Of a stretch of 64,000 bases of DNA, positions 1 through 64,000 are shown in pieces (position 1 is the stretch's first letter; the number at the start of each line of letters is the position of its first letter). A model generated the notes under the pieces. The model was not told where the DNA came from, searched no databases, and saw only the letters and a program-made list of their open reading frames with translations. Both the position numbers and the translations under genes were made by a program. Origin of the DNA: Bacteroidota bacterium (GTDB lineage Bacteria > Bacteroidota > Ignavibacteria > Ignavibacteriales > Ignavibacteriaceae); the NCBI GenBank assembly GCA_021777835.1, contig JAJYDC010000001.1, positions 186,001 to 250,000 on the forward strand, in the 5' to 3' direction.

Positions 1-2485
1 CCAAAGTCTCGATTTCTTTACCCAGTACATCATACACTTTAATTGTTACTAATCCTGCTTTAGCGACAGAATAATTAATAATTGTAGTAGGATTAAAAGG
101 ATTAGGGTAGTTCTGTGAAAGAATATACTGAGCCGGAACAACATTTTGCTTCACAACTCCGGTAGGTATATCAGTTTCAAATACACTTCTGCCGTGCGTA
201 AATGCAAATAATTTGTTTGTACTTGCTTGTAAAACCAATTCATCTACCGGCACATAAGCAGGCATTCCGCTTCCAACGTTTGTCCAATTAGTGCCATGGT
301 CTGTTGTCTGATAAACTCCTGTTTCGGTACCTATATATAAAACTTGAGAATTATTAGGATCAATTACCAAAGAGTGGACTGGTACATCCGGAAGATCACC
401 TGAAATATCTGTCCAATTCATGCCTTGATCGCTTGAATAAAAAATATGTTTCGTAGGCATGACACCGTCGTTATTATATCCTGAATAACATGCATATATA
501 TTTTGTTTATTAGACTGATCAACAACTATTCTTCTAACGTAAGCCCCGTTATTATTTAACGGAGTAATATCAGTCCAGGTTGTATCATTATTCCCGGCAA
601 TATTAGCTTTGAATATAGTTCCGTCTGTTGTTCCAACAAATGCAAGATAGGGAACAGTACTATTTACTACAGCGACTGCACTTATAAGACCTGTTTGATC
701 TATAACTCCGCTTGAATCTACCCAATTGTTGGCTCCGTCAAAAGTAAGCCATACCCTATTCGACCCAGCAATTATTACATCTGAATTTTCTGGGTTTAGA
801 GAGAAAGGTGAAATAAATAAAGTTGTGCTGCTATTACCTGCATCAGTTAAACCATTAGTGGAAGAAAACCAATTCCCTCCCGTGGTCTTAGAAATTTGAA
901 GATTGACATACTCTTCATAAGCTATACTTGAATTCATCTGATCAATACCCGAATAACCTCCGTCTCCTCCGACTACCTCAGTCCAATTTGTTCCATTGTT
1001 ATTAAATTTTAAGTGCCCATTATCCTGGGCGCCGCCATAATAAACTGAACCCGTCGAAGATATAGCGCCGCTGAAAAATTGCGTAATTCCCAATCCATTA
1101 TTCAAGGCTACCCATGTTGCTCCACCGTCAGTTGATTTATATATACCTCCATCATTACCGCTAAATACAGTATTAGGAGTCGAAGGGTCAAAGGTAATCG
1201 CATGATGATCTGCGTGAACTACTGGAGTTCCAAAGTAAGAGTCCCAGTATGTTAATTGATTCCACGTTGTTCCTCCATCGGTTGATTTCATCATATCAAC
1301 CCCGCCGACATATATATTATTTGTGTTGTTTGGATCAATTGAAATAACATTTCCGTACCATCCTTGGCTGCCTAAATAGGTCTTACCTTCCTCAGATGGA
1401 ATTCCTTGTGGTCTAGTTAATGCCGCCCATGTCGAACCAGAATCTATGGATTTATATATTCCTTTTAAACCTCCGTCGCCTGTTTTTGATGCATCTGTTG
1501 ATTCAAATACGGCATATACTTTCCCTGGGGTTGATGGATCTTGAGTCATTGCTATGTTATTATATCCACTGGAAGGAAGACCGATAGTTTGTTGAAACCA
1601 GGTGGCTCCACCATCTGTTGTCTTAAATATTCCGCCTGCTCCTCTAGTAGAGAGCAAAATTGTTGATGAGTTGATTGCAATTACATCGGATGGAGTATAA
1701 TAATGAGTTGAACTTGCAGTTGGACTTATTTTTATCCAGGATCCACCCCCGTCACCTGATTCATATAGCCCACCGTTTGAATAATAGCCTCCTACTCCGT
1801 CTTTATAATTATAACTATATGTCGCAGCATAAATGTTGTTGCTAGGATCAATAGAAATTTTCATAACATTCTTAAAATTCCAAACATTGGCTCCTATTGT
1901 CGAAGGAAGCAAAGTCCATGTATCTCCAAAATCCGTTGATTTATATATTCCGCCTCCATATACAGCATCACCATTTCCCCAGCCTTCACCGGTACCCGCA
2001 TAAACCGTATCTCCATTGCTAGCCATACTGCCTATCGCAAGCGGATTACCCTGATCCGTTTTTGCTGTCCAACTTGAACCTCCGTCAGTCGACTTCCATA
2101 TTCCTCCCGATACAGCTCCAATTAAAATTTCATTTGAATGACCTGGTCTTAGTAATATTGATCTTATCCTTCCACCGATATTTCCGGGTCCGATTGGATA
2201 CCAACTTGAGATTAATTCTGTCTTGTCCATTCCTCGTTTTTCTAACATATTCTTTTGTGTGTATCTAATTGCTCTTTGACGGGACAACGGATCTAAATAA
2301 TTCTTTTTTCCTACAATCATCTTATATCTGAATTCACTTGCAGCATACGGATTATCCTTGTCTCCTTGTGTAGGCTCAAGGAGTTCAGTACCTGATTTGT
2401 GCAGGATTGTAGTATGTGAATGTCTCTTGAAATATGTGAAGCTTAAAACTGAAAATATAATGAACAGAAGTACAACTTTTTTCAT
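1..2485 (-). CDS. Secreted BNR/sortilin-type repeat protein with T9SS sorting domain (3' end cut by window)
   Basis: This minus-strand frame is open from ATG at 2485 to the window edge, about 828 codons with no stop. The start MKKVVLLFIIFSVLSF is a hydrophobic signal segment. The body repeats the sialidase/BNR Asp-box pattern (IWKSTDGGSSW, IYKSTDFGDTW, IFKTTDGGATW, MMKSTDGGTTW, VYQTTDHGTNW), as in sortilin/VPS10-like and YCF48-like beta-propellers. The last visible residues, including SQNYPNPFNPTTIINYSV and VYDVLGKEIETL, form the first half of a T9SS type A sorting domain, so only a few dozen residues should be missing. Likely a surface-exposed or secreted propeller of unknown ligand. The secretion route follows from the sorting domain; an enzymatic role is not shown. 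It is the first gene on its strand in the window. Confidence 0.9.
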   Translation of the reverse strand, partial: MKKVVLLFIIFSVLSFTYFKRHSHTTILHKSGTELLEPTQGDKDNPYAASEFRYKMIVGKKNYLDPLSRQRAIRYTQKNMLEKRGMDKTELISSWYPIGPGNIGGRIRSILLRPGHSNEILIGAVSGGIWKSTDGGSSWTAKTDQGNPLAIGSMASNGDTVYAGTGEGWGNGDAVYGGGIYKSTDFGDTWTLLPSTIGANVWNFKNVMKISIDPSNNIYAATYSYNYKDGVGGYYSNGGLYESGDGGGSWIKISPTASSTHYYTPSDVIAINSSTILLSTRGAGGIFKTTDGGATWFQQTIGLPSSGYNNIAMTQDPSTPGKVYAVFESTDASKTGDGGLKGIYKSIDSGSTWAALTRPQGIPSEEGKTYLGSQGWYGNVISIDPNNTNNIYVGGVDMMKSTDGGTTWNQLTYWDSYFGTPVVHADHHAITFDPSTPNTVFSGNDGGIYKSTDGGATWVALNNGLGITQFFSGAISSTGSVYYGGAQDNGHLKFNNNGTNWTEVVGGDGGYSGIDQMNSSIAYEEYVNLQISKTTGGNWFSSTNGLTDAGNSSTTLFISPFSLNPENSDVIIAGSNRVWLTFDGANNWVDSSGVIDQTGLISAVAVVNSTVPYLAFVGTTDGTIFKANIAGNNDTTWTDITPLNNNGAYVRRIVVDQSNKQNIYACYSGYNNDGVMPTKHIFYSSDQGMNWTDISGDLPDVPVHSLVIDPNNSQVLYIGTETGVYQTTDHGTNWTNVGSGMPAYVPVDELVLQASTNKLFAFTHGRSVFETDIPTGVVKQNVVPAQYILSQNYPNPFNPTTIINYSVAKAGLVTIKVYDVLGKEIETL

Positions 2486-2860
2486 GTTTTTCCTTTCTAA
2501 TTGGTTTAATAATATTGTTTATAAAGAGTATATTCCTAATTAATTATTGCATTTTTAAGTATGAAGGTAAAATTGCAACAATCTCCCGAACTCTAATCTA
2601 ATTCTAACTAATGATATAATTGCAGCTATTTGTGTTCGTTTGTCAGCTTTACTTAAGACTAATTTAATAAGATATTAAAATTAATGGACTGTCCGCAATG
2701 GATAGAAATTATTTTTGCTATAATAAGAAGAATTGTCAATAATCTCCAAGTATAAAATATTATTTGTGATTTGTACACATCACAAAGTGCATTCTTAATA
2801 TGATTTATATCGACTTAAATTGTTTTTTCTTAACTTAAGTTTTAAAAACAAGAGGTTAAG
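2486..2860. other. Divergent intergenic region
   Basis: These 375 bp separate the divergently transcribed BNR-repeat gene and papain-like protease gene, so both promoters should lie here. The one clear element is a 24-bp near-perfect palindrome at 2763-2786. No credible ORF or RNA gene was seen. Confidence 0.5.
2763..2786. promoter_or_regulatory. 24-bp operator-like palindrome
   Basis: Arms TTTGTGAT (2763-2770) and ATCACAAA (2779-2786) flank the self-complementary core TGTACA (2772-2777). Only the 2771/2778 pair fails to match. It lies about 75 bp before the protease start and about 280 bp before the divergent gene, a suitable place for a dimeric regulator. The half-site resembles the TGTGA of CRP/FNR-family sites, but the spacing between TGTGA and TCACA is 10 nt rather than 6, so the family is not assigned. 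Confidence 0.5.
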
Positions 2861-3511
2861 ATGAAATTCTTTTACATCAGACTTTTTATATTCAGTGGAA
2901 TATTCCTTTTGATATTTCAATCAAAAGGATTAAGTCAATTAGTCTATACTGGCGTTGAAAAGCTAAATGTAGAACCAATATACTCGGAGCGCTTGAATCC
3001 GCAGTGGTGTTGGGCTGCAAGTGTTCAACTTGCCCTCGCTTATTCAGGTGCAAAGATTTCGCAGGAAGATATTATTAAGAAATCGTTTTCAGTGCGTAAT
3101 CCTTACGGTAAATTACCTTTATGGTCTAAAAGTTTTAAGAGAATTTCAGACAATCTAAAACATTGGGTAATCTGGTATAACCGGGAAAAGTACTTTGTAT
3201 CCGTGGAATTCTTTAATCATACACCTTCACCCGAAGCATTGATGCATGAATCAAAAAATAATTACCCGGTTATTATGGCTGATTCTGATTCTACTAATTT
3301 AATGCATGCGGTTCTGTGCACTGGTGTGGGAATAATGCCATCATATTATGGAACTGTATATAAAAAAATTATAGTAAGAGATCCCTGGCCAAATTGTCAA
3401 AATGATATAAATAAGCAAAATGTTAATTGGAATATTTCTGATATTCCTACTAGAGTTTCTGCCTATTGGCTTATTCATGTGAAGAAGTTGACTCGTACAT
3501 TAAAAAAATAA
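2861..3511 (+). CDS. Secreted papain-like cysteine protease (C39/C70-like fold)
   Basis: A 216-residue protein with an N-terminal signal peptide (hydrophobic residues 5-25, ending KGLSQ). The catalytic cysteine is expected in NPQWCWAASVQ near residue 50, the characteristic QxCWAA motif of papain-like bacterial proteases. A histidine follows in NLMHAVLCTGV and an Asp in VRDPWP, giving a plausible Cys-His-Asp triad. It is probably exported and acts on peptides in the periplasm or outside the cell; the substrate is unknown. There is no propeptide or sorting domain. The gene is monocistronic and convergent with the kinase gene downstream, and a strong palindrome lies upstream. The family fold is fairly sure; exact membership (AvrRpt2-like C70 or C39-like) is not. 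Confidence 0.75.
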   Translation: MKFFYIRLFIFSGIFLLIFQSKGLSQLVYTGVEKLNVEPIYSERLNPQWCWAASVQLALAYSGAKISQEDIIKKSFSVRNPYGKLPLWSKSFKRISDNLKHWVIWYNREKYFVSVEFFNHTPSPEALMHESKNNYPVIMADSDSTNLMHAVLCTGVGIMPSYYGTVYKKIIVRDPWPNCQNDINKQNVNWNISDIPTRVSAYWLIHVKKLTRTLKK

Positions 3512-3772
3512 ATATTATTAAAATTGAATTTAATAGGTATTCTTTTACCAACTTTGTTGATTTGTAAGTAAGTATTCTCTGCCGCTAATAAAAGCAATTG
3601 CTGCTTGAATATGATTCTTTCGTTGATGTCAGAATATAATAAAATGCTGTTCTATAATTATTAGAAAATAATTTAATATATCTAAATTCTAATGGTATAG
3701 TTGTCAAAAACAGACTGCAATTTTAATTGTGAATTCTATAATGGGAACAAACAGTCATAATAATATCAATAT

Positions 3773-6010
3773 TTATTTCGCTTTGCGTAATGTAAAAGTA
3801 AACGTTGATCCTTTACCAGATTCGCTTTCACAGCGGATATCTCCGCCGTTTATTTGAACGAATTCTTTGCAAAGTTGAAGCCCAAGACCGGTTCCTCTTT
3901 CTCCGGCAGTCCCTTTGGTAGTAGATAGCTTACTTATGTTGAATAACTCTGAAATTATATCGGGTGCCATCCCTATCCCATTGTCATTTACCGACAATTC
4001 TACAAAACCGTCATTCTCTGCAGATGAAATAAATATTTTTCCATCTATTGGGGTAAATTTGATTGCATTGGTTATAAGGTTCTGGAGTACAGAACGAAGC
4101 ATATCAGCATCTGCATTTACATAAAACGATTTATCTATATCTTCTGACAAAATAATATTCTTTTTATTAGCTATTTGATTTGATATTACAATTATTTTAT
4201 TAACTTCTTCACTTAGGTTTAAATCTTCAGGCTGATACTTAAACATGTTCCTTTGCATCATAGACCATTTAAGTAAATTTTCCATAAACGCATAAAGGTT
4301 TCTCAAATTATCGTGCAACTCTTTGCTGAAGAATTTTATTTCGTCCTTCGATAGATCATCGATATCAGCATATAACAATTCCGAAGAACTTAACAATGCT
4401 TGAAAAGGACTTCTTAAGTCATGAGCTACAATTGAAAAGAATTTATCTTTAGTAGCGTTTAACTCCTCCAATTGGCGGTATTGTTTTTGAATGATTGATT
4501 CAGCTTTTTTCCTCTCGGTTATGTCTCTTTCAACAAATAATACACCTGCAGGTTTCCCTTTAGAATCTAGCATTAGAGAAGCCTTTAATTCTACATAGAA
4601 TCGGCTGCCATCTTTTCTAATTGCCACGTATTCATTGAGCTTATTATCTGATTTGCCTAAAAGCAGCTTTTGCATATTCTCTAATAATTTTTTGTGATTT
4701 GAAGGATCAATAAAATCTAATGCACTTCTTCCAATAAATTCATCCTTCTGCTCTTCCGTATAACCATACATCTTAGGAAGCTTATCAGACATAATTTGCA
4801 TAATCCAGTCTAAAGAAATCATTCCTATCCCATCGGGAGAAGCAGAGATTATCGCTTCTAGTTTTTGGTTGCTTTCTTTTAGCGACTCCTGCGCAAGTTT
4901 TAAGTCAGTTATGTCTGTCATGAAATCCAATATCGCTGGTCTACCTTCCCAGTCTATTAAAACAGCATTCATGTGTACCCAGCGGATACTTCCATCTTTA
5001 TGGAGTAACCGGAATATATAGTAACCGGGAACATTAGTACCGCTCAATCTCTGTTGGTAATTATTTACAACCATGTAGCGATCTTCAGGATGAATAAAAT
5101 ATTGGAAAGGTGTCCTCCTAAAATCTTCTTCAGAATAGCCTATCATTTTTGTTGCCATAGGGTTGGTCAACTTAAGCATGTCGTCCTGCACGACTACAAT
5201 AGCCTCGTCAGCTTTATCTACAAGCAAATGATATTTCTCCTCACTAGCCCTAAGATCATCTTCAGCTTTCTTTCTCTCTGAAATTTCATTTGCCAATTCT
5301 TCATTTTTCCTTTGAAGATCGTCATTTAACTCGGAAAGCTGGGTTGTGCGTTCGGCTATCAACTCTTCTAATAACTCATTTTTCTTTACAAGTTCCTGCA
5401 TTGGATATACTTCGCCTTCGCGGACAAGATAGTAGGGAATTGATATACTGCTATGGCATATCTTCCAATCTTCGGATTCCTTTCGGAAAATTAGAACGAG
5501 ACGTGCCATTTCCCTGGAAAGTACATGATCTTTTATGGGCAAGTGAATATTGAAAAAACCGGTTGCTACAGATATTTTATCATCAAGCGGCTGAACCGAA
5601 ACATCTTTCAAATCTATTCGTATATTTTCTCTTACCTGAGCAAAGTCCTGGCGCGTTATAGCAACCCATTCTTCTTTGTCTTTTACAAGGAAATCTCCGC
5701 CGCCTGTAAATCCGGAAAAGTCATCACTGAAATGATTAGTTAGCAAATCATCGCGTGTAGCATACATTCTCAAATAGTCATTAAACAATTGCATGACTTT
5801 ATTTTTGTCATTGGGTTCTGAATAAATTTCCCCGGTATTTTCAAATGATGAGTCTTTCTGGAATTCTCCTTCCGTCGTTCTGTCGCGGCTTTCTGTTGTG
5901 TGAGATAATGGTAATTTCTCTTTATGCTGCTCCTTAAGAGTTATAATTTCCTGTTTTAGATCGGAAATTTCCTTTAATAACTCACCTTTAGTTTTATTAA
6001 TCTTTTTCAT
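3773..6010 (-). CDS. Sensor histidine kinase with N-terminal SnoaL-like domain and two PAS domains
   Basis: A soluble kinase of 745 residues from ATG at 6010. Order: short coiled coil (1-45), SnoaL/NTF2-like domain (about 72-205, with VMQLFNDYLRMYATRDDLL, HFSDDFSGFTGGGD and DWKICHSSISIPY), coiled coil to about 250, PAS (about 259-375), PAS with PAC (about 380-500), HisKA with phospho-accepting His530 in VAHDLRSPF, and HATPase with N box NLITNAIKFTP, G1 DNGIGM and G2 GTGLGLQLC. No membrane segment is visible, so it should sense a cytoplasmic signal. No response regulator lies beside it, so its partner is elsewhere. An in-frame GTG at 6055 would add 15 basic residues; the ATG was preferred because the coiled coil begins there, although neither has a good Shine-Dalgarno. 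Confidence 0.88.
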   Translation of the reverse strand: MKKINKTKGELLKEISDLKQEIITLKEQHKEKLPLSHTTESRDRTTEGEFQKDSSFENTGEIYSEPNDKNKVMQLFNDYLRMYATRDDLLTNHFSDDFSGFTGGGDFLVKDKEEWVAITRQDFAQVRENIRIDLKDVSVQPLDDKISVATGFFNIHLPIKDHVLSREMARLVLIFRKESEDWKICHSSISIPYYLVREGEVYPMQELVKKNELLEELIAERTTQLSELNDDLQRKNEELANEISERKKAEDDLRASEEKYHLLVDKADEAIVVVQDDMLKLTNPMATKMIGYSEEDFRRTPFQYFIHPEDRYMVVNNYQQRLSGTNVPGYYIFRLLHKDGSIRWVHMNAVLIDWEGRPAILDFMTDITDLKLAQESLKESNQKLEAIISASPDGIGMISLDWIMQIMSDKLPKMYGYTEEQKDEFIGRSALDFIDPSNHKKLLENMQKLLLGKSDNKLNEYVAIRKDGSRFYVELKASLMLDSKGKPAGVLFVERDITERKKAESIIQKQYRQLEELNATKDKFFSIVAHDLRSPFQALLSSSELLYADIDDLSKDEIKFFSKELHDNLRNLYAFMENLLKWSMMQRNMFKYQPEDLNLSEEVNKIIVISNQIANKKNIILSEDIDKSFYVNADADMLRSVLQNLITNAIKFTPIDGKIFISSAENDGFVELSVNDNGIGMAPDIISELFNISKLSTTKGTAGERGTGLGLQLCKEFVQINGGDIRCESESGKGSTFTFTLRKAK

Positions 6011-6644
6011 TTTATCTAAAACTGTCTTTCTTTTCCCTTTGACGTGTATATGCACTATTCAAGCATATTCGTGTCTCGCTATATATTCGAAAATATTTTA
6101 TAATAGTTTAGCCGAAATACAAGTCTAAACTCCTCTCGGGACTTATGATCTTCTTTTGAGTAGCTAAGTGTAGCGATAAATAGGATTTAACTAATAGTCA
6201 CTTATTAATAATAACTTTCTTACCTGAATTATATTCTTCATATCTTTCCTTGGATAACTTAGTATATTTTCTATCTTAAGTAAAGAATAATAGTAGTTTT
6301 CTATCTCTAAACAAGCGATATATATGTTAAGATTAACTAATTTTCTGAAAACTTCCTGCTGGCGAAAGGATCAAAGAAACAACCCTCTAAGCTTTTGAAA
6401 ACGACCTAGCGCATATACTTTTCCCATACAAAGCAATCTCCCTAAAAGTACAAATATAGACATTTTGCTTTGCAATAAACTGTTTTTAAGGTGAATCCAA
6501 CTTGAGGAATAAAAAGGAGAGCCCCTTGAGTATTCAATTCTCACAAGAACTCTCCTATAGAAATGTTATACTATTCAGTTTTTGTAAATTGATTTTATCG
6601 GATATCTTATTGTAATTGAGATATTCGAAATAAAACAATTCTCT
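6011..6644. other. Intergenic region between two minus-strand genes
   Basis: About 630 bp. It holds the probable terminator of the upstream T9SS gene at 6509-6556 and must contain the promoter of the kinase gene, but no clear promoter hexamers were identified. No ORF with coding character was seen. Confidence 0.4.
6509..6556 (-). terminator. Rho-independent terminator of the 6645-9242 gene
   Basis: On the minus strand, AGGAGAG (6556-6550) pairs with CTCTCCT (6521-6515), and an inner CTTG/CAAG stem extends it. A T tract at about 6515-6511 follows. It lies about 90 nt beyond the stop of the large T9SS gene, in the right orientation. Confidence 0.65.
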
Positions 6645-9242
6645 CTATTTCATTAACAACATCTTTTTGATTAATGTATTTCCGCCAGCATCCATTCTAT
6701 AGAAATAAGTCCCGCTCGATAGTTTACTAGCGTCAAAAGTAATTTCATATCGACCAGCAGGCTTTTCGGCAGATAACAGTGAGGCTACCTTTTGCCCAAT
6801 TGTATTATATATCTCAATACGAACAAAACCTGCTTTTGGCATATCAAACCTCATCAGTGTCGTTGGATTAAAAGGATTGGGGAAATTCTGACTTAAGGCA
6901 TAGTCCTTAGGTATTCCCAAAGTTGCTTTTAGAATACCTGTAACTAAAGGAGTTGCAGAATGATTATCAGAATATTCACTCATATTTCCGGAAAAATCAA
7001 TAGCTCTTATTGCAAACCAATATTTTACCGCCGGAGTTAGACCCGTGATAGTGTATTCCTTCAATTGCGAAACAGCTATAGGTGAATCTCCTTCATTGGC
7101 ACCTGTACCATTAAAGTTAGTTGAATCAGTTCCATAGTATATATTATAGCCGCCTAGGTCAGCTTCAATATTTTGATCCCATTTTAACATTACTGCATTA
7201 TTTTCAGCTAAAGCGCTAGCAATTAAATTTACAGGTTTTCCCGGTGCTGTTACATCAGGAACATTAATAGCCCGGTAAATATACTTTGTAGTTGCATTAT
7301 CGCCGCCTACGTTTAATGAGTAAAAATTCAATGACGAAGAATCTTGGTTTGCACTAATCTTCCAAACAATTTGCTTAGTACCTGAAGCAAGTATATCGCC
7401 CATTACGGTATCTGCCGGTCCCGAAATGAGAGTAAGTCCGTTAAATAATGATAACACAGTGTGAACATTAGTTGCAGAGACATTACCTGTGTTAAAAATA
7501 TTTGCAGTTACAGTAAAAGGATTAGGAGTTAACGTTTCGTTTACGGAATCACGTGCTAGTGCTCCCGGTGCGGTTATAGTGATAGCCAAAGGCGGAAGTA
7601 AATCTGAATTTGGTATTAACGCTCTATAGGCTTTATTGTTAGACTCATTAGACTCAGCTATTAAGTTTATTGGATCAACTTTTACATATATATAATGATA
7701 TTTGGCATCCTTCGGAATAACGTATTTAAATGTAACAGTACTTTTACTCCCCGCATTTATATTCGGAATGTATATTTTACCGATTACAGGAGCATAGCCG
7801 GCATCAGGATCGCCATCAAATGCTTCAACCAATATATTCGATGAGTTTGCTGTCCCATAATTACTTACTGAAATATTAATATCAATTTGATCTCCGGTTG
7901 CATAAGAATTACTTGCCGGATCGAATTGTATATCAGTATTCGTTAATGCTATATCAGGTAAATCAAAAACATATCCCAACGGCATGAAGTCTGCACCATA
8001 ACCACCGCTGCTCTGTACTACAGAAACGTTTTTTTGTGCCGATACATGATATACGTTATTACCATAAGGTGTATCGAAAATATAACCTTCACCTTTTTGA
8101 AGCAGTGTATCTACAATTCCAGAGGAAGATATGTAAGGGTAAGTCGTGTCTCCTAAATATGTTATGCTTACTCTATTATTATCATCATATGAGAATATGC
8201 TTATTTGACTTTCGTTTGTAGGTACAATAAATGATGTACCGAAATTAAGTCCCGTAGAATCGGCTGTACGAGCCATATAATAATAACTGCCTGGATAACC
8301 TGCATAAGGAATATTAGCTGCGGTTACAGTACCTGTGGATTGTATCTTCCAGAAGGTATCTTGGTATATTGGGATAGTACGTACCTGCCATTGTCCTAGA
8401 GTAAATAATCCTAAAGTATCCTGAGTATCAAGATCTGTAACAAGGACCTGATTATTATTTGAATATGAAGAAATAGTAATTGAATTTTCCCACCCACCGG
8501 CATTACCTGAGAATCCATAAAATAATGTACCCGCAAAAGTACCGTTAGCTGAGGGGACATAATAATCTTGATCGGTATAAGAGAGTACGGATACTGGTTT
8601 GTTGCTTACAACCTGCAATGCCTTTTCTTGAATTGAATAAACATTCGGAAAGTCCAAATATTTTCCATTGTTTAATGTTCCTGCATATACAAAAGCGCCC
8701 GTACTTAATTCCTTAATCGTATATTCAGTTCCGTCTTCATAAGCAAATATTATAAAATGAGGATCATAGTCATTGCCCGACATCATCCAGGTGTTCAATT
8801 TAGTACTCTTTCCTCGACCGCTTTGATCTAATGCAAAATACCCATTAACATAGTTTGTAATTGCATCTCCAATTAGAATTGAGTAAGGCTTATTTCCGCT
8901 TATGTTATATATGCCCTGTCCAGGAGAGAATGAAAATAAAGTATCAGCTTTAATTAAAGCGTTTCCTATGCTTGTTCCGTCCTGATATGTAACTGTTACT
9001 TCAGTATTATCAAAATATGAGAAAATAGTTATGTCGCTGAATGTAAATACTGTGGTTGAGTATTGTGACGCTGATATTTTCTTAGGAGAAACAAAACCAT
9101 TAGGCATTGCTTTAGCTGACTTTAGTATTATATCCTGGGGTGCACCGGCAATTTTCTTAGCTGAATATATTTTATTCTGCGCCTGCATTATGGATATTGT
9201 AATCATAAGAAGTAGACCACAAAGAATTATATATCTTTTCAT
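6645..9242 (-). CDS. Large secreted adhesin-like protein: IgGFc-binding-like, CARDB, FN3 and T9SS sorting domains
   Basis: An 865-residue protein with signal peptide MKRYIILCGLLLMITISIMQAQ. Residues about 60-430 resemble the IgGFc-binding N-terminal repeat family (EVTVTYQDGT, GYIFDTPYGNNVYHVSAQ). CARDB-like domains follow (about 430-545, ending NLIAESNESNNKAYR, and a second at about 550-650). A fibronectin type III domain lies at about 665-765 (WFAIRAIDFSGNMSEYSD), and a complete T9SS type A sorting domain at about 780-865 (ALSQNFPNPFNPTT ... GTYFYRM ... IKKMLLMK). It is expected to be exported through T9SS and attached to the surface or released, acting as adhesin or structural protein. It stands alone with its own terminator. 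Domain names rest on pattern recognition; the ligand is unknown. Confidence 0.82.
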   Translation of the reverse strand: MKRYIILCGLLLMITISIMQAQNKIYSAKKIAGAPQDIILKSAKAMPNGFVSPKKISASQYSTTVFTFSDITIFSYFDNTEVTVTYQDGTSIGNALIKADTLFSFSPGQGIYNISGNKPYSILIGDAITNYVNGYFALDQSGRGKSTKLNTWMMSGNDYDPHFIIFAYEDGTEYTIKELSTGAFVYAGTLNNGKYLDFPNVYSIQEKALQVVSNKPVSVLSYTDQDYYVPSANGTFAGTLFYGFSGNAGGWENSITISSYSNNNQVLVTDLDTQDTLGLFTLGQWQVRTIPIYQDTFWKIQSTGTVTAANIPYAGYPGSYYYMARTADSTGLNFGTSFIVPTNESQISIFSYDDNNRVSITYLGDTTYPYISSSGIVDTLLQKGEGYIFDTPYGNNVYHVSAQKNVSVVQSSGGYGADFMPLGYVFDLPDIALTNTDIQFDPASNSYATGDQIDINISVSNYGTANSSNILVEAFDGDPDAGYAPVIGKIYIPNINAGSKSTVTFKYVIPKDAKYHYIYVKVDPINLIAESNESNNKAYRALIPNSDLLPPLAITITAPGALARDSVNETLTPNPFTVTANIFNTGNVSATNVHTVLSLFNGLTLISGPADTVMGDILASGTKQIVWKISANQDSSSLNFYSLNVGGDNATTKYIYRAINVPDVTAPGKPVNLIASALAENNAVMLKWDQNIEADLGGYNIYYGTDSTNFNGTGANEGDSPIAVSQLKEYTITGLTPAVKYWFAIRAIDFSGNMSEYSDNHSATPLVTGILKATLGIPKDYALSQNFPNPFNPTTLMRFDMPKAGFVRIEIYNTIGQKVASLLSAEKPAGRYEITFDASKLSSGTYFYRMDAGGNTLIKKMLLMK

Positions 9243-9413
9243 TTTAATTCCCTATTTAATGTTTCCGAATGATTGTTATATTTCACACATAACTCACGCT
9301 TTTATGGATTAAAGTAATTAATCCCTAAATCAAGAAATTCTTCCAACGAAGTAGTAGCTACAGTTAAGTAGTGCCTCTTAGTAGCTATTAACTACTCGAA
9401 GAATAAGTGTATC

Positions 9414-9767
9414 TCAAATAAGGAAACAACAATGGTTGGATTGATCATTAAACATAGAAATGATATGGTCTCTAAGGTAGGCATTGATAATTACTCTTGG
9501 GTGCAATATGCAAACATCTTCCAATAGAAGTATTGGCCGGTTATCGGTTTTCCTTTGATGAACTAATAAATTATTATTTTTTAAAACGACAGTGTCAGGG
9601 CTATATGAAGATGAAATATAAACCGAATTAGTTTCATTAAAATGAATCAAATCTTTAGATAATGCTGTTTGATCGGCTTTTGAAAAAAGCGTATTTACTT
9701 TTGTACCGATTGTGGAGAGAGATAAAAGTATAAGAAGAAAATAATATTTCTTAATTTCTAAATGCAT
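9414..9767 (-). CDS. Small putative secreted protein, unknown family
   Basis: 117 residues starting MHLEIKKYYFLLILLSLSTIG, a short basic N-terminus with a hydrophobic core typical of a signal peptide. The remainder has no recognised domain. Two cysteines lie together near the C-terminus (HCCFLI). A Bacteroidetes-type promoter match sits just upstream at 9796-9825, which raises the chance that it is real. It has no homologue in this window, and a spurious ORF cannot be excluded. Confidence 0.45.
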   Translation of the reverse strand: MHLEIKKYYFLLILLSLSTIGTKVNTLFSKADQTALSKDLIHFNETNSVYISSSYSPDTVVLKNNNLLVHQRKTDNRPILLLEDVCILHPRVIINAYLRDHIISMFNDQSNHCCFLI

Positions 9768-9795
9768 AGATAATTACATTTACTTTTATTTGATA

Positions 9796-9825
9796 CAAAA
9801 ATATTACATTATGTCACAATGTCAA
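9796..9825 (-). promoter_or_regulatory. Candidate Bacteroidetes-type promoter
   Basis: On the minus strand TTG (9825-9823) and TATTTTTG (9803-9796) are separated by 19 nt. This fits the -33 TTG / -7 TAnnTTTG consensus of Bacteroidetes housekeeping sigma factors. The start codon of the small secreted ORF is about 28 nt downstream. Use of this consensus in Ignavibacteria is inferred. Confidence 0.4.
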
Positions 9826-9987
9826 GATAAATGTCCCTTAAATGAAAGTATCTACCGAATTATTTCTAGAGGTTCATCATTGATAAATTACGAAGAGATA
9901 TGAATAATGTTTTCAACAAGGGAAATTCAACTCAAGGGATTAATATAAATGCATGGACAAAATAGTCAATAGATTTATAACTAATTA

Positions 9988-10893
9988 TTACAACTTGAAA
10001 TTAATATTAGTAAGCGCCTCTGATACTTCCCAAAGATGAGCAGCTATTATTTTATCATGTGACAGGGCATTAGATGCAACTTTTTTGGGATATCCCCGCC
10101 ATTCTTGCCAACCGGATGGACCAAAATAATCTCCTCCGTTTACATTATTGGCTGTTGCAGCGTATAAAGTTGGAAGTGCACCCATATGTACCTTTTGAGC
10201 GAAGATTCCGTTAAGTGCTATAAAAATTCCGCTATGTCTTTGAAGCTCTGTAGCAGTCCAACCCGGATGAGCTGCGGCAGCTATTACTTTTGAACCTGCA
10301 ATGTCTAATCTTCTTTGTAATTCATATGTAAAGTATAGATTGGCAATTTTGCTGTCTCCGTAGGCGCGCCATGCGCTATATTTTCTTTTCGCCCAATTTA
10401 AGTCATCAAAGTTTATGTCACCTGACTTATGCGCTGCACTAGATACATTTATTATACGACTATTTTTAGTTTCCCTAATAAAATCAATTAATAATGCGGT
10501 TAATGCGAAGTGTCCAAGATGATTAGTCCCGAATTGTAATTCAAAGCCATCTTCAGTATTTGAATAGGGGGGAATCATTACTCCTGCGTTGTTGATTAGC
10601 AAATCAAGATGAGAATATTGTTTCCTAAAATTATCAGCAAATGTCCTAATTGACTTTAAGTTAGCAAGATCAACCTCCATAACAGAAACTACTGCATTTT
10701 TATACTGCAATTTTATCCTATCTGCAGCAAGATTACCTTTGCCAAGGTTCCTTACCGCAATTATAATATTAGCATTCTTGCCGGCTAATACTTTTGCAGC
10801 CTCAAAACCAATACCGCTGCTTGATCCTGTTACAATAACAACCCTCCCGGATTGATCAGCTATATTACTTGCATCCCATTTTTCTTTTATCAT
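9988..10893 (-). CDS. Short-chain dehydrogenase/reductase (retinol dehydrogenase/WWOX-like)
   Basis: 301 residues from ATG at 10893. A classical SDR: cofactor motif VTGSSSGIG near residue 20, LLINNAGVM near 100, RIINVSSAAH with the catalytic serine, and YGDSKIAN with catalytic Tyr and Lys. The arginine in AVRN after the second strand suggests NADP(H) rather than NADH. It probably reduces or oxidises a small hydrophobic carbonyl or alcohol in the cytoplasm; the substrate is unknown. An in-frame TTG at 10911 would add MSERFF, but the ATG lies at the usual distance before the Rossmann fold. It is divergent from the antiporter gene and not clearly part of an operon. Confidence 0.88.
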   Translation of the reverse strand: MIKEKWDASNIADQSGRVVIVTGSSSGIGFEAAKVLAGKNANIIIAVRNLGKGNLAADRIKLQYKNAVVSVMEVDLANLKSIRTFADNFRKQYSHLDLLINNAGVMIPPYSNTEDGFELQFGTNHLGHFALTALLIDFIRETKNSRIINVSSAAHKSGDINFDDLNWAKRKYSAWRAYGDSKIANLYFTYELQRRLDIAGSKVIAAAAHPGWTATELQRHSGIFIALNGIFAQKVHMGALPTLYAATANNVNGGDYFGPSGWQEWRGYPKKVASNALSHDKIIAAHLWEVSEALTNINFKL

Positions 10894-11136
10894 AAAAAAT
10901 CTTTCACTCAAAGTTTGTTTTTATTAAATTCAAATACTAAAACTGTTTTACATTATCAAAATAGTAAATAAAATAATTCTTTAGCAATAAGCTAGTACTT
11001 TATCTTAAAGACTAATCATCAAAAGTATCGTCCTTACGGAATTCCAAAATATATTATTATTTTACAATGTACATAATTTAATTTTTGAATCGTTCATAAA
11101 TTAACTTTTGACAACAGGATTAAGAACTAATTTACA

Positions 11137-13095
11137 ATGCAGCAATATACATTCATAAAAGACATCGTAATTATTCTATTAGTTTCGCTTCCTATTATTT
11201 ATCTTTTTAAGAAAATTAACATCCCAAGTATCCTTGGTTTTCTAGTGGCAGGAGTAATAATAGGCCCCTTTGGCTTAAAGCTAATATCTAATATCCAAAA
11301 CATCAAATCAATGGCTGAAGTTGGTGTAATGCTATTGCTGTTCTCAATTGGGTTAGAAGTATCATTAGCCCAACTGGTAAAAATGAAGCGGATGCTATTT
11401 TATGCTGGCGGCTTACAAATACTTATTACTATATCTATTATTTCAGCAATTCTATATCTATTCAAAATTCAATTAAACCAAGCCGTATTTTATGGGATGT
11501 TGATAAGCCTTTCTAGCACAGCAATAGTGTTAAAGCTACTAGCTGATAGGAATGAACTCGAAACTCCCTATGGTAAAATCTCACTCGTTATATTAATATT
11601 CCAAGACCTTACAATTGTACCAATGCTTATTTTATTACCAATAATATCAGGAAGCTCAACAATAACGTTAAGTAAAATATTATTGCAAATGACTTATGCA
11701 TTTGCTTCAGTTGCCGTTATTGTAATTGTCGCAAAATTACTAATGCCTAAAATCCTGCATCAACTAGTAAAGCTCCGAGTCCGCGAAGCATTAACAGTTG
11801 GGACAATACTTCTCTTATTAGGTACTGCTTATCTCACCCATACAATGGGTTTATCCTTTGCAATAGGTGCATTTATTGCTGGTTTAATATTGTCCGAATC
11901 AGATTATAGCCACCAGATAACTGCAGAAATTTTATCCCTTAAAGACGTCTTCAATAGTATATTCTTTGTTTCAGTAGGTCTTCTTTTGAATTTGCAATTC
12001 GTTTTTAATTACCTAATTCTCCTTTTATGTGTAACTGTAGGCATTATAATTCTAAAAGCATCGATTATTACTTTACTTGTAAAGATTATGAAGTACCCTA
12101 TTCGGATAGCAGTAATGACAGGTTTAGTACTTTCTCAAGTAGGAGAGTTCTCATTTGTTTTGTCTCAGGCAGGATTAAAGCTTAATTTAATAAACCCTGA
12201 TTTTTATAATGCTTTCCTCGCTTCATCAATATTTACAATGATATTAACACCTTTCTTTATTAAACTTGCTCCTGTACTAGGATATAAAATTGGTTCTGTC
12301 GCTTCGTCATCTAAAAAGAATGACGGCAGTAGTATAAACGGACAAGTTATAATTGTAGGTTTTGGCATAAACGGAAAGAATCTTGCAAGAGTGCTTAGAG
12401 AAACCGGTATAAGCTATATAGTTATAGAAATGAATCCTCAAATCTATAAGGAAGAGAAAGAAAGGGGAGAAAGAATCATCTTTGGAGATGTTATTAGGGA
12501 GGAAATACTTCTTGTCGCGGGTCTTAAGAATGCCTTGATAATTGTATACGCAATTTCAGATCCGGTAGCCTCTAAAAGAAGCCTGCAAATTGCAAAGAGA
12601 ATAAACCCAAACGTATACGCTATAATTAGAACAAGGTACATATTTGAAGTTGATGAATTAAGACACTTAGGCGCAGATATAGTTATACCTGAAGAGTTTG
12701 AGACTTCATTGCAAATTTTTAGCAAAGTTTTGGAGAGGCTTCATATCCCACTTAATATTATAATGAAGCAAGTATCCATCTTGAGAGGTGAATCATATAG
12801 CATGATGAGAATGGAAAGCACCGTTAGTAACTCCCTTACAAATATTGATGAGCTTTTAGCTGCAGGACTAACTGAGACATTTTATATAACTGAAGATAAT
12901 ATTCATAAAGGAGATACGATGAAGCAAATTGATTTAAGGGCTAAGACCGGTGCAACTATTATAGCTATAGTCCGCGGTGAAACTACTATTACAAACCCTC
13001 TTAGTGAAGAAAAAATAATGCCTCATGACACTATTGTCATAACAGGAACGCATAAGTCTGTTGACCAAGCAGTAAACTATCTAAGCGGTAAATGA
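11137..13095 (+). CDS. CPA2-family monovalent cation:proton antiporter with TrkA domains (KefB/KefC-like)
   Basis: 652 residues. The first about 385 residues form roughly 12 membrane helices of the Na+/H+ exchanger type (SILGFLVAGVIIGPFGL, LLLFSIGLEVSL, SFAIGAFIAGLILSES). A cytoplasmic RCK_N/TrkA-N domain follows (about 405-525) with nucleotide-binding GFGINGKNLARVLRE, then RCK_C (about 560-650). It should exchange K+ or Na+ for protons across the inner membrane, gated by nucleotide or metabolite binding to the RCK domains. It is a single gene, divergent from the SDR. Whether it carries K+ or Na+ cannot be read from the sequence. Confidence 0.9.
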   Translation: MQQYTFIKDIVIILLVSLPIIYLFKKINIPSILGFLVAGVIIGPFGLKLISNIQNIKSMAEVGVMLLLFSIGLEVSLAQLVKMKRMLFYAGGLQILITISIISAILYLFKIQLNQAVFYGMLISLSSTAIVLKLLADRNELETPYGKISLVILIFQDLTIVPMLILLPIISGSSTITLSKILLQMTYAFASVAVIVIVAKLLMPKILHQLVKLRVREALTVGTILLLLGTAYLTHTMGLSFAIGAFIAGLILSESDYSHQITAEILSLKDVFNSIFFVSVGLLLNLQFVFNYLILLLCVTVGIIILKASIITLLVKIMKYPIRIAVMTGLVLSQVGEFSFVLSQAGLKLNLINPDFYNAFLASSIFTMILTPFFIKLAPVLGYKIGSVASSSKKNDGSSINGQVIIVGFGINGKNLARVLRETGISYIVIEMNPQIYKEEKERGERIIFGDVIREEILLVAGLKNALIIVYAISDPVASKRSLQIAKRINPNVYAIIRTRYIFEVDELRHLGADIVIPEEFETSLQIFSKVLERLHIPLNIIMKQVSILRGESYSMMRMESTVSNSLTNIDELLAAGLTETFYITEDNIHKGDTMKQIDLRAKTGATIIAIVRGETTITNPLSEEKIMPHDTIVITGTHKSVDQAVNYLSGK

Positions 13096-13432
13096 CTTTT
13101 TGCTTACATTCTATTTTAGGAGTAATAACATTCGGGTTACTAATAACAAGCATATTAATCAGCGATATAGCGGTATACGCGCTGCCCTAGTTCAAAAACT
13201 ATTCAAAATAAAACTTTCCAAAATCTATAAAGCATAAATAGTTAATGTTTTATACTATGACTAAATTCTGATTGTTTTTGCAGAAAAAGTGCAATAATTT
13301 GTAATAAGTAATAATATAATATACTAATATGTTGTATTTTAATAATATTTTTATATATTTATATGGTGCAGAAACATCCAGTAACATAACATAAGTAATT
13401 CTATGTGAGAAATAGCCAATTTGGAGCAAATT
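13096..13432. other. Intergenic region before the kinase/NtrC operon
   Basis: About 335 bp of AT-rich DNA. Apart from the ribosome-binding site at 13423 nothing distinct was found: no terminator hairpin with a T tract, no ORF and no RNA gene. Confidence 0.4.
13423..13426 (+). promoter_or_regulatory. Ribosome-binding site fixing the start at 13433
   Basis: GGAG followed by a 6-nt spacer and ATG at 13433. It rules out the in-frame TTG at 13421, which overlaps the site itself. Confidence 0.6.
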
Positions 13433-16078
13433 ATGATGCTGAATGAGGATGTATTTTCAAAAGGTGGGTACCCATTGATAGGTAATACAAATTATACTGC
13501 ATTGGTTGAGAAGATCAGAATAATTGAGTCCACAAAAAGCACTTCTTTTGACCTTGTCTCTGTTACAGATATTAGGAATAACTTCCTGTACGCCAACAAT
13601 GAATTTCTTAATAAATATCAATATACCATTGCTGAACTAATAAATATAAAATTTAATTATATTTTTATTGGCTATAAATATCCTCAGCATAATTTAAAAA
13701 ATACAATAACCCAAAATCAATATCTCCTTTCCAAAAAGGTTATAAGTATAAAGAAAGATAACTCGATAATTGAAACATATCTTAAAGTATTTCCCATATT
13801 TGATGAAAAGGGAGAAATATGCGGATATGAAAACACTGCAACTGTTGATGAAGATAATAAATCATTTGAAGAAATATTTCTTAGGCTTTTTGCTGAGTTA
13901 GATGATTCATTTAACAAATTCCCGGATATTTTTATTAAAATTGATACTCAGGGAAACATAAATGATTTCAGATATTTCGACTTGAAGAATGAAAATTTCA
14001 CAAGAACAATTGCACTCACCGGAAATATAAGCTTAATATTTGATGCATATATTATCAAGAATATATTTAAGTCATTTAGAAAATTGCAAATCTTAGATGA
14101 AACAATATCATTTGAAATCCCTTTATTTATTCAAGACTTAAGAAAGATATTTGAAGCTTCTATATCCAAAATATCAGATAAAATTTACTTATTAACACTG
14201 CATGATATTACAAAGTTAAAAAACACCGAAAATGCTATAAGAAAAACTGTTTCGAGATTTTCTGCCATTTGGAATTATAGTTTAGACGGGATGCGTCTTT
14301 TAGATAAGTCGGGAATAATAATTGCTGTTAACCCAGCATTTTGTAAACTGGTTGAAATGCAATCCAAAGAATTAATAGGGAATCCATTTTATACAATATA
14401 TCCAGATTCAAGTTATGATAATTATGCTGATGCTATTGATAAAATTAAAAACTCATTCAACAATAAAAATTTCAAATCTCATTTTGAAGGGGAGTTAAAT
14501 CTTAAATGTGAAAAGCATAAATATTTTGATATAGCGAGCACTATAATAGAATCACAATCCACTAATCCGCTTTTTGAAAAAGACGTATTCCTATTATCAA
14601 TATTCAGAGATATAACAGAGCGAAAAAAATCAGAGGAAAATATTTTAATCCTAAAGAAAGCCGTTGAATCTTCGGGAGAAGTAATCTTTTTGACTGATAA
14701 AGATGGAACAATAAACTACATTAATCCAGCATTTACAGATATTTATGGATACAGAAAGGATGAAGTAGTCGGAAAGGTTACACCAAGAATACTTAAAAGT
14801 GGAAAGATATCAGAAGAGCATTATAAAGATTTTTGGGGAAACCTACTTGCCAAAAATAGTATTAAGAGTGAGCTAATAAACCGAAGAAAGGATGGGCAAG
14901 AAATTCATATTGAAGGTACTACTGATTCAATGTTAGACGAAAAGGGTGAGATAATAGGATTCTTAGCGGTACAAAGAGATATAACTGAACGAAAGATATC
15001 TGAAGACGCAATTAGAAATTCAGAACTATTATTCCGATCAATTTGGGAAAAGTCTAATGATGGAATGAGATTAACTGATGCAAACGGTATCATAATTTCC
15101 GTAAATAGAGCATTCTGTAAATTAGTAGGGATGAATAAAAGCGAGTTAAGAGGCAAACCATTTTATATCATTTATAAACAAGATGAAAAAGAACGATTAG
15201 CGAGTTTATTAAATTATCAGAAATATTTTGCGGAGAAGAAGTTTGGTAGTAATCACTGGGGACATTCAGTAATCCAAACAGGGCAATCACTGTTCCTGGA
15301 TATAAGCTTCTCGTTTCTTGAATTTAAGGATAAAGAGTCTCTACTACTATCAATTTTTAGAGATGATACGAAATACAAGAAAATTGAAACAGAATTACAT
15401 AATTCAGAAAGACTTGCTGCTATAGGTACAATGTCAGCCTATTTATCACATGAAATAAAAAATCCTGTATCTGCAATAAACAATTATGTCGGAATGTTGT
15501 TGGATGATTGTAAACTACCAGCTGATATGCGAAATATTCTTGAGCTTCTTTACGATGCAAATAATCATCTTAATAAGCTCTTAACCGATGTACTGTTGTT
15601 TTCAAGAAATAAAGAATTAATTAAAATAAAAATAGATATTAAATCTTTGATTGATAAAGTTTTTGAATTATTAAAAAAGAAATTGGAATTGCGAAAAATT
15701 AAGTTTGAGAACAAAGTAGAGGACACAATATTGTTAGGAGACTATATAAGTCTAATATCAGTATTCACAAACCTAATAGAGAATTCTATTGAAGCAAGTT
15801 CGGACTTTGGAGAAATCGTAATATCATCAAAAACAAATAAGGATTATTTTTCGGTATTTATTAAGGATACCGGCTGTGGAATACCAAAACGGGAAAAAAT
15901 ATTTAATCCTTTTTTTACTACGAAGGCTACGGGTACTGGATTAGGACTTTGTATAGTAAAAAAAATACTTGATTACCATAGCGGATCTATAAATTTAATA
16001 TCATCGAAGCCGGGTTCAACAATATTTGAAGTAACATTTCAGGGAAAAGATATAGATGGAAAAAATACTTATAATTGA
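13433..16078 (+). CDS. Soluble multi-PAS sensor histidine kinase (NtrB-type)
   Basis: 881 residues from ATG at 13433. No membrane helix is visible. PAS-like domains sit at about 30-130, 150-265, 276-395, 403-517 and 532-641. The third and fifth are near copies: both contain DGMRL, FCKLV and a PFYxIY stretch. HisKA follows with His673 in YLSHEIKNPVSAINN, then HATPase with NLIENSIEAS, DTGCGIP and TGTGLGLCIV. The HisKA and ATPase sequence is of the NtrB/AtoS class, which matches its partner: the NtrC-type regulator gene starts inside this gene with a 23-nt overlap, so translation is probably coupled. The repeated PAS domains suggest several cytoplasmic inputs such as redox, gas or small ligand. 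Confidence 0.92.
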   Translation: MMLNEDVFSKGGYPLIGNTNYTALVEKIRIIESTKSTSFDLVSVTDIRNNFLYANNEFLNKYQYTIAELINIKFNYIFIGYKYPQHNLKNTITQNQYLLSKKVISIKKDNSIIETYLKVFPIFDEKGEICGYENTATVDEDNKSFEEIFLRLFAELDDSFNKFPDIFIKIDTQGNINDFRYFDLKNENFTRTIALTGNISLIFDAYIIKNIFKSFRKLQILDETISFEIPLFIQDLRKIFEASISKISDKIYLLTLHDITKLKNTENAIRKTVSRFSAIWNYSLDGMRLLDKSGIIIAVNPAFCKLVEMQSKELIGNPFYTIYPDSSYDNYADAIDKIKNSFNNKNFKSHFEGELNLKCEKHKYFDIASTIIESQSTNPLFEKDVFLLSIFRDITERKKSEENILILKKAVESSGEVIFLTDKDGTINYINPAFTDIYGYRKDEVVGKVTPRILKSGKISEEHYKDFWGNLLAKNSIKSELINRRKDGQEIHIEGTTDSMLDEKGEIIGFLAVQRDITERKISEDAIRNSELLFRSIWEKSNDGMRLTDANGIIISVNRAFCKLVGMNKSELRGKPFYIIYKQDEKERLASLLNYQKYFAEKKFGSNHWGHSVIQTGQSLFLDISFSFLEFKDKESLLLSIFRDDTKYKKIETELHNSERLAAIGTMSAYLSHEIKNPVSAINNYVGMLLDDCKLPADMRNILELLYDANNHLNKLLTDVLLFSRNKELIKIKIDIKSLIDKVFELLKKKLELRKIKFENKVEDTILLGDYISLISVFTNLIENSIEASSDFGEIVISSKTNKDYFSVFIKDTGCGIPKREKIFNPFFTTKATGTGLGLCIVKKILDYHSGSINLISSKPGSTIFEVTFQGKDIDGKNTYN

Positions 16079-17408
16079 CGACGATAAAGCTTTTGCTCAA
16101 ACACTAAAAATTTATCTTTCGGATATATTTCCTCAAATACATTTCGTATCAAATGGCAAAGAAGGAATTGAATATGTAAAAAAGGAAGTTCCGGACGTAG
16201 TCCTTACCGATTTGAGGATGCCAAATATGGATGGCTTGGAAGTGCTAAGGCAAATTAAAGAATTTGACAGTAGTATTGCAGTAATTATTATTACAGCTTT
16301 TGATGAATCGGATTCAATTATTAAAGCAATGCAATTAGGAGCCTTTGATTTCTTTGAAAAATCTCTAGATTTAAAAAGGATCAAGCTTATTGTAAAAAAA
16401 ACCTTAGAAAACAAAAAGAAAATTGATCAACTAATAATTCCTTTGCCTGATGAAAGTGAAAAGTTTTCTTTGAAGCACTTTATGATAGGTGGTCTTACTG
16501 AACAAATGAAAGACATATTTAAAAAGATTGGTAAGATATCCGGGACTAGAGTTAATGTTTTAATCCAAGGAGAAAGCGGCACAGGTAAAGAATTAATTAC
16601 TAGGTTGATTCATTATAGCGGAATTACAAAGAATGAACCTTTTATAGCAGTAAATTGTTCAGCCTTGCCTGAAACACTACTTGAAAGTGAATTATTTGGG
16701 CACGTTCAAGGTGCATTTACAGGTGCAACTAAAAATAAAAAGGGAAAATTTGAATTAGCCGGAAAAGGCACAATATTTTTAGATGAAATTTCAGAATTCT
16801 CACCTAGTCTGCAAGTCAAACTATTAAGAATTATTCAAGAAAAGGAATTTGAACGTGTTGGAGGGGAAGAAACTATTCAAATGGAAGCAAGAATTGTAGC
16901 CGCAACAAATAAGAATCTAATTGAACTAGCAGAAAAGGGATTGTTTAGAGAAGATCTTTTTTATCGCCTTAATATATTCACAATTAATGTTCCGCCCTTA
17001 AGAGAAAGGAAAGAGGATATTCCGAAATTAGTAATTCACCTACTGGGAAAAATTAATTTAGAAGTACATAAAAAAGTAAACACAATACCTTTTGATGTAA
17101 TGGAGATGCTAAAAAATCATGAATGGCTAGGAAACATAAGAGAATTGGAAAATACTCTGATGAACGCTGTACTCTTAGCAAAAGACAATGTTTTAGAGAA
17201 GGAATATTTTAATTTTATTCGAAGCAATAACCCTCAATCCCAATCGCAAAATATTGAGACGCTTGCTGATGTTGAAAAAAAACATATAGCGTTTATTTTA
17301 GATCACGTTCACTGGAACAAAAGTCAGGCAAGTAAAATATTAGGAATAACAAAAACTACCTTATACAACAAAATCGCTCAATATGATTTGAAACTTGTTA
17401 AAGAATAG
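16056..17408 (+). CDS. Sigma-54-dependent response regulator (NtrC family)
   Basis: 450 residues: receiver (1-120, phospho-acceptor Asp52 in VVLTDLRMP), AAA+ sigma-54 activator (about 145-380, Walker A GESGTGKE near 171, GAFTGA loop near 218, Walker B GTIFLDEI, sensor region [13 protein letters not shown]), and Fis-type helix-turn-helix (about 405-447, [20 protein letters not shown]). An intact GAFTGA means it should contact sigma-54 and activate promoters when phosphorylated by the overlapping kinase. Targets are unknown. The exopolysaccharide locus begins about 1 kb downstream, and an imperfect direct repeat at 17439-17491 is a candidate binding site. Confidence 0.95.
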
Positions 17409-17720
17409 AAGTCTTATTTACGTAGCTTTAATCTAATATGTCTAAAAGTTAAATCATGACCATTCATATTTGTCTAGAAATTAAATCATAAGAAATACTC
17501 ACCATTTAGAAATATTATTATTGATCAACTCATCATTTATTTTATAAAGTCTGTTAAACGCAAGTTAATATTCTTCGCGGGCATTATAATAAACACAAAT
17601 CTCCAGTAGAAAGAGTATAATATTTATATATAGCGTACATAATTATTATACCACCGCATTCTGATACCATTTATAATTACATCTAATTTACCAACAAATA
17701 TCTGGTCTGCTTTTTGATCA
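17409..17720. other. Intergenic region after the NtrC gene
   Basis: 312 bp containing the direct repeat described separately. No convincing -24/-12 sigma-54 promoter (GG then GC 12 nt apart, full context) was found before the CheW-like gene, and no terminator was seen. Confidence 0.4.
17439..17491 (+). repeat. Imperfect 21-bp direct repeat (candidate regulator sites)
   Basis: Two copies at 17439-17459 and 17471-17491 agree at 18 of 21 positions: both begin TGTCTA and share TTAAATCAT. The 32-bp period is about three helical turns, as expected for regulator dimers on one DNA face. It lies just after the NtrC-type gene. Confidence 0.4.
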
Positions 17721-18197
17721 ATGAAAAAAAAATATAGAATTACAATGGATGATAAAAAACAATCTCCGATAGATAATTGCAGCGGGCTTTTAACTTTCAA
17801 AATTGCTGAACAAGACTTTTGCACAGATATGGCAAATGTTGTGGAAATTATAAATCCGCTGGAATTAGACCAAGAAGCGAATATTAACTCTGAGAATCCC
17901 CATGTGAATCTAGGAGTTATAAAAATTCCAATGATTGACTTGTATAAAATGTTTGATATGAATCCAAGACCTCGAAGTAAAGATGATAGAATAATTGTAA
18001 TAGAAATTGAAAGTAAATTCTTTGGTTTCCTTGTAGAAAAGATTAGTAATATTTACAGTTTAGATAATGAATTGAAAAATGAGATTGAGTTTATATCACG
18101 TCAAGCTCTAATTCATCTTGCAGGGATATTGAAATTTAGAAATAAAGACATGTTTTTCATGGACTTTTTAAGTGTAGTCTCCGAAAAAGTGAAATAG
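17721..18197 (+). CDS. Stand-alone CheW-like protein
   Basis: 158 residues. Residues about 20-155 follow the CheW pattern: LLTFKIAEQDFCTDMANVVEI, then GVIKIPMIDLYKMF, then RIIVIEIESKFFGFLVEKIS. CheW proteins couple receptors to CheA kinases or serve as adaptors. No CheA, receptor or other chemotaxis gene is near, so this may be an adaptor of a kinase-based control system for surface behaviour. Two starts are possible, ATG 17721 and ATG 17745; the longer adds a basic MKKKYRIT. Neighbours are the kinase/NtrC operon upstream and the exopolysaccharide locus downstream on the same strand. Confidence 0.72.
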   Translation: MKKKYRITMDDKKQSPIDNCSGLLTFKIAEQDFCTDMANVVEIINPLELDQEANINSENPHVNLGVIKIPMIDLYKMFDMNPRPRSKDDRIIVIEIESKFFGFLVEKISNIYSLDNELKNEIEFISRQALIHLAGILKFRNKDMFFMDFLSVVSEKVK

Positions 18198-18486
18198 CCT
18201 GACATTAAATACTGAATATTGTTGTCAGAGTTATGAAAATTATGATTGACACAAACAGTATAAGAAAGTGCTATTACTAAGATGGTTTAGTTATATAAGA
18301 TTATTTTAAGAAGGAAATAGTAATTCGCTTGAATAATCTAAACGGACGTATAATGACTTCAATTAGTGGAATCTTGATTCTAGTGTTTCTAAATATTCAT
18401 TAAAGTATTTAATGTGACTTACGAAGCGAAGCAGTATTTAAATTTATAGAATTATATAATAAACAAAATCTACTTGGAGAGTTAAA

Positions 18487-19626
18487 ATGCAAATCCCTTT
18501 CTTAGATTTAAAATCACAATACTTGTCAATTAAGACTGAAATAAATTCAGCAATTCAGGATGTTCTTGATAATTCGGCTTTTGTATTAGGAAAAGCAGTC
18601 AATGACTTTGAATCTGAATTTGCTAAGGTACATGATATGAAATACTGTGTTGCTTTGAATTCCGGAACAGCAGGTAATCATGTTGCATTATGGTCTCTCG
18701 GAATTAAGCCGGGTGATGAGGTAATAATTCCGGCGAATACGTTTATTGCAACAGCTTGGGGCGCAATACTGTGTGGAGCAAAACCAATATTTGTTGACTG
18801 TGATCCGGATAGTTACAATTTGGATCCTTTAAAAGTTGAAAAAGCAATTACTTCAAAAACAAAGGCAATTGTTGCAGTTCATCTTTACGGACAACCGGCT
18901 GATATGGATCCTCTAAAAAAGATAGCAGATGAATACAAAATAAATTTGGTAGAAGATTCAGCGCAATCACATATAGCAGAATATAAGGGTAAAAAGATAG
19001 GAGGATTTGGCGTTGCAACTTCCTTTAGCTTTTATCCTGGGAAAAATCTTGGTGCTTATGGTGAAGGCGGAGCTCTTGTTACCAATGATTCTGAGATTGC
19101 TAAAAAAGCAAAGATGATTCGTGATCACGGTACACTTGAAAAGTATCAACATGAAATATTCGGGCATAACTATAGAATGGAAGGAATTCAAGGTGCTGTC
19201 CTGGGTGTGAAGCTTAAATACCTAAGTAATTGGACGTTTGAACGACGAAAAGTGGCCGTAAAGTATAAAGAACTGCTTTCGACAAACTCAAATATAAAAT
19301 TGCCTAAAGAAATGCCTTACGCAAAACATGTCTATCATTTGTTTGTAGTACAAGTAACTGGGAATGGAAGAAATGAGAACAGTGAATTACGCGACAAATT
19401 AGCCGGTTATTTGAAAGATAAGGGAATTGCCACAGGGTATCACTATCCGATTCCGCTGCATTTACAAAAATGTTTTCAATATCTTGGATATAAAAAAGGC
19501 GATTTCGTCAATACTGAATTATTAGCTAATTCTTGTCTTTCACTTCCAATTTACCCAGAATTAGAGAACAATCAAATCGAATTCGTTTGCTCAAATATTA
19601 ATAATTTCTTTAATCATGTTGCATGA
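18487..19626 (+). CDS. DegT/DnrJ/EryC1/StrS-family PLP sugar aminotransferase
   Basis: 379 residues. PLP-dependent aminotransferase acting on keto nucleotide sugars. Visible motifs: NSGTAGNHVALW near 58, EVIIPANTFIATAWG, VEDSAQSH (PLP-contacting Asp), and SFYPGKNLGAYGEGGALV, whose Lys186 should form the Schiff base with PLP. Length is normal for the family. The Shine-Dalgarno GGAGAG is 5 nt before the ATG. The Gfo/Idh dehydrogenase (21875) and hexapeptide acyltransferase (23004) nearby suggest a dehydrogenase-aminotransferase-acyltransferase route such as the WbpB/WbpE/WbpD one that makes 3-acetamido sugars; the exact product is not fixed. It opens the exopolysaccharide locus. Confidence 0.93.
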   Translation: MQIPFLDLKSQYLSIKTEINSAIQDVLDNSAFVLGKAVNDFESEFAKVHDMKYCVALNSGTAGNHVALWSLGIKPGDEVIIPANTFIATAWGAILCGAKPIFVDCDPDSYNLDPLKVEKAITSKTKAIVAVHLYGQPADMDPLKKIADEYKINLVEDSAQSHIAEYKGKKIGGFGVATSFSFYPGKNLGAYGEGGALVTNDSEIAKKAKMIRDHGTLEKYQHEIFGHNYRMEGIQGAVLGVKLKYLSNWTFERRKVAVKYKELLSTNSNIKLPKEMPYAKHVYHLFVVQVTGNGRNENSELRDKLAGYLKDKGIATGYHYPIPLHLQKCFQYLGYKKGDFVNTELLANSCLSLPIYPELENNQIEFVCSNINNFFNHVA

Positions 19627-19684
19627 AATTGCACTATTGTGATACTAAAACAAGTGCATATTATATATAACGAATGAATGAGTT

Positions 19685-20326
19685 ATGATAAAAAAGAAAA
19701 AAATTGAATTGTATGACGTAGATGATGATTTTGAACTTGCAATAAATAAAGCGCACAAAATGTATTTATCAGGTGATGTATTCATTTATCCTACCGACAC
19801 TGTGCATTGTATAGGGGCAAATCCTTATAATATTTTAGGCTTTAATAGGCTGCAAAAAATAACCAAGCCCAATTTTATTGCAGAATCGACATTATTAGTT
19901 GATAGTTTGTTCACACTAATAAATTACATAGATATTAGCTCAGAAAAACATTTAGACTTTTTACTTTCAATTTGGCCTAACCCAATTAGTGCAATATTAA
20001 ATTTAAATAAACAGTCTAAAGAATTGTTCGGTATAGATAAAGCGACCTTCAAAATTCCCAATAATAGGTTTTGCTTAAAATTACTTTCCGAGATTAAGAA
20101 GCCTTTGCTTTGTATACAACTTAATTATAATCATTCGACTTATAAAGAGTATGAAATATTTAATGAAGAATATTCAGAATTAGTTGATGCAATATTTTAT
20201 ACTAAAAAGGAAACATACCATACTAGCTCCGCTTTGATTGATTTAACTAATGTTAAACCAATTATACTTAAAGAAAATAAGTTTAATGTAAGAAGATATT
20301 TAACTGATTATAAATACGTTTCATAA
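19685..20326 (+). CDS. Divergent YrdC/Sua5-like protein
   Basis: 213 residues. The fold signature of the threonylcarbamoyl-AMP synthase family is recognisable: FIYPTDTVHCIGANP, then WPNPISAILNL (family WPGPLT), KIPNNRFCLKLL, and SALIDLTNVKPIILKEN (family STVVDLT..PxILRxG). Catalytic signatures are altered: the KRxxxKP segment reads LQKITKPNFIAE, and the PSAN segment is missing, with LCIQLNYNHS in its place. It is therefore probably not the housekeeping tRNA t6A enzyme. It may bind a nucleotide or carbamoyl-type intermediate for sugar modification, but this is inference from its place between the aminotransferase and the initiating transferase. Confidence 0.65.
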   Translation: MIKKKKIELYDVDDDFELAINKAHKMYLSGDVFIYPTDTVHCIGANPYNILGFNRLQKITKPNFIAESTLLVDSLFTLINYIDISSEKHLDFLLSIWPNPISAILNLNKQSKELFGIDKATFKIPNNRFCLKLLSEIKKPLLCIQLNYNHSTYKEYEIFNEEYSELVDAIFYTKKETYHTSSALIDLTNVKPIILKENKFNVRRYLTDYKYVS

Positions 20327-20407
20327 TAATCTATTTAAGTAACCCGTTTAAACTAAATTGTTAATATCAGATTTAGCTTTAATTAAATAGCAAATATCAA
20401 CAATCTT

Positions 20408-21844
20408 ATGATCAAGATTTCAAAATACAAATACTTTTTCGTTATGTCAGACATAGTAACCATGTCATTTATTCTTATTGCAACTTCATTTATTGTAGAT
20501 AAAATACTAAATATTGAAGTGCAAAATATAAGAGGTAACATTGGTTCTATCTTATTAACTCCAATCCTATTAGTAATATCATTATTGATATTTAGCTCAA
20601 ATAATTTATATAAAATATCGTTAATCCTTGTCCGATCAGCACATATTACCGCAGTTATTAAATCCTTATTCTATATAATTCTTATAACAATTCCGTCCAC
20701 ATTTGTTCTTTTTGAAATAGAAGTAATGAAAATATCAATAATAATTTTAAGCTTTGCAGTTACATATATATTCCTATCATATTTAATAAGAGTAGAATTA
20801 CTAAGCAGAATCTATTCTATCCTTAAGGGAAAAGGGTTTAGAAGAAGAGTAATTATTGTCGGAGACGGTAAGCCGGGCAAAATGTTAGCTGCTAAATTAG
20901 CTTTCGAAAACCCTATAGGCATTAATATAATAGGCTTCATTGATGAACAAAAACAAATTGGAGAAGAGATAATTAATGGGAAAAGAGTTCTAGGCAAGTA
21001 CAATGATATTCAAAATGTAATTAAGGAATACGATATCGAAGAAATATTAATTGCTAATGATACTCAAGATTATGAACAACTTATGAAGATAATTGACTAT
21101 TGCGAGGAAACTAGGATCAGTGTGAAAATAACTACTGACCTTTTCGAAATTATTCCACAGAAAGTTTATACGGAAAAATATGCGAATATACCCATTATAG
21201 ATTTATCACATTCTTACAACAATTGGTCTTCATTGACAATAAAACGAATATTTGATTTAATAATTTCAATATTAGGTATACTTCTCCTTTCGCCACTTTT
21301 ATTGATAATTATGTTATTAATAAAGATTACTTCGAAAGGTCCAGTTTTAATAAGTCAAATTAGGATTGGCAAAAACGGCAAGCAATTCAAATTTTATAAA
21401 TTCAGGTCAATGTTTGTCCAAAACACAGAAGATTCAGAAAGAAAAGAAAAAATGTTAAAGTTTATGAAAGAGGAATTACCCAAAGGAACTTCGCAAAAAA
21501 TAATTTCTGACTCTAGAGTAACTAAAATAGGAAAAATATTGAGAAAGACCTCGTTGGATGAACTTCCTCAACTTATTAATGTAATTAAAGGTGATATGAG
21601 TATAGTTGGTCCAAGGCCATGTTTATTATACGAATTCGAGAATTATGATGTATGGCAAAAAAGAAGATTAAGTGTTACTCCCGGATGCACAGGAATGTGG
21701 CAGGTCGCCGGAAGAAGTACGGTCTCTTTTAAGGACTCAATAGTTTTGGACCTTTATTACATAAATAATATGTCGCCTTGGTTAGATATACAACTAATAA
21801 TAAAAACTATTCCAGTTATGATATTTGGCAAAGGCGGAGTTTAA
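20408..21844 (+). CDS. Polyprenyl-phosphate sugar-1-phosphate transferase (initiating enzyme)
   Basis: 478 residues. About four to five N-terminal membrane helices (1-140), a CoA-binding-3/Rossmann-like segment (about 145-260, RRVIIVGDGKPGKML, NIIGFIDEQ), a further helix (about 285-305), and the C-terminal bacterial sugar transferase domain with KRIFDLIISILG, FKFYKFRSM, KTSLDELPQLINVIKGDMS, IVGPRPCLL and TPGCTGMWQVAGRS. It should load the first sugar phosphate onto undecaprenyl phosphate at the inner membrane, as WbaP/PssY/CpsE-type enzymes do. The start is ATG 20408. The downstream dehydrogenase begins 30 nt after its stop. Confidence 0.93.
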   Translation: MIKISKYKYFFVMSDIVTMSFILIATSFIVDKILNIEVQNIRGNIGSILLTPILLVISLLIFSSNNLYKISLILVRSAHITAVIKSLFYIILITIPSTFVLFEIEVMKISIIILSFAVTYIFLSYLIRVELLSRIYSILKGKGFRRRVIIVGDGKPGKMLAAKLAFENPIGINIIGFIDEQKQIGEEIINGKRVLGKYNDIQNVIKEYDIEEILIANDTQDYEQLMKIIDYCEETRISVKITTDLFEIIPQKVYTEKYANIPIIDLSHSYNNWSSLTIKRIFDLIISILGILLLSPLLLIIMLLIKITSKGPVLISQIRIGKNGKQFKFYKFRSMFVQNTEDSERKEKMLKFMKEELPKGTSQKIISDSRVTKIGKILRKTSLDELPQLINVIKGDMSIVGPRPCLLYEFENYDVWQKRRLSVTPGCTGMWQVAGRSTVSFKDSIVLDLYYINNMSPWLDIQLIIKTIPVMIFGKGGV

Positions 21845-21874
21845 GCAATTATATTGAATGATTATTAAAATAAT

Positions 21875-22948
21875 ATGGTGAATAAAATGAAAGTAGGAGT
21901 AATCGGACTTGGTTATTGGGGACCAAATTTAGTTAGGAATTTCCAGGCACAGAAAACAGTTGATAAAGTAGTTGCATGTGATTCACGGGAAGACAGAATA
22001 GAATTATTAAGATCTAAATATCCAGGCGTTCAATTTGAAACCAACTATAAAAAATTATTAGAATCGGATTTAGATGCTATAGCAATTGCCACTCCGGTAG
22101 ACACCCACTATAATCTTGCCAAAGAAGTTTTGGAAAAGGGAAAACATGTGTGGGTAGAAAAACCTTTTACCAGTTCTTCTTCGCAAGCTGAAGAATTGAT
22201 TGGAATAGCAAGCGCAAAAAATCTCAAAATATTTGTAGACCATTCTTATTTATATACAGGAGCAGTAAAGAAAATAAAGGAACTAATTGACAAGGGTGAA
22301 TTAGGAGAAATTATTTATTTTGATTCGGTTAGGATAAACCTTGGATTATTCCAACATGATGTAAATGTAATATGGGACTTAGCACCTCACGACTTAGCTA
22401 TTATGCAATATATTCTAAAAGATAAAAAGGCAATTGGAGTGACTGCTTGCGGCGTTTCCAATTATTCTGAGGTGGAGAATTTGGCTCAATTATCAATTCA
22501 TTTTAAAGATAATTCTTGTTTTGCTCATTTTCATGTTAATTGGACTTCACCTGTAAAAATTCGAAAGATTATAATAGCTGGTAAGAAGAAAATGCTTGTG
22601 TTTGATGATTTAGAAAATTTAGAAAAAATAAAAATCTATGATTGTGGGATAGATATAACTTCGACAGAAATACTACATAATGCACTTGTTCAGTATAGGA
22701 CTGGAGATATGTATTCACCGAAAATAGAACAAACTGAAGCATTGAATTCCGCTGCAAAAGAATTTATAAACTGCATCATTGAAAATAGAGAGCCGCTGAC
22801 AAGCGGAAAAGATGGTTTAGAAGTTGTTCGGATACTTGAAGCGTCTGATAGGTCTATAAAGAATAAAGGAATGCTTGTAAATCTTTATGATGATTTTGAA
22901 TTTAGAATATTTAATCAAGTGGAAGATATTCATCAATACGCTAAGTGA
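21875..22948 (+). CDS. Gfo/Idh/MocA-family nucleotide-sugar dehydrogenase
   Basis: 357 residues. N-terminal NAD(P)-binding Rossmann fold with VGVIGLGYWGPNLVRNF; the signature GKHVWVEKPF contains the conserved Lys of the family, and the C-terminal substrate domain has WDLAPHDLAIMQYIL. Relatives in polysaccharide loci (WbpB/WlbA type) oxidise C3 of UDP-sugar uronates before transamination. The aminotransferase at 18487 and acyltransferase at 23004 fit that sequence of steps. The alternative start ATG 21890 (MKVGVIG) would remove five residues. Substrate assignment is inferred. Confidence 0.9.
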   Translation: MVNKMKVGVIGLGYWGPNLVRNFQAQKTVDKVVACDSREDRIELLRSKYPGVQFETNYKKLLESDLDAIAIATPVDTHYNLAKEVLEKGKHVWVEKPFTSSSSQAEELIGIASAKNLKIFVDHSYLYTGAVKKIKELIDKGELGEIIYFDSVRINLGLFQHDVNVIWDLAPHDLAIMQYILKDKKAIGVTACGVSNYSEVENLAQLSIHFKDNSCFAHFHVNWTSPVKIRKIIIAGKKKMLVFDDLENLEKIKIYDCGIDITSTEILHNALVQYRTGDMYSPKIEQTEALNSAAKEFINCIIENREPLTSGKDGLEVVRILEASDRSIKNKGMLVNLYDDFEFRIFNQVEDIHQYAK

Positions 22949-22992
22949 AATTTTCAAATATCAGAATACTTGGCTATAAGAAATATAGAAAT

Positions 22993-22998
22993 GGAGAG
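22993..22998 (+). promoter_or_regulatory. Ribosome-binding site for a TTG start
   Basis: GGAGAG, a 5-nt spacer, then TTG at 23004. The ATG at 22991 that overlaps this site is in another frame, so the site decides for the TTG start. Confidence 0.6.
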
Positions 22999-23003
22999 TA
23001 GAA

Positions 23004-23483
23004 TTGGAAACGCAACTTATTTCTAATGTGGAAATGGGAAAAAATGTAAAGATTTTTAATTTTGTAAATCTTTACGGATGTTCAATTGGGGATAATTCTA
23101 AAATCGGATCTTTTGTAGAAATTCAAAAAAATGCGACTATAGGAAAAAATTGTAAAATCTCCTCCCATACATTCATTTGTGAAGGTGTGCACATTGAGGA
23201 TAATGTATTTATTGGGCATAACGTAACGTTTATAAATGACAAATATCCTCGTTCAACTTCAAAAAGCGGAAGACTTCAAACTGAAACCGATTGGGATGTT
23301 GTTGAGACTTTTATTAAAAAAGGTGCTTCTGTAGGTTCTTCATCAACAATATTGTGCGGTGTAACAATAGGGGAAGATGCTATAATTGGTGCTGGCGCTG
23401 TAGTAACAAAGGACGTAGCGCCTGGAACAATTGTTGCCGGAGTCCCTGCACGCTTGTTTAAGACAGACCTTGCAGACAAATGA
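23004..23483 (+). CDS. Left-handed beta-helix N-acyltransferase (WbpD/WlbB-like)
   Basis: 159 residues built of hexapeptide repeats (GKNVKIFNF, GDNSKIGSF, GKNCKISSH, IEDNVFIGHNVTFINDKYPRS) ending with IVAGVPARLFK. It closely follows the pattern of WbpD/WlbB acetyltransferases, which N-acetylate the 3-amino group of UDP-sugars; the FINDKYPR segment is typical. It likely works as a trimer with acetyl-CoA in the cytoplasm. The TTG start is fixed by GGAGAG at 22993. With the aminotransferase and Gfo/Idh enzyme it completes an amino-sugar module. Confidence 0.88.
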   Translation: METQLISNVEMGKNVKIFNFVNLYGCSIGDNSKIGSFVEIQKNATIGKNCKISSHTFICEGVHIEDNVFIGHNVTFINDKYPRSTSKSGRLQTETDWDVVETFIKKGASVGSSSTILCGVTIGEDAIIGAGAVVTKDVAPGTIVAGVPARLFKTDLADK

Positions 23484-23581
23484 TAATAATCAGCTAATGT
23501 ATATCCTGCCAACACTAACCGAATAGATCACATCATAGAAATATTGCGAATGTATAAATTAAACTTAGGTTGAGGTCTAAT

Positions 23582-24196
23582 ATGAAAGTCAGAAATCTTA
23601 TAATTATATTCTTTTTAATAGCAGCCAGCAACATTTATTATGCACAAACCTTATCTCCAGGAGATGGTATCAGAATTCTTTTTTACAACATAGCTGATCC
23701 AATTTCCGGTGATTATTATGTCCAAAAAGATGGAAGCTTGTTGTTACCCTATCTTGGTAAAATAAGTATGTTAAATAGAAATTTTGATAACATTAAACAA
23801 GAAGTCGTTCTAAAATACAGTTCATTATATAGAAATCCGGAAATATCAATTTTACCGTTATTAAAAGTAAATATATTAGGAGAGGTTAGAACTCCGGGCT
23901 TCTATTATGTTACAGGTATAGAAAAGGTATCTGATCTAATTGCAAAAGCAGGGGGGATGACACCTGACGCCGATGTTGACAATATATATATTACACGGAA
24001 TGATCAAAAAATTGAAATAAATGGTCAGAAGGTAATAGAGAACGGCAGCAAGATTGACGATATTGGATTGCAATCAGGGGATGGAATTTATATTTCAAGA
24101 GGGTGGTTCAGCGGGAATACATCAACAATTCTAATCTCATCGATAGCTGCTTTAACTACTATTGTTGCTGCAATCATTTATACTACAAGACGATAA
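23582..24196 (+). CDS. Polysaccharide export outer-membrane protein (Wza/GumB-like)
   Basis: 204 residues from ATG 23582, with GAGGT 6 nt upstream; the in-frame TTG at 23570 just precedes that site and is less likely. Signal peptide (hydrophobic to about residue 20, ending YYAQ), poly-export domain (LSPGDGIRILFYNIADPISG...YYVQKDGSLLLPYLGKI), one SLBB-type segment (VNILGEVRTPGFYYVTG), and a C-terminal hydrophobic helix before TTRR. It should form part of the export channel for the polymer. The C-terminal helix may replace the helical outer-membrane pore of Wza. It is followed directly by its tyrosine-kinase partner. Confidence 0.9.
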   Translation: MKVRNLIIIFFLIAASNIYYAQTLSPGDGIRILFYNIADPISGDYYVQKDGSLLLPYLGKISMLNRNFDNIKQEVVLKYSSLYRNPEISILPLLKVNILGEVRTPGFYYVTGIEKVSDLIAKAGGMTPDADVDNIYITRNDQKIEINGQKVIENGSKIDDIGLQSGDGIYISRGWFSGNTSTILISSIAALTTIVAAIIYTTRR

Positions 24197-24212
24197 TAAT
24201 AAGGCAAAAAAT

Positions 24213-26738
24213 ATGCAATACGATCAACTAAATGAATTGTTAAAATCTCAGTCTGCGTCAAATAAAATGAACTATGATGACCTTCTGCATATTATAAATA
24301 AAAGAAAAATATTTATAATAATTTCTTTTATAGTAATATTTATGGCTGGATTTATCTATTTAAGGCAAACACCACCAACTTATGAATCAACAGTTCTTCT
24401 TAAGAAGGAAGACGCTAAGACGAATACCTATAGAGATGATCCATATAGACAATTTGTCTCTTTGCAGTCACAAGACGACATAACAACCGATATTTTATTA
24501 GTCACAACCGGAAATGTTTTGCAGAAAGTCGTAAATAATATAGAAATGAATTTTAGAATTGATAAAATAATAACACCCGATGGGACAATTGACAATATTG
24601 AAAAGACACTGCCCTCATATAATTTTTGGCTTTCTACATCTAATGTTTATAAACCAAGCTACCCAACAATACTAAGTGTTGTTGTAGATTCACTTCCTAA
24701 AACGACAAACTATTTAATTAAGTATAAAGGCAATCGGCAATTTGATTTGTATAAAATCGATGAGAAAAGAAATGTTTTCATTGATTCATTTCAATCATTA
24801 CCAATCACCGTCTTGAAAACACCGAGTTTTCAAATGAGCATCAACTGGAATAGCATATTGCCTGGCACTGAATTATATTTTACAGTTTATGATAGACTAA
24901 ATTCAATCAATATATTGAGACAAAAAATATCCGTATCGCAAAAAGAAGCTACCAATCTAATTGAAATATCTGTAAAAGACGCAAATCCTAAAACTGCTCA
25001 ACTAATAGCCAAAACCCTAGTGCGTAAGTTTAACGAAACAAGAACCGAACAACAAAGAGAAAATGTTCAGACATCTTATGCCCTTATTGATACTCAGCTA
25101 AGTGAAATATCTAAAAAATTAAAAATTGCTGAAGATAATTTGAGTGCTTATCAATCTAGAAATGGTATAACGAGACTAGACAGAAGTTCGGACGAAATCA
25201 TAAGGTTCTTAGGTAATCTTGAATCAGAAAAAGTAAATACAGACCTCAATTTAAGTGAGTATGAAGAAAAGCAGGCTCAGATGTCTAAAGAGTACAAGAA
25301 TAAGGGATACTTTGATCAAACTTATTTGTCTCCAAATTCAAATGATCAATCATCCAGCCCATTTGCATCCCTGTTAAGACAATTATCTGATTTAGAAGTT
25401 AAAAAAATTGAATTATTGCAAAAAGAAACAGAAACACATCCGGATGTTATAAATATTAATAACCAAATAGAAAAAACTAAAAATCAATTAAGCTCGTACA
25501 ATCAGAATACGCTTACAGCATTTAACATAATTACTAATTCACTGAAAGAAAAAAAATCAAAACTTGAAAACTTAATCAATGAATATAGGAATAGAGTTCA
25601 GAACCAGCCGCGTAAGGAAACCATATTAGCTGGATTAATAAGAGATAAAGATGTATATGAAAAGGTATTTAATTTGCTTTTGGACAAACGTGAAGAGTCG
25701 AGAGTAAAGGAAATAACTCAACTTCAGGACATTGTAGTAGTTGATAATGCGACATTACCAATATCTCCTATTTCCCCAAGTCGTTCATTTACAGGAGTAG
25801 CTTGCTTATTTATTTGGGGAGGTTTAGTAATAATATACTTGTTTTTAGCCGAATATCGAGAAAAAAAATATTTGAAACTTGATGAAATTGAATCAAAGTT
25901 AAAAATTCCAATACTGTCTATAATTCCTGCTTATTCAAAAGAGCTAACTAAGAAAATACGAACATCAAAGGAACTAGAAGAAAAATTTGCAGTTATGACC
26001 GATGATTCACATGGGATAAGCGAATCTTTTAAAGTTTTAAGAACAAAAATATTATTACGCTCAAAGGAAGAGACAAAAATTATTATGGTTAGCAGCTGTG
26101 AAGAGCATTCTGGTAAATCAACCATTGTAGCAAATTTAGCGCTTTCGCTAATCTCTATAGATAAAAAGGTACTCATTATAGATGCTGATTTGAAAAGATG
26201 TACTTTATCTGATATGTTCAATATATCAAGAAAAATTCCGGGGTTGAATTCTTATCTAAAAGGTGAACAAAATAAACCGCCTATAATAAATATGAATAAT
26301 ATCTTTGGAAAATCGCCTAATGAAAAGCTATTAAGTTTTCTTCCCGCCGGTGATGTTAATGAAGAATCAAGCAATATCTTGCAGTCAACGAAGACTCAGG
26401 AATTAATAGCCGCGTTAAAAACAAGTACTTATGATTATGTAATATTTGACACCCCGCCTATAACCCGTGTAGTAGATCCACTTATTCTAAGTGAATTAAT
26501 TAAAAATGTATTATTGGTTGTACGTTATAATTATACGCTTAGAGAAAGCATAATTTGGGGAATCGAAGAATTAAATAATGAAAAAACGAACATTTTAGGT
26601 GTTGTTGCTAATGCCTGCGATGTTAGGAAATCATCATTTAGGCATAAATACGGTTATGGATATAGCTATAAGTATGCTTATGAACCAACCAAGAATAAGA
26701 AAAGTAAAAAGATAAGAAACATAGCTGCAACAGTATAA
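24213..26738 (+). CDS. Wzc-type polysaccharide co-polymerase with BY-kinase domain
   Basis: 841 residues from ATG 24213, with AAGG 8 nt upstream. Wzz domain with first membrane helix (about 30-50, IFIIISFIVIFMAGFIYLR), long periplasmic coiled coil (about 270-480), GNVR-type region and second helix near 525-545. The cytoplasmic BY-kinase has P-loop HSGKST (about 632), Walker A' VLIIDADLKR (about 653) and Walker B YVIFDTPP (about 740). The tail is tyrosine-rich (YGYGYSYKYAY near 815-826), the autophosphorylation cluster. The P-loop starts with Cys where most have Gly or Ala. It should control chain length and export of the polymer with the Wza-like protein before it. Confidence 0.93.
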   Translation: MQYDQLNELLKSQSASNKMNYDDLLHIINKRKIFIIISFIVIFMAGFIYLRQTPPTYESTVLLKKEDAKTNTYRDDPYRQFVSLQSQDDITTDILLVTTGNVLQKVVNNIEMNFRIDKIITPDGTIDNIEKTLPSYNFWLSTSNVYKPSYPTILSVVVDSLPKTTNYLIKYKGNRQFDLYKIDEKRNVFIDSFQSLPITVLKTPSFQMSINWNSILPGTELYFTVYDRLNSINILRQKISVSQKEATNLIEISVKDANPKTAQLIAKTLVRKFNETRTEQQRENVQTSYALIDTQLSEISKKLKIAEDNLSAYQSRNGITRLDRSSDEIIRFLGNLESEKVNTDLNLSEYEEKQAQMSKEYKNKGYFDQTYLSPNSNDQSSSPFASLLRQLSDLEVKKIELLQKETETHPDVININNQIEKTKNQLSSYNQNTLTAFNIITNSLKEKKSKLENLINEYRNRVQNQPRKETILAGLIRDKDVYEKVFNLLLDKREESRVKEITQLQDIVVVDNATLPISPISPSRSFTGVACLFIWGGLVIIYLFLAEYREKKYLKLDEIESKLKIPILSIIPAYSKELTKKIRTSKELEEKFAVMTDDSHGISESFKVLRTKILLRSKEETKIIMVSSCEEHSGKSTIVANLALSLISIDKKVLIIDADLKRCTLSDMFNISRKIPGLNSYLKGEQNKPPIINMNNIFGKSPNEKLLSFLPAGDVNEESSNILQSTKTQELIAALKTSTYDYVIFDTPPITRVVDPLILSELIKNVLLVVRYNYTLRESIIWGIEELNNEKTNILGVVANACDVRKSSFRHKYGYGYSYKYAYEPTKNKKSKKIRNIAATV

Positions 26739-26787
26739 GAAAACATCAAAAGTAAGTTTGAGAAGATAATATCTCCCTAATTATTAA

Positions 26788-28344
26788 ATGCACACATTAA
26801 AAAGATTTACAGAAAATATTGGATGGCTGGTAATTGGGACTTTAGTCTCAAATGTAATCTCAATATTTATCAGCATATTTATTATTAGAAAACTTTCCAT
26901 ATCTGACTTTGGTATATATAGTCTTTTTATGGGGAGCTTATCAATCCTATCAATATTTTCAATTAACGGAATATTATTATCACTTAGAAGGTTTATTCCT
27001 GAATTAATTCAAAAAAGAAATTATTCATATCATAAATCTTTAATTGTAAAACTGTATTCGGTTTCTTTGTTACTCATGTTTATTCTTGTAGTAATTGTTT
27101 TTCTCAATAAAAAAGAAATAGGAATTCTATTAAACATAGATAAATTTGAGTTATATTTTTCAGTATTCATCATCAATATATTTTTATATCTGCAAACTTC
27201 CATTTCTCAAGATGTACTTAATTCACTTTATGAGCAAAAGGTAGTTCAAATTTATAGTGCAATTAGTATTATCCTCAGAGGTTTATTATATGCAGTCTTC
27301 GCACCTACTCTCACAATTGATCTGATTTTTATAATTGAAGCAACTACTATTGGGTTTAAGGCGATTATTTTTATCGGTTACGCATATAAAAGAATTTCGG
27401 ATCTTGCCAAAGATAATAATTGCGAAATCGGACTAAATGAAAAGAAAAAATTAAGGACAAGAATAACTAGATACACTTTATTATCAACAGCTAATGAAGT
27501 CGGTGAGGGGGGCTTCAGTCAGGTTTCTGATTATTATTTCATTTCTGCTTACCTAGGAACACATGCTATGGGGTTGTATGCCTTTCCATATAAGCTAATC
27601 AGTTCAATATTTAGCTGGATCCCGGTAGATCGTATGAATGAAATGTTTAAGTTATACTTTATAAATAAATATTATGAAAAAAACGAGAGCAATGAATATT
27701 TGACTAGTATGTTTAATTTCTTATTCAAAATATATTTTCTTTTTTATGGCATAATAGTCGTTACATTATTGTCCTATCAGAAATTAATTCAAATATTTGT
27801 TTTTGATTCTAAATATTTAGAAACACAAGTATTAGTCATAATTATTCTAATATTTTATCTTAATAAAGCTTTAGGCTATCCTACTCATATAATTATTGAA
27901 ATAAAGGAGCATATTGAATATACATTATACGCGAAGGTGTTTGCTGTTTTTAATGTTCTTGCTGTCATCTTTGTTCTAAAGTATACAAACTGGAATTTGA
28001 TAGGTGTAGCTCTTGCAACAGGAGTGTCGACATCTCTTCGATTCATTTATGTATACTATCGCATAAAAAGTATTAGTAATACAAAAATAATAATCCCGGA
28101 GTTTATGAAAGTGTTGTCTTTATTAGCAATTGTAGGTATTATTATGTATTCACTTAGTTTTGTTAATAATCTTACTATGCAAATTGTTTTACCTGTATTA
28201 TTCGGTTCTATTACATTCCTTATACTCTATAGGATAATTAGACCATTCCATGCAAGCGAAGAAATAATGCTGTCTAGATTTATTGAAAAGATATTACCTA
28301 AATCAAATATCATAGCTAAAATCCTAGCGTTTAACCACACATAA
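26788..28344 (+). CDS. Polysaccharide flippase (Wzx-like, MOP superfamily)
   Basis: 518 residues, about 14 hydrophobic membrane segments. The start ENIGWLVIGTLVSNVISIFISIFIIRKLSISDFGIYSL is typical of the polysaccharide_synt/MatE families, and RFIPELIQ lies in the second helix region. It should flip the lipid-linked repeat unit to the periplasm. Its place between the Wzc-like kinase and a Wzy-like polymerase is the normal order of Wzx/Wzy loci. Confidence 0.85.
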   Translation: MHTLKRFTENIGWLVIGTLVSNVISIFISIFIIRKLSISDFGIYSLFMGSLSILSIFSINGILLSLRRFIPELIQKRNYSYHKSLIVKLYSVSLLLMFILVVIVFLNKKEIGILLNIDKFELYFSVFIINIFLYLQTSISQDVLNSLYEQKVVQIYSAISIILRGLLYAVFAPTLTIDLIFIIEATTIGFKAIIFIGYAYKRISDLAKDNNCEIGLNEKKKLRTRITRYTLLSTANEVGEGGFSQVSDYYFISAYLGTHAMGLYAFPYKLISSIFSWIPVDRMNEMFKLYFINKYYEKNESNEYLTSMFNFLFKIYFLFYGIIVVTLLSYQKLIQIFVFDSKYLETQVLVIIILIFYLNKALGYPTHIIIEIKEHIEYTLYAKVFAVFNVLAVIFVLKYTNWNLIGVALATGVSTSLRFIYVYYRIKSISNTKIIIPEFMKVLSLLAIVGIIMYSLSFVNNLTMQIVLPVLFGSITFLILYRIIRPFHASEEIMLSRFIEKILPKSNIIAKILAFNHT

Positions 28345-28359
28345 TTATTCCAATAATTT

Positions 28360-29685
28360 ATGTTATCTATTAGTATTATTTATATAATCATTTGTAGTAT
28401 CTACTTATATCCTTTCTGCATCAAATACTTAGGATTCCCTGAACTTCCTCCACTGACTACTCAAATGATTATACTCCTGTTTTTTATAGGGACTTATCTA
28501 ACTTCTTTTATTAAAAACAAGAATATCGTGTCAGCAGACCGAATATTTAGAAAGTATTTAGTTTACGTAGGCCTGTTTTTAATGATAGTGTTTTTAACAT
28601 CAGTAATTAATTACAATAATATAATACTTGTCGTAAAGTCATTGCTCGAGTTTGGATTAATTGGATTGCTTCTTTTCCTTACAGTTATGGAGATTGATTT
28701 AAGTGAGAAACATCAAGAACAAATATTAACATTCATTTATGCATTATTGTTTTTACAAATACCAACGACTATTTATCAGTATTACGTTTTAGGATATAGA
28801 GATCCAGATAGTATATCGGGGACAATCTCGTCCACGTTAGTAGGAGGAACAGGGGTTATAGCTGTCCTGATGTCCTTTTTAATGGCATATGGTGTTTCGC
28901 AAATCTTAATAAAAGGCTTTAGCCTATTAAGATTACTAATTGTTGCATTGGCATTTGTACCTTCGCTTCTGGGCGGGGCAAGAGTTAGCCTTGTCCTTTT
29001 CCCATTAACCATTATAATTACAATAATTAGTTTTGTTTTATTTTATAAAAAAGATAAGATAAAGAAATCTATCCAAACGTTTGCCATGATAGGTATCGCA
29101 TTTACTATTGTGATGATTGTATTTCTTGTGATCATACCAAATATTAGAGATTCCGAATATTTAAGTGTTGATCAATTTAACGCAACTCAAAAATATGAAG
29201 AATATGAGAATGGAGCTGGACGTTATAGTAGGCTTCAGGGATATGGATTATTATTTAAAGGGGTATTTAGAAATAATCTCAATATCATTTTAGGAATGGG
29301 GAATCAATCAATTACTAAATCGAATACTGTAAGTGTACATACAGCTTACCTTGATTTTATAAATTATATGCCCGATTCATTAATTATTCTTGCAAGTAAT
29401 GGCATACTTGGACTTTTGCTAATAATAACTATTATAATGATAAGCCTTCCCACATTGAAAAAATATTTGCATGTGGAGACTTCTAAAAATTTACAAGTTA
29501 TTTCATTATCGTTAATTCCAGTAACTATCAATATTGTAATTGCACTATTTTACACTTCAACATGGAATTCTCAAATTGCATTTTCTTATTGGATAATTTT
29601 AGCAATAATATTCCATCGCTTCTCAATTATACAAAGAGGGAATGAGTTGTTAAAATCTTTGACAGATTCCAAGTACTTAGAATAA
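28360..29685 (+). CDS. O-antigen polymerase/ligase-like membrane protein (Wzy-like)
   Basis: 441 residues with about 11-12 membrane helices and a hydrophilic periplasmic loop at about 265-330 (YSRLQGYGLLFKGVF, SVHTAYLDFINYMPDSL) that holds the H-T-x-Y-L-D motif seen in O-antigen ligase/polymerase proteins. It starts 16 nt after the flippase gene. Likely the polymerase of the repeat unit. Sequence alone does not separate Wzy from WaaL-type ligases; the context favours Wzy. Confidence 0.78.
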   Translation: MLSISIIYIIICSIYLYPFCIKYLGFPELPPLTTQMIILLFFIGTYLTSFIKNKNIVSADRIFRKYLVYVGLFLMIVFLTSVINYNNIILVVKSLLEFGLIGLLLFLTVMEIDLSEKHQEQILTFIYALLFLQIPTTIYQYYVLGYRDPDSISGTISSTLVGGTGVIAVLMSFLMAYGVSQILIKGFSLLRLLIVALAFVPSLLGGARVSLVLFPLTIIITIISFVLFYKKDKIKKSIQTFAMIGIAFTIVMIVFLVIIPNIRDSEYLSVDQFNATQKYEEYENGAGRYSRLQGYGLLFKGVFRNNLNIILGMGNQSITKSNTVSVHTAYLDFINYMPDSLIILASNGILGLLLIITIIMISLPTLKKYLHVETSKNLQVISLSLIPVTINIVIALFYTSTWNSQIAFSYWIILAIIFHRFSIIQRGNELLKSLTDSKYLE

Positions 29686-29779
29686 TTGGTTACCATATCC
29701 TTACTTCTGAGCAAATCAACTAAAAATATTTCTCAAATCGAATCCCTATTTAAAATAACCTTACAATTGATTGAAAATT

Positions 29780-30598
29780 ATGAATAATGCAAACTTTTTT
29801 TGGAGTGGGCAGAACTTTAGGTTCTTGGAATATATAGTAATAAAAAGTCATATAAGCGTTGGCCATGAAGTATCAATATGGCTTCATGGGGATAGGCCTA
29901 ACAACGAGTACTGGAAAATGTTAGAACCTAATGTAACTATAAAAGATGCCGATGTAATTTTTAATACTAGTGATTTTATATCTAAAGGAGGGACTTTAAG
30001 AACTGCATCCGATTTATGGCGCTTTAATTATTTGTACCAAAACGGAGGGCTATACTGTGATACAGATGCATTTGCGCTTAAAGCATTTCCAGAAACCGAG
30101 TGGATTGTATGCTCAGCAGAAACAATCCCCGGAACTCTTTCGATTGGAGTATTAAAGGCTCCTCCTAACCATCCTATGTTTTTAGACTGTATTTCTTTAA
30201 TAAAGAATTATTGGGGAAATGTATTAGTGTTTTCTCAGGTTTATAAACAATATTTTGGAAATGCAAACCCTACTCATAAAAATGAACTTTTCTATCCCTA
30301 TAAATGGAACGAATATAAAAAGCTCTTCAAGAGAACAACTATTCCAATGGAAGCTTTTAGCATTCATTTTTATTCCAATGTTTTAGAGAACCAATTGCGC
30401 AATCCCAAAACATATTATGACAAATATTTCTTTATGATGAATAAACTTAATAGTACTAACATTGATATAGAATGGTGCGAAAAACACCCGGCAACTTTAT
30501 TGGGAAAGCTTTGGAGGTCATTATCAATGGAGAGCGGCGTTACTAATTCATTAAAAAACAACTTAAAGACATGTAATGAATATAATATTTGTTCGTGA
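29780..30598 (+). CDS. DXD-motif glycosyltransferase (GT32/Gly_transf_sug-like)
   Basis: 272 residues from ATG 29780; an in-frame TTG at 29771 adds three residues. The motif RTASDLWRFNYLYQNGGLYCDTDAF carries the DxD metal and nucleotide-sugar site (DTD) in the typical GT32 setting, with the sugar-binding ASDLWRF ahead of it. A cytoplasmic transferase adding one sugar of the repeat unit. The next gene starts 23 nt inside its end. Confidence 0.82.
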   Translation: MNNANFFWSGQNFRFLEYIVIKSHISVGHEVSIWLHGDRPNNEYWKMLEPNVTIKDADVIFNTSDFISKGGTLRTASDLWRFNYLYQNGGLYCDTDAFALKAFPETEWIVCSAETIPGTLSIGVLKAPPNHPMFLDCISLIKNYWGNVLVFSQVYKQYFGNANPTHKNELFYPYKWNEYKKLFKRTTIPMEAFSIHFYSNVLENQLRNPKTYYDKYFFMMNKLNSTNIDIEWCEKHPATLLGKLWRSLSMESGVTNSLKNNLKTCNEYNICS

Positions 30599-31697
30599 TG
30601 TATTTATTAAAAATACTCCTCACGTTAATTGTGAAATACAATTGGTAAAAGCTTTAAATAAGCTAGGTCACGATGCCAAACTAATAGGAATAGGAGATAA
30701 AACCGATATTGGCAAAGAGCTAATATTATTGAGAAGTCCGTTCGGAAAGAGAAAATATTTCCTTCTTATACTACTTTTCTACTTGCCTTATTATTGTGTC
30801 AGCAAGAAAATTGATGCTGTAATATTAGATCAGCATATAATACCTGCAAGTATCCTTTTACTAATAATAAAAAAAATATTCGCGATTAAAATAATATTAG
30901 ATGTTAGGTCAATACCGGTCGAAACAGACTTACCTTGGGATTATAAAGCTTCATGTAAATTTGCTAATCGTTTCTTTGACGGAGCTACATTTATTACTGA
31001 AGGTACAAAAGACTATGTTGAGAAGTTAATAAAATCAAAATTTAAGAAGACGGCTTTGTTCCCGTCAGCAGTAAATCTTGCAATATTCCATCCGGCTATT
31101 ACTAATAGTATCCCTTTATACGTAAAGGAGAAGGCAAAAAAGAGAATTAACATCTTTTACCATGGATCTATTAGCCCTAATAGAGGCCTTGATCTTGTCA
31201 TTGATGCGGTAAATAAGTTAAAAGATAAATATTCAAATATATTATTTATAAGCATAAGTGATAATAACCAATATATTCTGGATTATTGTGATTCTAAAAA
31301 CTATGATTTAGCTAATTACATGCTACTACTTGATGTGGTTCAGCATGAAAAGTTAACCGGCTATATTAACTTGGCAGATATTTGCGTAGTGCCATTACCG
31401 AGAATGCTCTGGTGGGAAATATCAAGTCCTTTGAAGTTAATGGAATATTTGGCAATGGAAAAACCTATAATATTGAGTGATATAAAAGCTCACCTGGAAG
31501 TCGTACCACTAAATTCAGAGTTTGCGGTTTATTTTAACCCGGATAATAGAGATGATTTAAGCGACAAATTGTTAGAAACGATATCTAGTCTTGCTAAACT
31601 AAAAAGTAATGCAGCAGAAGGACGAAAAATTGCTGCCAGTAAATTCACATGGGAAATCCAAGCCAAAGTTATTGAAGAATTTATAAATAGAAAATAA
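30576..31697 (+). CDS. GT4-family glycosyltransferase
   Basis: 373 residues, GT-B fold. The N-terminal half begins MNIIFVRDVFIKNTPHVNCE; the C-terminal half has the donor site IFYHGSISPNRGLDLVIDAV, NLADICVVPLPR and SSPLKLMEYLAMEKPIILSD, in which the usual EX7E is partly kept. It overlaps the preceding transferase by 23 nt, pointing to coupled translation. Linkage and sugar are unknown. Confidence 0.85.
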   Translation: MNIIFVRDVFIKNTPHVNCEIQLVKALNKLGHDAKLIGIGDKTDIGKELILLRSPFGKRKYFLLILLFYLPYYCVSKKIDAVILDQHIIPASILLLIIKKIFAIKIILDVRSIPVETDLPWDYKASCKFANRFFDGATFITEGTKDYVEKLIKSKFKKTALFPSAVNLAIFHPAITNSIPLYVKEKAKKRINIFYHGSISPNRGLDLVIDAVNKLKDKYSNILFISISDNNQYILDYCDSKNYDLANYMLLLDVVQHEKLTGYINLADICVVPLPRMLWWEISSPLKLMEYLAMEKPIILSDIKAHLEVVPLNSEFAVYFNPDNRDDLSDKLLETISSLAKLKSNAAEGRKIAASKFTWEIQAKVIEEFINRK

Positions 31698-31831
31698 TTG
31701 TGCAAAATAACAATTACTAGAATAATGAAAAATAAAGCTAAAATAGTTCAAAGTTTATTTATAGAATCGTTCGAGCAAATCATAATTCAACTCTAATAAA
31801 ATCCCATTTACAAAGATAAAAGTTTAATATT

Positions 31832-33052
31832 ATGAAGATTATAATATTTAGTCATTTATTTCCGAATAAAAACTTTCCTTATGATGGAATATTTAATTTA
31901 TCTAGGGCAAAAGCACTTGATAAACAAAATTGTGAGGTAATTGTAATAGCGCCTATAAGTCTTAATCCATATTTTAGAAATATATTTCCAAAATTTAGAT
32001 TAGGTGAGAATATTAGGTTATTTAAGAAACTGAACTCTATACCTACTATTGAATATATAGAAGGAATCAAGGTTTATCACCCGAAATGGATGCAACTGCC
32101 AAATAAAATGTTCTGGAAATACCATTCGGAAATAATGCACTTTTATATAGGTAGAAAAGTTCAGGAAATAATTAAGACGTTTAAACCTGATTTAATTATA
32201 AGCACTTGGTTGAATCCGTTCGCTTCTTATTCCGAATACTTTAAGAAAGAATTACATGTAATGACATTTGCATTGGCTGAAGGATCTGATCTTCTAATAC
32301 ATCCATATCATTATGCAGGTTGGGAGAAGATTCAAAGAAAGATTAATACAAACTGCGAGCTAATTCTAGCTGTTTCAAATCGTATGAAAAAGCATATGGA
32401 GCAAAAAACAAAATTTAATAATATTGAAGTGATTAGAAATGGTTATGATGAAGAACTTTTTCAATTGCATGATTATACTAGAATTACTCAACATAACCCT
32501 ATAAGAATAGTTTCCGTTGGGAGTTTTCATCATGTGAAAGGACAGGACATTTTACTTAAAGCAATAATGCAGTTAAAAATTCCTTTTGAACTTACGATTG
32601 TGGGAAGCGGACCTGAATTAGAGGCATGCCAAAGTTTTGTACATAACTATAAATTAGACAAGGTCGTTCATTTTATAGGAAACCTACAACACAATGCCTT
32701 ACCTGAAGAACTTGTTAGGCACGATATATTTTGCTTACCTAGCAGATCAGAAGGATTTCCGGCAGCACCGCTTGAGGCTATGGGATGTGGCTTACCTGTT
32801 GTTTCTTCAAATGTCGGGGATATGGATGAAATTATTATTGATGGATTTAACGGGCTACTATTCAAATGCGAATCACCTGAAGACCTGGCTGAGAAGTTAA
32901 CATTGGCTTCCAAAATTGATTGGAAGAAAAATGCTATCTCTGAGTGGGTAGAAAATCGTTATAGTTGGAATAATTGGGCTACTCAAATACTAGAAAAGCA
33001 TTGCAGTTATTTGAAAGAAAATAAGATATTAGCCTCTATTTCTAAAAATTGA
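31832..33052 (+). CDS. GT4-family glycosyltransferase
   Basis: 406 residues, GT-B fold. N-terminal MKIIIFSHLFPNKNFPYDGIF matches the acceptor domain of WaaG-like GT4 enzymes. The C-terminal part has SVGSFHHVKGQDILLKA, LPSRSEGFPAAPLEAMGCGLPVV (EX7E motif) and NGLLF. A cytoplasmic retaining transferase, probably acting on the lipid-linked repeat unit. Its stop overlaps the putative TTG start of the deacetylase gene. Confidence 0.9.
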   Translation: MKIIIFSHLFPNKNFPYDGIFNLSRAKALDKQNCEVIVIAPISLNPYFRNIFPKFRLGENIRLFKKLNSIPTIEYIEGIKVYHPKWMQLPNKMFWKYHSEIMHFYIGRKVQEIIKTFKPDLIISTWLNPFASYSEYFKKELHVMTFALAEGSDLLIHPYHYAGWEKIQRKINTNCELILAVSNRMKKHMEQKTKFNNIEVIRNGYDEELFQLHDYTRITQHNPIRIVSVGSFHHVKGQDILLKAIMQLKIPFELTIVGSGPELEACQSFVHNYKLDKVVHFIGNLQHNALPEELVRHDIFCLPSRSEGFPAAPLEAMGCGLPVVSSNVGDMDEIIIDGFNGLLFKCESPEDLAEKLTLASKIDWKKNAISEWVENRYSWNNWATQILEKHCSYLKENKILASISKN

Positions 33053-33939
33053 ATCAGCTTCGCAAACTAATTAGAAAACAAAACAGTCCTTTCAGTCAAA
33101 TCATTAAATCTTATAAAATTCTTAATAGTAATCAGAAGTTATATATGAAAAATATAATGTATTTCCGGAACGATGATGTAAGACATAATCTTGATGACTC
33201 ATTAATTAAAATTACGAATTTGTTTATAAGCCACGGAATTCCAATTACTCATGCTGTTGAACCTGCTAATATTTCTAGTGAAGTTGTTATTTGGCTAACA
33301 AACGTTAAAATGCAACACCCGCAATTAATTAATATTATCCAGCACGGATATGATCACACTATAAAAAACAAGTTGATAAAAGGTGAGTTCGGAGGGCAAA
33401 GAACATATAAAGAACAACTTATGGATATTAAGAAAGGAAAGGAAATAATGGATTCGTTATTTGGCAGTTTGTGGTTTCCTGCCTTTTCCTTTCCTTATTC
33501 ACCATATAATCCTGAAGCAATTGAAGCACTAAATGATTGCGGTTATAAGGTACTTAACTCACACTTTAGTGGAAGAATCAGCAGAAGGATTTTCTACAAA
33601 GTTGGTCACATAATGAGAAGAGGTTATTTACTTAATCATCATGTTTCATGGAACTTAAAATATTACCCAAAAACAAAATTATTTGAAATTGATGTTAATA
33701 CAAGTTTTATAAAAAGATATTATAATGAATTAACTGACTGTGATATGATGACTTTAAAGGAAATAATAAATGAAACAATTCAACATTCAAAATATAGAAC
33801 TGTCGGAGTATTGCTCCATCATAGATATCATAATAATGACGCTAAACTTAAATTGGTAGATGACTATTTGAAATGGTGTAAATCAAATCAAAATAATGAA
33901 TTTTGGAGTTTAAATAAAATATATGCAAATTTCTCATAA
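33049..33939 (+). CDS. Polysaccharide deacetylase-like protein
   Basis: 296 residues from TTG 33049, which overlaps the preceding TGA; ATG 33145 (MYFRNDDVR follows closely) is an alternative that loses 32 residues and keeps the whole domain. NodB-like signatures: FRNDDVR (metal and catalytic Asp), IIQHGYDHT (metal His pair), WFPAFSFPYSPYN and LLHHRYHNND. It resembles the CE4/DUF2334-like group. No signal peptide, so it probably acts in the cytoplasm on a glycan or nucleotide-sugar intermediate. It sits among glycosyltransferases and overlaps the next gene by 17 nt. Confidence 0.72.
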   Translation: MNQLRKLIRKQNSPFSQIIKSYKILNSNQKLYMKNIMYFRNDDVRHNLDDSLIKITNLFISHGIPITHAVEPANISSEVVIWLTNVKMQHPQLINIIQHGYDHTIKNKLIKGEFGGQRTYKEQLMDIKKGKEIMDSLFGSLWFPAFSFPYSPYNPEAIEALNDCGYKVLNSHFSGRISRRIFYKVGHIMRRGYLLNHHVSWNLKYYPKTKLFEIDVNTSFIKRYYNELTDCDMMTLKEIINETIQHSKYRTVGVLLHHRYHNNDAKLKLVDDYLKWCKSNQNNEFWSLNKIYANFS

Positions 33940-35086
33940 AATGGATTGGATTTGTCTTACAGCAGATGATTATTGGAATAGTAATCCCCATTCGCGTTAT
34001 CATATTGCTAAAGAGTTTACTAAAATTTCTAAAGTTCTTTGGGTAAACTCAATTGGGACGAGATTTCCATCAATTAAGAAGAAAAAGGGCATTAGTCTTA
34101 TAATAAGAAAAATAAAGAGTTATTTGATATATTATAGAACCCCGGAGCCAAACCTTTATGTATTATCACCTCTTACAATACCTGTGTTTTATGGAAGTTT
34201 TGTAAAAAGAATAAATGCTGAACTATTATGGCTTCAGATTAAGATAGTTGGAACAATCTTGGGGCTTAAGAATCCCAGTTATTTCATCTCATCCCCATCC
34301 TTCGGAATAATTGCTACAAAGATTTCAAAATATTTTTGTATTTATTACTATTCTGATCTATACACTTCTGATAGAGAAATTAAATACAAAGAAGAAATGG
34401 AAATGCTGGATCGGAAACTTTACAAGATATCAAAGCTAGTATATTGCTGCTCAGAAAAAATTTGCAATACTATAGGTGGAAACGGTAAAGTGCCAAGATA
34501 TCTGCCTCACAGTGTTGATGTTGATCATTTTAGAAACAATATTGTTGCCCCAGCGATACTATCCAAACTAAAAACTCCTATAATAGGATTTTATGGCAGT
34601 ATGACTGATGCAAGCAATTGGGAAATAATTGACTATATAACCTCAAAGAGACCTAGCTTCAATTTTGTATTTATTGGTAAGAAATATTTAGCCTTGCCAG
34701 AAATTGAAAAGCGTCCAAATGTTCTGTTTATTGATAAGATCCCATATAAAGATGTGCCATCATATGGTGCTTGCTTTGATGTTGCAATAATGTTTTGGTT
34801 ACTAAGAGACTGGATATTGCATTCAAGTCCGCTAAAGCTTTTGGAATATATTGCTTTAGGAAAACCGGTCGTCAGTGTCGATATACCCGAGGTTAGAAAA
34901 GCATTTGGTGATGTTGTACTAATTGCTAAAGATAAATACTCATTTCTTGAGAAAATAGATGAAGCTTTGTGTATTGATAAAACAGAACTAATAAAGAAGT
35001 ATAAGAAAATACTGGAAAATCATTCATGGGGGAATGTTGTCGAAAGAATATATTCTGATATGGAGTGTTTAAACTATAATAAATAA
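33923..35086 (+). CDS. Glycosyltransferase (TuaH/GT1-like)
   Basis: 387 residues, GT-B fold. The N-terminus ICLTADDYWNSNPHSRYHIAKEF and the donor-half motifs IIGFYGSMTDASNWEIIDYI, YSDLYTSDRE, SPLKLLEYIALGKPVVSVDIPE resemble the TuaH-like group found in exopolysaccharide clusters. It overlaps the deacetylase gene by 17 nt. The added sugar is unknown. Confidence 0.82.
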   Translation: MQISHKMDWICLTADDYWNSNPHSRYHIAKEFTKISKVLWVNSIGTRFPSIKKKKGISLIIRKIKSYLIYYRTPEPNLYVLSPLTIPVFYGSFVKRINAELLWLQIKIVGTILGLKNPSYFISSPSFGIIATKISKYFCIYYYSDLYTSDREIKYKEEMEMLDRKLYKISKLVYCCSEKICNTIGGNGKVPRYLPHSVDVDHFRNNIVAPAILSKLKTPIIGFYGSMTDASNWEIIDYITSKRPSFNFVFIGKKYLALPEIEKRPNVLFIDKIPYKDVPSYGACFDVAIMFWLLRDWILHSSPLKLLEYIALGKPVVSVDIPEVRKAFGDVVLIAKDKYSFLEKIDEALCIDKTELIKKYKKILENHSWGNVVERIYSDMECLNYNK

Positions 35087-35132
35087 TGCAAATCAAAATT
35101 ATTATTTAAGTAGAAATCTATTGTTATATATT

Positions 35133-36299
35133 ATGAAAAATAAATCCATACTCATGCTTGCTTATGCGCAGTACTATGACGATGCCAGGATTAAAGGCTA
35201 TGTAGATATTCTTTTGGAGAACAACATAAAAGTTGACATAATTTGTTTAGAGGATGAATTCTCAAAAAAGGATTTAAAGGATAATTCAAGTCTAAACATA
35301 TCATTTGTTCAAAAAAAATACCAAGGTAACAGCATCGTACTATATATTATCAATTATTTGCTGTTTTTTATTAAAGCGACGATAATTGTTAGTTATAAAT
35401 ACCTTTATAAGCAATATTCCTTTATTCATGTAAACAACCAACCTGATTTTCTCGTCTTTTGCACAATATTGCCTAAAATATTGGGAGCGAAAATAATTTT
35501 AGATATGCATGATATTATGATAGCAGCAGTTGTTACTAAATTTAATTCTGCAAGTGATTCATTTTTATATAAGTTAACAAAGCTGCAGACCAAATTATCT
35601 CTTAAGGTCTGTGATTATCTTTTTTGCGCTGATGATTCCCAAAAAGAATTCTTATTGTCTAACGGCATCAAAAAGAATGACATTTCTGTTTTCCTTAATC
35701 TGCCCGACAAAAGTAAGTTCTATGAAAGAAATAGCAGCCCGTCAAATTCCCATTTAAGATTTGTTTATCACGGCACAGCAAGCTACCGTCTGGGCCTGGA
35801 TCTAGCTATTGATGCAATTGAGAAAGTTAGCAAGGATATTAATGTAACCTTTACTATAATAGGTGCTATGGGAGAGCAAAGAGAGGCTTTGATTGAGAAA
35901 TGCAAAAGTAAAGGGATACTAAACAGCATAATTATATTTAAGGACCCATTGCCTGTTGAAAAACTGCAGAGTGAATTAGAAAAATATGACGTTGGGCTTA
36001 TAGCAAATCGTAAAAGTGTTTTATCCGAATATTGCATGCTACCTGTAAAACTTATGGAGTACACTGCAGTTGGAATTCCTTCTATTGCTCCGAGATTAAA
36101 GGTTATTCAAAGGTATTTTGATAATGAAATGGTAATGTATTTTAACCCGGATGACATAAATGATCTAAGTAACGCAATAAGAAAAATGTCCGATAAAGAA
36201 CAACGTGATTTGATTGCCTTTAAGAGTAAGAAGTTTCTTCAAAAATATCCATGGGATAAACAAGCTAATGATTATCTAAAAATTGTTGGACTAAATTAA
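35133..36299 (+). CDS. GT4-family glycosyltransferase
   Basis: 388 residues from ATG 35133; the TTG at 35121 adds four residues. GT-B fold with IILDMHDIM in the acceptor half and FVYHGTASYRLGLDLAIDAIE, VGLIANRKSVLSEYCMLPVKLMEYTAVGIPSIAPRL in the donor half (glutamate of the EX7E region kept). It resembles the transferase at 30576 in the donor half, so the two may be distant paralogues. Confidence 0.85.
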   Translation: MKNKSILMLAYAQYYDDARIKGYVDILLENNIKVDIICLEDEFSKKDLKDNSSLNISFVQKKYQGNSIVLYIINYLLFFIKATIIVSYKYLYKQYSFIHVNNQPDFLVFCTILPKILGAKIILDMHDIMIAAVVTKFNSASDSFLYKLTKLQTKLSLKVCDYLFCADDSQKEFLLSNGIKKNDISVFLNLPDKSKFYERNSSPSNSHLRFVYHGTASYRLGLDLAIDAIEKVSKDINVTFTIIGAMGEQREALIEKCKSKGILNSIIIFKDPLPVEKLQSELEKYDVGLIANRKSVLSEYCMLPVKLMEYTAVGIPSIAPRLKVIQRYFDNEMVMYFNPDDINDLSNAIRKMSDKEQRDLIAFKSKKFLQKYPWDKQANDYLKIVGLN

Positions 36300-36330
36300 T
36301 AATGCAATTATAAATTATAAGGTATTTAAA

Positions 36331-37332
36331 ATGAGAATAGAGCAATTGAGTTTTGAAAGTATTGATTGGACAAACTTTATACTAAATGATGCAAAGAGTA
36401 ATATATTTTCATCACCTGAAATGAATCAAGCTTTTAATATTTCAAATGGCTCAGAAGTTTTCCCATTATTTGCTATTGAGAAAGAAGAAATAGTTGCTGC
36501 TGTTTTTCCGGTACTTGTGAAAATTAAAACTCCTTTTCCAAATAGGTTTACTAATAGGATGATACTTTATTCCTCACCGGTATATTTAAGAAACCAGTTG
36601 GGCATTCTCGGCTTACAAATGCTTTTTAATGAAATTAAAAGAATTGCCAAAAGAAAAGCTTTATTCGTTGAAATTCGTAATTCCGAATCTTTTCCCGTTG
36701 AAGATTGTTTGGACTTAGTTAAAGGATTTAAATATGTACCTTATCAAAATTATATTCTTGATTTGAAAAAAGGAGAGGACAATATATGGAAATCTTTTGG
36801 ACCTAGAACCAGGAATGGATTAAGACAAATCGAAAAACGAGAGCTAATAGCTAGAGAGATTTATGATAATGAATTGAATTCGGTAGTTTCCTTACTAGAG
36901 AGTTTATATCTGCGTAAAAATATCCCGTTTATTGATAAATCTATTTTCTTTAATGCATATTCAATATTAAAGCCTAAAAATTACATAAGAGTATTAGTGA
37001 TTGAATTGAACTCTCAAATCATTGCTGCAAGAATAACTCTAAATTATAATAGAACGATATTCGATTGGTATGCGGCTTCAGATTTTAGGTATAATTCGTA
37101 TTTGCCTAATGATGTTTCCGAGTGGAATTCGATTAAATGGGGATGTTCAAATAATTATGAGATATATGATTTTGGAGGGGGAGCTATTAAAGGTCAGGAA
37201 TATGGACCGGCAAAATTTAAGGAAAAATTCAAGGGCGAGTTAGTTGAATATGGTCGATATAGATATGTCATTAACAAACCAGTTTTTCTAATAGGATCAA
37301 AATTATATGACTTTCGAGTATCAAAGAAATAA
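36331..37332 (+). CDS. FemAB/GNAT-like aminoacyl or acyl transferase
   Basis: 333 residues. The C-terminal part matches the Acetyltransf_6/FemAB pattern: WKSFGPRTRNGLRQIEKREL, VLVIELNSQIIAARITL, FDWYAASDFRYNSYLPNDV and YEIYDFGGGAIKGQEYGPAKFKEKF. FemAB-type proteins move amino acids from aminoacyl-tRNA to peptidoglycan precursors; relatives in exopolysaccharide loci are thought to attach acyl or aminoacyl groups to sugars. It ends the first run of the locus; a gap of 545 bp follows. Confidence 0.78.
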   Translation: MRIEQLSFESIDWTNFILNDAKSNIFSSPEMNQAFNISNGSEVFPLFAIEKEEIVAAVFPVLVKIKTPFPNRFTNRMILYSSPVYLRNQLGILGLQMLFNEIKRIAKRKALFVEIRNSESFPVEDCLDLVKGFKYVPYQNYILDLKKGEDNIWKSFGPRTRNGLRQIEKRELIAREIYDNELNSVVSLLESLYLRKNIPFIDKSIFFNAYSILKPKNYIRVLVIELNSQIIAARITLNYNRTIFDWYAASDFRYNSYLPNDVSEWNSIKWGCSNNYEIYDFGGGAIKGQEYGPAKFKEKFKGELVEYGRYRYVINKPVFLIGSKLYDFRVSKK

Positions 37333-37877
37333 GTGCATTGTACTTTCACTTATAACCCCAAGCACAGATCAAATGTTGTAAGAAAATTTAGCCTTAAGAA
37401 GTGTAGAAATCATCTACCTTAAGCAGCTAATTGTCAAAGATGTCAAATTAGATGAATAAAGCAAGATAGGTGCAAAATATGAGTAAGAAGGATTATTCAA
37501 AAATCGTGTAAAAACCAACAATTTAATGTCCGTATATATTACATTCTGCCAAAATGGCAGATCCAAAAATCAAAAGAAATCCCCATTTAACACCAACTAA
37601 ATTACATATTATCTTAAACTCATTGTTCATTGGCGAGTTACAGAATGAATTTTAATGAAGGTAACTCAAGCTTTATTGCTTAAATCACAAATTATAGGAA
37701 CGAAGATTTTAGGATAATAATATATAATAGAATATAAATGCAACAACAGTTATAAGTATATGTATAATAATAAGATACATAAAAATATACAAGTATATTC
37801 TATTGGTAAAATATTTCCTGCACTATAATAAATATAATTATTTACATAAGCAATATCTTTAATATTGAGGTAATAAA
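37333..37877. other. Gene-free stretch inside the polysaccharide locus
   Basis: 545 bp without a convincing gene. It holds a 17-bp perfect inverted repeat (37545-37561) and a 33-codon ORF (ATG 37554 to the TAA near 37655, beginning MADPKIKRNPHL) without a good ribosome-binding site. It divides the locus into two runs and probably contains a second promoter. Confidence 0.4.
37545..37561. promoter_or_regulatory. Perfect inverted repeat, operator-like
   Basis: TCTGCCA and TGGCAGA flank a 3-nt A loop. No T tract follows on either strand, so it is more likely a protein-binding site than a terminator. It lies about 320 bp before the deacetylase gene. Confidence 0.35.
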
Positions 37878-38912
37878 TTGATAGTCTTATCGCCATTTTC
37901 AAGAATAAATCTATTTGAAATTGAAAAGTATTTCTCAATTGAAAAATATTTAATGGATAGGAATATAAATACTGAATTTAACACTAAACAAAAGATTTAT
38001 TATAACCTTATAAGACCTATCATTCCGTTAAAACTTCGGCAAAGGATACAGCGTCAATTGTGCTCTTCGATAAATTGTCGAAAATACTTTATAAATGAGG
38101 AATTTATAAATTTCATTCATTCGAGCCCATTATTGAAAGAGTCTTTTGACAAACTCTATCCTAACGATAAAAAAACGGCAATATTATTAACTCATGATAT
38201 TGAAGACGAAATAGGACTGAAATCTGTACCAAAAATTATTGAATTAGAACAAAAATACGGATTTACATCATCCTGGAATATTGTCCCTTATAAATACAAA
38301 ATTGATGAAGGGATAATTAAATATATTAATATTACAAAGAACGAGATTGGAATTCATGGGTACAACCATGATGGAAGATTATTTTCATCATATAACGAAT
38401 TTCATAGACGAGCATTAAAAATCAATTTAGCAATTAAGAAATATAATGCTATAGGATTCAGGTCGCCTATGATGCACAGAAACTTAAAGTGGCAGCAAGA
38501 ACTTGATATTTTCTATGATTCATCAACGTTTGATTACGACCCTTATCAACCATTTCCCGGAGGAGTGGGATATATCTGGCCATTTATTGCAGGCAAATTC
38601 GTTGAACTCCCATATACAATACCTCAAGATCACACATTGTTCTATGAATTAAAAGAGAGAAGCATTGAAATTTGGAGGAAGAAAATTGAGTGGCTGGTTA
38701 AGAACAATGGGATGATCTTAGTACTTACTCATCCTGATTATTTAATCGAGAATAATCACATGAAATATTATGAAGAATTGCTTGAGTACTTAAATGAAAT
38801 TGAAAATGCATGGTATTGTCTTCCGGGTGAAATGACGCAGTGGTGGAGGCAAAGAAGCATTATTGATGAAGAAAAAATATCCCGAAACTACGATTATAGC
38901 ATGCCGAGTTAA
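37878..38912 (+). CDS. Polysaccharide deacetylase family protein (CE4/NodB-like)
   Basis: 344 residues. The start is TTG 37878, supported by GAGG 7 nt upstream (37867-37870). NodB-like motifs: ILLTHDIEDE (catalytic and metal Asp), EIGIHGYNHDGR (metal His pair), GFRSPMMHRN, and LVLTHPDYLI near the end. No signal peptide. It may deacetylate a nucleotide sugar or the lipid-linked unit. It differs from the first deacetylase (33049) and begins the second run of the locus; the next gene starts 9 nt later. Confidence 0.83.
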   Translation: MIVLSPFSRINLFEIEKYFSIEKYLMDRNINTEFNTKQKIYYNLIRPIIPLKLRQRIQRQLCSSINCRKYFINEEFINFIHSSPLLKESFDKLYPNDKKTAILLTHDIEDEIGLKSVPKIIELEQKYGFTSSWNIVPYKYKIDEGIIKYINITKNEIGIHGYNHDGRLFSSYNEFHRRALKINLAIKKYNAIGFRSPMMHRNLKWQQELDIFYDSSTFDYDPYQPFPGGVGYIWPFIAGKFVELPYTIPQDHTLFYELKERSIEIWRKKIEWLVKNNGMILVLTHPDYLIENNHMKYYEELLEYLNEIENAWYCLPGEMTQWWRQRSIIDEEKISRNYDYSMPS

Positions 38913-38921
38913 AGGTGCGTT

Positions 38922-39761
38922 TTGGTAAGAAAGAAAAATTATATCATCGTATCATTATTAATTATTTGCGTGATTATTTTTTACCCTCAACTTAAAAGAA
39001 ATGAAAACTGCATGAATTACGATATAGCTAATGAAATTAAAACATTTAGAAATGAAAGAATCTTCTTTGGGCATAAATCGGTTGGGAGCAATATTCTTCA
39101 AGGAATAAGCGAGATAAGTATTAAAAATAATAATGAAAGGATAGCAATCCTGAATATAAACGATGCAAGTGAATTGCCTAATACTTATTTACTTGAGGCA
39201 AATATTGGCGACAATGGAAATCCAAAAGGCAAAATAGATGAGTTTGCCAAACTAATTAATCAAATGGCTCAAAATGGACTAACAATTGCAATGATGAAGT
39301 TATGTTTCGTTGATCTAAATGAGAATTCCAATATTGATGATATTTTCAATTATTATTCGGCAAAAATTGATTCCTTAAGAATCATATATCCTGATCTTAT
39401 TATAATTCATTTTACAGTACCACTAACGTCAAAAAGGACCATGTTTTCTAGGGTGAAAGATTTTCTTAAAAGGAGGTCTAATAAGTCTATGTTAGATAAC
39501 GTTATCAGAAATAATTATAATAAACTTATATTTTCAAAATATCCCAATGATTTAATCTTTGATCTAGCAAAATTAGAGTCAACATTTCCCGATGGAACAC
39601 GCGAACAATTTATCTATAATGGGAAGCATTATAATTCTTTAGTACTCGACTACACTGACGACGGGGGGCATCTTAATGAAAAGGGAAGACAAATAATAGC
39701 CAAAAATTTAATTTCTTTTATAGCTGATAAGGTCATCAGCAAACAAAGCAAAAGCAATTAG
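38922..39761 (+). CDS. Membrane-anchored SGNH-hydrolase-like protein
   Basis: 279 residues from TTG 38922, with AAAGG 6 nt upstream. One N-terminal helix (about 6-22) places the rest outside the inner membrane. The body fits an SGNH group in which the first block reads IFFGHKSVGSNIL instead of GDS; a middle block IAMMKLCFVDL and the last block DDGGHLNEKG supply the expected Asp and His. It probably removes or transfers acyl groups on the polymer. It stands just ahead of a hexapeptide acyltransferase, an acyl carrier protein and two amidotransferase-type genes. Confidence 0.7.
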   Translation: MVRKKNYIIVSLLIICVIIFYPQLKRNENCMNYDIANEIKTFRNERIFFGHKSVGSNILQGISEISIKNNNERIAILNINDASELPNTYLLEANIGDNGNPKGKIDEFAKLINQMAQNGLTIAMMKLCFVDLNENSNIDDIFNYYSAKIDSLRIIYPDLIIIHFTVPLTSKRTMFSRVKDFLKRRSNKSMLDNVIRNNYNKLIFSKYPNDLIFDLAKLESTFPDGTREQFIYNGKHYNSLVLDYTDDGGHLNEKGRQIIAKNLISFIADKVISKQSKSN

Positions 39762-39813
39762 TATTGATAAAAAACAAACAAGCTAATAAATTCATTATTG
39801 AAACAGTTTAAGA

Positions 39814-40407
39814 ATGAGAATCCTATTTAAAATATTAGCAAGAATAAACGCTTATATAAGATTGCGACATTTTAATAGCCTGTTGCAAAATTATCTTAAT
39901 AATGGATTAAAGTTAGGCAAGAATGTTACAATTATGCCTGGTGCTTATATTGACGCTAAATATCCGTATTTAATTAGTATTGGAGACAATTGCTCTTTGA
40001 GTAATGGCGTAACTATTCTTGCGCATGATGCTTCGACATATAAATTCACAAATGGATATACAAGAGTAGGGAAGGTAGAGATTAAGGATAATTGTTTTTT
40101 CGGTACTAATGCCATAATACTTCCGGGTGTTACTATTGGTCCAAATGTGCTAATCGCAGCAGGTTCGCTTATAAATAAGAATATCCCTCCTAACTCATGC
40201 GTTGCGGGAGTTCCTGCCAGAATATATCAAAGATTTGATGAGTATATAGAACAGCACAAAGAGGCGTTAAAAAAAGATCTCTCATTCGAGTACAAAGAAT
40301 TTGAATCACCCGATAATGACTTTAAGGAAAAAATAAGAAATCTGGTTGAAAATGATTTTATCTATGTGAAAGGTTACACAGGAAAATTTCCATGGACAAT
40401 TACTTGA
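39814..40407 (+). CDS. Hexapeptide-repeat O-acyltransferase
   Basis: 197 residues. Left-handed beta-helix of the maltose/galactoside acetyltransferase type: LGKNVTIMPGAYIDA, IGDNCSLSNGVTILAHDAS (catalytic His), IKDNCFFGTNAIILPGVTIGPNVLIAAGSLI, then NSCVAGVPARI. It acylates a sugar hydroxyl using acetyl-CoA or possibly the acyl carrier protein encoded next. Start ATG 39814. Confidence 0.88.
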   Translation: MRILFKILARINAYIRLRHFNSLLQNYLNNGLKLGKNVTIMPGAYIDAKYPYLISIGDNCSLSNGVTILAHDASTYKFTNGYTRVGKVEIKDNCFFGTNAIILPGVTIGPNVLIAAGSLINKNIPPNSCVAGVPARIYQRFDEYIEQHKEALKKDLSFEYKEFESPDNDFKEKIRNLVENDFIYVKGYTGKFPWTIT

Positions 40408-40457
40408 GACTAAATAATGCAACGTTATATAAAAATTCCCTTAATAATTAATATACT

Positions 40458-40462
40458 GGAGG
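40458..40462 (+). promoter_or_regulatory. Strong ribosome-binding site of the acyl carrier protein
   Basis: GGAGG, 5-nt spacer, ATG at 40468. It excludes the upstream ATG 40417, which would add 17 unconserved residues. Confidence 0.75.
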
Positions 40463-40467
40463 CGCGA

Positions 40468-40743
40468 ATGGAACAGATTGAAATTCTAAAAGAATTTGTA
40501 ATTAGTAATTTCCTTTTTGGGAAGAGTACAATACTAGAATATGATACGGATTTTCTTGAGAAAGGGATTATTGATTCAATAGGGATACTTGAATTAGTTT
40601 GTTTTGTTGAAGAAACATTTAATTTCAAAGTGCTTGACGATGAAATATTGCATAATAATTTTTCTTCATTGACTAAACTGAATAATTACATAAATCTTAA
40701 ACTTGGTAAACTTCAAAAAGTGGTTCAAAAATGTGCGGTATAG
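40468..40743 (+). CDS. Acyl carrier protein-like (phosphopantetheine-binding)
   Basis: 91 residues, start fixed by GGAGG at 40458. The segment FLEKGIIDSIGILELV carries the phosphopantetheine attachment serine (Ser37) in the DS(I/L) context of carrier proteins; FVEETFNFKVLDDEI is helix III. The asparagine synthase gene begins inside its last 13 nt, so both are probably made together. In such a locus it may carry an amino acid or acyl group for transfer to the polymer. It is not next to fatty acid genes, so it is not the housekeeping ACP. Confidence 0.85.
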   Translation: MEQIEILKEFVISNFLFGKSTILEYDTDFLEKGIIDSIGILELVCFVEETFNFKVLDDEILHNNFSSLTKLNNYINLKLGKLQKVVQKCAV

Positions 40744-42740
40744 CGGGCATAGCCAATTTAACGGAGCCGGGGTCTATATTAATTAATTCCGTGGGAATGA
40801 TGGCAAGCTCCTTAAGGCATCGAGGACCAAATGAATCTGGTATATATATTGATGATTGGCTTGGCTTTGCGCAAACAAGACTAAGTATAATAGACTTACT
40901 GGGAGGGTCGCAGCCTATTCACAATGAAGATAAATCACTATGGATAGTCTTTAACGGTGAGATCTATAATTATCTCGAATTGAGGAGAAGCTTAGTTGAA
41001 GCAGGACATAAGTTCTATACTCTTTCTGATACTGAAGTTATACTCCATCTTTATGAAGATGAAAAGGAAAATTGTCTAAGCAAACTTAACGGTCAATTTG
41101 CATTTGCAGTATGGGACTCAACAAATAAAGAACTTTTTATATGTAGAGACCGTGTTGGTAAGAAGCCATTATACTATACTATCAACGGTAACCAATTTTT
41201 CTTTTCTTCTGAGATAAAAGCATTATTTTCAAATGATCAAATAGACCGCGAAATAGATTATATTTCTCTAAATCAGATATTTACGTTTTGGACAACCTTA
41301 CCGGGAAGGACAATATTCAAGGACATAAAAGAACTTCCAGCCGGTTCTTATCTTAAATATAAAAATAGCAAGCTAACCATAACTAAGTACTGGGATTATG
41401 ATTTTGCACTTCCGGATAACCTTATTAATTATTCGACTGACGATATTGTAAGCAAATTAAAAGAATTACTTATAGATGCAGTAAGGATACGTTTAAGAGC
41501 AGATGTGCAAGTCGGTTCCTATTTGAGCGGCGGGCTGGACTCTTCAGGAATAACAGCTTTAATTAAAAAAAACTTTAATAACGAATTAAGCACTTTCGGA
41601 ATTAGGTTTGAAGAGGAGTCCTTTGATGAAGGTGAATATCAGTCGGCAATGGTTTCTAATTTAAATGTTGATCATACTGAAATATTTGCGTCAAATAAAA
41701 AAATAGGTGAATTACTGCCGGACGTAATGTGGCACTGTGAAATTCCATTATTAAGATTATCACCTGTACCGCTTTTCATGCTTTCAAAATTAGTAAACCA
41801 GAATGGATTCCGTGTAGTATTAACCGGGGAAGGGGCAGACGAGGTATTTGGCGGATACAATATTTTCAAAGAAACACTAATAAGATCATTTTGGGCTAAG
41901 TACCCGGATTCTGAATTGCGACCTCGATTATTAGAAAGACTTTATCCCTATATTTTCAAGGACGCAACAAGCAAAGCAAATCTAAAATCATTTTTCAAAT
42001 TAGGCATTGATAATCCAAATGATTTGTTATTTTCTCACATGGTGAGATGGCAAAATACTTCAAGAATCAAAAGGTTTTTCAGTGATGATTTAGCAAATGA
42101 AAATAAAGATTATGAACCGTATTCAGATCTAAAGGAAATTCTTCCGGAAAAATATTCCAAGTGGGATGCATTATCGAAAGCTCAATATTTGGAAATGAAA
42201 ATATTTCTCTCAAATTATTTACTTTCTTCTCAGGGGGATAGAGTTGCAATGGCGCATTCTGTAGAAATTAGGATGCCTTATCTCGATTATAGGATAATTG
42301 AATTTATGAGCCTAGTTCCTTCATACTTGAAGATAAGGGGCTTGAATGAAAAATCAATATTAAAAAAAGTATTTAAGGATATACTCCCTGACACAATAAG
42401 GCAAAGAGTAAAACATCCGTATAGAGCCCCAATAAAAAACAGTCTACTTAACAATAATTTGGATTATGTAGACGAATATTTGTCCGAGGAAAGTATTAAT
42501 AAATATAGACTTTTTAATTCTTCGATGGTGACAAAGCTAAAAGAAAAATTGACAAAATCCAATTCTGCTAGTGAAATTGACAGTATGGCTTTAGTAGGGA
42601 TTCTAACTACTCAAATTCTAAGTGATATGTTTGGTGATAACTTTCAATACAGGTTAAATAAACCCATAACATTTGATAGAATATATGACAGGAGAAGTAT
42701 CTCAATGTCTGAAGAATTATTATATACAGAAAGAAAATAA
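40731..42740 (+). CDS. asnB: Glutamine-hydrolysing asparagine synthase-like amidotransferase
   Basis: 669 residues. N-terminal Ntn glutaminase begins MCGIAGIANL, with Cys2 as nucleophile after Met removal; HRGPNESGIY and FNGEIYNYLELR follow. The C-terminal synthetase has the PP-loop SYLSGGLDSSGITAL and VVLTGEGADEVFGGY. It converts aspartate to asparagine or amidates a related carboxylate, using glutamine and ATP. Length is typical. The 13-nt overlap with the carrier protein and the NadE-like gene after it suggest amidation of a carrier-bound or sugar-linked acid rather than general asparagine supply. Confidence 0.88.
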   Translation: MCGIAGIANLTEPGSILINSVGMMASSLRHRGPNESGIYIDDWLGFAQTRLSIIDLLGGSQPIHNEDKSLWIVFNGEIYNYLELRRSLVEAGHKFYTLSDTEVILHLYEDEKENCLSKLNGQFAFAVWDSTNKELFICRDRVGKKPLYYTINGNQFFFSSEIKALFSNDQIDREIDYISLNQIFTFWTTLPGRTIFKDIKELPAGSYLKYKNSKLTITKYWDYDFALPDNLINYSTDDIVSKLKELLIDAVRIRLRADVQVGSYLSGGLDSSGITALIKKNFNNELSTFGIRFEEESFDEGEYQSAMVSNLNVDHTEIFASNKKIGELLPDVMWHCEIPLLRLSPVPLFMLSKLVNQNGFRVVLTGEGADEVFGGYNIFKETLIRSFWAKYPDSELRPRLLERLYPYIFKDATSKANLKSFFKLGIDNPNDLLFSHMVRWQNTSRIKRFFSDDLANENKDYEPYSDLKEILPEKYSKWDALSKAQYLEMKIFLSNYLLSSQGDRVAMAHSVEIRMPYLDYRIIEFMSLVPSYLKIRGLNEKSILKKVFKDILPDTIRQRVKHPYRAPIKNSLLNNNLDYVDEYLSEESINKYRLFNSSMVTKLKEKLTKSNSASEIDSMALVGILTTQILSDMFGDNFQYRLNKPITFDRIYDRRSISMSEELLYTERK

Positions 42741-42788
42741 GTAAGTAGATAAATTTTTATCCATGATAATTGAAAATGAGGTAAGACG

Positions 42789-43784
42789 ATGCAATTTACA
42801 AAAGACTCTATCCTAATTGATCCGAAGACGGAAGTTGTCAAGATAATTGAAAATATTAGAAGTAACGTTTTCAATACACTCAAAAAGAGAGGCGGTGTTG
42901 TTGGAGTAAGCGGAGGAATTGATTCTTCCGTGGTTTTGGCTCTAACCGTAAAGGCTTTGGGCAGCGACAAAGTAGTAGCCGTTATGCTTCCCGAGAAAGA
43001 ATCAAGTGGCGACAATATTAAACTCGTCAATCAATTAATATATAAAGTAGGCGCCGGAGATATAATTGAAACTGTTTCTGAAAATATAACTGATACTTTA
43101 ACCGGGTTCGGCTGCTATCGGAGAAGAGATGAAGCGGTAAAAAGAATATTTCCGGAATATGACTCTTCCTATAAAATGAGAATAATCCTTCCTCATAATC
43201 TGCTTGAAGGTAATAACTTAAATCTATTTTACCTTGAAATAATATCGCCTGAAGGTGAAAGAAAAAAAACTAGACTCCCGGTTAAAGAATATTTGCAGAT
43301 CGTTGCTGCATCTAATTTTAAACAGCGAAGCAGAATGAGCATGTTATATTATCATGCAGAATTAAAAAATTATGCAGTCATAGGTACACCTAACAAAAAC
43401 GAACATGAATTGGGTTTTTTTGTGAAGTATGGAGACGGCGGCTCTGATATAACTCCTATCAAGCATCTATTTAAAACTCAAGTTTATCAGATAGCAGATT
43501 ATTTGGGAATTCCTGCTGAAATAAAGAAGCGAATTCCTACCACTGATACTTACAGTGCAATTCAGACTCAGGAGGATTTTTTCTTTAGAATATCATTTGA
43601 CTTGTTAGATAGAATATGGTTCGGATTAGAAAATAATATCTCAACTGACAAAATAGCATCTGAGCTGAAACTTACAATTGAACAAGTTGAAAATGTTATA
43701 GCAGATATTAAAAGAAAAATTAATAATACCGAGTATTTAAGAAAATTCCCAATTGATTTAGAACCTGCTATAGAATTAATATAG
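42789..43784 (+). CDS. nadE: NAD synthase-like amidotransferase (PP-loop, no glutaminase domain)
   Basis: 331 residues. The PP-loop SGGIDSS is at residues 41-47 in VVGVSGGIDSSVVLALT, and VIGTPNKNEHELGFFVKYGDGGSDITPIKHLFKTQVYQIADYLGIP matches the NAD synthase C-terminal signature. It lacks the nitrilase domain, so it would use free ammonia. A long insert (about 95-170) with FGCYRRRDEAV and LLEGNNLNLFYLEIIS is not usual for compact NadE. It may be the true NAD synthase, but its position after a carrier protein and AsnB suggests a dedicated adenylating or amidating role in tailoring. Confidence 0.72.
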   Translation: MQFTKDSILIDPKTEVVKIIENIRSNVFNTLKKRGGVVGVSGGIDSSVVLALTVKALGSDKVVAVMLPEKESSGDNIKLVNQLIYKVGAGDIIETVSENITDTLTGFGCYRRRDEAVKRIFPEYDSSYKMRIILPHNLLEGNNLNLFYLEIISPEGERKKTRLPVKEYLQIVAASNFKQRSRMSMLYYHAELKNYAVIGTPNKNEHELGFFVKYGDGGSDITPIKHLFKTQVYQIADYLGIPAEIKKRIPTTDTYSAIQTQEDFFFRISFDLLDRIWFGLENNISTDKIASELKLTIEQVENVIADIKRKINNTEYLRKFPIDLEPAIELI

Positions 43785-43952
43785 CTAACCTAGGCTAAAA
43801 TTATTCAATTTAATAGATAGATTTTTAATTAGACTATAAAATAATAAGCTTCCATTGTATCTCTAAAATACCTCAATCGCAAAGTCCTAAATCTTATTAT
43901 CAAAGAATAAAATGTAATTATACTAATTAGATTAATAAATAAGGAGAATAAA

Positions 43953-45032
43953 ATGCTTTTTAAGTTCAGCATTGTTTGTATTCTTTGTTTTGTATCTATT
44001 TCATTCGCACAAATAATCAGCATAAGAAAGGGGGTTTTTTTAGCACATTCTACTGGAACAAATATTTGGGGACCTAATGGAAGTACTACAAGTGTGCCTG
44101 AAGAGATTATTAAGTATAATACTTCGCATAACTTAATAGGCACAGATCAATTTAATATTATAAAAGAAGACTGGCCAACAAATCCATGGACAAATGAATG
44201 GGCAAGATGGCATCAAATATTTTACAGCAAAGACTCTACTGCAGATATCCAACCTTATTTAAATAATTACGGATTGATCATTATTAAATCTTGTTTCCCG
44301 AGTTCCGGAATAAGTACTTGGGGTACTCCTGCTGATACATTGGACCCCGAGCGTAAATCTATATACAACTATAAATGGCACTGGCGTAGCTTTATTCGAA
44401 AAATGGAAGCTCATAAAGAAATATTTTTTGTAGTTTGGACAAACGCACCATTAGCCATTAAGAGTACTGATGATAACGAGTCCTTCCTATCAGATCATTT
44501 TTCAAGATGGGCTAAGGATACCTTAGCAGCAGGATTAGATTCAGCCTATGGCGCATTTCCTAAAAATGTCTATGTATTTGATTTCTTTCATAAATTAGCC
44601 GGAACAGACGGCAAACTGCCCTTAAAATACTCTGCAGACACTACTGATAGTCATCCTAACTCAGCAGCTACAGAGTTTGTAGCCCCTCAGTTTGCTAAAG
44701 AGATTTTAGATGCAGCACTGCAATATAAAATATCCTTCTCAGATGGGTCAAAAAGTGTAAGTTCTCAGCTTAACTATTCATTGCAACAAAATTATCCAAA
44801 CCCATTTAACCCGTCAACCTTAATTGAATATTCAATACCCGAGAATGCTCTCGTTAAGATTTACTTATATGACATTTTAGGGAACAAAATTAGACAAATT
44901 GTTAACGGTTTTAAGACTTCCGGACAATATAAAATTCAGTTAAACATGAAAGGCTTACCAAGCGGTGTCTATTTTTATAAAATGGAGACTTTGAAGTATA
45001 ATAATTTTAAAAAACTTATTCTATTGAAATAG
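43953..45032 (+). CDS. Secreted SGNH-like protein with T9SS sorting domain
   Basis: 359 residues. Signal peptide MLFKFSIVCILCFVSISFAQ. The body (about 25-265) has GVFLAHSTGTNIWG, LIIIKSCFPSSG and DTTDSHPNSAATEF, a block pattern like SGNH hydrolases with HST in place of GDS. A T9SS type A sorting domain ends it (about 275-359: QQNYPNPFNPSTLIEYSI, SGVYFYKM, KKLILLK). Expected at the cell surface, possibly acting on the acylated polymer. The Shine-Dalgarno AAGGAG precedes the ATG. Confidence 0.8.
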   Translation: MLFKFSIVCILCFVSISFAQIISIRKGVFLAHSTGTNIWGPNGSTTSVPEEIIKYNTSHNLIGTDQFNIIKEDWPTNPWTNEWARWHQIFYSKDSTADIQPYLNNYGLIIIKSCFPSSGISTWGTPADTLDPERKSIYNYKWHWRSFIRKMEAHKEIFFVVWTNAPLAIKSTDDNESFLSDHFSRWAKDTLAAGLDSAYGAFPKNVYVFDFFHKLAGTDGKLPLKYSADTTDSHPNSAATEFVAPQFAKEILDAALQYKISFSDGSKSVSSQLNYSLQQNYPNPFNPSTLIEYSIPENALVKIYLYDILGNKIRQIVNGFKTSGQYKIQLNMKGLPSGVYFYKMETLKYNNFKKLILLK

Positions 45033-45089
45033 CGTTACTAATAAAAAGTTATAATTTGAAAACTAAATAAAAATTAAAGGGCAAAACAT

Positions 45090-45947
45090 ATGTGTAATAA
45101 TTATATATTTAAATTATTCGTTAATGCATTGAGTCTTGCAATCCTGATTCCGACAATTGTGTTTTCTCAGATTCCAAATCCTGGATTTGAAAACTGGTCA
45201 ACCGGAATTCCTTTAGACTGGATAACCAATAATACAGATCAATTTCCCACAATATCACAGTCCACTATCTCACATTCAGGTTCATACTCTGTAAAAGGTG
45301 ATGTTGCTTCGTTCAGTGGATTTTCTTTTGCTCCAGTACTCGCGACTGCATTTCCGTATACCGATAGACCAGCAAACTTTACTGGCTTTTATGAATTTAC
45401 TTCAATTAGTTCTGATACATTAATTATAGCAGTTGCATTGTATAATAATAGCAAGCCAATCGGCGGCGGTTTTTTTCACACTGCAGCTAGCGTTAATTCT
45501 TTTACGCAATTTACCATACCCATTATTTATGTCCAAACTGCATCAGAGTTGCCTGATTCAGCAGGAATAAGTATAATGATTGGTCCCACACTAAGTCCTC
45601 ATGCGGGCTCAGGATTTTATATTGATGATCTTTCTTTTTCAGGTAATGCAACTTCGATATATAATAACAACTCTCAGGCTTCTCTAATATTTGATATGAA
45701 GCAGAATTATCCAAATCCATTTAACCCTTCTACTACAATCGAATATCAAATTCCTCAATCATCTCATGTGAGCCTTGTAGTATATGATGTACTTGGAAAT
45801 CAGGTTGTCACAATAGTAAATGAAGTAAAACCAGCAGGGAACTATTCCGTTAATTTTGTCGCTGCAAACTTAGCAAGCGGAATTTACTTTTATAAAATTA
45901 AAGCTGGGAATTATGTGCAAACTAAAAAGTTAATTATTGTAAAATGA
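45090..45947 (+). CDS. Secreted carbohydrate-binding-like protein with T9SS sorting domain
   Basis: 285 residues. Signal peptide to about residue 27 (TIVFSQ). Residues about 28-190 begin PNPGFENWSTGIPLDWIT and end FYIDDLSFSG, the typical frame of the PCMD/CBM-like jelly-roll domains of Bacteroidetes surface proteins. A T9SS type A domain follows (KQNYPNPFNPSTTIEYQI, YDVLGNQVV, SGIYFYKI). Probably a surface glycan-binding module without catalytic function. It is 57 nt behind the SGNH-like gene and on the same strand. Confidence 0.82.
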   Translation: MCNNYIFKLFVNALSLAILIPTIVFSQIPNPGFENWSTGIPLDWITNNTDQFPTISQSTISHSGSYSVKGDVASFSGFSFAPVLATAFPYTDRPANFTGFYEFTSISSDTLIIAVALYNNSKPIGGGFFHTAASVNSFTQFTIPIIYVQTASELPDSAGISIMIGPTLSPHAGSGFYIDDLSFSGNATSIYNNNSQASLIFDMKQNYPNPFNPSTTIEYQIPQSSHVSLVVYDVLGNQVVTIVNEVKPAGNYSVNFVAANLASGIYFYKIKAGNYVQTKKLIIVK

Positions 45948-46168
45948 TTTTGTAATCCAATTCAAAAAAAGGATGAATAATAATAGAAAATAGATACCTT
46001 TACGTTCAAAGAATGAATAATGTGAGAACCATCTAATAATATTACCGTAATCTATTAATTTATTATAAACAAGGTATTGTAAAAAGTGGATATAAATTTC
46101 TAACAATTTATAAATGATTAATCCAAATCAAACATTAAGCCAATAAATTTTATTATTGCAATAATAAA

Positions 46169-47092
46169 ATGAATTATCAAATAAGACATTTCGCAATTAA
46201 ATTAGTTACATTTTGTTTTCTATTTCTAATAATATTTATATTAACATTATTCTCCTTTTCAGTAATCATTTATCAGAGTAAATCCATATATGCAATTGAT
46301 AAATCTTGTAATATTCTAATCTTAGGCGATTCGCACACAGAATGTGCTCTTAACGATACACATTTACCTCACTCGGTAAATATTTCAGCTAGCGCTGATG
46401 CATATATCTACAGCTATTTGAAAATGAAAAAACTCATTAATAATAATCCTCAAATTGATACTATTTTGCTAGGATATGGATATCATAATTTAAGCCCTAG
46501 TCTTGAGGAGTGGGTTTATGGTGATAAATTTATCCTAAATAAAGTTCCGACATATGCCTGTTTCATGAAAAATTCAGAAATTCAAAATGTAATAAAATAT
46601 AATCCTCAATTGGCGCCTTCTCTAATATTAGATATTTACAGATCTGCCTTTAAATTATCTGTTAAGTCAATTTTTGGTCAAAATTATAATCAGGCCGGCT
46701 TTGGCGGCTTTAGACGTTTGACTTACAATAAATTAAAAGAAGATATCCAAAGGCTCAGTAGAAAAAAAGATCATGATGAGGCAAGTTTTAATTCTTCACC
46801 TAGTCAAGAAAAGTATTTACTAATGATATCAAATTATTGTAAAAATAATAAAATTAAATTAATACTAATAGCTACACCTATATATAAAAACATATTAAAG
46901 AGTTCAAAGAATTTGAAAGTATTATATTATGAATATTATAACAAATATTTAACCGATAATGTTTTATTAGATTATTCCGGAGAAAATATGCCGGACTCGT
47001 GTTATGCTGATAGTGAACATCTGAATCGTTTAGGTGCAAAAGATTTTTCGTTAATTGTTGATAATAAATTGCATTGTTATCAAAATAAATAA
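46169..47092 (+). CDS. SGNH-fold O-acylation protein (AlgX/AlgJ-like role)
   Basis: 307 residues. One N-terminal membrane helix (about 10-35). SGNH blocks: ILILGDSHTECAL (Ser nucleophile), LLGYGYHNLSP, and CYADSEHLNRLGAKDF (Asp and His). It faces the periplasm. Next to the MBOAT gene 50 nt downstream it probably works like AlgX or AlgJ, taking an acyl group from the MBOAT protein and placing it on the polysaccharide. The role is inferred from the pair. Confidence 0.78.
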   Translation: MNYQIRHFAIKLVTFCFLFLIIFILTLFSFSVIIYQSKSIYAIDKSCNILILGDSHTECALNDTHLPHSVNISASADAYIYSYLKMKKLINNNPQIDTILLGYGYHNLSPSLEEWVYGDKFILNKVPTYACFMKNSEIQNVIKYNPQLAPSLILDIYRSAFKLSVKSIFGQNYNQAGFGGFRRLTYNKLKEDIQRLSRKKDHDEASFNSSPSQEKYLLMISNYCKNNKIKLILIATPIYKNILKSSKNLKVLYYEYYNKYLTDNVLLDYSGENMPDSCYADSEHLNRLGAKDFSLIVDNKLHCYQNK

Positions 47093-47142
47093 GAAGGTTT
47101 TAGTAGTTAAAGAAGTATTATAAATTAAACAATTTTAACAAA

Positions 47143-48606
47143 ATGCTCTTTAATTCATTACAGTTTGGTTATTTTTTTATTATAGTAACTACACTATATT
47201 TTGTAACACCGCATAAAATGCGCTGGGTGCTATTGTTAGGTAGTAGTATCTATTTCTACATGGCATTAATACCTATTTACATACTTATTTTGGCATTTAC
47301 TATACTTATAGACTACTTTGCTGGAATTTTTTTAGAAAAACTAAAAGATAATAATAGGAAATGGTTTCTAGTATTAAGTATAATTGCAAATATAGGGGTT
47401 CTAGCAGTTTTTAAATATTACAACTTTATTGATAGTAATATAAATTTCCTATTTCATTCCTTCGGAATTAACACCTCAATTCCTTTTATAAATATAATTT
47501 TGCCAATCGGATTATCTTTCCATACATTCCAGGCAATGAGTTATACAATAGAAGTATATCGTGGTCGTCAGCAAGCCGAACATAATTTAGGTATATACGC
47601 ACTATATGTAATGTTCTATCCTCAATTAGTTGCGGGACCTATTGAAAGACCACAGAACCTATTACATCAATTCTACGAAAAACATTATTTTGACTACAAA
47701 AGAGTAACAGACGGATTGAAACTAATGGCTTGGGGGCTATTTAAGAAGGTTGTTATTGCTGATAGACTTGCATTGGTTGTAAACCAGGTTTACAATTCAC
47801 CATCAAATTATGTCGGACTTCAACTAGATCTTGCAACTATATTTTTTGCATTTCAAATATACTGTGATTTTTCTGGTTACTCAGATATCGCAATTGGTGC
47901 CGCTCAAGTTATGGGTTTTAAATTAATGAATAATTTTAACATGCCATACTATTCTAAATCAATTTCTGAATTTTGGAAAAGATGGCATATATCCTTATCT
48001 ACTTGGTTTAGAGACTACCTGTACATTTCTTTAGGAGGTAATAGGGTTAAAATTCCGCGTTGGTATTTTAATCTATTTTTTGTGTTTTTAGTAAGCGGTC
48101 TTTGGCATGGGGCAAATTGGACATTTGTCATTTGGGGTGCATTACATGGATTTTATCTAATATTTTCTATAGTCTCAGCTAAGTCTAGAAAAATAATTTC
48201 TGATATAATTGGATTGTACAAATATCCTAGCTTAGTAAAAATATTACAAGTGATAATAGTATTCATTCTTACTGATTTTGCTTGGATATTTTTTCGTGCG
48301 CAGAATATGTCAGATGCTCTTTATATAATTACTCATGTCTTTTCAGGGTTCAATCAAATTCATAGTGCAAGTAATATAGTGTATTTATTGAAAGAACTCG
48401 ACTTGACTTTGTATGAATTTAGTATCGCTCTTTTTTCAATTGCTATTCTTGAAATCCTTCAACTAAAACAAAGGAAAATAAGGGTAAGGGACTATATTTC
48501 AGCTAAACCAATATGGGTAAGATGGTCTGCATATTATGCTATCATTATTTATATAATATTATTCGGGGTGTTTAATAAATCACAATTCATTTACTTCCAA
48601 TTTTAA
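47143..48606 (+). CDS. MBOAT-family O-acyltransferase (AlgI-like)
   Basis: 487 residues with about 11 membrane helices. AlgI signatures: ILPIGLSFHTFQAMSYTIEVYRG, MFYPQLVAGPIERP, FQIYCDFSGYSDIAIGAAQVMGF, ISEFWKRWHISLSTWFRDYLYI and VSGLWHGANWTFVIWG, which holds the catalytic His. It moves an acyl group from a cytoplasmic donor across the inner membrane for use by the SGNH-fold partner encoded before it. Confidence 0.93.
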   Translation: MLFNSLQFGYFFIIVTTLYFVTPHKMRWVLLLGSSIYFYMALIPIYILILAFTILIDYFAGIFLEKLKDNNRKWFLVLSIIANIGVLAVFKYYNFIDSNINFLFHSFGINTSIPFINIILPIGLSFHTFQAMSYTIEVYRGRQQAEHNLGIYALYVMFYPQLVAGPIERPQNLLHQFYEKHYFDYKRVTDGLKLMAWGLFKKVVIADRLALVVNQVYNSPSNYVGLQLDLATIFFAFQIYCDFSGYSDIAIGAAQVMGFKLMNNFNMPYYSKSISEFWKRWHISLSTWFRDYLYISLGGNRVKIPRWYFNLFFVFLVSGLWHGANWTFVIWGALHGFYLIFSIVSAKSRKIISDIIGLYKYPSLVKILQVIIVFILTDFAWIFFRAQNMSDALYIITHVFSGFNQIHSASNIVYLLKELDLTLYEFSIALFSIAILEILQLKQRKIRVRDYISAKPIWVRWSAYYAIIIYIILFGVFNKSQFIYFQF

Positions 48607-48708
48607 GTATGGAAAAAGTTATTTGTCACTTATTCTGTATATTATGTAGAAGATAATCATTGCTTAATTGCCTTTCCTTAAAATTTATTTAGGGTCTTTT
48701 TATTTATT

Positions 48709-49686
48709 ATGAAAAAGAAAATAATTGTTTCATTGGGTCTAATCTTAATTATCCTTTTCAGTGGCTTTTACGGAATGTATGTTGTAAAGAATCATATATT
48801 CCCTTATTCGATTATCAAAAAATATTATCCATCAAATTCTAACTACAGTACAAACTGGAACTGGTCAATTGGGATTTATACCGGAAGATCCCCGTTTGAT
48901 CTAGCAAATCCTAACAATATAATTAACCCAGTATTAACCGCAAAAAACATTACTGATGTAAATGCGAAATTTATTGCAGATCCATTTCTCATAAAATCCG
49001 ATTCTTTATATTATATGTTTTTTGAAGTATTGAATAAACAGAATAATCAAGGCGATATTGGCTTGGCTGAAAGCAAGGATGGATTTAATTGGAGCTATAA
49101 GAAAATTATTATTGATGAACCTTTTCATTTATCTTATCCATATGTGTTCTTTTGGAAGGGCAATTATTATTTAATACCGGAAAGTCATCAAGATTTATCT
49201 GTCCGGTTGTATAAAGCAGTTGATTATCCTACAAAGTGGACTTTTCTCGGTGATATTTTAAAAGGATATCATTTTGCAGATCCATCTGTAATACACTTTA
49301 ATAATAAATGGTGGCTTTTTGTATGTACAAATGAAAATGATAATCTAAATATTTATTATGCTGACCATCTTAACGGACCTTGGACTCAGCATCTGCTTAA
49401 CCCGGTTGTTAAAAATAATATGCATGTAGCTAGGGGAGGGGGAAGAATATTTGAGTATAATAACAAATTATTCAGATATGCTCAGGATTGCTCTCCAAAA
49501 TATGGAAGTCAAGATTACGCATTTGAAATAACAAAACTAGATACAGTCTCTTTTGAAGAAAAGATGGTCGGAAATAAATCAATTATCAGAGCCAGCGGAT
49601 CGGGGTGGAATAGTAACGGAATGCATACTATAGACCCGGTATATATTGGAAATGGTAAATGGATTTCTTCCGTTGATGGATATTGA
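48709..49686 (+). CDS. Beta-propeller protein related to the GINT1 N-terminal domain
   Basis: 325 residues. One N-terminal membrane helix (about 4-22), then a five-blade-like repeat: KFIADPFLIKSDSLYYMFFE, GDIGLAESKDGFNWSYKK, YPYVFFWKGNYYLIPES, GYHFADPSVIHFNNKWWLFV and GWNSNGMHTIDPVYIG. This is the pattern of the glucosamine inositolphosphorylceramide transferase N-terminal (GH43/GH32-like) family seen in bacterial polysaccharide loci. The biochemical role is not established; it may bind or modify a sugar. A decayed copy lies at 52600-53164. Confidence 0.72.
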   Translation: MKKKIIVSLGLILIILFSGFYGMYVVKNHIFPYSIIKKYYPSNSNYSTNWNWSIGIYTGRSPFDLANPNNIINPVLTAKNITDVNAKFIADPFLIKSDSLYYMFFEVLNKQNNQGDIGLAESKDGFNWSYKKIIIDEPFHLSYPYVFFWKGNYYLIPESHQDLSVRLYKAVDYPTKWTFLGDILKGYHFADPSVIHFNNKWWLFVCTNENDNLNIYYADHLNGPWTQHLLNPVVKNNMHVARGGGRIFEYNNKLFRYAQDCSPKYGSQDYAFEITKLDTVSFEEKMVGNKSIIRASGSGWNSNGMHTIDPVYIGNGKWISSVDGY

Positions 49687-49799
49687 AGTTTTATCGTAAT
49701 TAGCACAAATTGAATTATCATAATTATTGCAAATTTATATAATGGTACGTCAACCAATATTGTAATATAAGAAAGTACAACAGTTGAATTGATAATATA

Positions 49800-50984
49800 A
49801 TGATTCAAAAACAAAAGACTATATTGCATTTCTTATCTTATTCTCCTCAGGTTTATTCCGGTCTAGATCGCTTTACAATAGCTTTGTCCGTCGAGTTAAA
49901 GAAAAAAGGTTATCAGTCAGTATTTGTTTTTGACGATGAGATAGGTGATACGGAATTAGAGCAAGACATTCTAACTGCGGGGGCTAGGATTGAATTACTA
50001 AATACGAAAAAAGGCATGCTGGAAACATGCAAGAATATTCATTTTCTGTTAAAAAAATATCGCCCTAAAATTGTCCATTCACATTTCAAACCATATATTA
50101 AGAATATCTTAGCTATTATGTGTTTTTTCTATCGCATTCATTTTTATTTTTCAAATCATTCTTTAAAATTTAAGCAGAGCGCTTTAGATTTTAGAAAGGA
50201 AAAAGGTTTTCTTAAAGCACTTAGATGGAGGATCTATTTCAGTCTATTATTATTCCTTTGTGACAAATCTTTTTGTATCTCTGAAGCTATTATGAAAGAA
50301 TATATAGACTTTTCAGGAATAAATTCAAAGAAATTGCAAATATTGTACATAGGCGTGAATACAAGTCTTGAAAGACAAAAAAAAGAAATGCTTAGACGAG
50401 AGCTAATGTTACCATTAAATAAAGTGCTGATTGTAAATGTATCGGCAATAGACTATGTAAAAGGGATTGACATTATAATAAAAGCTGCAATGTTGTTGAG
50501 TGAAAAATATAAACTAAATAATTTTAAAATAATCCATGTTGGCGGCTTACGTTCTAATGTTGAAGCAAATTTAAAATATGCAGATGAATTAAAAAGATTA
50601 AAGTCAGAACTTTTGGGCGATTCAGATTGTTTCAACTGGCTTGGAAAGAGAAACGATATTCATAACATATTATCAGCTTGTGATATTTATATCCATCCTT
50701 CTAGAATGGAAGGAATATCGGTAGCAATTATGGAAGCATGTTCTGCTTTTTTGCCTATCTTGGGGAGCAATGTCGGTGGAATACCTGAAATTATTAAGGA
50801 CGATGTAAATGGATTGCTTATTGAGCCAGAGAATGAACAACAATTAGCTGAAGCATTGAGTAAACTAATTTCTAATGAGAAATTAAGGATGGAAATGGGG
50901 ACTAAATCTTATCAAATGGTTAAAGAAAAATGGGATATGAATAAACAAGTAATTAAACTTGTTGAAGCGTATGGCATCCAATAA
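49800..50984 (+). CDS. GT4-family glycosyltransferase
   Basis: 394 residues, GT-B fold. Acceptor half ILHFLSYSPQVYSGLDRFTIALSVELKKKGYQ; donor half VSAIDYVKGIDIIIKAA, YIHPSRMEGISVAIMEACSAFLPIL (EX7E) and GGIPEIIKDDVNGLLIEPEN. Cytoplasmic retaining transferase of unknown sugar. It is the last intact plus-strand gene before the minus-strand beta-helix gene. Confidence 0.9.
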   Translation: MIQKQKTILHFLSYSPQVYSGLDRFTIALSVELKKKGYQSVFVFDDEIGDTELEQDILTAGARIELLNTKKGMLETCKNIHFLLKKYRPKIVHSHFKPYIKNILAIMCFFYRIHFYFSNHSLKFKQSALDFRKEKGFLKALRWRIYFSLLLFLCDKSFCISEAIMKEYIDFSGINSKKLQILYIGVNTSLERQKKEMLRRELMLPLNKVLIVNVSAIDYVKGIDIIIKAAMLLSEKYKLNNFKIIHVGGLRSNVEANLKYADELKRLKSELLGDSDCFNWLGKRNDIHNILSACDIYIHPSRMEGISVAIMEACSAFLPILGSNVGGIPEIIKDDVNGLLIEPENEQQLAEALSKLISNEKLRMEMGTKSYQMVKEKWDMNKQVIKLVEAYGIQ

Positions 50985-51053
50985 ATAGATTATTTAAAAC
51001 AGGAATGCAGCAAAAACTAAAAAATAAATCTAAAGTTAAATCCGAATTTATAA

Positions 51054-52277
51054 TTAGTTAGACAATTTATTTATCGAGCGTAGAACTTTTAGGAATTCAG
51101 AATTCATGTATTTTGGGTAATTATATATAGGATTTGTCCAAACACAGTTAGGATTTTGTCCTGAGGCTTTCCATTCGTTAAATGACTTATATAAAACACC
51201 TTGAAGATTTGCAAAATTATTCTTATTCCCTCCATTTCTATAAAATAAATTATTATCGAATTTAATGGCCCCGCTTCCGGCCTGTTGATAAATAAAATTC
51301 CCTTTCCCCGGGCGGGCATTCATAAAAAGTAAAATGTTATTCTTAAAGGTTAAACCATTTATGGCTTTAGCACCATATACAAATATGCCTATATGACCAT
51401 GGAGTGAATCGTTAGTTATAATAAGATTATTATGGACTAGAGCATTTTTAGGAGCATATTGAGAGTATGCTCCTTCATAACTAAATGTTACTCCATTAGA
51501 AAATTCAATATTAGGATTATCAACAATAATATTATTATAAAAATCTAAAGAATCGCTAGCTTGATCTTGAAAGTTTTGTGAATTGCCTTCAAACCAATTA
51601 TACCTTATAATTGGATGAAGTACACGACCATCCGGATTAACATTTACATTTATATGAATACCGCAACTTTGATTATTTAGGAACTTGCAATATTCAACAA
51701 TCTGATATCCTCCTCCTCCAAGATAAAGTCCGTGAGGATGTTTATAAATTCCACCTGATGCTGCATTCTTAAATGTACATCTTGTAATGTGAGTATAATA
51801 TGACAAACCGATATACACTGTCTGAGCTTCATGAAAATTCCCATCAAAAATGCATGAATCTAAAGTAAGATAATTTGCATTGTTGACATCCATACATTCA
51901 ACTGCACCATTATAGAATTTAAGATAACTAAATGTTATTCTAATTTTATGATTTAACTTAACACAATATTGCAAATTATTTTGAGCATCAATAACTGGCA
52001 AATTCCCGCTACCATAAGCAGCAAACGTCAGGTTGTTTGCATTTGGCATTAATGTGTATCCTGTAAATGTTTGCCCCCTATTAAATGCTATTACATCTCC
52101 GCTGGCATACTTGAAAGTATTGACTTTATTAATTGTTTGCCAAGCTGACTTAGGGGATAGACCAGTGTTATTATCATTGCCTTTTACGGCATTTACATAG
52201 TATTTAGCTGCAAAGGTCATTTGAATTGACATTAAAAATAATAATGCAGTATGCTTAAGGAGATTAGTCAGTTCCAT
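51054..52277 (-). CDS. Secreted right-handed parallel beta-helix protein, shorter paralogue
   Basis: 407 residues from ATG 52277, with GGGAGG upstream. Signal peptide to about residue 23 (MTFAAKYYV). The domain opens KYYVNAVKGNDNNTGLSPKSAWQTINKV, the DUF1565/pectate-lyase-like start, followed by beta-helix coils (YLTLDSCIFDGNFHEAQT, HPIIRYNWFEGNSQN). It is closely similar along its length to residues 1-390 of the 649-residue protein at 57533-59482, also at DNA level. The last about 25 residues (PIYNYPKYMNSEFLKVL) diverge and end early, so the C-terminal half present in the paralogue is lost. It may be a truncated but still expressed copy. Confidence 0.8.
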   Translation of the reverse strand: MELTNLLKHTALLFLMSIQMTFAAKYYVNAVKGNDNNTGLSPKSAWQTINKVNTFKYASGDVIAFNRGQTFTGYTLMPNANNLTFAAYGSGNLPVIDAQNNLQYCVKLNHKIRITFSYLKFYNGAVECMDVNNANYLTLDSCIFDGNFHEAQTVYIGLSYYTHITRCTFKNAASGGIYKHPHGLYLGGGGYQIVEYCKFLNNQSCGIHINVNVNPDGRVLHPIIRYNWFEGNSQNFQDQASDSLDFYNNIIVDNPNIEFSNGVTFSYEGAYSQYAPKNALVHNNLIITNDSLHGHIGIFVYGAKAINGLTFKNNILLFMNARPGKGNFIYQQAGSGAIKFDNNLFYRNGGNKNNFANLQGVLYKSFNEWKASGQNPNCVWTNPIYNYPKYMNSEFLKVLRSINKLSN

Positions 52278-52599
52278 TTAGTCGCCTCCCGTTTTTAGCA
52301 AAACCTTAGAAGTTTATTCCCTATAAAATAACTAGTCAACTAAGCAACATAGAATTAAACTTCTAAAAGCTGTTGTCTATTATATATGACAAACAAACAG
52401 TGGATGGTTTTACTTTAAATATCTATCAATGAATAAAATCATTTATGAATTGATTATAATATACAAAAAGCGAACAGTTGTGGCAATGTATATTTAATAG
52501 ATTGTAAACACTCAAAAATATTTAATAGTCTAGTGATGATGACAATTTATTATTTGTTAATATTCTGACATGATACTTTAGAAGTCCAATATTTATTTT
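52278..52599. other. Intergenic region before the propeller pseudogene
   Basis: About 320 bp of AT-rich DNA. It should hold the promoter of the minus-strand beta-helix gene; a CAAAAATA at 52513-52520 reads TATTTTTG on that strand, but far from the start. Nothing else was found. Confidence 0.35.
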
Positions 52600-53164
52600 G
52601 ATTGGATATTTCATAAATTATTACAAAGAATTCTTCAAAGGAGACAAAAGAATAATATGAAGCATTTCAGTGGCCAGGATTTATCAGTAAGTTAATTTTA
52701 ATCAACTGACTTTCCTAAAAAATTGGAAAATAATGGGGACTTGGTGAAGGGGTATCATTTTGCTGATCCACAAATAATTAGATATTTCAATTTATTATGG
52801 CTATTTGTTTTCACACGTGGAAATGATATTCTGAATATTTAACATTCACAAAATTCAATGGGTGCATGGAAACAGCATACCGAAAGTTCCGTTTTCTAAA
52901 ATAATCAAAATATAACAAGAGGCGGTAGAGCCATATTAGAATATAACCATAGATCATTCAGATGCATAGAAGACTGGTTTCTCACTTATAGTATTTGCAT
53001 TTTAAATTACAAAAATAGATACAACTTCTTATGAAGAAATAATAGTTTCTAATCAATTAATTATTAAAGCAAACGGAGCAGGTTGAATTAAATATGGAGT
53101 GCATAATGTTGATCCGATTCAAATAGGAAATGATAAGTGGTCAACTACAGTAGATGAATATTAA
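52600..53164 (+). pseudogene. Decayed copy of the GINT1-like propeller gene
   Basis: Translation shows clear remains of the 48709-49686 protein: SGQDLSV (for SHQDLSV), GDLVKGYHFADP (for GDILKGYHFADP), LWLFVFTRGNDILNI, then NVDPIQIGNDKW and a final VDEY before a stop at 53162-53164, where the intact gene ends VDGY. Several in-frame stops (for example after SGQDLSVS) and a likely frameshift near 52640 interrupt it, and the 5' third is missing. It cannot encode a working product. Confidence 0.85.
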
Positions 53165-53319
53165 ATTCCCTTTGCATTTATATAAATAATGAATACATAT
53201 TTTGTTTATAAATAAAGAAAATATATTATTCAATCTTGAGAAGAGTAACGCTACAACATCCAAAGAATTATGCAATCTTTATAATAAATGAATTCAAAAG
53301 TTTTATTATACCTGAAATA

Positions 53320-54252
53320 ATGAAAATTGCTTATCTTATTCTTGCACATCATCAACCTAAACAAATGATTAGATTGATAAATGCTTTAAATTCAACACAT
53401 GTCTCTTTTTTCATACATGTTGATTTAAAATGTGATATTTATTTATTTAATAATTTTAACTATGGTGCGAATGTTGTTTTCATTAATAAAAGAATCGTAG
53501 TTAATCATAGCGGCTTCTCTCAAGTGAGGGCTATGATAAAGTTAATCCAGACCGCAAGTGCATTTGATGATTTTGATTATTATATATTTTTAAGTGGTAA
53601 TGACTACCCAATTAAGGATAACAATTACATTTATAGTTATTTGAAAAATAATTATCCAACGAATTATATAAGTTTCTACCCTTTAGTTGAAAAAGCAGAT
53701 TTTATTTCTTATATAAAAAAATATTATTTTTTAGATTTTATAATAAATTCACCAAAGTATTTGCATAAACCATTATGGATAATGCAATGGATTTTAGGGA
53801 AAGTTATTAATAATCGTCCTTTCATTAAAGGAATGATAGCTTATCGAGGCTCAACATCATGGTGCTTAAATAAGCAAACTATTGAATATATTATAAAATT
53901 TCTCGAATCAAAAAAAGCAATAATATTTATTAGATTTTTTAAATATGTATGGGATCCAGACGAAATATTTTTCCAGACTATTATTCTAAATTCTCCATTT
54001 GCTGAACAATGTCGTTTCTATAATAAAAATGTAAACGATTCTAAACTATTTCTGAAAAATGAGAATAAAGCGTATTTACATTATATAAACTGGGATAGAG
54101 ACAGAGAAGATCCAGCAATTATGAATATGAGTGATTTGAAATTATTGAAAGAATGTGATTTTTTATTTGCAAGAAAATTTGATGAATCTAAATCGCAAGA
54201 ATTGTTAGCCAGTTTAGATAAATACTTGAATGCTAATATAATGCTTAAGTAG
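53320..54252 (+). CDS. Core-2/I-branching-type glycosyltransferase (GT14)
   Basis: 310 residues from ATG 53320 (MKIAYLILAHHQPKQM); an in-frame TTG at 53236 would add 28 residues with no family match. GT14 features: IAYLILAHHQP, FFIHVDLKCD, YIFLSGNDYPIK (the family SG.D.P motif), STSWCLNKQTIEYI, and YVWDPDEIFFQTIILN. It probably adds a branching GlcNAc or xylose. It replaces the GT4 gene found at the same place in the left cassette copy. Confidence 0.83.
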   Translation: MKIAYLILAHHQPKQMIRLINALNSTHVSFFIHVDLKCDIYLFNNFNYGANVVFINKRIVVNHSGFSQVRAMIKLIQTASAFDDFDYYIFLSGNDYPIKDNNYIYSYLKNNYPTNYISFYPLVEKADFISYIKKYYFLDFIINSPKYLHKPLWIMQWILGKVINNRPFIKGMIAYRGSTSWCLNKQTIEYIIKFLESKKAIIFIRFFKYVWDPDEIFFQTIILNSPFAEQCRFYNKNVNDSKLFLKNENKAYLHYINWDRDREDPAIMNMSDLKLLKECDFLFARKFDESKSQELLASLDKYLNANIMLK

Positions 54253-54306
54253 GGAAGTTACTTTTGAAGGAATAAATTATGTATAATAAACTTCAGGAGT
54301 AAAGAA

Positions 54307-55292
54307 ATGAAAACAGAAAAAAGAAAGTTTACAGCAGAATTCAAAGTACGATACTAGGAGAGTATCTGGAGAATCAGGTTCAGGTTGGGAAAATATGCGA
54401 GCATCATAATATCCATCGGAATTTATTTTATCTCTGGAAGAAAGAGTTATTTACTGGAGTCCTCGATACATTGTCAAAGAAACAAAGCAGTAAAGCTTAG
54501 CTTTCTGGAAGAAAAACTAAAGGATAAAGATTCGTTGATCAGCGAAAAAGTGGAAGATAACCTCCGGTTAAAAAAAAACTGAATGCAGAGAATTAAGTAA
54601 AATGTGGGTAGAACCAGAGATAAGGGATTCTATAGTGATATATGTAACTGGGATTTCAGATCAAAGCGGAATTCCGATAAACAGATTGCTATCATGTATC
54701 GAACTAGACAGAATTTAGCCCGCAAACCAACAAGTGGTTTAAAAGAGCTGGTACAGTTAAGCATCATAACGGAAAGCTACCAAAGAGTCACTGGCTGACC
54801 CCGGATAAGATAAACGCAATTGAAGAATTTGCAAAATGTCTTTATACTAAACTTAATTATTTTCTTAGAGACGATTACCGTAGAGTTGCCTATAAAATGC
54901 TGAACTTAAATATAGCGGCAGTTCATCCATCCAGTGTTTATCGTATTCTAAAGAAATCTAAGCTGTTAAACGGAACACAAGCAAGACGAAAATAAAAGGA
55001 GCCGGATAATCCACATAAGAACTGGCAGGCGTATATAAAAACTCTATACATTATTATAGAAGAATGTTTAAGGATAAAATCACCGGTTAACTTTGATGAC
55101 TTTAAAATCTATATCGAAGATTAAATAAATTTCTATAAAACAAAAAGACTTCATGCTGGACTGAATTATCTTACATAGGAAGATTATCTTCTGGGAATGA
55201 ATAAAATAAAGTTAGTTGAAAGAGAATTAAAATATGGAAAAGCAGAAATGAAAAGTGCAGATTATTGGAACTCTATAAATCTAGCAGTTTAA
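54307..55292 (+). mobile_element. IS3-family insertion sequence remnant (degenerate transposase)
   Basis: Frames must be switched to follow the transposase. OrfA start KRKFTAEFKV and HNIHRNLFYLWKKELF, then an OrfB-like WVEPEIRDSIVIYV, HHNGKLPKSHWLTPDKINAI, DDYRRVAYKMLNLNIAAV and PSSVYRILKKSKLL. It continues to NPHKNWQ and then jumps directly to the C-terminal end of the integrase region (IEECLRIKSPVNFDDFKIYI, INFYKTKRLHAGLNYLT). The catalytic DDE core between them is deleted, near 55010-55070. Several stops and frameshifts are present. Terminal repeats were not recognised. The element is dead. Confidence 0.85.
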
Positions 55293-55404
55293 ATTATGAA
55301 AACTTTTTATCTATATCATGTTTTGTGAATTGTAACTTTTCCATTGAAGCTTTACACCGAGTATCCTGGGATTATTCATATTAAATAAAAGGGAGGTACA
55401 ATGA

Positions 55405-56478
55405 ATGACCAATAAATTGGAGCCATTTGCAAATAAGCTTTCTTACATTACGGAAAAGCTTATTAATGGTAATAGGATTGGATATTTTCAAAGGCATTTA
55501 TCAATAATTACCAAGCACTTGACTTTAATTAAAGTAATTAATCTTTTACTCAATGAAGCTGAAATGCTGTTAAGGATAACTTCTCCATATAGTCTTCCTG
55601 CATATATAAAAATTGAACCAACTCCTCTATGCCAACTACGTTGTAAAGGTTGTGCTCAAAGAAATATAAGCTTCAAACATGATTTATTAAAATTAAACAA
55701 TGGTAAAATGTTTTTATCACTTGAAGATATGAAAAAGATAGTTGATCCAATCAAATCTACCCTTATCGGGGTAAGTCTAAGTCTTTACGGAGAGCCAATG
55801 CTGAATAGAAAGATAGCTTCTCTAATTGAGTATTTACATAATATTAATGTAGCTGTTAGCTTCCCTACAAATTTGTCAATTAGATTTAATTATAACCAAA
55901 TTATTGAATTGGTTAAATCCGGTTTAGATTGTATAGAAGTAGCATTAGACGGAATTACTCAAGAGAGTTATGCTAAATACAGGGTTGGTGGAAATATTAA
56001 TTTAATATTGGAAAATGTAAAACTAATATCACAAGCTAAAAAGGAATTAAACTCAAAAAGCCCGCAAGTTGTATGGAAATATGTTGTTTTCAACCACAAT
56101 AAACATGAAGTTGAAATGGTCAGGAATTTATTTAGTACATGGGGCTTCGATAGATACGAATTTGCTTACGATAATTATAGTGATACTGAAATTAAAATCG
56201 AAAGCGATATCAAAAAAAAATTGGTTAATAAAAGGAAACCTTGTTTCTGGCTTTGGAATACAACCATAATTCGATGGGATGGAAGCGTAAGACCATGTTG
56301 TACTAATGAAAAGTCTTTTATGGTGGGTAATGCAATTGAAAATGATATTAAGGAAATATGGCGGTCTAATGTATACAGTAAATTAAGGAAAGGCTTCGTA
56401 AAAAACGAGTATGGTCAATATATGCATCCCATATGCAAGAAATGCATGGGCTTATACGAATTGCCAAAGATCGTATAA
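55405..56478 (+). CDS. Radical SAM/SPASM-domain protein
   Basis: 357 residues from ATG 55405 with GGGAGG 8 nt upstream. The radical SAM cluster motif is C76-x3-C80-x2-C83 in TPLCQLRCKGCAQRN, followed by LSLYGEPMLNRKI and a SPASM-like C-terminal part (CFWLWNTTIIRWDGSVRPCC, then HPICKKCMG). It binds two iron-sulfur clusters and performs radical chemistry on a peptide, sugar or other substrate. No precursor peptide was seen nearby. Relatives in polysaccharide loci are common but of unknown substrate. It lies just after the IS remnant. Confidence 0.9.
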   Translation: MTNKLEPFANKLSYITEKLINGNRIGYFQRHLSIITKHLTLIKVINLLLNEAEMLLRITSPYSLPAYIKIEPTPLCQLRCKGCAQRNISFKHDLLKLNNGKMFLSLEDMKKIVDPIKSTLIGVSLSLYGEPMLNRKIASLIEYLHNINVAVSFPTNLSIRFNYNQIIELVKSGLDCIEVALDGITQESYAKYRVGGNINLILENVKLISQAKKELNSKSPQVVWKYVVFNHNKHEVEMVRNLFSTWGFDRYEFAYDNYSDTEIKIESDIKKKLVNKRKPCFWLWNTTIIRWDGSVRPCCTNEKSFMVGNAIENDIKEIWRSNVYSKLRKGFVKNEYGQYMHPICKKCMGLYELPKIV

Positions 56479-56656
56479 ATTATCTTAAATAAATATTAGC
56501 CTTTTAGCGTCAGGAGTTAATTTTATTTATGCAAATATTATTCGAATAGCTCTTTCTCTCACCATGCAAAATAAAGCAGTTGTTCATGTCCTAATTAAAT
56601 AAAATCCATTTAACTTGTAATTATCTAATTCAGCTTTCCTGAGTAATCGAAATTCA

Positions 56657-57481
56657 TTATTTGAGGAGCACCATTTTGCGCACTTGACTAAAATCATTAG
56701 CTGTGATTTTATAAAAATACACGCCGCTGCTAAGGTTGCTTGCGTTAAAACTAATTGAATAAAATCCTGCTTCCTTGTGATCATTTATTAGCGTAGCTAC
56801 TACCTTTCCTGTAATATCAAATATTTTAATATTAACTAAGGAACTTTTGGGAATACCAAATTTTATTTGTGTGCTTGGATTAAATGGATTAGGATAGTTT
56901 TGGTATAATGTATAATCATTTGGGATTTGTGAAACTGATGGCGTAAATGAGGTTAATGTTTGTGTATTTAAATTAGTGAATACAGCATTTGCCCAGAGTG
57001 TTGCATTATCAGCATCAAATATTCCCCAATTAGTATTGTTAGGTTGCCAAGATAAACTTGCAGAATCTACGCTGCCAATAATATTAAAAGTTATTGTCGC
57101 GACGTCTATCCACCCCGGATATTTTGTTACCAATGTCCCATTATTGGAGTTTTGTAAGTCTATATTTAACCATATTTCATTTTTTACAGGCCTTGTTATC
57201 GTAGCCGCTGTATAATTACCACCGCTAAAATTTAGAAAAGTATAATTTGTGCCTGATACTGGAGTTCTTGGAAAAGATAATGCAGCTGTATCATAGTTGA
57301 AAATCAATGTAGATGTACCAAGCGCATTAGTACCAGTATTAGAATTAATTTGTATCTTCACAGTATAAGCTGATCCGCTTTTATTTGTTACAACAAATTG
57401 CCCGTTAACAACTGTTTGACTGTAACTATTTATTGTTAATACGAAAATCAAGAAGAAAAATATTTTCATTATGTATTTCAT
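56657..57481 (-). CDS. Secreted cohesin-like protein with T9SS sorting domain
   Basis: 274 residues; signal peptide to about residue 21 (TINSYSQ). Residues about 25-180 look like a cohesin-type beta sandwich: alternating strands VNGQFVVTNKSGSAYTVKIQI, TSTLIFNYDTAALSF and IDVATITFNIIGSVDSASLSW. A T9SS type A domain follows (YQNYPNPFNPSTQIKFGI, YDITGKVV-like FDITGKVVATLI, SGVYFYKI, RKMVLLK). It is 51 nt downstream of the beta-helix gene, whose C-terminus is dockerin-like, in the same operon. Together they may form a surface complex. The cohesin assignment is inference from strand pattern. Confidence 0.72.
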   Translation of the reverse strand: MKYIMKIFFFLIFVLTINSYSQTVVNGQFVVTNKSGSAYTVKIQINSNTGTNALGTSTLIFNYDTAALSFPRTPVSGTNYTFLNFSGGNYTAATITRPVKNEIWLNIDLQNSNNGTLVTKYPGWIDVATITFNIIGSVDSASLSWQPNNTNWGIFDADNATLWANAVFTNLNTQTLTSFTPSVSQIPNDYTLYQNYPNPFNPSTQIKFGIPKSSLVNIKIFDITGKVVATLINDHKEAGFYSISFNASNLSSGVYFYKITANDFSQVRKMVLLK

Positions 57482-57532
57482 TATTACTCCGAATTCATTT
57501 TGACTTGTTAAAGCGTTTCTTATTATTAGGTA

Positions 57533-59482
57533 TTATGGAACCTGCGTTAAGTTGCCGTTATTTTCTCTCCAGCATACATTTAAATCTGTTATATCAACAA
57601 CTCCATTAAGGTTGTAATCTCCCTGAAGGTAACCTGATGAACCATTTTCCAATCTCCAGGTATAATTTCTATCTATGCTGCTGACTCCGCCGTTACTATC
57701 ACCGTCGCCTGGATACATTGCAAAAAGCCCGTTGCCTAAGTCTAACATAGGATTTCTACCATATGCTTGAGATTGAGAAGTTGTGAAGTTATATAGATTC
57801 GATGAAGGAGAAAGGAATATAGGAAGGGAACTCATTATTGCTAAATGGTTACGGTGTCTTATTACGATATAATAATTTCCGGTATTTACAAAATCCATTC
57901 TTAATGGTGATACACCGTCTAAATCAACTAAAGCGCCGTCACTTCGTAAAAATGCTGCTTTTCTAGATATGGTTGTATTGCTAGTTGTACCGGATCTTAT
58001 TTCTACTAATACCCAATCTACAATATTTGGAGGGATAGACGATACTGATTCTGAACCGGAATAATTCCAGGGAGATAAATAATAAGGTTGTGAAAGTGGA
58101 ATTAGGTTCTGAGTATTAAGTAAAGTTGTCATACTTCCATTATTATAAGGTCCACCTAAAAAAACTTTTGTATTCAATAGAACAAAAGGATGCTCAAATG
58201 CCCCAACGTCAGGCCTAACATTAGGAAAGGGATTATTATTATAATCAGAATTCAAACCGAGATTTGTACCAAGATTGATTGCTGGCGAGCCGGGAAGTAA
58301 TGTAAATACTTTTGCAGCTACATCAGCTAAAAGCGGATTAGCCCAAACGCTTTTAACATCATTGCCTGTAGACTGCCAAGAAGATAATGAGTTGTAGACA
58401 TTATTCTGAAGATCAGAAAAATTAGTTTGGCTTCCGCCTGTTCTATAAAATAAATTATTATTGAAATGAACATTTCCTCCTCCGGCTTGCTGATATATAA
58501 AATATCCGCTTCCTTGATTAGAGTTAGTAAAGAGTATAATATTGTTCTTAAATGTTAAATTCGTGATAGCTGAAAGGCCATAAATCATTATTGCATTATG
58601 CCCTGTGTTGGAATCATTCATCAATATAGTATTGTTGAATACATTACTATTTCTTACACAATATTGCGAATATGCAGACTCATAACTAAATGATATACCG
58701 ACGGCATAAGGGACATTAGGATTATCAACAATTACATTATCGTAAAATTCTAATGAATCGCTAGCTTGATCTTGATAGTTTTGTGAATTACCTTCAAACC
58801 AGTTGCCCCTTATAATGGGATGAGGTACACCTCCGTCCGGGCTAACATTAACATTAATGTGAATTCCATCGCCTTCATTATTTAGGAACTTAGAATATTC
58901 AACAATCTGATAACCGCCGCCTCCAAGGTATAGCCCGTGAGGATTTTTGTAGACGCCTCCGGAAGCTGCATTCTGAAAAACGCTTTTGGTAATATGTGTG
59001 TAATATGATAAACCAATGTATGCAGTTTGAGCTTCGTGAAAATTGCCATCGAAAATGCACGAATCTATTGTAAGATAATTTGCATTGTTAACATCCATAC
59101 ATTCAACTGTACCATTATAAAATTTAATGTAACTAAATGTTATGTTGTCCTTGTGACTCCATATAACACAATATTGCAGATAGTTTTGAGCATCTATAAC
59201 CGGTAAATCTCCATTTCCGTAGGAAGTAAAAGTAAGGTTATCTCTATTCGGGCTTAATGTGTAACCTGTAAACGTTTCTCCTCGACTAAATGCTATTACG
59301 TCTCCGCTCGCAAAAGAAAAGTTATTTACTTTGTTTATTGTTTGCCATGCTGAACTTGGTGAAAGTCCTGAATTGCTGTCATTCCCATTGACCGCATCTA
59401 CATAATAGTTAGCTGCAAAAGTCAACTGAACAGATACTAAGAGGAAGAATGTTAAAAACCTGATTATTTTGATAAAGTTCAA
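57533..59482 (-). CDS. Secreted parallel beta-helix protein with C-terminal dockerin-type calcium loops
   Basis: 649 residues from TTG 59482, fixed by GGAGG at 59490-59494. Signal peptide to about residue 24 (LTFAANYYV). Beta-helix domain about 25-430 (YYVDAVNGNDSNSGLSPSSAWQ, LTIDSCIFDGNFHEAQT, DVGAFEHPF at its end), a linker domain (about 435-590), and two EF-hand-type loops: DGDSNGGVSSID (593-604) and DYNLNGVVDITD (622-633), the arrangement of type I dockerins. It has no T9SS sorting domain of its own. It may act on or bind an extracellular polysaccharide. Its N-terminal 390 residues are shared with the shorter paralogue at 51054-52277. Confidence 0.85.
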   Translation of the reverse strand: MNFIKIIRFLTFFLLVSVQLTFAANYYVDAVNGNDSNSGLSPSSAWQTINKVNNFSFASGDVIAFSRGETFTGYTLSPNRDNLTFTSYGNGDLPVIDAQNYLQYCVIWSHKDNITFSYIKFYNGTVECMDVNNANYLTIDSCIFDGNFHEAQTAYIGLSYYTHITKSVFQNAASGGVYKNPHGLYLGGGGYQIVEYSKFLNNEGDGIHINVNVSPDGGVPHPIIRGNWFEGNSQNYQDQASDSLEFYDNVIVDNPNVPYAVGISFSYESAYSQYCVRNSNVFNNTILMNDSNTGHNAIMIYGLSAITNLTFKNNIILFTNSNQGSGYFIYQQAGGGNVHFNNNLFYRTGGSQTNFSDLQNNVYNSLSSWQSTGNDVKSVWANPLLADVAAKVFTLLPGSPAINLGTNLGLNSDYNNNPFPNVRPDVGAFEHPFVLLNTKVFLGGPYNNGSMTTLLNTQNLIPLSQPYYLSPWNYSGSESVSSIPPNIVDWVLVEIRSGTTSNTTISRKAAFLRSDGALVDLDGVSPLRMDFVNTGNYYIVIRHRNHLAIMSSLPIFLSPSSNLYNFTTSQSQAYGRNPMLDLGNGLFAMYPGDGDSNGGVSSIDRNYTWRLENGSSGYLQGDYNLNGVVDITDLNVCWRENNGNLTQVP

Positions 59483-59810
59483 TTCGCTACCTCCGAAATT
59501 ATCGATTTGTCTATCGTTTTATTAAATCATATTATTTCAGAGGCGAAACTATTTCAATTAAAAAATATAGGAAATCAGGAGAACCCTGAAAAGATGAGTA
59601 TAATCCCTTATATGTGCTTTAGAATTTACCAATTCTGATTATTTACTTCGTCAAAGATGAAGAAACACTTATATAATGATTAAAAATTCAATGTTTGTTG
59701 CAAGGGGACTTCACATTTTTAGTATAGGGCAATTCCTTTGGGCTATTTGTAGATTTTACTATATAAATTCATTATTTATGCAACCGTAGATTTATAAAGG
59801 GAAAATAGTT
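59483..59810. other. Divergent intergenic region
   Basis: 328 bp between the minus-strand beta-helix gene and the plus-strand kinase gene. It holds GGAGG (59490-59494, minus) and AAAGGG upstream of the TTG at 59811. No clear promoter motif or ORF was found. Confidence 0.4.
59490..59494 (-). promoter_or_regulatory. Ribosome-binding site for a TTG start
   Basis: On the minus strand GGAGG is followed by a 7-nt spacer and TTG at 59482. The paralogue at 52277 has the same layout with ATG, which supports the TTG as true start. Confidence 0.65.
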
Positions 59811-62021
59811 TTGACTAATTTTCAATGTCTCTCATGTTTATGGAAATCAAAGTATGATGCTATCATTGAAGTAGCACCAAGCTGTATAATTAAAAATTGG
59901 AACAAAGGTGCACAGAACTTATTTGGTTATACTAAGCAAGAAATCCTAGGTAAATCAGTCTCAGCTTTATTGTCCCCCTCAAAAAAGAATGAATTAATAA
60001 AAATTCTAAAAGAAATAATAAAAAGTAAAGGAATCTATAATTCAGAATCGGAGTATGTTGCTAAAAAAGGGAATATTGTTACAACTCTGACTACTATTAT
60101 TCCTGTGTTAGATCAAAGCGGCCAACTTTCAAGCGTTTTTATACTAAACAAAGATTTTACATATAAATCAAAACTAATCGAAGACTTGAAGTTGGAGAAG
60201 AAACGGTATCGCGATATTGTAGAAATGGCGCCAAATATATCAGGCATCTTTGTAGATGAAAAGATAATTTTTATAAACAATGCGGGTGTTAAGGCTTTAG
60301 GGGTTAAAAATATTGATTCCTTAATTGGGAAGCCTATTGAAAATCTTATATTGCCTGAAGACTATCCGAAGTTTCATGCTCGTAACCTGCAGTTGTTAAA
60401 TGGTAAAAAGACTCCGCCTATAGAATTAAGGCTTCTTAGAAGTGATGGTTCCATAATTATCGTCGAATCCTATGCTAGGTATTATAAATACTTAGGTAAA
60501 CCTGCAATACAGTTTGTTGCTAAGGAAATAACTAAAAGAAAAAAAATTGAAGAGGATAGAGAACATCTCTTAAAAGTAACTAAGGAATATGCGGCGGAGT
60601 TTGATGCTATTTTTGAAAGCATACCGGATGCAATTTATGTCGGGAATAAAACTCGAATCAAAAGAGCTAACAGGAAATTACTTGATTTATATAATGTTAA
60701 GGACTTAGCCGAATTAAACTCAATCCATTGTGAAATTAACAAAAAATTGAATATGCGCGAATTTGATTCTAATAAACTTATTCTAAAAAGGGATAATGTA
60801 TTTGATAAAGCAATTAAAGGAGAGTCTATTATAAAGGAAATTATTATAACTGACCCAAAATCAAAAAAACAAAAGATTATTAGAAGTGCCGGAGCGCCAA
60901 TAAGAGCAAACGGAAATACTATAGCAGCCGTTGTAATCAATAGCGATATTACTGCGATGAAGAAAATTGAGAACGAAATATCTGAAAGCGAGAAAAGGTA
61001 TAGATCTCTTATTGAACAAGCCTTTGATGGTATAGCTTTAATAAATAAGCACGGAAAAATCATAGTGTGGAATTCTAAATTATTAGAGCTGTTGGGCTAT
61101 ACCGCGGATGAAATAATTAACCTAAATCCGAAAGAAATAATCCCAAGCAAAAAAATATTACTTAACACAAAATATGAAAGTCATAAGCTTAACTATGAAC
61201 TGGAATTTGTACGTAAAGATAAAAGCCATTTCCCGGCTGAAATCAGTATTAGATTATTCGATTATGGTATGATTATGTACGTTATAAAAGATATTTCAGA
61301 CAGAAAAGACTCTGAAGAGTTGCAAAAGAAATTAATCGATAAATTGGTAGAGGCACAAAATATAACAAAGAACCTCTCTAGACAATTGATCCAGGCACAA
61401 GAATTGGAAAGAAGAAATATTGCAAGAGAATTACATGATGAAATTGGACAAACATTAACCGCTATAAAAATCGACATACTAAATTCTATAAAATTTATAC
61501 AGTCGTTAAATGCTATAGAACACCTTAATGATAGTATTAGAATGGTTGAGGAAACTTTAAACAACGTTAGAGAGATGTCTCTTAAATTGCGACCGTCAAT
61601 TTTAGATGACTTGGGCTTAATACCGGCTGTCAGATGGTTTCTTGTTCGCCAATCCGAAAGAAGCGGCATAAATGCTAAAGTAATTACTAAACCTTTTGAT
61701 GAAAAAATTCCAGCTGAAATTCAGATTACTTGTTATAGGATTATCCAGGAAGCCGTTACCAATATTATTAAGCATTCGAAGGCTAAAAATATGACTGTAG
61801 AAATAAATGTTGTCGCGAATGAATTATATCTAATCATATCGGATGACGGCATCGGATATGACGTCCTATCTGCGCGTAAAATGGCTTCAATTGGAACTAG
61901 CATTGGAGTATTAGGAATGCAGGAAAGAGCGGAAGCTGTCGGTGGATGGCTGGATATTTTTTCAAGTAATGACATAGGAACCCAAATTCAAGCAATCTTC
62001 CCATTGAAACAGTTAGAGTAA
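59811..62021 (+). CDS. NarX/LytS-type sensor histidine kinase with several PAS domains
   Basis: 736 residues from TTG 59811, preceded by AAAGGG; no in-frame ATG lies before the first PAS. PAS domains at about 12-115, 130-245, 260-385 and 395-505 (YDAIIEVAPSCIIKNWNKGA, YRSLIEQAFDGIALINKHGK), then a HisKA_3 domain with His542 in RRNIARELHDEIGQTLTAIK and a HATPase with QEAVTNIIKHSKAKNM, SDDGIGYD and IGVLGMQERAEAVGG. No membrane helix. It should phosphorylate the LuxR-type regulator encoded 27 nt downstream. Inputs are cytoplasmic and unknown. Confidence 0.93.
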   Translation: MTNFQCLSCLWKSKYDAIIEVAPSCIIKNWNKGAQNLFGYTKQEILGKSVSALLSPSKKNELIKILKEIIKSKGIYNSESEYVAKKGNIVTTLTTIIPVLDQSGQLSSVFILNKDFTYKSKLIEDLKLEKKRYRDIVEMAPNISGIFVDEKIIFINNAGVKALGVKNIDSLIGKPIENLILPEDYPKFHARNLQLLNGKKTPPIELRLLRSDGSIIIVESYARYYKYLGKPAIQFVAKEITKRKKIEEDREHLLKVTKEYAAEFDAIFESIPDAIYVGNKTRIKRANRKLLDLYNVKDLAELNSIHCEINKKLNMREFDSNKLILKRDNVFDKAIKGESIIKEIIITDPKSKKQKIIRSAGAPIRANGNTIAAVVINSDITAMKKIENEISESEKRYRSLIEQAFDGIALINKHGKIIVWNSKLLELLGYTADEIINLNPKEIIPSKKILLNTKYESHKLNYELEFVRKDKSHFPAEISIRLFDYGMIMYVIKDISDRKDSEELQKKLIDKLVEAQNITKNLSRQLIQAQELERRNIARELHDEIGQTLTAIKIDILNSIKFIQSLNAIEHLNDSIRMVEETLNNVREMSLKLRPSILDDLGLIPAVRWFLVRQSERSGINAKVITKPFDEKIPAEIQITCYRIIQEAVTNIIKHSKAKNMTVEINVVANELYLIISDDGIGYDVLSARKMASIGTSIGVLGMQERAEAVGGWLDIFSSNDIGTQIQAIFPLKQLE

Positions 62022-62048
62022 TAATAAAATAAAAATGGGGATAATATT

Positions 62049-62720
62049 ATGAGCGATATAAAGGTCTTAATTGCCGATGATCATGCTTTACTTCGCGCAG
62101 GTATTCGAGAACTCCTTCAAAATATGAATGGAATTGAAGTTGTCGGCGAAGCTGCGAATGGAAGAGAAGCGTTAGAAAAAATTAATGAGTGCTCTCCAGA
62201 CATTGTGTTACTTGATATAGCTATGTCTGAATTAAACGGTCTCGAGGTTGCAGAAAGAGTTCACAAAGATTTTCCTTTAGTGTCTGTTATAATTCTTTCA
62301 ATGTACGCTAACGAAGAATATGTCTTGCAGGCTTTGAAAGTAGGTGCCTATGGCTATCTATTGAAGGACTCAGCACCAAATGAATTGGAGATTGCAATAA
62401 AAGCAGTTGTAAAAGGCGATACCTATCTGAGCCCTTTAGTTTCAAAAACTTTAGTGACTGACTATCTCAAAAGGATAAATGAAAAACCTCTTGAAGAAAA
62501 GAATGAGAGTAATGTCTTTATCAAACTAACATCGCGTCAAAGAGAGATTCTGCAACTTATAGCTGAAGGAAACTCTACAAAGACTATTGCTATAAAATTG
62601 CACTTAAGCGCTAAAACCGTAGAATCACATAGGATGAAAATAATGGAACGCCTCGCAATTCATGATATTCCAGGATTGGTTAGATATGCAATTAGAACTG
62701 GTATCATTTCCTCTCTATAA
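62049..62720 (+). CDS. NarL/FixJ-type response regulator
   Basis: 223 residues. Receiver domain 1-120 (VLIADDHALLRAGI, phospho-acceptor Asp in DIVLLDIAM, then YGYLLKDSAPNELEIAI) and LuxR-type helix-turn-helix (about 155-215, LTSRQREILQLIAEGNSTKTI, LSAKTVESHRMKIM). It should bind DNA as a dimer after phosphorylation by the kinase encoded immediately upstream. A 7-bp hairpin (CTAAGTA/TACTTAG, 62801-62817) lies between it and the following receiver gene, without a T tract. Confidence 0.95.
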   Translation: MSDIKVLIADDHALLRAGIRELLQNMNGIEVVGEAANGREALEKINECSPDIVLLDIAMSELNGLEVAERVHKDFPLVSVIILSMYANEEYVLQALKVGAYGYLLKDSAPNELEIAIKAVVKGDTYLSPLVSKTLVTDYLKRINEKPLEEKNESNVFIKLTSRQREILQLIAEGNSTKTIAIKLHLSAKTVESHRMKIMERLAIHDIPGLVRYAIRTGIISSL

Positions 62721-62920
62721 ATTATTATATGGGAATAGCCTATGAATAACTAAAATCCGACATCTGGTATATCTCAACCTCAGCTATTTATGAATACTTA
62801 CTAAGTAGTTTACTTAGAAGTAATCAGTAATTTCCTGATTGATATGAAATATTTCCTAATATAGATTTGGCCTCATTAAAATCAATTGTTCAGTCCTTGT
62901 TTCATGTCTTAAATATAACT

Positions 62921-62924
62921 GAGG
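62921..62924 (+). promoter_or_regulatory. Ribosome-binding site for a GTG start
   Basis: GAGG, 5-nt spacer, GTG at 62930. It favours a 126-residue receiver over a longer form from TTG 62867, which would add 21 residues outside the fold. Confidence 0.6.
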
Positions 62925-62929
62925 TAAAT

Positions 62930-63310
62930 GTGAATTCGTTAAGAATTATGCTAGTAGATGATAATAATAATTTTAGAAATTCGGCTATTCGCTATATAAA
63001 TGCTAACTTAAGATTTGAAAGGTTAACTTGGGTATCTTCTGGTGAAGAGGCTATAAAGGCTGTAAATGAAAAAGCAATTGACCTTATTATTATGGACATC
63101 TCAATGCCTGGAATAAATGGTATTGAAGCCGCACGAATTATTAAAGGTTCAAATAAAGACATTAAAATAATTCTTTTAGCTTTATCTGATAGTATCGAAT
63201 ATCGGAACGAGATGCTTTCTTCAGGTGCTAATGAATTTATTCACAAAATTGAATTCACTGATAAGTTAATTCCTGTAATTAATAAGATGTTTTCTGGAAA
63301 TGCTGCGTAG
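62930..63310 (+). CDS. Single-domain response regulator (receiver only)
   Basis: 126 residues from GTG 62930. Receiver fold: LRIMLVDDNNNFRNSAIRYI, phospho-acceptor Asp in LIIMDISMPGINGIEAA, and the conserved Lys in EFIHKIEFTDKL. The usual Thr/Ser switch position reads ALSDS. There is no output domain, so it may act as phosphate sink or pass on a signal by protein contact. It follows the kinase and LuxR-type regulator on the same strand after about 210 bp. Confidence 0.85.
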   Translation: MNSLRIMLVDDNNNFRNSAIRYINANLRFERLTWVSSGEEAIKAVNEKAIDLIIMDISMPGINGIEAARIIKGSNKDIKIILLALSDSIEYRNEMLSSGANEFIHKIEFTDKLIPVINKMFSGNAA

Positions 63311-63864
63311 TAATCAATTCCATTAAGCTAAAGGACGCCCGATTCGAAATTCTATATTATGTTATCATATAAATTCACGTAACAGAGAAGTTAGTATCAT
63401 AAATCATAACTTGATGTCACACTAAGTTTTACCTCACTTCAAGATAATTCCATCAGCAATAAATTAACCACCAACCATTTAAGTTAAATGTTTAGTAGTA
63501 GTAGTACTAGTTCTACTAAAAAAAATAACAAATATGTGCCCAAAATAACCGCGTTATAAAATTCAACCTAAGCATACTTTTCGTTTGACTAATTCTCTCC
63601 GATTATCTAATATTATGAAAATAATTATTAGCATTATTATGATGTTAAGACCAGATGATAGGTGAGCCCAGCTTGTCGCTTTTACACCCGGATCTAATTG
63701 AGGAATTGACCATATAACCAATAAGTTTAACTCAAACTTGGGCAGTTTCTTTGCCTCAAAAATGCAATTTGAAGGATACTTAATTGCTAATCTAAGTGCC
63801 CTTGGGGAAATTTAAGTCTTAATTTTTGAATCTATTTGAATGATACATCATTAGAAAGGGAAAT
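63311..63864. other. Intergenic region with possible gene fragment
   Basis: About 550 bp before the last gene. The minus strand contains an open frame without start codon (63563-63811), listed separately. A hairpin of TTTAGTAG (63491-63498) and CTACTAAA (63513-63520) is followed by A rather than T on the plus strand, so it is not a typical terminator. AAAGGG before 63865 is the ribosome-binding site of the next gene. Confidence 0.4.
63563..63811 (-). pseudogene. Possible C-terminal gene fragment with one membrane helix
   Basis: An 82-codon minus-strand frame without ATG, GTG or TTG near its beginning. The translation has a protein-like composition: ALRLAIKYPSNCIFEA, VIWSIPQLDPGVKATSWAH, then a helix NIIIMLIIIFIIL and a basic tail. 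An in-frame TAA at 63812-63814 precedes it. It may be the end of a decayed membrane protein gene; open frames of this length also occur by chance in AT-rich DNA. Confidence 0.25.
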
Positions 63865-64000
63865 ATGAAAACGATAAAATATTTATTAGTTCTGATTTAT
63901 GCTCTTATCTTTCTAACCGGAAGTTCTTATGCGCAATTTGATTCAACTAAGTTGAATCTTGAAGGTAACTGGCTCGGCACGTTAGAATTTTCAGGTGTTC
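63865..64000 (+). CDS. Secreted protein, N-terminal part only (cut by window)
   Basis: 45 codons visible from ATG 63865, with AAAGGG 4 nt upstream. Signal peptide MKTIKYLLVLIYALIFLTG up to SSYAQ, then FDSTKLNLEGNWLGTLEFSGV. The NWLGTLEFSG stretch is like the N-terminal module of secreted alpha/beta hydrolases and serine hydrolases of Bacteroidetes relatives, but the rest lies outside the window, so the product is not assigned. Confidence 0.7.
   Translation, partial: MKTIKYLLVLIYALIFLTGSSYAQFDSTKLNLEGNWLGTLEFSGV

Follow-up and report, generated by a model that had tools for sequence, protein, structure and literature searches.

A carrier protein, an AsnB-type amidotransferase and a divergent NadE-like enzyme recur together across bacterial loci: a candidate carrier-linked amidation pathway

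Among described systems, the exopolysaccharide (EPS) set of XrtA/PEP-CTERM combines a ligase (TIGR03098), an amidotransferase (TIGR03108) and a carrier, partner types like those of the locus analysed here, and is accompanied by a PLP decarboxylase. To our knowledge that set has no NadE, and its function is likewise without assignment. Of six ligases from relatives of our locus, four matched TIGR03098 better than any other NCBIfam model and two had it in second place; TIGR03108 ranked second for the AsnB of the window (the whole 64,000-nucleotide stretch of Bacteroidota DNA that was analysed). However, the scores stay below the cut-offs of that set, at 289–497 against 592 for the six ligases of relatives and 424 against 817 for the window AsnB. 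The Dlt system follows a similar logic of ligase, carrier, MBOAT and SGNH protein, and the window does contain an MBOAT with an FxYxxF ending. The combination that marks Dlt, a D-alanine ligase with carrier, MBOAT and SGNH protein, is nevertheless incomplete, since the window is without a ligase and an MBOAT lies near 9 of the 96 loci compared below; we also know of no AsnB or NadE in Dlt. OxyD and DdaH are AsnB-type enzymes that form a primary amide on the acyl group of a natural product. We know of no NadE-like partner for either, and the likeness to the window AsnB drawn here is one of enzyme type.

The five plus-strand reading frames of the initial annotation were all recovered, in the order SGNH-like protein, hexapeptide transferase, carrier, AsnB and NadE-like protein (Table 1; the carrier frame had been listed as 40417–40743). 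The 13-nt overlap of the carrier and AsnB frames was confirmed by recomputing it from the sequence; it is also present in the same-genus loci L023 and L024, with 22 nt in L026. The serine of the carrier is residue 37, as had been claimed, when the internal ATG at 40468 is taken as the start, but not when the 108-aa frame is read from 40417. A GGAGG lies 5 nt upstream of this ATG, which, judged from the sequence, is probably the start. The window carrier had no Pfam match at E<=0.01 and matched NCBIfam carrier-protein models only below cut-off. A hydrophobic-D-S motif is common to the 81 carriers that were picked from the 96 loci; carrier matches in ORFs of at least 230 aa (L067, L110 and L179) were excluded. 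The match in L179 (236 aa), excluded by size, may be genuine. What looked like a carrier-AsnB fusion in L067 was set aside as a likely deletion or misassembly, since the ORF leaps from the carrier into the middle of AsnB.

Table 1. Features of the locus and its surroundings, in window coordinates
Feature	Coordinates	Strand	Basis
FemAB-like protein; occasional neighbour, context	36331..37332	+	Pfam FemAB
Membrane-anchored SGNH-like protein, GHxSVG...DGGHLN family	38922..39761	+	alignment A3; predicted fold
Hexapeptide-repeat acyltransferase, candidate cytosolic transfer step	39814..40407	+	Pfam Hexapep
Acyl carrier protein, Ser37 in IIDSIG	40468..40743	+	start revised from 40417; sequence, ribosome-binding site
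AsnB-type glutamine-dependent amidotransferase	40731..42740	+	TIGR01536; Cys2, PP-loop intact; co-inherited with NadE-like gene
Ligase-less gap, 48 nt	42741..42788	+	~530-aa AMP-forming ligase here in L023-L026
NadE-like PP-loop enzyme, PRK00876 subfamily	42789..43784	+	NF002048, residue contrasts, AlphaFold
Exported SGNH-related protein, T9SS sorting tail, HSTG...SHP family	43953..45032	+	homologous to 38922 protein
GDSH-motif protein; possible SGNH partner of MBOAT; context, not core	46169..47092	+	sequence
MBOAT acyltransferase, C-terminal FIYFQF; context, not core	47143..48606	+	Pfam MBOAT

The window AsnB scored 499.6 bits against TIGR01536 (cut-off 267), a model that also matches amidotransferases other than asparagine synthase. 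It has GATase_7 and Asn_synthase domains, begins MCGIAG, which places a cysteine at position 2 as first noted, and retains its PP-loop, so that a Cys2 glutaminase and a PP-loop synthetase are both predicted. Among the full-length AsnB proteins of the loci, the narrow patterns that were searched found the start motif in 67 of 74 and the PP-loop motif in 65 of 67; at least five of the seven start-motif misses visibly begin CGL or CGF.

The census covered 96 PRK00876 loci, window included, of which 61 were well flanked (6 kb on each side). L123 (partial), L124-L131 (not PRK00876), and L052 and L116 (duplicates) were excluded, and the 80 named loci are the best 80 of a longer list, biased to close relatives. 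Within 9 kb of the NadE-like gene, the well-flanked loci had a carrier in 59 cases, an AsnB in 57 and an AMP-forming ligase in 55; 50 of them had all three, in ten gene orders, and the partners shared the NadE strand in 47–50 of these 50. No carrier was detected in L069. AsnB was absent locally from L070, L082, L098 and L175, and the genome of the last (G314) carries an AsnB on another contig. By comparison, 20 control loci of ordinary nadE genes, from 20 of the same genomes, had none of these partners. A matching AsnB was found in 17 of 18 genomes with a PRK00876 NadE and in none of 62 others, while among 395 genomes the NadE was present in 13, the AsnB in 13 and both in 12; with genomes taken as independent, the chance of such co-occurrence is 2e-16 and 7e-21, respectively. 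Distance correlations gave r of 0.42–0.77, which none of 500 permutations reached, a result that fits co-inheritance and equally shared descent. The carrier, AsnB and NadE recur together across loci, as the initial annotation needed them to, and the view that they form a single co-inherited unit is supported. PrmC-like methyltransferases (near 10 of the 96 loci) and class III aminotransferases (near 5) are accessory, not core.

The NadE-like protein scored 422.9 bits against NF002048/PRK00876, above the curated cut-off of 313, and is also matched by Pfam NAD_synthase. Its AlphaFold model (pLDDT 93.2) has the NadE fold, with VIA-align Z scores of 28.5 to 3fiu and 28.4 to 2e18. The SGGxDS PP-loop is found in all 96 PRK00876 sequences, and both PP-loops of the window block, reported at the outset, are in place. 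The 96 were contrasted with 28 ordinary NadE proteins, classed by sequence (20 from the control loci and eight from L124-L131). In window numbering, Gln179, Phe210, Thr254 and Tyr110, the last within an insert, occur in 96/96, and position 317 is Leu or Ile in 95/96 but Lys in 28/28 of the others. The ordinary residues Ala179, Tyr210, Leu254 and Lys317, in columns with a putative role in deamido-NAD binding, are kept in 27–28 of the 28 and replaced in 95–96 of the 96. In the printed alignment, the contrasted columns of 3fiu hold the ordinary residues Ala, Tyr, Leu and Asp. A reading of 'TQE' for the ordinary QTDE motif was rejected, the alignments putting Thr, Ser or Gly in the ordinary Asp column of PRK00876. 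Because the ATP site is kept but residues fixed in ordinary NadE are lost and an insert is gained, 'NAD(+) synthase' is probably a misname for PRK00876. Another NAD synthase is encoded in all 27 genomes found to carry a PRK00876 NadE in the family and phylum samples of the window, as the initial annotation required; that the PRK00876 protein is an extra, divergent paralogue is supported.

The window differs from its relatives in the AMP-forming ligase. All four same-genus relatives with a PRK00876 NadE (L023-L026) have a ligase between AsnB and NadE, accompanied in L025 by an aminotransferase, whereas none is present there in the window. A search of the same genome for a close ligase found none, the best having 33% identity; on contig C66 there is a ligase of 482 aa that shares 53% identity with a second ligase in L026. 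Five other well-flanked loci are without a ligase (L030-L032, L082 and L093). AMP-forming ligases are a huge family, and a nearby match need not be a partner.

A compact form of the set occurs in rhizobia. On pSymB of Sinorhizobium meliloti, the order is asnB-acp-ligase-nadE, the carrier with a DST motif directly before the ligase, and the same four genes are grouped in Mesorhizobium ciceri. No sugar-polymer gene was found directly adjacent to either cluster; the M. ciceri cluster has a glycosyltransferase gene ~3 kb downstream, on the opposite strand. We infer that the pSymB carrier and ligase, in a S. meliloti 1021 record without locus tags, appear to be SMb20651 and SMb20650, which would make that pair part of apparently the same module as the window set. 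According to the accessible part of one report, the two genes are cotranscribed and acylation of the carrier depends on the ligase (PMC7232532). The published accounts, as far as their text was available, treat the ligase and carrier only and call the carrier function unknown or needing study. The asnB of M. loti R7A (msi323) was dropped as a second genetic lead: in the portion of the source seen it is grouped with the phosphonate gene pepM (PMC3538637), and it may not be the PRK00876-linked AsnB.

With a probability of about 0.6, we regard the window block as a copy of a conserved four-part, carrier-linked amidation pathway. In this pathway, the AMP-forming ligase would load a carboxylic acid on the dedicated carrier protein; AsnB, with ammonia from glutamine, and the PRK00876 enzyme would each use ATP to activate an acyl oxygen and would add nitrogen. 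The outcome would be an amide-bearing group, either bound to the carrier or released from it. The window genome, with no adjacent ligase, would have to rely on another ligase or on a reduced pathway. The gene set, its co-inheritance, the divergent NadE and the intact ATP sites are seen directly, whereas amidation on the carrier and the order of steps are what we infer from them. The set lies among polysaccharide genes in the window and often elsewhere too, and from this context the group is probably passed on to a polymer in such loci. Transfer could proceed through a cytosolic hexapeptide transferase, or through MBOAT and SGNH proteins outside the cell, as in D-alanylation of teichoic acid. 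The initial annotation, which had proposed amidation on the carrier for a polymer, is thus borne out in part: the gene unit and its co-inheritance stand, context hints at the polymer step, and it had overlooked the ligase as well as, just downstream, the MBOAT and a further SGNH-like protein.

Transfer enzymes differ between loci, and none is universal. For the 38922 protein, neither Pfam nor NCBIfam gave a match at E<=0.01, but its predicted fold resembles SGNH/GDSL proteins, with GDSL esterases and PatB among them, and a hydrophobic helix stands at its start. Its family is found near 16 of the 96 loci and that of the 43953 protein near 11, the window included in both; the two alignments (A3 and A4) match with an hhalign probability of 92.7. 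Hexapeptide transferases are neighbours in 26 of 96 loci, again with the window. The 46169 protein had no Pfam match at E<=0.001 and one relative among the loci searched, in L024. The end of the window MBOAT corresponds to the acyl-shuttle motif of MBOATs, of FxYxxF type, described in the accessible text of PMC12148441, and such a motif is present in all nine MBOATs found in PRK00876 loci. Participation of the FemAB-like protein, also raised initially, gains little from a neighbour frequency of 6/61 in well-flanked and 9/96 in all loci, window included.

Other readings have to be weighed against the amidation pathway. The NadE-like gene might be a genuine NAD (or NMN) synthase, a spare one retained in such loci for NAD supply. 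The NadE fold, the PP-loop and several shared active-site residues are indeed retained, the nearest structure by VIA-align is an NMN synthetase from Francisella (3fiu), which ties with NAD synthetases, and NCBI labels PRK00876 an NAD(+) synthase; moreover, the third NadE isoform of the A. brasilense authors, going by the accessible parts of their papers, is probably a PRK00876 copy. We nonetheless consider this quite improbable, given the other synthase in 27/27 genomes, the near-complete exchange of residues that are constant in other NadE proteins and retained by 3fiu, and the lack of an evident reason for NAD synthesis to be linked to a carrier protein and an AsnB. It is improbable, too, that the copy in the window is decaying and does nothing now that its ligase is missing. 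The ligase is gone from its site with no close copy in the genome, but the reading frames of carrier, AsnB and NadE are undamaged and the first two still overlap, copies without a ligase are also seen in L030-L032, from the same GTDB family, and the C66 ligase, related to one in the L026 locus, could be set against the loss.

Uronamides in O-antigens are a known product of AsnB-type enzymes, and the window copy sits among glycosyltransferases; AsnB and the NadE-like protein might then amidate uronic acids or other sugar-nucleotide carboxylates, with the carrier and ligase acylating the same polymer separately. This is rather improbable, as no partner accompanies NadE more constantly than the carrier, which is present even in the four loci where AsnB is locally missing, and the grouped genes of S. 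meliloti and M. ciceri have no sugar gene directly beside them. Within the carrier-linked amidation pathway itself, a more specific version is tentative and on balance doubtful: AsnB and the NadE-derived enzyme would both act on the loaded carrier and convert a carboxylate to an amide and on to an amidine, or two carboxylates to amides, giving a new nitrogen-bearing surface-polymer substituent that the PrmC-like proteins, as amide methyltransferases, would methylate near ten copies, in an unrecognised bacteria-wide pathway.

The carrier-AsnB-ligase-NadE module was not found described in the open-access literature searched, nor in the accessible parts of the A. brasilense NadE papers; subscription papers were mostly outside this scope, and the module may have been published there. 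By score alone, 116 records of one plasmid collection contain a match at E<=1e-40. If the carrier-linked amidation pathway is real, the NCBI name 'NAD(+) synthase' is incorrect and obscures a conserved route, present in environmental, plant-associated and symbiotic bacteria, to a chemical group. In that case orphan genes of the model organism S. meliloti would also gain a function and the NadE family a new substrate class.

The genes for a carrier protein, an AsnB, an AMP-forming ligase and a NadE-like protein of the NCBI subfamily PRK00876 (NF002048) form a real, widely conserved module, which annotation divides into 'asparagine synthase' and 'NAD(+) synthase'. The genes are linked and the NadE has diverged from ordinary NAD synthases; the chemistry we infer is most likely that the ligase would load a substrate on the carrier, where AsnB and the repurposed NadE would amidate it.

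The five window genes of the initial annotation, ending with the NadE-like gene, are all present where it had placed them. Carrier translation most likely starts at the ATG at 40468, which is preceded by GGAGG on inspection, rather than at the ORF start at 40417, and Ser37, counted from this ATG, holds as the active serine. The 13-nt overlap of the carrier and AsnB genes is also real and recurs in L023 and L024, both from relatives of the same genus. The NadE-like protein scores 422.9 bits against the NF002048 model (cut-off 313). Its gene is surrounded by Wzc/Wzz-like, flippase-like, glycosyltransferase, FemAB-like and MBOAT genes, which marks a polysaccharide locus.

Features of the window and of other records
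Record	Start	End	Strand	Feature
Window	38922		plus	SGNH-like protein
Window	39814		plus	Hexapeptide acyltransferase
Window	40468		plus	Carrier protein (ATG)
Window	40731		plus	AsnB
Window	42789	43784	plus	NadE-like protein
Window	43953			T9SS-tailed protein
Window	48709	49686		Protein of this bacterial polysaccharide locus that matches Pfam GINT1_N (glucosamine inositolphosphorylceramide transferase 1, N-terminal) with E 5e-62
L182 (contig C66)	912	5556		Ligase (L026-related), SDR-like, GNAT-like, second ligase; named by eye
L184 (S. meliloti ml21)	8146	10022		AsnB read as two overlapping frames, unannotated; one annotated gene in RCAM1750 (L187)

The neighborhood census drew on the window, 17 family regions, nine phylum-sample regions and 71 of the best 80 named loci among the matches listed, a selection biased to close relatives. 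This gave 98 loci, or 96 once two duplicates were dropped, searched within 9 kb of NadE using profiles built for this analysis. Carrier, AsnB and ligase were found at 81, 82 and 87 of the 96, and all three at 66, with many loci shortened by contig ends; among the 61 flanked by 6 kb or more on each side, the counts were 59, 57, 55 and 50. Gene order takes ten forms among the 50 complete loci; AsnB shares the strand of NadE in all 50, the carrier in 48 and the ligase in 47. Of the eleven incomplete well-flanked loci, the ligase is missing from the window, L030-L032 and L093, AsnB from L070, L098 and L175, and both from L082, and no carrier was detected at L069; at L179 the sole carrier match lies in an ORF removed by the length filter. 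With the same profiles, the ordinary nadE loci of 20 genomes carrying the set (16 with 6 kb on both sides) gave 0 of 20 for every family.

The titles of the named-locus records include Ignavibacterium, Bacteroidales and other Bacteroidota, the cyanobacterium Pantanalinema, Chloroflexota, Acidobacteria, Zixiibacteriota, Planctomycetota, Nitrosomonadales, Azospirillum, Desulfobacterales, Myxococcales and Latescibacterota, among others. Polysaccharide genes are common near the set: clusters shared among the 71 named loci, identified from cluster representatives only, include Wzc-like kinases (12), sugar transferases (9) and polysaccharide export proteins (7). At two loci, L057 and L079, a pair of neighboring PRK00876 NadE genes is accompanied by a carrier and a ligase; no AsnB is visible, which would fit a second NadE standing in for it, but one side of each locus ends about 4 kb away. 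L105, from a record titled Bacillus subtilis SK6B4, has the gene order of the Chelativorans copies and may be a contaminating contig.

The grouping is also conserved in the sense that AsnB tracks the PRK00876 NadE. In the GTDB family of the window, this NadE occurs in 18 of 80 genomes and window-type AsnB (E<=1e-120) in 17, all among those 18; in the eighteenth, G047, AsnB is broken into three frames. The phylum sample (395 genomes, sharing G000, G034, G042 and G047 with the family sample) has 13 with the NadE, 13 with AsnB and 12 with both, the exceptions being G047 and G373, which has an AsnB match stopping at a contig edge and no PRK00876 NadE. The hypergeometric chance of such overlap, ignoring shared ancestry, is 2e-16 for the family and 7e-21 for the phylum. 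At locus L033, AsnB is broken into three reading frames with NadE and carrier open, reflecting either a decaying copy or sequencing error.

The reading of the initial annotation would have been refuted had this NadE been the only NAD synthase of its genome, which it is not. The own genome has another on the same contig (548-aa frame), and at least one further NadE-family match occurs in each of the other 26 genomes with the subfamily, making 27 of 27 across the family and phylum searches; the weakest among the 26 is a 647-aa frame in G188 (E 5e-29). The AlphaFold model of the window protein has the NadE fold (mean pLDDT 93.2, pTM 0.90), and the nearest structure by VIA-align is Francisella NMN synthetase 3fiu (Z 28.5, rmsd 2.5, 238 aligned), tied with the H. 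pylori and P. horikoshii enzymes. An alignment combined 96 sequences of the subfamily with 28 NadE from outside it. All of them share R180, R182, T200, E205, D216, K229 and the residues of the PP-loop. Position 179 is Gln in 96/96 of the subfamily versus Ala in 27/28 others, 210 Phe (96/96) versus Tyr (28/28), 254 Thr (96/96) versus Leu (28/28), and 317 Leu or Ile (95/96) versus Lys (28/28), a Lys that presumably contacts deamido-NAD in ordinary NadE. The Asp of the ordinary QTDE motif (27/28) is Thr, Ser or Gly in 96/96, and the subfamily has an insert of about 60 residues with Tyr110 (96/96), Arg112 (88/96) and Arg113 (86/96). At the Ala, Tyr, Leu and Asp columns, 3fiu has the same residues as ordinary NadE in the printed alignment, so PRK00876 is more diverged than 3fiu, a NadE relative whose record names it an NMN synthetase. 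Judged from these residues, ATP activation would be retained with other conserved positions altered, which suggests a different acyl substrate.

The interval between AsnB and NadE is just 48 nt long in the window. In all four same-genus relatives with a PRK00876 NadE, a gene scoring as an AMP-forming ligase lies in this interval, alone in L023, L024 and L026 and with a class III aminotransferase in L025. No close copy of the relatives' ligase exists in the own genome, where the four matches have 27-33% identity; a 482-aa ligase on its contig C66, 53% identical to a second ligase of the L026 locus, is a candidate substitute. An adjacent ligase is also lacking at L030-L032. In G314 (L175) the window-type AsnB is on a separate contig from NadE, which suggests a need for AsnB that does not depend on linkage. 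In L025, L027 and L028 the gene directly upstream of NadE, within the set, encodes a class III aminotransferase, which may point to an amine or amino acid as the acid or acceptor.

For the transfer step, the 38922 and 43953 proteins are homologous (hhalign probability 92.7), and in each of the two families a Ser and a His are fully conserved, consistent with a possible SGNH active site. The 38922 protein is predicted to be an SGNH protein, with PatB among the structure matches. The two types occur near 16 and 11 of the 96 loci, hexapeptide transferases near 26 and FemAB-like proteins near 9. MBOATs are found near 9, all with a C-terminal F-x-Y-x-x-F, which passages of PMC12148441 describe as the acyl-shuttle motif of MBOAT/SGNH pairs and DltX. 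Fused-motif MBOATs take acyl-CoA and not a carrier according to the same passages, which speaks against direct carrier-MBOAT hand-over here. PrmC-like methyltransferases lie near 10 loci; NPPY is present in 11 of 12 matches (one a duplicate), and the single one scored is narrowly above the PrmC model cut-off (201.6 versus 199.1). Since PrmC, by its model name, methylates a glutamine amide, these genes may by analogy hint that an amide is produced. As none of these neighbors occurs at every locus, the acceptor probably differs between loci.

With the L100 protein as tblastn query, matches were found in 116 plasmid records, mainly Sinorhizobium and next Azospirillum. S. meliloti and M. ciceri have contiguous asnB-carrier-ligase-nadE, with no polysaccharide gene directly adjoining the four in these records; the M. 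ciceri set is followed on the other strand by a gene for a PrmC-like methyltransferase and, 3 kb downstream, by one for a glycosyltransferase. Two Azospirillum records have glycosyltransferase and deacetylase genes, then the set, then a GNAT gene. The segment is in pSymB of S. meliloti 1021, in a record without gene tags. Passages of PMC7232532 report that the pSymB ligase SMb20650 is cotranscribed with the carrier SMb20651, that SMb20651 becomes acylated in E. coli expressing both with AcpS, and that the ligase is unable to substitute for FadD. SMb20651 is described in part of PMC12391972 as having a DST motif and unknown function, and in part of PMC5686131 as having a function that needs more study. 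The cluster carrier has the DST motif, and from replicon, gene order and motif we infer that the carrier and ligase of the cluster are SMb20651 and SMb20650. For A. brasilense, a passage of PMC7646526 reports a third NadE, lacking a glutaminase domain, in cell extracts. A close relative of the PRK00876 NadE is encoded on A. brasilense plasmids, so this isoform is probably of the PRK00876 type; if so, production of the protein would be shown.
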